From a virus, in IMG/VR virus record IMGVR_UViG_3300044984_003568, positions 1 to 24,452 of that record: a stretch of 24,452 bases of DNA. One strand, 5' to 3'. Positions within the stretch are counted from its first letter, which is position 1, and the number at the start of each line of letters is the position of its first letter. The notes beneath the pieces are model-generated. The model made no database searches. It was not told the DNA's origin and saw nothing but the letters and a program-made list of their open reading frames with translations. Made by a program: the position numbers and the translations under genes. Below are positions 1 through 24,452 of this stretch, in pieces.

Positions 1-483
1 ATCACCATTTTTAATTACATCAATTCTGAACTGTACAGAGGAACCATTAGTATCACCATTATCTTCGTATTTTACTAGTGCAGGAATATCAATAGTAACT
101 CTAATCTTATCTACTGTACTCTCTGCACTAGTTATTACAGGTTCTGTTACTGCTTGAGAAGATTTTACCTCTCTACCAACAGGAATCTCGGCACTAACTT
201 CTGCAAAGCCAGGAATCATCTCCTGGTCTTGTATACCATTTCTAAAAGTAAATTGAAATTCACTATCTTCGAAATTTGAAGTACCGTCAGGATTATGTAC
301 TGGAGTATCGTTAATGTAGATTGATTGTAGCCCATTAACTAGACCAACAATTTTACCTTCACAGAGTAAATCTAGAACTTCTGCATAAGAAGTAGATTTT
401 AGAGTATCTGGGCTCTCTACAGGGGACGCGCTTCCGCTGTCCCCCTTACCTCCACCACCACTACCAATAATTAAATCGTTCAT
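1..483 (-). CDS. J: Tail tip / host-specificity protein J, N-terminal part (cut by window edge)
   Basis: This is the first 161 codons of a large central tail-tip protein that runs off the left edge. It forms the hub at the end of the tail and normally carries receptor binding at its distal end. The start ATG at 483 overlaps the upstream stop as TAATG, and a G-rich Shine-Dalgarno-like stretch lies just before it. The protein opens with MNDLIIGSGGGGKGD, then a segment reading STSYAEVLDLLCEGKIVGLV, which is the typical start of lambda-gpJ-like proteins (a glycine-rich opening, then a 'line of defence' on becoming part of the hub). It is the last gene of the H-M-L-K-I-J series, exactly where J is expected. 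The receptor-binding part lies outside the window, so host specificity cannot be judged. Confidence 0.88.
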   Translation of the reverse strand, partial: MNDLIIGSGGGGKGDSGSASPVESPDTLKSTSYAEVLDLLCEGKIVGLVNGLQSIYINDTPVHNPDGTSNFEDSEFQFTFRNGIQDQEMIPGFAEVSAEIPVGREVKSSQAVTEPVITSAESTVDKIRVTIDIPALVKYEDNGDTNGSSVQFRIDVIKNGD

Positions 484-1463
484 TAAGTTCCCCATCCTTC
501 TGGTATTTTACTAGAGCCTATAGGTGATAAGTACTCTTCATACTTGGATATTGCTGCTACGCTTGGGTCAGGAAGACCAGATATTTTAAACCTGCTAGTA
601 TACTTATAATAGGTATAACTTACTGTATAAGTAGTGTTTGATGCTTCAATGTAGTTACCTGACTCATCAAAGTAGAAGCTCCCTTCAGCATTAGATATAG
701 ATACACTAGTAGTCCAAGTATATATGTTAGTAGCTGTATTATAGTATAAATTAAGGTTATCTTTCTTATACGTAGTTCCTGACTGTAGAGTCCAACCAAT
801 GTAACCACTCTCTGGAACTAACCAGTCATATGCAGGAATTCCTGCAGTACTATCTATAGAGATTGCAGCACTAATAACTGCTGAGCCTATAATAAGTTCA
901 CCATAACCAATAGGTACTGGTAATCCTTGACTTACAGTATTAACTACCCCATTGAAGTACGTATTAGGAGTATTCTCTGTTGGGGTAGTAGGTTGAGGTT
1001 TAGGTGGTGCAAATAGAACAGCTGAGATACCTGACATTACCAAGCCTACACCTATGTTTCCAATAGTAGTAGCTACTCCTGCAGATACCATACCAGAAGC
1101 TCCTAGAGCTGAAGCTCCAGCAGTAGTACCACCGAAGCCAGCACCTACAGCACCTGCTGCTGCACCTGCCGTCATATAGATTAAGAAAGCACCTGCAACT
1201 ATCAGACCTACTTTACCCGAACCAGACACAACTGGGATAAGATGTATATCTTTACTACCTAAAGGCTCTAGTAATGTTTCTGTATCTCTAAAAATATCCC
1301 CAGTCTTCACATGGAAGCCCGGTTTATGCTCTAGCATATAGCTGGCAAATGTGGGAAAATTAGTAGATAAAGCTTTTATAGCTTCGCCAATAGATTGAAC
1401 TTCTAACTCTATTTTATCTATGAAAAGGTCGGATAGTTCTCCGTAAAGATATATTGTTCTCAT
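483..1463 (-). CDS. I: Tail assembly protein I-like (tail tip), with C-terminal extension
   Basis: This 326-aa protein is a tail-tip assembly factor of the lambda gpI type. Residues 1-85 look like the ubiquitin-like beta-grasp domain of the family (MRTIYLYGELSDLF at the start). A long Gly/Ala-rich hydrophobic stretch follows at about 88-155. Then comes the conserved segment FNGVVNTVSQGLPVPIGYG and GSAVISAAISI at about 170-205. Lambda gpI, from memory, is about 220 aa; here roughly 120 further residues rich in Tyr, Thr and Ser extend the C-terminus. The start overlaps the K stop by ATGA, so translation is probably coupled. The extension is not recognised; it could be an extra tail-tip or cell-surface domain, or the site where a short accessory domain has been fused. 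Confidence 0.85.
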   Translation of the reverse strand: MRTIYLYGELSDLFIDKIELEVQSIGEAIKALSTNFPTFASYMLEHKPGFHVKTGDIFRDTETLLEPLGSKDIHLIPVVSGSGKVGLIVAGAFLIYMTAGAAAGAVGAGFGGTTAGASALGASGMVSAGVATTIGNIGVGLVMSGISAVLFAPPKPQPTTPTENTPNTYFNGVVNTVSQGLPVPIGYGELIIGSAVISAAISIDSTAGIPAYDWLVPESGYIGWTLQSGTTYKKDNLNLYYNTATNIYTWTTSVSISNAEGSFYFDESGNYIEASNTTYTVSYTYYKYTSRFKISGLPDPSVAAISKYEEYLSPIGSSKIPEGWGT

Positions 1464-2173
1464 TTTAACTCTCTATGTCTATATGAAGCTACTGTATATT
1501 TAGCCCAGTAACCTCCATATATCTCTTGGGATGATAGCCGTTTAGCCGTGTGGTGTAAAAAGGTATTTTTGTCATACATTATACCTGAGTGGTTTGGTAT
1601 TTTAGAGTTCCCTACTCTAAACAGTAACACGTCATATTTTCTAAGACTATTGTCTATTACTTTATCGAAGCCATTATCATCTGCGTACTGTTCAAATAAA
1701 TTTACTTTATGAGTAAACCAGTCTTCTTCAGTTACTAAAGGTCTGCCCACTTTTATACCTTTCTCTTCTAGAAGTACATCAGCTACTAAACCCCAGCAAT
1801 CTAAAGTACCAAAGTAGTAAGGTCTTCCTAGGTACGGATGCTTGTAATCAGTTGGAAATAGAATACTATGAGTTTTATCTACTTTAGAATAAATAAACCA
1901 AGGTACTTTACCTTTATTACAGCTATAAGTATCCGCTTCTGTTGCTTTAGAAGAGCCTATTAAATGACTATGACAGATAAACTGAATAGTACCTTGCCTA
2001 GTAGCTCTAGCATAATCAATAGGGTCTATAATGAATGTATCCCTATCTAAAGATACATTTTTGCATGCAATAAAAGTATCGTTAATAACTAAACCACAAG
2101 CTTCTTTTTCTGAAACTGTTTCAGCATATTCAATGAACTTAGTTAAATAATCCTGCACCGGGGAAGGCTCCAT
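1460..2173 (-). CDS. K: Tail tip protein K-like: JAMM metallopeptidase plus NlpC/P60 cysteine peptidase
   Basis: This 237-aa tail-tip protein carries two peptidase domains, as lambda gpK does. The N-terminal half has a JAB/MPN (JAMM) pattern: E24 in KEACGLV, the H68-S-H70 pair, and D81 in TEAD. The usual Ser of the S-x-x-D part is Thr78. The C-terminal half is an NlpC/P60 domain: C126 in LDCWGLV, H195 in NHSGIMYD, and H207/H208 as possible third residue. It probably cuts peptidoglycan or tail proteins during assembly or entry. The listed ATG at 2173 has a poor ribosome site. A GTG at 2158 (codon 6) sits 8 bases after GGAG and is a good alternative start. Either way the gene overlaps the end of L by 20-35 bp. 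The stop overlaps the I start (ATGA). Confidence 0.9.
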   Translation of the reverse strand: MEPSPVQDYLTKFIEYAETVSEKEACGLVINDTFIACKNVSLDRDTFIIDPIDYARATRQGTIQFICHSHLIGSSKATEADTYSCNKGKVPWFIYSKVDKTHSILFPTDYKHPYLGRPYYFGTLDCWGLVADVLLEEKGIKVGRPLVTEEDWFTHKVNLFEQYADDNGFDKVIDNSLRKYDVLLFRVGNSKIPNHSGIMYDKNTFLHHTAKRLSSQEIYGGYWAKYTVASYRHRELK

Positions 2174-2840
2174 AATTTAAAGTACTTGATGCTCCAAAGC
2201 GTATTTTACAATCAGAGAGTCGTTTACCACATACGTCTAGTGCAGAGTTTGTAGTAGACACTCCCAGCTTAGTAAACATAGCACTTCCCGTATAGTTGCA
2301 TTCTGCACCTCTGTATCTCCACTGACACGTATTTTGAATTACTAGTCTTCTAGGTAACTTAATAGAGCTAATGTCTAAAGCAGATACTAAGTCATATTCT
2401 ACTACACTATTATTTTCAGAAACTTTTCTATCAATAAAGTATACTTCTTTAGGGAATTGAGCAGTATCATCAGCATCTTCATTACCATCGGCAAAATTAA
2501 CTGAGTCTAGGTATTTAAGCATAGTCCTAATTCTAGTAACCTTTAAACCTAGTAAATCATCATAAAGTCTATTATACTCACTAATAGTACCCCCTAGATT
2601 TCCAATACGTAGTCTAGGAGTGGGTAGTTGTCCTGCTCCATCCCATTCAAAACCACTTATCTCAAAAGGGTAAGCAAGGAATTCATCACCTGCCCACCAA
2701 ATATTATTACCTAGTTCGTTTGTATCACTAAAGTAATTTAGAACTGTAGTATCATTTTCACTAATACTACTGAGCTCCGCAGAAAATAAGTCAATAATCT
2801 TGCTAGGGGCACTCTTTCTTAATTCTGATAGTATGCTCAT
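2139..2840 (-). CDS. L: Minor tail protein L-like, tail tip, iron-sulfur cysteine motif
   Basis: This 233-aa protein is a tail-tip subunit of the lambda gpL family. The C-terminal third holds four cysteines at residues 172, 181, 204 and 211 (spacing 9, 23, 7). From memory this is the spacing of the [4Fe-4S] ligands in lambda gpL (173, 182, 205, 212), so a cluster is likely bound here too. The N-terminal segment around EFLAYPFEISGFEWDG and the PTPRLRIGN motif are typical of the family. The start overlaps the M stop by ATGA, and the 3' end runs into the K gene, so M, L and K are translated as a coupled set. No odd features other than the long overlap with K. Confidence 0.92.
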   Translation of the reverse strand: MSILSELRKSAPSKIIDLFSAELSSISENDTTVLNYFSDTNELGNNIWWAGDEFLAYPFEISGFEWDGAGQLPTPRLRIGNLGGTISEYNRLYDDLLGLKVTRIRTMLKYLDSVNFADGNEDADDTAQFPKEVYFIDRKVSENNSVVEYDLVSALDISSIKLPRRLVIQNTCQWRYRGAECNYTGSAMFTKLGVSTTNSALDVCGKRLSDCKIRFGASSTLNYGAFPGAGLFN

Positions 2841-3190
2841 GATAAGTCGTATACCCTTACAAATGTAGCTTTGATAGTTCTGCTAATATGAGATGTATAT
2901 TCTACAGACCAATCTTGACATATTACTTTATATTGAGTTGTTTCTCCTGGTGGAGTAAACAAGAAGTAAGATACGCCATCTTCAGCTTCTAAGAAGCTGA
3001 TAAGGTCATAAGCATTATTCTCTCCTGTAACTTTCATATTTATAAAAGATAGGTCCCAGCTTTCATCTCGGTTATTAATTCCATAAGAGACTCGCTGTGA
3101 GTAACCACTCCCAAACTTGTTAGTAGTTACTACCGGCTTGCTTTGCTTGGTGATACCCTTTGAGGGTGTAAAGTTAAAAATTTCAGCCAT
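2837..3190 (-). CDS. M: Minor tail protein M-like
   Basis: This 117-aa protein belongs to the lambda gpM minor tail family, a small beta-rich tail-tip component placed between the tape measure and L. The diagnostic pattern is near the N-terminus: FNFTPSKGITKQSKPVV, then NKFGSGYSQRVSYGIN, then WDLSF. Length is close to lambda gpM (about 109 aa, from memory). The ATG at 3190 lies inside the last codons of the tape measure gene (8-bp overlap), and the stop overlaps the L start (ATGA). It likely joins the tail-tip complex at the end of the tube. Confidence 0.9.
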   Translation of the reverse strand: MAEIFNFTPSKGITKQSKPVVTTNKFGSGYSQRVSYGINNRDESWDLSFINMKVTGENNAYDLISFLEAEDGVSYFLFTPPGETTQYKVICQDWSVEYTSHISRTIKATFVRVYDLS

Positions 3191-6100
3191 ACAACAGTCC
3201 CCTAGGTTTCATTTGTTTCATAATCTCTTCTTGAATAGCTGCCTTAATAGAAGTACTTAATGCCTTACTTAGATTAGTAGCTTGCTCTGTACTTACGGAA
3301 GTATTTGCAGTACCATTACTAGTATTTACAACTACACTAATGTTAGTATCTCCAAAAGTAGCACCAGAACCCCCACCCTTTAAAGTAACTGGAATACTGC
3401 GATTATCTGGTAAAGGAACAAAAGCTTCATTCTTACTACCTTCTCCGAATAAAGCAAGTTGTGGAGAAGTAGCAACGCCACCTCTAGCATAAGCAGTAAG
3501 AGGTATATTACCTGCTGCTCCAAATATTCCGCCTTTAGCGAGACCTGTTACACTACTAATGCCTTTAGTTAGATATGCAGAAGCTACTGTACTAAGTATT
3601 CCTGCAACAGCACCTTTTACATTTCCTGTTACTAAAGCACCAACTATGCCTCCAGCAGCCATTTTAAGAATATTAGCACCACTAAAGAAAGTATCAGCTG
3701 CTTTAGTTGTTAAACTAGCTGCACTTGCTGAGCTTTCTGCTGCTTCACCTAAAGTAGTGGTTTGCTTTAGCTTTATACCTTCTAGTTTTTTGTCATCATA
3801 GGTATACGCTATCTCACCTGGAAAACCCGTTAAGCTTTCCGTGGCATTACTAGTCATAGAATCGAAAGTACCAATACTAGCATACCCTCCATTGTTAGAT
3901 AGTAATGCTTGTATACCTGCATTAATCTGTTGTAACTGAGTTAAAGAAGATTCTGCTGTAATGCCTAGTTTTTCTGCAGCTAATTGACTAGAGGTTCTAG
4001 TATCAAAACCTAGTTTTTTAGCACCTGTTTTTAATAGTTCTTTAGCTGAATTCTTAAAAGTATCAGAAGCCATATCTCTAAACATATCGCTAAGAGTATT
4101 TCGTACCATGTCTCTAAAAGCTACCCAAGTAACAGCAGTTTCGTTCATTTTCTGAATCATAGTACTGAAACTATCAATCATTGTATCAACTGCATCCACT
4201 ATACCTGTAGCAAATTGTGACATTGTAGACTTTGATTTACCTAGAGTTTCTTCTATTCTATCCATAGCAACAGTAATTCCACCTTGTAAACTATCTTCAC
4301 TAATAATACCCATTGGGCCTTGTAGTTGTTCTATAGTTTTTAGGTTAAGCTCATTCCGTTCTTTTAGTAAGCTACTAACTTCCTTCTGAGCTTTTAATTG
4401 GTAGACTAAGTGGTCTTGTTCTAGCTTAATGAGCCCCTGTGCAGCATCAATTTTAGCTATAGGAGATGTTTTTGGGTCACTAATAATCTCTCTCTGTACT
4501 TTTTTCTGCATTTCTAGAGATTTTTTCTGTACACTAAAGCCTTCCATAGTACTAGCTAATTGAGACTCAGTAAGACTAAGTATACTAGCGTAACTTCTTT
4601 CAGTACTTAATAGATAAGCTGCATTTTCTGCTGCATAGTCTATTTGAGCTTCTAGAAGTTGACTCATTGATTCTAGTTGGCCTAGTGGTATTGTATAATT
4701 AAGTCTTTTGGCTTCTTGTGTTTCTAAAGCTCCTTTAATTAGTCTAGAAGCTTTGGTATCCTCACTACTTTGTAGTATTTGTGCGTCTAATTCTGTTTTG
4801 TCACTAAGTAGTAATGCGGCCTTCTGTTTATCTCTAGGTAGCTGTACTAGGTACTCTGCGTATAAAGCTTTTGATTTTGCTGAAGCTTCTCTCTGTAAAG
4901 CTTCCTGCTCTTTAATTGTTGCTGCTATATTATTTAGTGAAGTTTCATAGGCCTTACTATCCTCTGCGCCAAAGGCTCCTAAGGATAGTTGTCCTGCGTA
5001 TTTCTCACTAATAGTATTTTGTTCTTCAAGGGACCCTACTCTTATAGCAGCTATTTCGTCTATTCTAGTAGATTCTATAGTTTTTATACGTGTATCAAAA
5101 CTTCTGGCTGCGGGCTCTGTTCTTTCCGTTTCAATAAGTTCTTTATCTAGTTTTAGTTTTTCTAACTTAGCAGTAAGATCAATTATGCTAAGTCTAAGTG
5201 CATCTATGCCCGGCCTAAACGCATTTAGTGAGCTGTCTGTAAGCTTAAGAAGAGTCTTTGCTTTTTCCTCAGATGTTCTACCCTGTATTGTTCCTCCAGG
5301 TATACCTTTTGCAGTTAGATAAGCTTTAGAGGCCTCACCTACTTGAGTAGCTAAAGTACCCTTTTGTAGGTTAAGTTGCTTTGCTAGCTGAGACTCTTCT
5401 GTTCTAAGTAGTCCTAACTTTATACGCGCTTGTTCATCTTCTGCACTATATCTTGCAGAGGCTAGTATTCCTGCACTTCTACCTTGACCTACTTGGGAGA
5501 ATATTCCGAAGCTATTTAATCTTTGAGTTACCCTTCCTTGGGCTACCGCAGCTCTAGATGTAGCTAATGAGAAATCTGCTAAGGACTTCACTGCTTTTAA
5601 GGTAAACTCTGAGATTTTTGTAGCTACAAAGTCTTTCCCCCCTGATCCCTCTAGTGCTCTACTTCTGCCTACTTGTAACTCTCGCTCTCTAGATGCATCA
5701 ACTCTAGCCTTGAATTCAGCGTTTGTTTCATTAAAGCTCTTCCCTTCAGAGTTAATACCTTTCTGAAGAGTATCTGCAAAATCGAATGCTGCTTGGTCTG
5801 CATTTAAGAGCTCCATTCTAAGCATACTTAAGGTATCCCCTAAGCCTGTATCAGAAAAGCTTTCGAATTCTGTAGTTATACCCTCTAGAAACTTAAATAT
5901 ATCAACAGCATTAGTAGTAGACAATGTTCCAATATTTTTTTGAAGAGCAACTGAAGAGCTCGCTAGTGCATTTAAAGCTTTTAATTCTTTAGACTGATTA
6001 ACTAGAGTGGTTGCGTACTCTGTTGATAAGTCTTTTAACTCTTTTAAATTTTGAGTTACCGCTTTTGAGTTTTCCGCATATTCTAGTTGCTCTTTAGATA

Positions 6101-8444
6101 ACTCTTTAATTCTAGAAATAGCTCCTGCGGCCTCCATAGTAGACATAGTTTTATCTGTGCTTCTAGCGTCTAGGTAACTTTCCTTGGTAAGTTCTCTTTC
6201 GGGAATAGCTTTATAAAAAGCAGAAGCTACAACTCTAGGTAACATTACTGCGTCTTCGTCTTTAATATCCCCTCTTTTTCTAGCTTCCTCATAAAGTTCT
6301 ACTACTCTTAGTTCTTCCTTTTTATCATATTGACCTAGTCCTAATAACATTTTACTACCTTCTAACCACATACCTCCGTATTCATTAGAGTCTTTTAAAT
6401 CCCTTAACTCTCTATGCGCTTTAGCTACTCTCTCTACACTTTCTGCGTATGAAGTAGCTTTAGATGCTTGTAAGTCATACTGAGTACTAAGGTCTACACC
6501 TTCTGCAAGTCTCTTTTGTACATCAGAGAAAGTCTTAGTAGATTCAGAAGCCTTCCTTATAGACTCTGCTAAATTTTTAGTATTCTCACCAATTAAACCT
6601 ATTTTTTCTGCTAGAGTACCTACGAAGGGTATAAGTACAGTGAATAACATCATCCATACGCTAAACATTCCTACTAGTTTGCTTACTCCAATACTTAAAA
6701 TACCAAAAGTACCTTGTGCATACTGCATACTTCTACCCCATAGTGTAGTAGAAGATGTGGCGGCTTGAATATTTGTATTTAACTCTCTAAAGCCTTGTAG
6801 CATACCTAAGTTGCTAGCAGCATCATAAGCATTAGTAAGTCTTTCTCTAGCTAGAGTTGCCTTTTGATAAGCATCTGCTACTTTTTGAGCATTCTGTACT
6901 TCTAGACTACTCTTTTCTAGCTCGCTCATTTGGCGTACATGACCTAGATTTACTGCTGAAGTAGTAACAATACCTTGTTGAACAGTTGCTAGTCTACTCT
7001 CTAGGGCTAATCTATCTCTGGCTGATTTCTCTAAAGCTTTGTTTAGTGCGGCTAGGTCAGCATAAGCTCCTGTAGCCCCAAAACCTGCTTGAGATGTACG
7101 TTGTAATTTTTCAGCAGTAGCTTGTATTCTTTGTGTTAGTTTATCTGCAACTTTAACTAATGCTGCTTCAGCACCAGCTTTAGCAGCGTTAATTGCTGCA
7201 ATGTCCCCTGCTTTTGTAATTTCTCTAAGGCTAGAAGTTAGTTGTCTTCCTTCTGCAGTTTTAGCAATTTCTTTAGGTAGTGCATCCTCTACTAACTTTC
7301 TCTGTCTTAGCATTTCAGCTTTAGCAGCATCAGTATTAGCTTTAGATAGTTCTCTAACTGCTTGCTTACGCTCTTCTATTCCAGTTAAATACCTAGCTAG
7401 ATTCTGTTGGTGAGCTACAGATTCTGCTGCCCAACCTGCCCGTAAACTACCTATTGCAGGAATTAAGCCTTTTAGTAATAAAGCTATTAAAGAGGTTAAA
7501 CCTACTAGTAGAGCTGTAGGGCTTTCAGATAGTAAATTTACAAAGGGACCTATTACACTATTAATACTAGTTAAAGTTCTAGTGCTTAAATCTTGAATAG
7601 AGGCTAGAAGTTTAGAGAATGGATTAGCATCTAAACCTTCTAGCTCTTTATATTTTGCTATACCTTGAGTAGTTACTGCGTTTACGAAAGCTTGTCTACG
7701 CTCATAGTCCGTAAGAGTAGATACTGTTTTCATTAGTGTTTTAGCGTACGCTTTATTAGCGTCATCTACTTTTACCATTAAACCTAATTCGTCTAATAGT
7801 TCTGGTTCAATTTTAATTGTACCTTTGAAAACACGACTAAGAGCATCTGTCATGTCACGACCTAGAGCTATAGCAGCTCCTTTAGCTACTTTAGTTAGTT
7901 CCTCAATTTGTTTGGTAGTTAGACCTGCAGAGCTACCTAGAGAAGCTGTTGACATAGCCTCAGTTAAAGATATAGCTCCATCTGTTAAACTACGTATATC
8001 CTGTGCCAACCCTCTAATACTAGTACCTACTTTAGTAGATAGGATATCAGCTGCTTTTTCCATATTAGTAAAATCGGCTGCTTTAGACAGTGCAGTAAAT
8101 GCAGCGGATACAGCATATATATTAGCAGCGAAAGTAGCGTATAGCTGTACTAAGCCACCCATACCTTGTGCCTGCCTAGCAAAGTCTCTAGTTTCTCCCC
8201 TATCAAAAGCTCCAGCAGTACCACGAGTTAGACCTGACCTAGAAGGAAAGGGCTCACCAGAACCACCATAAGTGCTAGAACCTCCAGATGCGGAAATAGC
8301 GGCCGTAGCCGCTCTTGGAAGTATTTTTCTAGGTTGAGCTGTACGGTCTAATAACTCATTAAGCTTAGTTATTTGTGCTGTTAGCTTGGCAATAGTACCA
8401 TTATCAGTTACTTCAACTCCTATCTTTCTATTAGTATTAGCCAT
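3183..8444 (-). CDS. H: Tape measure protein (lambda H-like)
   Basis: This 1753-aa protein sets tail length and is packed inside the tail tube, then probably ejected with the DNA. It is by far the largest gene. The N-terminus is Ser/Gly-rich (about 50-75). Long helical, Lys/Glu/Ala-rich stretches suggest coiled coil through most of the length. Hydrophobic, membrane-insertion-like segments lie at about 310-331, 575-615 and 1585-1625. The C-terminus has the family signature: a Gly-rich part ending in ARGGVATSPQLALFGEG, then NEAFVPLPDNRSIPV. A good GAGGT ribosome site precedes the ATG at 8444. By the usual ratio of about 1.5 angstrom per residue the tail would be roughly 250 nm, a rough inference. 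No peptidase or lysozyme domain was recognised in it. Confidence 0.95.
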   Translation of the reverse strand: MANTNRKIGVEVTDNGTIAKLTAQITKLNELLDRTAQPRKILPRAATAAISASGGSSTYGGSGEPFPSRSGLTRGTAGAFDRGETRDFARQAQGMGGLVQLYATFAANIYAVSAAFTALSKAADFTNMEKAADILSTKVGTSIRGLAQDIRSLTDGAISLTEAMSTASLGSSAGLTTKQIEELTKVAKGAAIALGRDMTDALSRVFKGTIKIEPELLDELGLMVKVDDANKAYAKTLMKTVSTLTDYERRQAFVNAVTTQGIAKYKELEGLDANPFSKLLASIQDLSTRTLTSINSVIGPFVNLLSESPTALLVGLTSLIALLLKGLIPAIGSLRAGWAAESVAHQQNLARYLTGIEERKQAVRELSKANTDAAKAEMLRQRKLVEDALPKEIAKTAEGRQLTSSLREITKAGDIAAINAAKAGAEAALVKVADKLTQRIQATAEKLQRTSQAGFGATGAYADLAALNKALEKSARDRLALESRLATVQQGIVTTSAVNLGHVRQMSELEKSSLEVQNAQKVADAYQKATLARERLTNAYDAASNLGMLQGFRELNTNIQAATSSTTLWGRSMQYAQGTFGILSIGVSKLVGMFSVWMMLFTVLIPFVGTLAEKIGLIGENTKNLAESIRKASESTKTFSDVQKRLAEGVDLSTQYDLQASKATSYAESVERVAKAHRELRDLKDSNEYGGMWLEGSKMLLGLGQYDKKEELRVVELYEEARKRGDIKDEDAVMLPRVVASAFYKAIPERELTKESYLDARSTDKTMSTMEAAGAISRIKELSKEQLEYAENSKAVTQNLKELKDLSTEYATTLVNQSKELKALNALASSSVALQKNIGTLSTTNAVDIFKFLEGITTEFESFSDTGLGDTLSMLRMELLNADQAAFDFADTLQKGINSEGKSFNETNAEFKARVDASRERELQVGRSRALEGSGGKDFVATKISEFTLKAVKSLADFSLATSRAAVAQGRVTQRLNSFGIFSQVGQGRSAGILASARYSAEDEQARIKLGLLRTEESQLAKQLNLQKGTLATQVGEASKAYLTAKGIPGGTIQGRTSEEKAKTLLKLTDSSLNAFRPGIDALRLSIIDLTAKLEKLKLDKELIETERTEPAARSFDTRIKTIESTRIDEIAAIRVGSLEEQNTISEKYAGQLSLGAFGAEDSKAYETSLNNIAATIKEQEALQREASAKSKALYAEYLVQLPRDKQKAALLLSDKTELDAQILQSSEDTKASRLIKGALETQEAKRLNYTIPLGQLESMSQLLEAQIDYAAENAAYLLSTERSYASILSLTESQLASTMEGFSVQKKSLEMQKKVQREIISDPKTSPIAKIDAAQGLIKLEQDHLVYQLKAQKEVSSLLKERNELNLKTIEQLQGPMGIISEDSLQGGITVAMDRIEETLGKSKSTMSQFATGIVDAVDTMIDSFSTMIQKMNETAVTWVAFRDMVRNTLSDMFRDMASDTFKNSAKELLKTGAKKLGFDTRTSSQLAAEKLGITAESSLTQLQQINAGIQALLSNNGGYASIGTFDSMTSNATESLTGFPGEIAYTYDDKKLEGIKLKQTTTLGEAAESSASAASLTTKAADTFFSGANILKMAAGGIVGALVTGNVKGAVAGILSTVASAYLTKGISSVTGLAKGGIFGAAGNIPLTAYARGGVATSPQLALFGEGSKNEAFVPLPDNRSIPVTLKGGGSGATFGDTNISVVVNTSNGTANTSVSTEQATNLSKALSTSIKAAIQEEIMKQMKPRGLLYG

Positions 8445-8453
8445 ACATTAACC

Positions 8454-8816
8454 TCATTTCTTTTTCTTACTATTTATTTCTTTGGTTTCATAAGAGTCGA
8501 ATAGCATTACTAGTTTCAATGCTAATACTCGATTTGTTACTTCAAATAGCTCAAATAAGTTTACTATAGTGTCCAAAGATTTACCGAAGTAGTGTCCACT
8601 AAAAGAATCATACCTGTCAGGTAGATAGCAATATATTGTCCATGCTTCTTGTACGTCATCAGGAAAGTCTTCTAGCTCTATAGGTATTTCTTCTTCTATA
8701 GGCTCAGAACCTAACTGCTCACATAAGTCTAGATATGTTACCCTAGTCATGCCAGCATGTCGGTTCTGTGAGAAGTTCTTTACTTTAGCCGTTATTTCTT
8801 CGAACTGAATTTCTGA
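8454..8816 (-). CDS. T: Tail assembly chaperone, T part expressed as G-T fusion by -1 frameshift
   Basis: This frame is the downstream half of the lambda GT-type chaperone, which loads tail tube subunits on the tape measure. The frame is open from 8828 to its stop at 8454. Counting only from the ATG at 8750 gives 98 aa, but that ATG has no Shine-Dalgarno site, and the 22 codons before it read as sensible protein (ending FSQNRHAG). The frame is exactly -1 to the upstream G gene, and a heptamer A-AAT-TTT at 8816-8822 fits a slip. The fusion would be about 253 aa. The part is acidic near the start (EPIEEEIPIELEDFPDD), has an aromatic-rich middle and ends in a Lys tail. I take 8816 as the first fusion-specific base. 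It sits directly before the tape measure, as in lambda. Confidence 0.8.
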   Translation of the reverse strand, partial: SEIQFEEITAKVKNFSQNRHAGMTRVTYLDLCEQLGSEPIEEEIPIELEDFPDDVQEAWTIYCYLPDRYDSFSGHYFGKSLDTIVNLFELFEVTNRVLALKLVMLFDSYETKEINSKKKK

Positions 8817-9214
8817 AAATTTGTTAGGTCACTCGTAACATCCGATACGAAATTATCGAATTCTGTTGAGTTCTTCATTAGTACTAGAGCGTTTTCTTCT
8901 GAGTACTCTAGTTCTTCATTTAAATCTTTGATACCTTCTAGATTGACTAGCATTAAGTCTTGTAGATAAGTATATTTTAAACCTGTCCAGCCTTTAACTA
9001 CAGCGGCAACATAGTTTTTAGTAAACAACTCATCGTTAAGCTCTTCTACGGGCTGGCGAGTTTTTCTATCAAACTTTGAAGTAACGCAATTCTTACGTAG
9101 TTTAATTAGTTCTTCACGAGATAAAAAGGCCACTTTAACTTTAAAGCCAGTCTTATCTTGGAAATCAACTTCGACTACTTTAGAAGGAGTTAATAGCGAT
9201 TGTAAGGAAATCAT
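8792..9214 (-). CDS. G: Tail assembly chaperone G-like
   Basis: This 140-aa protein is the upstream part of the tail assembly chaperone pair and by itself is made in excess over the G-T fusion. The length equals that recalled for lambda gpG (140 aa). It is charged and largely helical, with motifs such as SREELIKLRKNC and LNDELFTKNYVAAVVKGWTG (the latter typical of phage tail assembly chaperones). It lies between the major tail protein and the tape measure. The stop at 8792 is preceded by a slippery heptamer, so a fraction of ribosomes should continue into the T frame. A GC-rich hairpin in the gap upstream separates it from the much more abundant tail tube message. Confidence 0.85.
   Translation of the reverse strand: MISLQSLLTPSKVVEVDFQDKTGFKVKVAFLSREELIKLRKNCVTSKFDRKTRQPVEELNDELFTKNYVAAVVKGWTGLKYTYLQDLMLVNLEGIKDLNEELEYSEENALVLMKNSTEFDNFVSDVTSDLTNFQKFSSKK
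8816..8822 (-). promoter_or_regulatory. Predicted -1 ribosomal frameshift (slippery) site of G/GT
   Basis: On the minus strand the G frame reads ACA AAT TTT CAG here, giving the heptamer A-AAT-TTT of the X-XXY-YYZ type. It lies eight codons before the G stop. Slipping back one base enters the frame of the T part without meeting a stop. I see no strong downstream stem-loop that would stimulate it. Confidence 0.65.
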
Positions 9215-9235
9215 TTAATTTGTTTCTCCGTGGGT

Positions 9236-9259
9236 GGAGAGGCTTAAGGCAGCCTCTCC
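9236..9259. other. GC-rich hairpin between major tail protein and G
   Basis: A 9-bp inverted repeat GGAGAGGCT / AGCCTCTCC with a 6-base loop lies in the 54-bp gap. In the minus-strand message it is not followed by a U run, so it is not a classical terminator in the direction of the genes. The T-rich side faces the plus strand. It may stabilise the tail-tube message or lower read-through into G. Confidence 0.6.
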
Positions 9260-9268
9260 CTTTTATAT

Positions 9269-10618
9269 TTAAACTACTCCGTAGTAAGTAACTACTAGAT
9301 TATTTGTTCTCTCAATGTCGTACTCAGTATCTGCGTACCCTTGAGCGGTAAAGTTAATGGTTGTTGATACTACATCTTGAATATCTACAGTTGGTACTTG
9401 TAATTGACAAGCATCCATTAGTAGTTCTACTCTAGTAGTATTAGAAGCTCCACCTACTTCAATTTGAAGCTTAAACTTAGTTTCAGAAGTAGTAGTAAGA
9501 CCACTTAAAATATCTGTTAGTAGAGTTGCAGATTCTAGAGCACCAGTTTTTAGGTAGGCGTTTAAAGAACCATTAATAGAGCGAGCACCAGTAAAGTAAC
9601 CAATAGAATTATTAACTACGCCCATATTCTCAGGAGTTAAGTAGGTAATATTGTTATTTAAAGTTAAAGAGCCTCCAGTAATAGGAAGACTATATGTGGT
9701 GCCTGCTGTTCCTTTAATATTACTTACTAAAGTTGTAGTACTTAACTTATTAGTAATATAGTTATCAGCTGCAATTGGGAAAGCTAAATAGTTAGTACTG
9801 TCCCATGCTTGAAGATTAGCAGGAGAAGATAGTACTGTACCAAAGCCACTCCAAGCAATCATAGAAATACCTTGTAAGTCGAACTGAATCTCAGCCTGAT
9901 TTACTGCACAAGAGTCAATCTTGTAAACTGTATTATCTACTTTAAAGATAAGAGTGAAGTTCTGTAGCTGATTACGATTAGAGCCTATTGAGCTAGTAAT
10001 TGCTTTAGTAGTATCTTCAACCCATTGACCTTTATAAACCTTTGCAGAAGTATACCCAGGAGTACCTGTACCAATATCTGTAATAGTTTCAAAAGTTATA
10101 GTCTGAGTAGGACTTCCTGTACCTGAAACAGATAGTACTTTAAAGGAATTATTAAAAGAAGTAACAGAAGTAATTCCACGAATAGAAATCATCTGACCTT
10201 TAGCATCATCTAGGTTACCTGTAAATAAAGCTGAACCAAGAACAATTGAGGCTTTAGTAGTATCAATGTAATTAGAGCCTGATACTGCAATACCTGTAGT
10301 ATCAATTGCTGTACTACCCATAGCTGCGTTCCATAAGAACTTTTCAGGAGCTGTAACATTAGTGTCTTTATAAGGTCTAATGTAAGTGCTAAGACTCCAT
10401 TCTGCTGGATTAAGTAAGCTATTAAATGCGCGCTCACCACGAACTGGAGCGGTTCCTGCTTCGGATAGCGAAATAGTTTGCTGTTCCGTTGTTTGGCTAA
10501 AGCTATAGCCATCTAGTACTTGCAACTCGAAAGTGTTGCTACTAGTATAGTCTGCTAAAGTATTAGTAGTAACTGTACTAAAGAATACTTTTGTATTTCT
10601 ACTTAAATTTACTGCCAT
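9269..10618 (-). CDS. Major tail (tube) protein, apparently of two similar halves
   Basis: This 449-aa protein is assigned as the tail tube subunit from its position between the tail terminator and G/GT, its beta-rich Ser/Thr-rich composition, and a strong ribosome site (AGGAGA). It is nearly twice the length of lambda gpV. The N-terminal half (YSFSQTTEQQTISLSEAG, later IDSCAVNQAEIQFDLQ) and the C-terminal half (GSLNAYLKTG, later LMDACQLQVPTVDIQ) show the same order of elements, including an aligned Asp-x-Cys strand (D-S-C / D-A-C). This suggests a tandem duplication, as in T5 pb6, where a fused dimer builds a trimeric ring. The duplication is my reading by eye. The last strand ends VVTYYGVV. 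Confidence 0.82.
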   Translation of the reverse strand: MAVNLSRNTKVFFSTVTTNTLADYTSSNTFELQVLDGYSFSQTTEQQTISLSEAGTAPVRGERAFNSLLNPAEWSLSTYIRPYKDTNVTAPEKFLWNAAMGSTAIDTTGIAVSGSNYIDTTKASIVLGSALFTGNLDDAKGQMISIRGITSVTSFNNSFKVLSVSGTGSPTQTITFETITDIGTGTPGYTSAKVYKGQWVEDTTKAITSSIGSNRNQLQNFTLIFKVDNTVYKIDSCAVNQAEIQFDLQGISMIAWSGFGTVLSSPANLQAWDSTNYLAFPIAADNYITNKLSTTTLVSNIKGTAGTTYSLPITGGSLTLNNNITYLTPENMGVVNNSIGYFTGARSINGSLNAYLKTGALESATLLTDILSGLTTTSETKFKLQIEVGGASNTTRVELLMDACQLQVPTVDIQDVVSTTINFTAQGYADTEYDIERTNNLVVTYYGVV

Positions 10619-10670
10619 ACATTTCTCCTATTATGAGTTAATAACTTAGTCAGTATTTACTAGCATTGTA

Positions 10671-11102
10671 TTAAACTTCATATCTTATTGATAAATTCAT
10701 CTCACCTACGCCAAATGGAGCTAAAAGTCCTTCATCAGTCGTTATTGATGTTATAAGAATTTCTGTTGTAGTTTTATTTGTATCATAAACTAATAACTCA
10801 TTCTCTGTAATAATTCTTTCTACGTCCTCTAGTAAGTCTTCTAGTTTACTAGTAGGGTCTTCTGCATTTACATATAACTTTAAGGATACGTTTAACCAGC
10901 CCCACTTAAAACCTCCTGGGTGGTATTCTCTGGTCTCGCTTCCTGCTACTACGCAAACTGCACTAAAATCTGACAGCTCATCCCAAAATAAAAGCTTAGT
11001 AAATATATTGTTATTGTGTAAGACAGACTTATAAGGAGCTGCCCCGTTTATTAAAGCTAGTTTAGTAGCTAATGCTTTTGAAATACTCGACCGTGCGCTC
11101 AT
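10671..11102 (-). CDS. Tail terminator / completion protein (lambda U-like)
   Basis: This 143-aa protein is placed where lambda gpU lies, directly before the major tail protein. Such proteins cap the tail tube at the head end and stop its growth. Supporting patterns are the mid-segment VSLKLYVNAEDPTSKLEDLLEDVERIITEN and the C-terminal strand EMNLSIRYEV, which resemble tail terminator families. The ATG at 11102 has an AAGGAC ribosome site. The 73-bp gap upstream of it holds only AT-rich sequence with no clear signal. The assignment rests on position and weak pattern recognition rather than on a catalytic motif. Confidence 0.7.
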   Translation of the reverse strand: MSARSSISKALATKLALINGAAPYKSVLHNNNIFTKLLFWDELSDFSAVCVVAGSETREYHPGGFKWGWLNVSLKLYVNAEDPTSKLEDLLEDVERIITENELLVYDTNKTTTEILITSITTDEGLLAPFGVGEMNLSIRYEV

Positions 11103-11175
11103 AAATTTTTGTCCTTTTTACATTCAACACACATTATATAATAGTAGCTCACTAAATTCAACCATATTTTTTACC

Positions 11176-11976
11176 TTATACTACTAAAACGGACATTCTG
11201 GCCTTAGTTAATTTAATAGCCACATCCCTTACAGATTTATCAATTAAAGGTCTAGGGTCTCTAGCTAGGGAGCCTTGCTTAAAGCCTGTTTCGAAAGTCT
11301 GATAGGGGTACTTCATATAGGTTAGCTTAGCTAGTAAACTATCTTGTCGGTTATTATACTCTAAGCCTACTAGTCTAACTGAATTAGCAAATCTTCCAGT
11401 TCTGTACTGTAGGCGAGGAGGTGTCATGTTTTCTTGGAGACTATCGTGCAGGCCTTGTTGAATTAGATTAGCTAGAGAAGTTGGAGATTGGAAATTTCCT
11501 TTACGGTTTCTTAGTTGATAGTACTTGTTATTTTCCTCTAAAAAGTCTTCTTTACTTTGGAATCTACCTTTACTATCCTTAAAAACTTTACTACTAGCTA
11601 TATGTTCTTCTAGAGAAATCTCTTTACCTTCTTTGTTATAAAACTTTCTACTAGGTTCACTAGAAGTTTTAATCTCTGGTGCTTTGGAGCCTACCTTATC
11701 AAGTACTTTAGTAGTAATGTAGTCTATAAAAGGTGCTTCTAAGTCCGTCTGACCAAGTACCTTCTCTACTCTTTTCTTTATATTAGCTACGTGCCTATCC
11801 GTAAGCGCACCTTCTATGTACCTAGGCTGCATATTAGCTATAACTCTAAGGATAGGGGCTTCTGTTTTACCTACTACATCTATAGCAGTATCAGCTCCAA
11901 ATTCTGAATGTAGAGCTGTGTATATAACAGCAGATACTTGTTTCTGCAATTCTCTAGCCGTTAATTTATTTTTCAT
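11176..11976 (-). CDS. Neck / tail-completion protein (HK97 gp10 or lambda Z type), with internal short repeats
   Basis: This 266-aa protein is likely the neck protein joining head connector and tail. The C-terminal part LQYRTGRFANSVRLVG and YPYQTFETGFKQGS, ending in a region with DPRPLIDKSV, is typical of virion neck/tail completion proteins (a Gly-Arg-Phe-x-Asn-Ser turn). The middle, about residues 110-175, is unusual: three related segments, FYNKEGKEISLEEHI, VFKDSKGRFQSKEDF and YYQLRNRKGNFQSPTSL, repeat a pattern of aromatic, basic, Lys-Gly, Phe/Ile and Ser at about 20-25-residue spacing. The start overlaps the connector stop (ATGA). I am fairly sure of the structural role, less of the exact family. 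Confidence 0.65.
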   Translation of the reverse strand: MKNKLTARELQKQVSAVIYTALHSEFGADTAIDVVGKTEAPILRVIANMQPRYIEGALTDRHVANIKKRVEKVLGQTDLEAPFIDYITTKVLDKVGSKAPEIKTSSEPSRKFYNKEGKEISLEEHIASSKVFKDSKGRFQSKEDFLEENNKYYQLRNRKGNFQSPTSLANLIQQGLHDSLQENMTPPRLQYRTGRFANSVRLVGLEYNNRQDSLLAKLTYMKYPYQTFETGFKQGSLARDPRPLIDKSVRDVAIKLTKARMSVLVV

Positions 11977-12542
11977 TTAAGTAGTCTATATAAGTCTAAT
12001 ACTCTCTTAATATGAGCAGGGAAATCATTAGTTCTAATATACTCAATACTAACTGAACCAGATGTTTTTCTAGGAGTAGACTCTTTCTTCATGTAGTATT
12101 CTACTAAGTCTAAACAAGCTATTTGTAAGTCTGTTGGTGTAGCAGAATAGCCCCCCTTATAAATAATCTTATAAGCATTAGGACTACTAACACTTTCCGC
12201 GCTAAAAATCTTTATAGAATCATTTTGTTTGTCTAATACGAAGTCTGTATACTCTGCTAAGGCAGTATACGTTTGGCCATTATCTGTGGATAAACTTAAA
12301 GAACTAATTGTTATTAAAGGAAACTCTCTAGTATAAAAAGTAGTGTCTCCTCCCGTGTAATATTCAGTTAAGTCTATGAATTCTGAGGTGGTTATATTAT
12401 AACCATCTATAAAGTTTCTACCACAGTAATTTTTTACTAGTTCTGATACACTAGATACTACTAAATCTAGTTTATCGTCTAAAGTATCTGATGATATAGT
12501 GGCATAAAGTTTGTAATCATCTATTGTAATAAGGTTCCGCAT
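11973..12542 (-). CDS. Head-tail connector protein (HK97 gp6-like)
   Basis: This 189-aa protein resembles the head-tail connector (adaptor) that forms a ring under the portal. The N-terminal helix region (ITIDDYKLYATISSDTLDDKLDLVVSSVSELVKNYCGR) is typical: a short 'DDxK' opening followed by an amphipathic helix ending in the Tyr/Cys-Gly-Arg turn. A beta-rich middle follows, then DLQIACLDLVEYYMKKE near the C-terminus, also characteristic. A GGAGAA ribosome site precedes the ATG. It lies directly upstream of the neck protein and overlaps it by 4 bp, in the usual connector-neck-terminator order. Confidence 0.8.
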   Translation of the reverse strand: MRNLITIDDYKLYATISSDTLDDKLDLVVSSVSELVKNYCGRNFIDGYNITTSEFIDLTEYYTGGDTTFYTREFPLITISSLSLSTDNGQTYTALAEYTDFVLDKQNDSIKIFSAESVSSPNAYKIIYKGGYSATPTDLQIACLDLVEYYMKKESTPRKTSGSVSIEYIRTNDFPAHIKRVLDLYRLLK

Positions 12543-12580
12543 ATTATTTCTCCACTATCTTTAGTATATAAACTTGCATT

Positions 12581-13030
12581 TTATGGCCCTAGTAATAATC
12601 CTTTCCAAATAAGAACACCCATCCAACCTACTATTAGTATCAGGCTCCACTCAAAAAGCTTCTTTACTGCTTGGTCTCTAACAGATGCCCACCAAACACG
12701 TTGTTCTTCTTTAGTGTAGTGGTACTTATGATGTTTAATATAATCAGGCCATCCTTGCTTACTTTCTGGAAAGGCCTTTTCCATCAATTCTACTTGTCCT
12801 GTAAATACAGTTAAGCTGTCTACTAGTACATTATGGCGTTCTTGAGAGGCTTCTGAAGAAGCAGCAATACGACTTATAATATCTCCGTACCTTTCCAGTT
12901 CATCTGTAATATGCTCTCTGAATAAACCCTCAATTCTATCAGTATGCTCACTTAGGCGAGTATCCATATAGTTAAGAATATGTACGGGTATAGACCTTCT
13001 TTCTTCTCCTGTCCAATCGTCTATATGCAT
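12581..13030 (-). CDS. Membrane-anchored protein of unknown function in the head-tail operon
   Basis: I do not recognise the function of this 149-aa protein. It opens with DWTGEERRSIP, has a charged helical middle (about 20-85, likely coiled coil), and a Trp-rich segment GWPDYIKHHKYHYTKEE. It ends with one hydrophobic helix at about 127-146 (SLILIVGWMGVLIWKGLLL), so the bulk would face one side of the membrane with a C-terminal anchor. A strong GGGAGGAC ribosome site precedes the ATG. Its place between the decoration-like and connector genes is odd for a membrane protein. A holin-like or superinfection role is possible but unsupported; a single late helix is not enough to call a holin. Confidence 0.7.
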   Translation of the reverse strand: MHIDDWTGEERRSIPVHILNYMDTRLSEHTDRIEGLFREHITDELERYGDIISRIAASSEASQERHNVLVDSLTVFTGQVELMEKAFPESKQGWPDYIKHHKYHYTKEEQRVWWASVRDQAVKKLFEWSLILIVGWMGVLIWKGLLLGP

Positions 13031-13045
13031 ATAGCGTCCTCCCTT

Positions 13046-13101
13046 CCTATTTTACTATAGCCTTAGCCTACCATAGTAAAATAGGGCCAAAGGCCCTATT
13101 T
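13046..13101. terminator. Two overlapping, mutually exclusive hairpins; possible terminator/attenuator
   Basis: In the minus-strand message the first hairpin is a 10-bp stem around AGGGCC-TTT-GGCCCT (13079-13101), followed by TATTTTAC, which fits a weak intrinsic terminator. Its 3' arm overlaps the 5' arm of a second, 13-bp stem (13046-13058 with 13073-13085, loop 14). Only one can form at a time. The pair separates the probably abundant decoration protein from the next gene. Confidence 0.55.
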
Positions 13102-13105
13102 AATT

Positions 13106-13939
13106 TTAAAGCTTAGGTTGGGCAATGATTTCAAAGAACTCGTAAATCATGTAGTCAGTTGCGGCAGCTAAGGTACCATTAAAGGTAACATCAAAGTTTA
13201 CGCTTGTGTCTACTGTAGTAGCTAAGAAACCTCTAGCACCTACTCCAACACTATTAATACCAGTACTAAGGTTTACAGCAGCATCTCCACGATTTCCAAC
13301 CGTAAAGTCGTAGTATGCAGCAGCGGTAGTAGTAGCAGCACTAGAAAGCCAAGTTCCAGTAGCACCTTTAACTACGTAAGTTTTAGCACCAGCAGCACTA
13401 TTTTGTGAGCCTGCAAACTTAATCTGTAGTGAGCCATTAGCACCAACTAGGCCACCAGGTACTGTAACTGTAGCAAGAGCAACAGCGGTAGTTACACCAG
13501 TGTAATTAGTAGCACCGCGGGCAGAAACAATAGCGGTTGTGGCAGCAGGAACATAAGGAACGCCTACTAATAGGTTATTATAAATAACACCTACAGTTGT
13601 AGAGCTCATTACACACCAGTAAGTACCTGCAGGGCTATCTGCATAAGCAGCAGCGGCTGGAAGCGCTAGCCAAATACCACTAGAATAAGTAACAGGTAAT
13701 GCAGTACCAATAGTAATTGCACCATTTTCTGCAACAGCACCTGAAGCAGCAATACCAACAGGTACAGTACTTTGACCTACAATACCAATACCTTCTAGGC
13801 GGTCATTCATGTATTCATCAAAAGTAGCTAGAGTGCCTGTGAAGACTTCACCGGTTTTACGGTTAGTACTCTGTACGTTAGCACCACCAGTATTAACTGT
13901 AGACCATTCATAACTATCTCTAAATAATGGAAAACTCAT
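13106..13939 (-). CDS. Probable head decoration or head-fibre protein
   Basis: This 277-aa protein follows the major capsid gene, the usual place of decoration proteins. It is rich in Ala, Gly, Thr and Val with alternating strands. After a short N-terminal segment (FRDSYEWSTVNTGG) and a low-complexity Gly/Ala-rich middle, residues about 150-277 read like a beta-sandwich (VTVPGGLVGANGSLQIKF to DYMIYEFFEI) of the sort seen in trimeric phage fibre or decoration domains. A strong GAGGAGA ribosome site suggests high expression. A hairpin (13963-13986) lies just upstream and two more just downstream. The role is inferred from position and composition. It might instead be a head fibre. Confidence 0.55.
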   Translation of the reverse strand: MSFPLFRDSYEWSTVNTGGANVQSTNRKTGEVFTGTLATFDEYMNDRLEGIGIVGQSTVPVGIAASGAVAENGAITIGTALPVTYSSGIWLALPAAAAYADSPAGTYWCVMSSTTVGVIYNNLLVGVPYVPAATTAIVSARGATNYTGVTTAVALATVTVPGGLVGANGSLQIKFAGSQNSAAGAKTYVVKGATGTWLSSAATTTAAAYYDFTVGNRGDAAVNLSTGINSVGVGARGFLATTVDTSVNFDVTFNGTLAAATDYMIYEFFEIIAQPKL

Positions 13940-13962
13940 ATTATCTCCTCTTTTTGTTTATA

Positions 13963-13986
13963 AAGGCTAGCCCTAAGACTAGCCTT
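13963..13986. other. Hairpin between major capsid and decoration-like gene
   Basis: An 8-bp inverted repeat AAGGCTAG / CTAGCCTT with an 8-base loop occupies the 61-bp gap. In the minus-strand message it is followed by TATAAAC rather than a U run, so it is at best a weak terminator and may act as a stability or processing element. Confidence 0.5.
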
Positions 13987-14000
13987 ATTTTAGTTATAAA

Positions 14001-15857
14001 TTACGCGATCCACTTAAACGTAGCAACTCCCGCACCAAGGATACTAGAGATTTGCTGGAAACCTAATCGCTGTGATGCAACAATTAGACGTTGTTGATTT
14101 TCAACAGAGTAATCTGACTCAACACGTAAACCTTTATAACGGCCAACTAGGAAGTTATTTTGATTAACAATTACAGCGCCAAATTTCTCAGCAGCTTTAG
14201 CTTCGAATTCACCGCTTAGTACAACAGGAGTATTAGCAATAGAGCCAATCTGCCCGGTTAATAGAGTAGCTTGAGTACCTACTTTATCCATAGTTTGGAA
14301 AGAGGTATCTTCTAGTAGGTCGTAGTAAACGTCGTTAGAAACGATATATACTAGTTCATTAGGAACTAGACCACGAGTACCTAGAGCCCGACGCATTGAT
14401 AGCATATTAGCAACAGTAGCTTTAGAAGCAACAGCTAAGCGTACTTGCTCACCACCTGCAGTTGTACTAATAGTAGTATTAGCAGTTGTAGCAATACCTT
14501 TGATTGGGTCAGCACCTGCACCTGCACCACGTAGCAATGCTAAGTCCCATGCTTTTGCAGTTCTGCGGATGATAGCATCACGGATAATAGGTAGGAGTGG
14601 GATTAGGCTATCTGACTCTTCTTCAACACCTAGGTACTCTTTGGTAGCTAGTTTGTAGGCGGTTAGGTTGATTTCTTTTAGTACATGGTCTTGAGCAGTA
14701 CCACTAGAAGTATTGGCCTTGTAACCACCCTCTAGTACCCAGTTAGCATAACCTGCTTCAGGGTTAACTGGTAGACGCATAACAGGGTTATTCATATCAA
14801 TATTTTTATTGAAGATTGGGTCAACAATAAGAGCCCGACGAATTTCTGCTTGCATATTAGTAGAAACTTCTAGTTCCCAAGTTGCTGATGGAACATGAGC
14901 ACCATATTTCTGTACTAGACCTTGGAAAACAGCAGTATCAGTAATGCCTTTGTTAGTAGCTTTAGCTAGTAGAACTGCAGCTTCTTTTTCTCTGTAGGTA
15001 ACTTTGTCACCAGCAGCTTTTTCGTCGAACTGCATTTTGCTCTTTTGTAGAGCAGCAATTTCGCTAGCCTTTTCAGCAAGCTCAGCACGTAGGTCTTCTA
15101 CAGCTTTAAGACCTGCTGACTCGTTTTCAGCGATACGCTTCTCGGCATCGGCAAGAAGGCGCTCTGCGCTAGATTTGCCAAGTTCGATACCTTTAGCAAT
15201 TGCAGCGGTAGCAGCAGATTGAGCAGCTTCAGCTACTAGTTTATCCATTTGTTCTTTTTCCATATTATATTCCTCTGTGGTTTCTTTTGTAGGTACTTCC
15301 TGATTCTTCTGCTCTTTAGCATCTTCTTCTAGGTTTTCCTGGGGTGGGTTAAATGACTTTTTAAATTCTAAGTACTCAGTTTCATCTTCGAAGCCTTTAG
15401 CTACAGAAAATAAACTATGTTGGTTTGCGGGTACTGAAACAACACTAACTTCTAAAAGCTCTAAATCCTTAATTACAAAGATATCCGTAACTGCATCATA
15501 ATCTGCGTCTTTTACTTGGAAGCCAATGCTAAAGGCTTTTAGGATTCCTTCTTGTACTAGAGTATACACATCTCCTGCAGCCTTACTGATTCTAGCAGTA
15601 ATCTTTAATCCGCTTTCATCAATGGATAAGGACTCTGCTACTCCGATTGGTCTAGAATGATTATGGTACGCTAGAATGATAGGGTTAAGTTTGTAATTAT
15701 CCAAACCTCCCTTTGCCCAGGCTTCCATAGCCACTACATCGCCTACTCGGTCTTTATGCGTAGTATTAGCATATCCAACTATGCGCAACTCATCGGTCTC
15801 AGCAGACTTCTCAATTGAAAAGTCTGTAATTAATTCTATTTTTTTATTTATTTTCAT
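14001..15857 (-). CDS. Fused prohead protease - scaffold - HK97-fold major capsid protein
   Basis: This 618-aa polyprotein combines functions usually made from separate genes. Residues 1-160 are an HK97-type prohead protease (LRIVGYANTTHKDRVGD, H65 or H67 in AYHNH, S110 in KAFSIGF, E136 in LELLEVSVVSVPANQ). Residues 160-198 are a charged linker. Residues 199-285 are an Ala/Glu-rich coiled coil, likely the delta/scaffold domain. Residues about 300-618 are the major capsid protein (for example PVNPEAGYANWVLEGG and AKAWDLALLRGAGAG). Self-cleavage should release the capsid subunit. A second start, ATG at 15263 (Met199), has a strong AGAGGA site seven bases upstream, so free scaffold-capsid could be made without protease. 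The main ATG overlaps the portal end by 14 bp; its own AGGAGG-like site is a little far (about 12 bases). Confidence 0.93.
   Translation of the reverse strand: MKINKKIELITDFSIEKSAETDELRIVGYANTTHKDRVGDVVAMEAWAKGGLDNYKLNPIILAYHNHSRPIGVAESLSIDESGLKITARISKAAGDVYTLVQEGILKAFSIGFQVKDADYDAVTDIFVIKDLELLEVSVVSVPANQHSLFSVAKGFEDETEYLEFKKSFNPPQENLEEDAKEQKNQEVPTKETTEEYNMEKEQMDKLVAEAAQSAATAAIAKGIELGKSSAERLLADAEKRIAENESAGLKAVEDLRAELAEKASEIAALQKSKMQFDEKAAGDKVTYREKEAAVLLAKATNKGITDTAVFQGLVQKYGAHVPSATWELEVSTNMQAEIRRALIVDPIFNKNIDMNNPVMRLPVNPEAGYANWVLEGGYKANTSSGTAQDHVLKEINLTAYKLATKEYLGVEEESDSLIPLLPIIRDAIIRRTAKAWDLALLRGAGAGADPIKGIATTANTTISTTAGGEQVRLAVASKATVANMLSMRRALGTRGLVPNELVYIVSNDVYYDLLEDTSFQTMDKVGTQATLLTGQIGSIANTPVVLSGEFEAKAAEKFGAVIVNQNNFLVGRYKGLRVESDYSVENQQRLIVASQRLGFQQISSILGAGVATFKWIA
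15263..15276 (-). promoter_or_regulatory. Internal ribosome binding site and ATG within protease-capsid gene
   Basis: On the minus strand GAGGA-ATATAAT-ATG is in frame with the long protein and begins at Met199, exactly at the protease/scaffold boundary. The product would be 420 aa (MEKEQMDKLVAEAAQ at its start). The spacing is as good as that of the strongest starts in the window. Confidence 0.6.
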
Positions 15858-17037
15858 CTTTTACTGGAGCTCCTCCTCCTAATCCACCCGCGGCAGACCC
15901 GGCTATATTAGCAGGTACTCGTAGGTCATCGTGGCCTTCTTTTGCTTCGTATCTTAAAGCGTCTCTAGCCTCATTAGGACTTAGTACGCCACCGTTTACT
16001 AGAGTACTATGATAGGCAGCTTCTTCTTTTAAGTCTGGTTGTAGAGCTGAGATTTTACTCGCTTCTGCCTCAAGATCATATCCGAAATATCTTTCAAAGC
16101 CCGCATTTACCATTCTTACTAGAGGGAGTATAGTCTCCATGTAGAAGAGTCTTAGGTTTGGAGTCATATTACTATTATTACCAGAGCTTAATAAGACTTC
16201 TGGAACTCCTAAAGCAACTAAAATCTCTTGGTCTTTTGATTTAACCGACTCTTCAAAGCCCAACTCGCGGAATGAGGTATCTGCTAGCTTATCTAAAGTA
16301 AGTCCACCATCTAAAATTAAGGGTCTACGAGAATTATTAGCGGGAGAGTACTCTTTAGCCCAACTAGCAATCATCCTAGCTTTAACTTTTTCGCCCAAGA
16401 CATTCGGAGATAGTAATACTAGACCCGGTACAGCTGAGTTTTTAAAGAAGCCGGACTGAAAGTTAATCATGTTACTTCTGGTTACTAGAGTAGCCGCAGT
16501 AGACTTTAATCTACTAGTACCATTATAAATTGAGGTAGAGCTATTATCTGAGATATGTATAATCTCGTCAGGTTTGAACTGAACCGTTGTATTGTATTTA
16601 TAGCCTTTAATATATACTATGGGGTCTGTAATAATCTCCATATTAGCTGCTGGAATATTATACAAGTATAAGCCATCATAGTAAATAAATGCGTTACCTG
16701 TTAGTACTAGGTCGATATAAATTAGTCGTTTAAACTTATTAAGGTCTATGTATGGATTAGCTTGAACATTCAATAAGCTATTTACTTTTGATTTTCTAAT
16801 ACCTACTGCTGGGCTAATAACTCCGTTAATTTTATCTCTTACATCTGTACTAAAACTAGAACATCCATTAACTATCATGTCTACAGCACGTCTAACAGTA
16901 GTTAAAGAGTCATACGCCTGCTCATACGTTAGAGACGGTGCCGTATAGATCGACTCACCTTCATCCCTTGCGATTTCTGGTTGAGCTATATTAAATTTTA
17001 AATTTATATAGCCTTTTACTTTATCTACAATATTCAT
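15844..17037 (-). CDS. Portal protein (HK97 family)
   Basis: This 397-aa protein is the portal, the ring at the capsid vertex through which DNA is packaged and ejected, and the docking point for terminase. Typical HK97 portal features are present: YTAPSLTYEQAYDSLTTVRRAVDMIVNG near the N-terminus, the IYIDLVLTGNAFIYYDG helix and strand at about 105-125, IIHISDNSSTSIYNGTSRL at about 160-180, and SKDQEILVALGVPEVLLSSG at about 265-285. The start overlaps the HNH stop (ATGA) and the stop lies inside the capsid gene start. The C-terminus is Gly-rich (AAGGLGGGAP). Length is normal for the family. Confidence 0.93.
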   Translation of the reverse strand: MNIVDKVKGYINLKFNIAQPEIARDEGESIYTAPSLTYEQAYDSLTTVRRAVDMIVNGCSSFSTDVRDKINGVISPAVGIRKSKVNSLLNVQANPYIDLNKFKRLIYIDLVLTGNAFIYYDGLYLYNIPAANMEIITDPIVYIKGYKYNTTVQFKPDEIIHISDNSSTSIYNGTSRLKSTAATLVTRSNMINFQSGFFKNSAVPGLVLLSPNVLGEKVKARMIASWAKEYSPANNSRRPLILDGGLTLDKLADTSFRELGFEESVKSKDQEILVALGVPEVLLSSGNNSNMTPNLRLFYMETILPLVRMVNAGFERYFGYDLEAEASKISALQPDLKEEAAYHSTLVNGGVLSPNEARDALRYEAKEGHDDLRVPANIAGSAAGGLGGGAPVKDENK

Positions 17038-17726
17038 ATTTCAAACCTATTTCCTTTACTAAGATTCTCATGGGCAGTTAAATGTTGTAGATTAAATTCA
17101 CAATGAAGTCCACATACTAGTGGGTGTTGTAGTGGAACTATATGGTCTACGTGGTACCCTTCTGGGCAAGTTTGATAAATTTGTTTTATGGCTATCTGAT
17201 TTGCCCAGTTGGGGGAGGCTTGTAGTTTAGCAGCTCTACGTTTAGCGTCTCTAGCATAGTAGTCTGACTTATTATTTTCATAGTACTCTTTATGCTTAGC
17301 TGCATAGACTTCTTTATTTTCTTTATAATCTTTTTGTGTTCTAGTATTATCACAATTTTTACATACACTATTTAATCCGTCTTTTTCAATCAAATTTCTA
17401 CTAAAAGACTCATAACCTAATATAGATCTACAGTGAGAGCATCGTTTTTTAGATACTAGTGTATATAGGTAATAAATCCAAGCTCTTCTGCCTTTATCTT
17501 TTGTTATGGCTGGGTGCTTACTACTTAAGCCAGAGCTAAAAGTATCATATCCAGCATAACCACAGTAACCGTATAAATCAGATATCTCTAATTCTAGAGC
17601 AGCTTTAATAAACTGTTTCCATGTTATATCCTGTAACCTATTCTTCCTGTACTTAGGCAAAAACACTTCAGTAATATTAAACCGCTCTACTAATATACTA
17701 TAAATCTCATCTACTATTTCATTCAT
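17034..17726 (-). CDS. HNH endonuclease with zinc finger, upstream of portal
   Basis: This 230-aa protein has a zinc-binding motif (C96-x2-C99 ... C122-x2-C125), a Lys/Tyr-rich linker, and a C-terminal HNH nuclease centre: HVDHIVPLQ at 192-200, then FNLQHLTAHENLSKGN at 211-226. An excellent AAGGAG ribosome site precedes the ATG and the stop is coupled to the portal start (ATGA), so it is a fixed member of the operon rather than a random insertion. HNH proteins beside terminase are known to assist cos cleavage in HK97-like phages, which would imply defined cohesive ends here. A homing-type role is the alternative. The N-terminal 90 residues are not recognised. Confidence 0.85.
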   Translation of the reverse strand: MNEIVDEIYSILVERFNITEVFLPKYRKNRLQDITWKQFIKAALELEISDLYGYCGYAGYDTFSSGLSSKHPAITKDKGRRAWIYYLYTLVSKKRCSHCRSILGYESFSRNLIEKDGLNSVCKNCDNTRTQKDYKENKEVYAAKHKEYYENNKSDYYARDAKRRAAKLQASPNWANQIAIKQIYQTCPEGYHVDHIVPLQHPLVCGLHCEFNLQHLTAHENLSKGNRFEI

Positions 17727-17779
17727 TTTGTCTCCTTTTTAGACAGTATTTGAGAGCTATCTAGTGAAAAAGGCACTAG

Positions 17780-17800
17780 AAAGGCTGGCCAGCCCTTTCG
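17780..17800. other. GC-rich hairpin between the two HNH genes
   Basis: The gap 17727-17807 holds an inverted repeat centred on CTGGCCAG with flanking GAAAGG / CCTTTC arms. No U run follows in the message direction. It resembles the other intergenic hairpins of the structural operon. Confidence 0.45.
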
Positions 17801-17807
17801 CTCAATT

Positions 17808-18191
17808 TTAATCTTTATTAAACTTATCGTATTGAATCTTGACCCAGTTAGCCTGTTTCTTAGCAGTGTGTAGCATCGGCTTCACACCATAGATGCTATG
17901 AAGGCCTTGGTGATGTTTTAAGCATAAGGTGACTACATCTTGATATAATTCAACTTCATGCTCCGATATAAATGAATCCCTATGAAAGAGAACATCATCC
18001 GTGCTAGAGATACTAATAGCGTTATTCTTTTTCCATTGTTGCCAAAGTAGGGTCAGAGAATTATAGTGATGTAGTTCTAAATTCTCCTTAGAACCACAAA
18101 TAGCACATTCGGTACCCTGAGGATACCGTGCTTTAGCTTTGTCTCTTACATACTTAACCTCATCCCGCTTCAACCCATTATTTGATGCCAA
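17808..18191 (-). CDS. Small HNH endonuclease downstream of large terminase
   Basis: This 127-aa protein is a compact HNH-type nuclease: C29-x2-C32 (ECAICGSKENLELHH), His41/His42, then VTLCLKHHQGLHSIYG with C90 and His93/His94. It lies directly after the large terminase gene. The start is a TTG at 18191 with AAAGGA about nine bases upstream; no in-frame ATG lies nearby, so TTG is the best choice. Having two HNH genes between terminase and portal is unusual. One may support cos cleavage with terminase and the other may be a selfish or auxiliary nuclease. Which is which cannot be told from sequence alone. Confidence 0.78.
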   Translation of the reverse strand: MASNNGLKRDEVKYVRDKAKARYPQGTECAICGSKENLELHHYNSLTLLWQQWKKNNAISISSTDDVLFHRDSFISEHEVELYQDVVTLCLKHHQGLHSIYGVKPMLHTAKKQANWVKIQYDKFNKD

Positions 18192-18258
18192 AATTTTATT
18201 CCTTTATTTATTTTACTTATTATAGTACAGATGTTAAAAAAATTCAACCAAGTTTTTG

Positions 18259-19569
18259 CTAGAAGGTTCCAACATTAGCTCTAAAAGTATACAAAGCGTA
18301 TCTAAGAGCGTCAGCCATATGACTAAACTTATCATGAACAGGTTTTTCAGTAACAGATTCTTTGTCACTCCAGCGGTATTGGTCTAAGGTTGCTAGAAGA
18401 TTCTTACATTTAGGATTAACTATTAACTTTTCTTGTTCAATGGTCATCTGAACATAAGCAACACCATCTAGTACAGACTTAGTAGCATTTATAGTTGAGA
18501 TATCAAAATTCATAGCCCAGTCATGTCTGGTTTGAGCAGCAGCAGAGTCAATAAAAATCATCTGAACATCATATTTACTCTCAAGTTCTTTACATGCTAG
18601 AGCGTATTCATTAGTTGTCTTTTGACTTTCTTGATACTCATCTACAGCGTAAAATACTTCACCATTATATCCTAAGACTATCATAGCTGTAGCGTCTTTA
18701 AATCCAATATCTATACCCATAAAAAATTCGAAGGCTGAAGTATCTTCTAGAACATAGCTAAACTTATCAGTATCAAACTTATAAATCTGACCTTCAAAGC
18801 TACTAAAGCTAGCTAGATATTCCTGTTCAAATTTACCATTAGCCATAGTAGCTCTAGCTTCTTCGATATCTTCTAGTGAAACTCTAGGATTCTCATGATA
18901 AGAAGCATGAACTGAAACCCATTTATTAAATGATGGAGAGTCAGAGAATCCGTTATTAAAGTAACCTGCAAACCAGTTCATTCGTCCGCGTGGCGTGGAA
19001 ATAAATATAGCCTTAGAGTTAGGTTTGTCTAGAGTGGGCCTAAGAGCTATTTCAAAGGCTTCTTGTCCATCGCTAGTAAGAGCTGCTTCATCAAATAAAA
19101 TTACAGTATATGAACGGCCTACAACACTGTTTACTTGAGACACACTGCCCATTCTGACAGTTGAACCGTTGGCCAGCTCTAATACGCGATCCTTCATATT
19201 ATCTCGGACCACCTCCAAGTCGAATAGCTTAATTAGTTTTCTCTGTTCCTCGAATGAAATTGTGCTAAGAGAATAATTAGGCGACATAATTAGCGCATGG
19301 CTATTGGGTACCAGGGTTACTAATTGGGCTATTATATTCGATATGGTTGTTTTGCCTATTCTACGGCCTACAGCCGCAACTAGGAACCTGTACTTGGGGC
19401 AATTAATAGCATTAAGCATAGCCAGCTGCGGTCCGTTCAAGTCACCAATGTATCCTTTCTCTTTTAGTAGGCTAAGGTATCTTTCAACCGGTAATTTAAG
19501 GAATCTCTCTTCTACTGGGTATTGCTGCACTTCTGTACTAGAGATTCCCTCTCTGCTTATTTTTAGCAT
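18259..19569 (-). CDS. terL: Terminase large subunit (ATPase and nuclease)
   Basis: This 436-aa protein is the DNA packaging motor. The ATPase half has Walker A at 68-74 (GRRIGKT), Walker B at 157-162 (ILFDEA), and the coupling motif STP at 191-193. The nuclease half has the RNase H-like acidic pattern: D287 in MGIDIGF, D in MIFIDSAAA, and D/H in KFSHMADALRYALY near the end. It binds the prohead portal together with the small terminase. The ATG overlaps the small-subunit stop by seven bases (TTATGCTAA), indicating coupled translation. Length and layout are normal. The HNH genes follow immediately. Confidence 0.96.
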   Translation of the reverse strand: MLKISREGISSTEVQQYPVEERFLKLPVERYLSLLKEKGYIGDLNGPQLAMLNAINCPKYRFLVAAVGRRIGKTTISNIIAQLVTLVPNSHALIMSPNYSLSTISFEEQRKLIKLFDLEVVRDNMKDRVLELANGSTVRMGSVSQVNSVVGRSYTVILFDEAALTSDGQEAFEIALRPTLDKPNSKAIFISTPRGRMNWFAGYFNNGFSDSPSFNKWVSVHASYHENPRVSLEDIEEARATMANGKFEQEYLASFSSFEGQIYKFDTDKFSYVLEDTSAFEFFMGIDIGFKDATAMIVLGYNGEVFYAVDEYQESQKTTNEYALACKELESKYDVQMIFIDSAAAQTRHDWAMNFDISTINATKSVLDGVAYVQMTIEQEKLIVNPKCKNLLATLDQYRWSDKESVTEKPVHDKFSHMADALRYALYTFRANVGTF

Positions 19570-20006
19570 AACAACTTACCTAGTAACTCTGAATAATTAG
19601 AACCGCTAGTATCATTGATTTGCACGTTAGTCTGCTTCTTGATTTCTTTTGCTTTTTCGTGGTCAATCATTAGCTTCATCTCATCAGTTCTCATTTTGTG
19701 CGCTAGAGTAAGTAAATCCGCAATGTCTTTGTTGCTTCCTAGACCTGTCTCTATCATTTCCGACAGCTTTTGGTCAATAAGGTCATCTAATGTTCTAGCA
19801 ATCTTATCTCTATTACGGTATCCAGCAGTGAGATATATGTGGTCTATATAGTTTTTTACTTCTGGCTTTCTTAAATATTGAGACACTTGGAATTCTGCTA
19901 TACCTAAGCGGTGGGCAGTCTCGGGGATTGATTGGGTACTAAGGTATACTTGAACTATTTCAAGTGATTCGGGGGAAATTGGTACAAGGTCGGAGGTAGG
20001 TTTCAT
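19563..20006 (-). CDS. terS: Terminase small subunit
   Basis: This 147-aa protein is the DNA-recognising subunit of terminase. Residues about 25-50 form a helix-turn-helix (ETAHRLGIAEFQVSQYLRKP), followed by a helical oligomerisation part and a C-terminal tail that should touch the large subunit. It is the first gene of the late operon. The ATG at 20006 lacks a clear Shine-Dalgarno site, and the predicted -10 box ends only nine bases upstream, so its message would be almost leaderless. The 900-bp repeat-rich region before it is a natural place for the packaging recognition site it would bind. Confidence 0.88.
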   Translation of the reverse strand: MKPTSDLVPISPESLEIVQVYLSTQSIPETAHRLGIAEFQVSQYLRKPEVKNYIDHIYLTAGYRNRDKIARTLDDLIDQKLSEMIETGLGSNKDIADLLTLAHKMRTDEMKLMIDHEKAKEIKKQTNVQINDTSGSNYSELLGKLLC

Positions 20007-20015
20007 AGTTTTATA

Positions 20016-20044
20016 ATTCTAACACCGGGCAATTATAAATTCAA
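20016..20044 (-). promoter_or_regulatory. Predicted sigma70-type promoter of the terminase operon
   Basis: On the minus strand TTGAAT (20039-20044) and TAGAAT (20016-20021) are separated by exactly 17 bases. The inferred transcription start falls within two or three bases of the small terminase ATG, which would make a leaderless or nearly leaderless message for the late genes. Confidence 0.6.
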
Positions 20045-20337
20045 GCGAATTTTTAGGTATGCTAGAAATATTTACATAATTTAAGGTTGAAATTTATGAT
20101 TGTATTCACTAGAAAGGTATTTAATAAAAACTAGAATTGTATTTTAGGTGAAAAGGGTGTAAAATAAAACCTGTAGTACACATTCAACCACTGCTAGGGA
20201 TGATGCATTTCCAAATTTAAAACCTAAAAAGCATCAAATCCAAAGCAAGTGGGTGTGTAGTAGAGGCGATAGCTATAATTTTTTTAATAAGATTAATTAC
20301 TTTAGCTTTGAGGTGCTAGTAAGCTTAAGGAGTCATA

Positions 20338-20661
20338 GGTGCATCAAAGTCTGCTAAGAATATATTCTACTTCCTAGAAAATCTTTCAAGCGCTAATTAC
20401 TTTAGTAGGTAATAAGGTGCTAGAAATCTTAAGAAATATACTTCCTAGAAATCTTAAGAAGGTCATAGGTGCATCAAATTCTACTTCCTAGAAAATCTTA
20501 AGAAATCTACTTCCTAGAAATCTTAAGAAATCTACTTCCTAGAAATCTTAATTTACCGCATCAAAATCTACTTCCTAGAAAATCTTAATTTACTTTCTAG
20601 AAAACGGTGCATCAAAGGCTACTAAGAATATATTCTACTTCCTAGAAAATCTTAATTTACC
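20338..20661. repeat. Dispersed/tandem AT-rich repeats (core CTACTTCCTAGAAATCTTAA)
   Basis: Copies of the core begin at about 20367, 20439, 20481, 20507, 20532, 20568 and 20635, with partial ones at 20418 and 20591. Spacing is 25-26 bp where copies adjoin and wider where GGTGCATCAAA-containing spacers intervene. A 48-bp composite unit occurs at 20338-20385 and again at 20606-20653 with two differences. The word TCTTAAGA within the unit is palindromic. Confidence 0.9.
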
Positions 20662-20667
20662 GCACGC

Positions 20668-20720
20668 GGGTGTGCACTCACCCTGGGCGATTTTTCGGGT
20701 CTGAGAACCCCCCTAGGGTG
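20668..20720. other. GC-rich island of inverted repeats next to the iterons
   Basis: In otherwise AT-rich DNA, GGGTG-TGCACT-CACCC (20668-20683), GGGT-CTGAGA-ACCC (20697-20710) and the palindrome CCCTAGGG (20711-20718) follow one another, and CACCCT / AGGGTG also pair across the whole span. There is no U run to make a terminator. A cohesive-end or protein-binding site is possible. Confidence 0.55.
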
Positions 20721-20856
20721 AACAAGGTAAGGCGAACAAGGTAAGGTGAAGACCATAAGGTGAAGACCTTAAGGTGAACAAGGTAAGGTGAACAAGGTAA
20801 GGTGAAGACCTTAAGGTGAACAAGGTAAGGTGAACAAGGTAAGGTCAAGACCTTAA
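20717..20856. repeat. Ten contiguous 14-bp iterons of two types
   Basis: Ten units of exactly 14 bp run without a gap. Type A is GGTGAACAAGGTAA and type B is GGTGAAGACCTTAA. The order on the plus strand is A, A', B', B, A, A, B, A, A, B*, where primes mark single-base variants. Type B creates small palindromes (AAGGT-GAAG-ACCTT and CCTTAAGG) that A lacks. The array ends 12 bp from the parS-type palindrome. Confidence 0.95.
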
Positions 20857-20867
20857 GGTAACAGGAT

Positions 20868-20897
20868 GCTACATTGTTTCACGTGAAACAATGTAGC
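20868..20897. promoter_or_regulatory. parS-type centromere site inside a 30-bp perfect palindrome
   Basis: The 16 bp at 20875-20890, TGTTTCACGTGAAACA, match the consensus bacterial chromosomal parS site recognised by ParB/Spo0J. The match is embedded in a perfect 30-bp palindrome (centre between 20882 and 20883). It lies 11 bp after the end of the A1-like gene in message direction, but with no loop and no U run it is a poor terminator. No parA or parB gene is in the window, so ParB would have to come from the host or from elsewhere on the phage genome. Confidence 0.85.
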
Positions 20898-20908
20898 CTA
20901 AGATTATA

Positions 20909-22525
20909 TTATTTAAAAATTATTTGTCTACCTCCATTCGGCCAAGTAACAACTGACGCTATACGCCAGCTACTGGCTCCAGTGTTATATCCTAGGTCTA
21001 ATGATGCCAATACACCACCAACGTACACTTTTCCAACTATTTCTGGTGTATGAGTGTGCCCACTATTTAATGCTATTCCTAGGGATGCTAACCCCTTGGG
21101 ACTACCCCGGCTGCCATTAGTTCCGTGATGCCCGTGATTGCCGTGTTCCACGCCCGCGATCATTACGCTATCATCAGTTTTATGAAAAACTACATCATCT
21201 CTAATATACTGCAATCCATTGTCGAATATATCTTTTACTGTGCCATTATTAAACTTTAAACAATACTCAAGTATATTAAAATTAGCATCATAAGCATTTT
21301 GGTAACATGCTAACATCGCCCATAAATAAAATTCAGCGTTAATGGGGTCTAATCTAAAATCTTTTATTTCTTTTAAATACTTTAAGAGGGCCAAATCATG
21401 GTTACTTTCGATCACGATAATGTTACCATCGTACTGAAAATTATTTAAAACACTAATAACTTTATTTAAATCACCAATAATACTTTGTTTAGCTTTATCA
21501 TTATTGTAAATAAAAAGCGGATCTTTTATATTATGGTGGTTTCTACTACTGAAGTCGCATAAATCGTGTAAGATAAGATTATCTGGCTTAAAGCGTGCAA
21601 TTAAATCATTTGCATGATTTAAGTTAAACTTATCCATCTTCTCAGCATGAATATCACCAAATTGTAACGTGGATGCTGGTATATTATGTTCTATTCTGTC
21701 TGGATAGAATGCTATACCTTCATCGATAAAGCATCCGTTAATAAATTCTAGTTGCCTTACAGAATGTATACCCTCATTTATTTCAATAACTAGTGCTCCA
21801 AAGTTATGTAAACTCTCAGCGGATACTCCGATGCGCCTTTGAATATAATTCATCGCCGTTAATGTACCCGTTGAATATAAAATTTTGCCAGCATCGCTAT
21901 TTTTTAGCGAAGCGGTGCATTTTAATGCAATTTTACTAGCAGGTATAATGCAATCTACTCCACAAGGCGACACTGAATTGAATCCGTTTAATGGATATTG
22001 AACCGTTGGTAATATATGAGCTTTTCCAATAAACATCAAGTTATTGGATAACATAATGTTATCCCTTATTATAAACTTTGAAATCCTAGGATCAAAATAT
22101 ACACTTTCGGAGGATATATCGTCAGGCTGCGCGAAGGCGTTTTTATTATATAATATCTCCCCTAAAATAATTTTTGCTTTTTTATATTCTACGTAACGCA
22201 TTAGCGCAGCGTAAAAATCATTATTTAAGTCGGTATTGTTCTGAACGGCACTAACGACGAATATATTGCCTTCTATATTATCAATGGTTTTTTCAGTATA
22301 CCCATTAGAGATAGGCTTTTCTAATTCAGCTAAAAGGCGATTATTCGCCTTCTTTTCCGATTTTAACTTTCGCTTTTCAATTTCCTGATTTAATATATCA
22401 GAAATAAAATCAGGGCTTTTAGGAAAAGACGCGAGTAGTTCGTATATAATCGCTTCTTTTTTCTCTGATTTTTTAGCTTTAAAAAAGCCTAATTTTGAGG
22501 CTGCTAGTATAATTTGGTTTTTCAT
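20909..22525 (-). CDS. T5 A1-like metallophosphoesterase (DNA transfer / pre-early protein)
   Basis: This 538-aa protein has the full calcineurin-like metallophosphoesterase motif set in its C-terminal half: GDIH at 290-293, HD at 320-321, SNHD at 374-377, H461 and H464 (GVEHGNHGHHG), and GHTH at 489-492. The N-terminal half (VVSAVQNNTDLNNDFYAALMRY, ILPTVQYPLNGFNS, ILYSTGTLTAMNYIQRRIG) is the long, distinctive region of the phage A1 family. T5 A1 (about 550 aa, from memory) is needed for host DNA breakdown and for completing DNA entry. An AAGGG ribosome site precedes the ATG, three bases after the stop of the membrane-protein gene. Word use differs from the structural block (GATC common, CTAG less so), suggesting separate ancestry. 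Family assignment is from recalled patterns. Confidence 0.82.
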   Translation of the reverse strand: MKNQIILAASKLGFFKAKKSEKKEAIIYELLASFPKSPDFISDILNQEIEKRKLKSEKKANNRLLAELEKPISNGYTEKTIDNIEGNIFVVSAVQNNTDLNNDFYAALMRYVEYKKAKIILGEILYNKNAFAQPDDISSESVYFDPRISKFIIRDNIMLSNNLMFIGKAHILPTVQYPLNGFNSVSPCGVDCIIPASKIALKCTASLKNSDAGKILYSTGTLTAMNYIQRRIGVSAESLHNFGALVIEINEGIHSVRQLEFINGCFIDEGIAFYPDRIEHNIPASTLQFGDIHAEKMDKFNLNHANDLIARFKPDNLILHDLCDFSSRNHHNIKDPLFIYNNDKAKQSIIGDLNKVISVLNNFQYDGNIIVIESNHDLALLKYLKEIKDFRLDPINAEFYLWAMLACYQNAYDANFNILEYCLKFNNGTVKDIFDNGLQYIRDDVVFHKTDDSVMIAGVEHGNHGHHGTNGSRGSPKGLASLGIALNSGHTHTPEIVGKVYVGGVLASLDLGYNTGASSWRIASVVTWPNGGRQIIFK

Positions 22526-22528
22526 AAT

Positions 22529-22792
22529 TTAACCCTTTTTATGGTAAAAAAACATAACGAATAATCCGCCAATTGCCGATCCGGTTCCTGCGAATAATAG
22601 AGTGATATATTCGCCATTAAGCACTAGTGACGCATACGTTCCCACTACTAGCGCATCAAAAATAGTAAAAATGTAGGATGTAAAAAACGCTCTTACATAG
22701 TATCCACGAGTAACATTTAATTGTTGCGCTACTCTAATGCCCACGCTACCCGCAGTAAGGGCGACGATTCCAAGATATGATAAATAATCCAT
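22529..22792 (-). CDS. Small membrane protein with three helices, in A1/A2 operon
   Basis: This 87-aa protein has three hydrophobic helices, at about 5-18, 36-58 and 63-83, with little outside them. The last is Gly-rich (FAGTGSAIGGLFVMFFYHKKG) and ends in a basic tail. It lies between the A2-like and A1-like genes, three bases before the latter, with an AGGAT ribosome site. The function is not recognised. In context it could help DNA entry, membrane anchoring of the transfer proteins, or exclusion of other phages. A holin is less likely so far from any lysis gene. Confidence 0.75.
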   Translation of the reverse strand: MDYLSYLGIVALTAGSVGIRVAQQLNVTRGYYVRAFFTSYIFTIFDALVVGTYASLVLNGEYITLLFAGTGSAIGGLFVMFFYHKKG

Positions 22793-22812
22793 AGTAAGAT
22801 TATCCTATAAAA

Positions 22813-22906
22813 TACCCTGATTATATAATCAGGGTAAAAAAATCCGGTATAGACTAGAATAACCGGAAAAACGAATAGGATATAAAATAGGGCATATTTT
22901 ATATCC
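22813..22906. other. Three consecutive hairpins between A2-like and membrane-protein genes
   Basis: The 134-bp gap holds a 24-bp perfect palindrome (22813-22836, core CCCTGATTATATAATCAGGG) next to an A7 run, a 6-bp stem TCCGGT / ACCGGA around 22847-22866, and an 11-bp stem GGATATAAAAT / ATTTTATATCC (22878-22906). In message direction the first-met stem has no U run; the last is followed by TATTTTATAG, a weak terminator tail. Confidence 0.6.
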
Positions 22907-22926
22907 AGCTTACCTAGCGAGTAGGT

Positions 22927-23298
22927 TTATTCGCTAACAGTTTGAAATTGTTCCACTGCCAGGCGTTTAAATTCGCTCAATTCTGATAAGACTTTCAAAA
23001 TCGCCTTCAAGGTTTCTTTGTTACTACGCGATAAACTTTCCAACTGTTCTGCGCTTTGTTCCGGCAGAAACAGCGCGATTTGATCTGTCAAATCGCTTTT
23101 CTTAGCTACCGGTTCACCTCGCTTTGTCTTATATTCTTTTGGCTTGTATATTCCAAGCCGGGACAGTTTAGCGATCAGACTTGCCGGTTTTTTCCCCATA
23201 ATCGAAGAAATTTCATCAACACTTTTTCCAGCCCCATACAACTCACACAACTGTGAGGTTTGTTCTTCAGTATAATTTACAACAGTTTTTTCAGCCAT
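22927..23298 (-). CDS. T5 A2-like small DNA-binding protein
   Basis: This 123-aa protein begins with a helix-turn-helix (YTEEQTSQLCELYGAGKSVDEISSIMGKKPASLIAKLSRLGIY, about 9-52) followed by the basic segment KPKEYKTKRGEPVAKK. This pattern of an SxxSLIAKLSRxGIY helix and YKTKxGE is seen in small phage proteins related, as I recall, to T5 A2, a pre-early DNA-binding protein of about 135 aa that acts with A1 in second-step DNA transfer. The C-terminal half is helical and Leu-rich, probably for dimers. An AAGGA site lies about 11 bases before the ATG. The pairing with an A1-like gene in the same operon supports the call; alone it would be a generic HTH regulator. Confidence 0.65.
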   Translation of the reverse strand: MAEKTVVNYTEEQTSQLCELYGAGKSVDEISSIMGKKPASLIAKLSRLGIYKPKEYKTKRGEPVAKKSDLTDQIALFLPEQSAEQLESLSRSNKETLKAILKVLSELSEFKRLAVEQFQTVSE

Positions 23299-23332
23299 GA
23301 TATATATATCCTTTTAATCGCAAAAAAGAAAA

Positions 23333-23365
23333 CTAGAATATAACGCGATTATTTTTATATTCTAG
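23333..23365. other. Inverted repeat upstream of A2-like gene
   Basis: An 11-bp perfect inverted repeat CTAGAATATAA / TTATATTCTAG with an 11-base loop fills the gap before the A2-like start. It may be an operator or a weak terminator for the small upstream genes. No U run follows in message direction. Confidence 0.5.
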
Positions 23366-23380
23366 CGTACTACTAAAAAT

Positions 23381-23599
23381 TTAAATAACAAATAAATTGA
23401 GAATCTTAATCCTATCATGCTCCGGGTTGGTTAAATTTTCGATTAGCGCGTGCTTGCGTGCCTTGTAGTCGGCAAAGCAAAGCACGCCGCTTAAAAAGGC
23501 TTTATTTAAAGCGTTACAGGTACGCTTTGCGCCTCTTATTTCAAAGCCATAGGGCGTTAAGCGAATTTCCCGCGTAGTTAATAAAAGATTTTTACACAT
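23381..23599 (-). CDS. Small protein of unknown function
   Basis: I do not recognise this 72-aa product. It is basic in the N-terminal half (REIRLTPYGFEIRGAKRTCNALNKAF) with one hydrophobic patch (LSGVLCFADY) and no membrane helix. A GGTGAAG site lies about eight bases before the ATG. The reading frame overlaps the end of the 46-aa ORF upstream by 22 bp in another frame, as coupled small early genes often do. It is the second gene of the putative early operon. Confidence 0.6.
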   Translation of the reverse strand: MCKNLLLTTREIRLTPYGFEIRGAKRTCNALNKAFLSGVLCFADYKARKHALIENLTNPEHDRIKILNLFVI

Positions 23600-23718
23600 G
23601 TTTTCTTCACCCTATATAAATACAACTTTAAAATATAACCAAATATAGCCCATAAAGGGACATTATTTGGCTTAATATGGCGATTAGCGGCGATAGAGTG
23701 CCGCGCACAATATATCAT
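23578..23718 (-). CDS. Tiny ORF (46 aa) with strong ribosome site, first gene of the early operon
   Basis: On the minus strand AGGAG-TTACTACC-ATG opens a 46-codon frame starting MIYCARHSIAANRHIKP and ending CVKIFY. The ribosome site is among the best in the module. The product is basic with a hydrophobic middle (VPLWAIFGYILKLYLY) that could cross or touch the membrane. The stop lies inside the next gene. No homologue is recognised; it may be a small phage effector or a translated leader that couples the next gene. Confidence 0.45.
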   Translation of the reverse strand: MIYCARHSIAANRHIKPNNVPLWAIFGYILKLYLYRVKKTCVKIFY

Positions 23719-23768
23719 GGTAGTAACTCCTGAAAAAGAAAAAAAAGAATAAGTAAGGCTAAATATAG

Positions 23769-23798
23769 CTTGATTGCATTGTCACATATGCAATCAAG
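23769..23798. other. Leader hairpin of the early operon
   Basis: An 11-bp perfect inverted repeat CTTGATTGCAT / ATGCAATCAAG with an 8-base loop sits in the predicted leader, about 50 bases before the ribosome site of the 46-aa ORF. A U-rich stretch follows 20-30 bases later, too far for a standard terminator. It may be an operator or RNA control element. Confidence 0.5.
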
Positions 23799-23889
23799 TT
23801 TACCTCATAAAGCCTAGGCAAAGCGCGCGGTGGGCTTACTTCGTTTTCATTTTTTTAAAGAGCGGGTCGGTTGCTAGTCGATGAGATGA

Positions 23890-23933
23890 ATTATACAGCA
23901 AAATCGACCGCCGTACATAGTACAAGTGTACTA
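23890..23933 (-). promoter_or_regulatory. Predicted early promoter with 16-bp palindromic operator at about -42
   Basis: On the minus strand a perfect TATAAT lies at 23890-23895 with no good -35 box. Instead TAGTACAAGTGTACTA, with 7-bp perfect arms, lies at 23918-23933, centred near -42. This spacing fits an activator replacing the -35 contact, or a repressor. A near copy of the same element lies at 24211-24226. Confidence 0.55.
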
Positions 23934-24061
23934 ATTTTCACTTTTTTTCGCTTTTTTTCGCTTTTTTTACGATTTTTTCACTTTTTCTTTTTGTAAATAG
24001 TACGTTAGCACTATTTTTTGCTAGTACGAAAAAACTATTTACAATGGGCGTTTTCGCACTT

Positions 24062-24210
24062 TTTTTCCTTCATTCAGAAAAATAAATTTTTGTCAAGCGT
24101 TTTTCCTTCATTCAGAAAAATAAATTTTTGTCAAGCGTTTTTCCTTCATTCAGAAAAATAAATTTTTGTCAAGCGTTTTTCCTTCATTCAGAAAAATAAA
24201 TTTTTGTCAA
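24062..24210. repeat. Four tandem 38-bp repeats
   Basis: Identical 38-bp units start at 24062, 24100, 24138 and 24176; the last lacks its final three bases. Each unit holds CCTTCATTCAGAAAAATAAA and then T5-GTCAAGCG, so A and T runs recur at a spacing that could cause DNA bending. The absence of any difference between copies points to recent or actively maintained amplification. Confidence 0.95.
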
Positions 24211-24226
24211 TAGTACAAGTATACTA
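24211..24226. promoter_or_regulatory. Second copy of the operator-like palindrome
   Basis: TAGTACAAGTATACTA differs by one base from the element at 23918-23933, which breaks one pair of the palindrome. The two copies bracket the 38-bp array. Confidence 0.55.
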
Positions 24227-24239
24227 GGAACGCAAATGA

Positions 24240-24342
24240 GACTCATTTGCATTTGAGAATGCGTCTCATTTGCATTTGAGAATGCGTCTCATTTGCATTT
24301 GATAATGCGTCTCATTTGCATTTGATAATGAGTCTCATTCGC
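24240..24342. repeat. Four tandem 23-bp repeats plus a partial fifth
   Basis: Units start at 24240, 24263, 24286 and 24309, with a partial one at 24332. The core is GTCTCATTTGCATTTGAGAA, with a G/T change in the later copies. At the left border GCAAATGAG-A-CTCATTTGC (24232-24250) forms a perfect inverted repeat, and at the right AATGAG-T-CTCATT does, so the array is bounded by palindromes. Confidence 0.93.
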
Positions 24343-24359
24343 AGGCAGGCCTGCCTGCG
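24340..24359. repeat. 20-bp perfect GC-rich palindrome
   Basis: The half-site CGCAGGCAGG is followed at once by its complement, with no loop. It marks a sharp change from AT-rich repeats to GC-rich DNA at the right end of the window. Confidence 0.9.
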
Positions 24360-24452
24360 CCGCTGCGCCAGTGGGAACCCGAGCCAAGTGTAAAACCGAG
24401 TGTTACGTGTGCGCCAGGCAGCAAGTGAAAATGCGAGCCAAGTGTGGCCGCG

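Follow-up and report, generated by a model that had tools for sequence, protein, structure and literature searches.

Chromosomal ParB is a clamp protein whose loading at parS depends on CTP and which then spreads along the DNA. The parS site has a 16-bp palindromic consensus, NGTTNCACGTGAAACN (PMC7022226), and chromosome II of vibrios carries the ParB2 centromere parS2, TTTACANTGTAAA (consensus in PMC7022226), a sequence described as limited to vibrios and photobacteria (PMC3141006) and from which spreading ParB2 can silence promoters (PMC3688505). The only precedent found for phages using host ParB, in a literature search that covered subscription journals thinly, was SGI1, a mobile element whose parS-like sites use the ParB of another replicon in the IncC parABS system and mimic the plasmid parS for the stability of the element itself and for plasmid expulsion (PMC10954446). 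The literature searched yielded no account of ParB bound to phage sites like those described here.

The pre-early DNA is the first part of a T5-like phage genome to enter the cell; degradation of the host DNA requires A1, second-step transfer requires both A1 and A2, and the proposed injection stop signal contains palindromes and repeats that are thought to contact host components (PMC13250531). For these phages, it has long been asked how DNA entry pauses and resumes and what host factors act on the DNA that enters first. Here, we describe a T5-like phage locus that may, like SGI1, offer a parS-like site to a ParB encoded elsewhere, but whose site is a chromosomal parS at the pre-early end rather than a mimic of a plasmid one. 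The sites in this phage and in its Vibrio relatives are identical to the consensus sequences of chromosomal parS and parS2, whereas the phages have a single site or few sites with no parAB seen beside them, and the lineage studied here embeds its site in a longer palindrome. Palindromes and repeats at the A1/A2 boundary, with a proposed host contact, are shared with T5, in its injection stop signal and its pre-early terminal repeat, but the T5 genome contains no exact parS core, and its stop signal has been described in terms of repeats, palindromes, and DnaA boxes (PMC13250531).

The window, by which we mean the whole stretch of 24,452 nucleotides analysed, is an incomplete linear IMG/VR virus fragment and, judged by its genes, is part of a T5-like phage whose full genome is probably about 110 kb. 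All long genes lie on the minus strand, and the T5-like (Demerecviridae-type) order is present, with A1 beside terS/terL, portal, and protease/capsid. The order runs from lambda-type tail genes through the tail tube (closest to T5-like ones), a fused protease-capsid, portal, and HNH genes to the terminase large subunit (18259-19569, minus strand; nearest isolates Vibrio T5-like phages, 49%) and small subunit (19563-20006, minus strand; phrog_3802, 1e-40), beyond which ~900 bp of non-coding DNA with repeats and the palindrome precede A1, a holin-like gene, and an HTH gene. The A1-like pre-early DNA-transfer protein (538 aa; 20909-22525, minus strand; phrog_1745, E=1e-139) shares 27-36% identity with multiply aligned A1 proteins and about 37% with its best tblastn matches, with Enterobacterales T5-like phages closest. 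The small holin-like protein (22529-22792, minus strand; phrog_7045, 2e-4) sits between A1 and the A2-like gene, and A2's place is taken by a small D5/GcrA-like HTH DNA-binding protein (22927-23298, minus strand; phrog_323, 3e-5) whose GcrA match was under the cut-off. Family searches of most window proteins returned structural, packaging, HNH/endonuclease, and A1/A2-type matches, and no partition, replication, or repressor genes were seen in the window. Separately, a 24-bp palindrome, TACCCTGATTATATAATCAGGGTA, lies between the A2-like and holin-like genes (22813-22836) and also occurs in the relative L002 (998-1021), and about four perfect 38-bp tandem repeats lie close to the contig end (24062-24210).

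The longest palindrome of the window is GCTACATTGTTTCACGTGAAACAATGTAGC (20868-20897), a perfect 30-bp palindrome with 15-bp arms that is intergenic, with the stop codon of A1 ~12 bp away. Centred within it, at 20875-20890, is the exact bacterial parS TGTTTCACGTGAAACA, which fits the chromosomal consensus with 0 mismatches; nowhere else in the window is there a match at ≤3 mismatches. The original prediction had named this exact core, the perfect palindrome beside a repeat array, and the improbability of a chance match, and all three were borne out. The adjoining array is a 14-bp tandem repeat (GGTGAACAAGGTAA, 20717-20863), and a second, degenerate and AT-rich array with a unit of ~25 bp lies at 20420-20551. 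An exact 16-mer is expected ~9e-6 times in the window from base composition and the 12-base-specified parS core appeared in 0/1000 dinucleotide shuffles, which, together with the single hit at ≤3 mismatches, rules out chance. The parS2 motif of Vibrio chromosome II is absent from the window. The extended palindrome was absent from the genome collection searched, which argues against a copy taken from a host chromosome and means that it points to no host; the parS consensus is that of most bacteria. A promoter-like TAGACA-16-TATAAT (20903-20930, minus strand) has its predicted start at the palindrome edge, and was set aside as a conserved feature because it is not kept in L002.

L002 shares structural genes that are ~95% identical to those of the window, and other genes replace A1, so that its pre-early genes are different. 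At the same junction it carries TACGCTACATCGTTCCACGTGGAACGATGTAGCGTA, a 36-bp palindrome in which four of the 30 shared bases differ from the window; these pair up as two compensatory changes, at parS positions 1/16 and 5/12, and turn the core into GTTCCACGTGGAAC. This is the core of the best-bound Pseudomonas aeruginosa parS sites (PMC4368675) and of the Myxococcus xanthus parS consensus (PMC7022226), and the site has therefore moved between two canonical parS forms. The adjoining non-coding DNA that flanks the L002 palindrome has diverged from the window and is only partly alignable, so the pattern that had been proposed as a sign of function, a conserved core within drifting flanks, holds for this pair in that the core remains a canonical parS. 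These changes are consistent with a ParB constraint, and, comprising only two pair changes, they fit a plain palindrome constraint as well.

A profile scan detected no ParB_N domain in the 24-kb window, in L002, or in 23 T5-like records scanned in full, with a positive control that worked, and a phage-encoded ParB is unlikely on the basis of these 25 records. The predicted absence of parA/parB nearby agrees with the lack of ParB_N in the window; the record is incomplete, and the statement therefore spans only 24 kb of this phage.

To place the site among relatives, 25 whole A1-bearing or T5-like records were searched for parS and parS2 (14 Vibrio and 11 non-Vibrio, the latter comprising six Enterobacterales, three Aeromonas, one Rhizobium, and one Paracoccus phage), and two more A1-bearing phages (Brevundimonas and Flavobacterium) were searched for parS only. 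Vibrio cholerae phage phi 3 was the sole phage with exact parS cores (GTTNCACGTGNAAC). Each of its terminal repeats has two, one in the dmp/gp002 gap and one in the A1/A2 gap, the latter gap also carrying two parS2 copies, with one parS 20 bp from the parS2 pair; the chromosome-I motif appeared in 0/1000 shuffles, and the mean for parS2 was 0.003. Exact parS2, in contrast to its absence from all 11 non-Vibrio phages, was present in 14/14 Vibrio T5-like genomes (Fisher's exact p = 2e-7, a value that ignores kinship and overstates independence), and since the Vibrio phages are related, these are not 14 independent events. Each Vibrio genome has 1-4 distinct parS2 sites, or more if the record has both terminal repeats, and the sites are mostly paired, with a spacing of mostly 23-29 bp. 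They are intergenic around A1/A2 in PG07, VspSw_1, pVp-1, phi 3, JSF10, JSF12, Morian, and 70E35-1, the Vibrio phages whose gene positions were seen and on which this placement rests, and those of phi 3 fall inside its annotated terminal repeat. When the phi 3 A1/A2 gap served as blastn query, 347 Vibrio phage records came up, and most of the matches listed align along the paired-site stretch. At the sequence level, the Vibrio T5-like phages show the SGI1-type arrangement, with sites that match the resident ParB and no ParB_N domain detected in the phages scanned. In JSF10 and JSF12 (L152 and L153), close relatives of phi 3, both sites of the chromosome-I type read CATGTG, versus CACGTG in phi 3, while the parS2 sites stay. 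Loss of the parS core from a retained palindrome, named in the original prediction as evidence against it, is absent in L002, although the JSF10 and JSF12 sites have changed at the central CG. The Aeromonas T5-like phages contained neither parS nor parS2. As a compact instance, phi 3 (NC_028895.1, L151) brings one chromosome-I parS and two parS2 sites together within ~60 bp between A1 and A2 (2935-2996).

Across IMG/VR, the parS 16-mer was found in at least 120 stretches versus 20 for a control palindrome of the same composition. Among parS carriers, 53% of the sites lay outside ORFs, though ORFs cover 91% of the sequence, compared with 25% for the control, and ParB_N was above the cut-off in 1/50 carriers. 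These figures lend support, short of proof, to the use of host ParB, given contigs that may include host contamination. Several viral contigs (L019, L046, L055, L089, L118, and others) have at least three parS cores within a few kb, and some of these multi-parS contigs may be phage-plasmids, or origin regions of bacteria, that were classed as viral. With a single A1 sequence as query, IMG/VR gave no matches, and alignments were therefore used instead. Of 160 IMG/VR loci surrounding a T5-like A1 or terL gene, many of them fragments or from hosts without ParB, none had an exact parS and four had a single TTTACATTGTAAA, so that the feature is confined to particular lineages. A search of all IMG/VR for paired parS2 DNA returned 18 stretches, nine of which code for a protein related to phi 3 A1, and exact paired parS2 was also seen in L368, L370, L365, and L375, where no A1 relative was detected. 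T5-like contigs in genome bins gave six matches, four of them in Gammaproteobacteria MAGs and none carrying parS or parS2; a host call from these bins is weak, since contigs of lytic phages may have been assigned to the wrong bin.

PG07 and VspSw_1 have the order A1 - dmp - terS - terL, as in the window, and the right terminal repeat of phi 3 starts between terS and dmp; on this basis, the probable place of the palindrome is the left terminal-repeat end or its vicinity, within first-step-transfer DNA. With moderate confidence, we favor the explanation that host ParB is used, with the palindrome serving as an orphan site for ParB loading at the pre-early end of the phage genome, probably the end that enters first. 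The phage would supply the site alone and the host the protein. Once the DNA is inside the cell, host chromosomal ParB would bind the palindrome and build a partition complex on the phage end, placing the A1/A2 end under host ParB control around the pause between first- and second-step transfer, such that this end would be held and placed with respect to the host nucleoid, its pre-early genes would be silenced, or both. We infer ParB binding, the position within the window phage's terminal repeat, and all downstream effects from sequence. Among those effects, positioning or entry would be the leading candidate, if short of an even chance, silencing of the pre-early region a serious contender, titration of ParB unlikely, and some other effect more unlikely still. 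The suggestion that the phage borrows host ParB at the A1-terS junction is thus supported by the canonical parS kept in L002, the host-matched Vibrio sites, and the lack of a ParB domain, and its plasmid-like prophage part is not. Weighing against the favored explanation are the most frequent state of T5-like IMG/VR contigs around A1/terL, which is to have neither parS nor parS2, the CATGTG change in JSF10 and JSF12, the Aeromonas phages without sites, and the kinship of the Vibrio phages. A bolder version is speculative and improbable: T5-like phages of ParB-bearing hosts would carry host-matched centromeres as a sensor or switch, with ParB freed as A1-driven degradation destroys the host chromosome, then loading on the phage end, shutting the pre-early genes, and helping to commit second-step transfer.

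Part of the evidence would be expected equally if the element had been selected as a palindrome, either as an RNA hairpin that ends the A1 transcript or as a DNA hairpin or cruciform at the genome end serving concatemer processing or entry, with the parS likeness secondary. The perfect 30-36-bp palindrome, a strong RNA fold (z = -5.8 in the window, minus strand; -9.1 in L002), and the compensatory nature of the L002 changes all suit this account, as do the long palindromes that Enterobacterales T5-like phages also have around A1/A2. To our knowledge, the Enterobacterales hosts of T5-like phages, T5's host included, are without ParB. However, an intrinsic terminator, i.e., a stem-loop with a T run, was rejected, as neither strand has the T run and a terminator scan gave 0 sites. 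Further, chance would give a free palindrome the 8-base parS half-site only about once in 65,000, both L002 changes produce another canonical parS, and the phi 3 parS cores have short arms only, and we regard selection for the palindrome alone as improbable. Even so, the 15-bp arms (18 in L002) and conserved flanks GCTACAT exceed what ParB needs, and a second constraint is called for. It is slightly less credible that the sites are operators of a phage-encoded regulator, such as the A2-like HTH protein, with a fortuitous centromere likeness. They are intergenic within the pre-early gene block, the paired Vibrio sites are mostly 23-29 bp apart, and an HTH protein is encoded close by, but the two motifs of phi 3 match both different centromeres of its own host, and the motif varies with the host while A1/A2 stay, being the universal parS in the window and parS2 in the Vibrio relatives.

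Replicating phage genomes could act as decoys that titrate ParB off the host chromosome and disturb segregation, in line with sites in phages without any ParB of their own and with the takeover of the host and destruction of its DNA by T5-like phages (PMC13250531). Yet there are few sites per terminal repeat, clustered by A1/A2 instead of spread genome-wide, and because the host chromosome is destroyed anyway, titration would gain little, which makes a decoy very unlikely. Least credible of all is persistence as a plasmid-like prophage that uses the site for segregation: parS can stabilise plasmids given ParAB (PMC4368675, PMC10954446), but no replication, repressor, or partition genes were seen in the 24-kb window. 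T5-like phages are, moreover, virulent, and this part of the original prediction is unsupported.

The parS of the window phage and the host-matched sites of its Vibrio cousins suggest that these viruses borrow the host's chromosome-segregation protein, which, if true, would represent viral use of bacterial chromosome segregation by phages without a partition protein of their own. Such centromeres allow the DNA-entry question to be approached through a specific host protein and a specific site, and parS2 in Vibrio phages provides a sequence-based clue to phage hosts.

Several additional observations were made. Enterobacterales T5-like loci (L135, L141, and others) carry recurrent long palindromes, TAGTGGGGAATATTCCCCACTA and GATTAACATTATGTTAATC, around A1/A2, and Vibrio phage Rostov 7 (MK575466.1, L352) has a weak match to the paired-parS2 stretch near an integrase gene. 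In L228, two similar units (204-340 and 1517-1644) each comprise a perfect TTGACA-18-TATAAT promoter, a stem-loop, a GTTTCATGTGAAAC palindrome, and a terminator-like hairpin, and look like two related small RNA genes. Its two parS-like CATGTG sites lie behind perfect sigma-70-type promoters and stem-loops, which makes an RNA role possible in L228.
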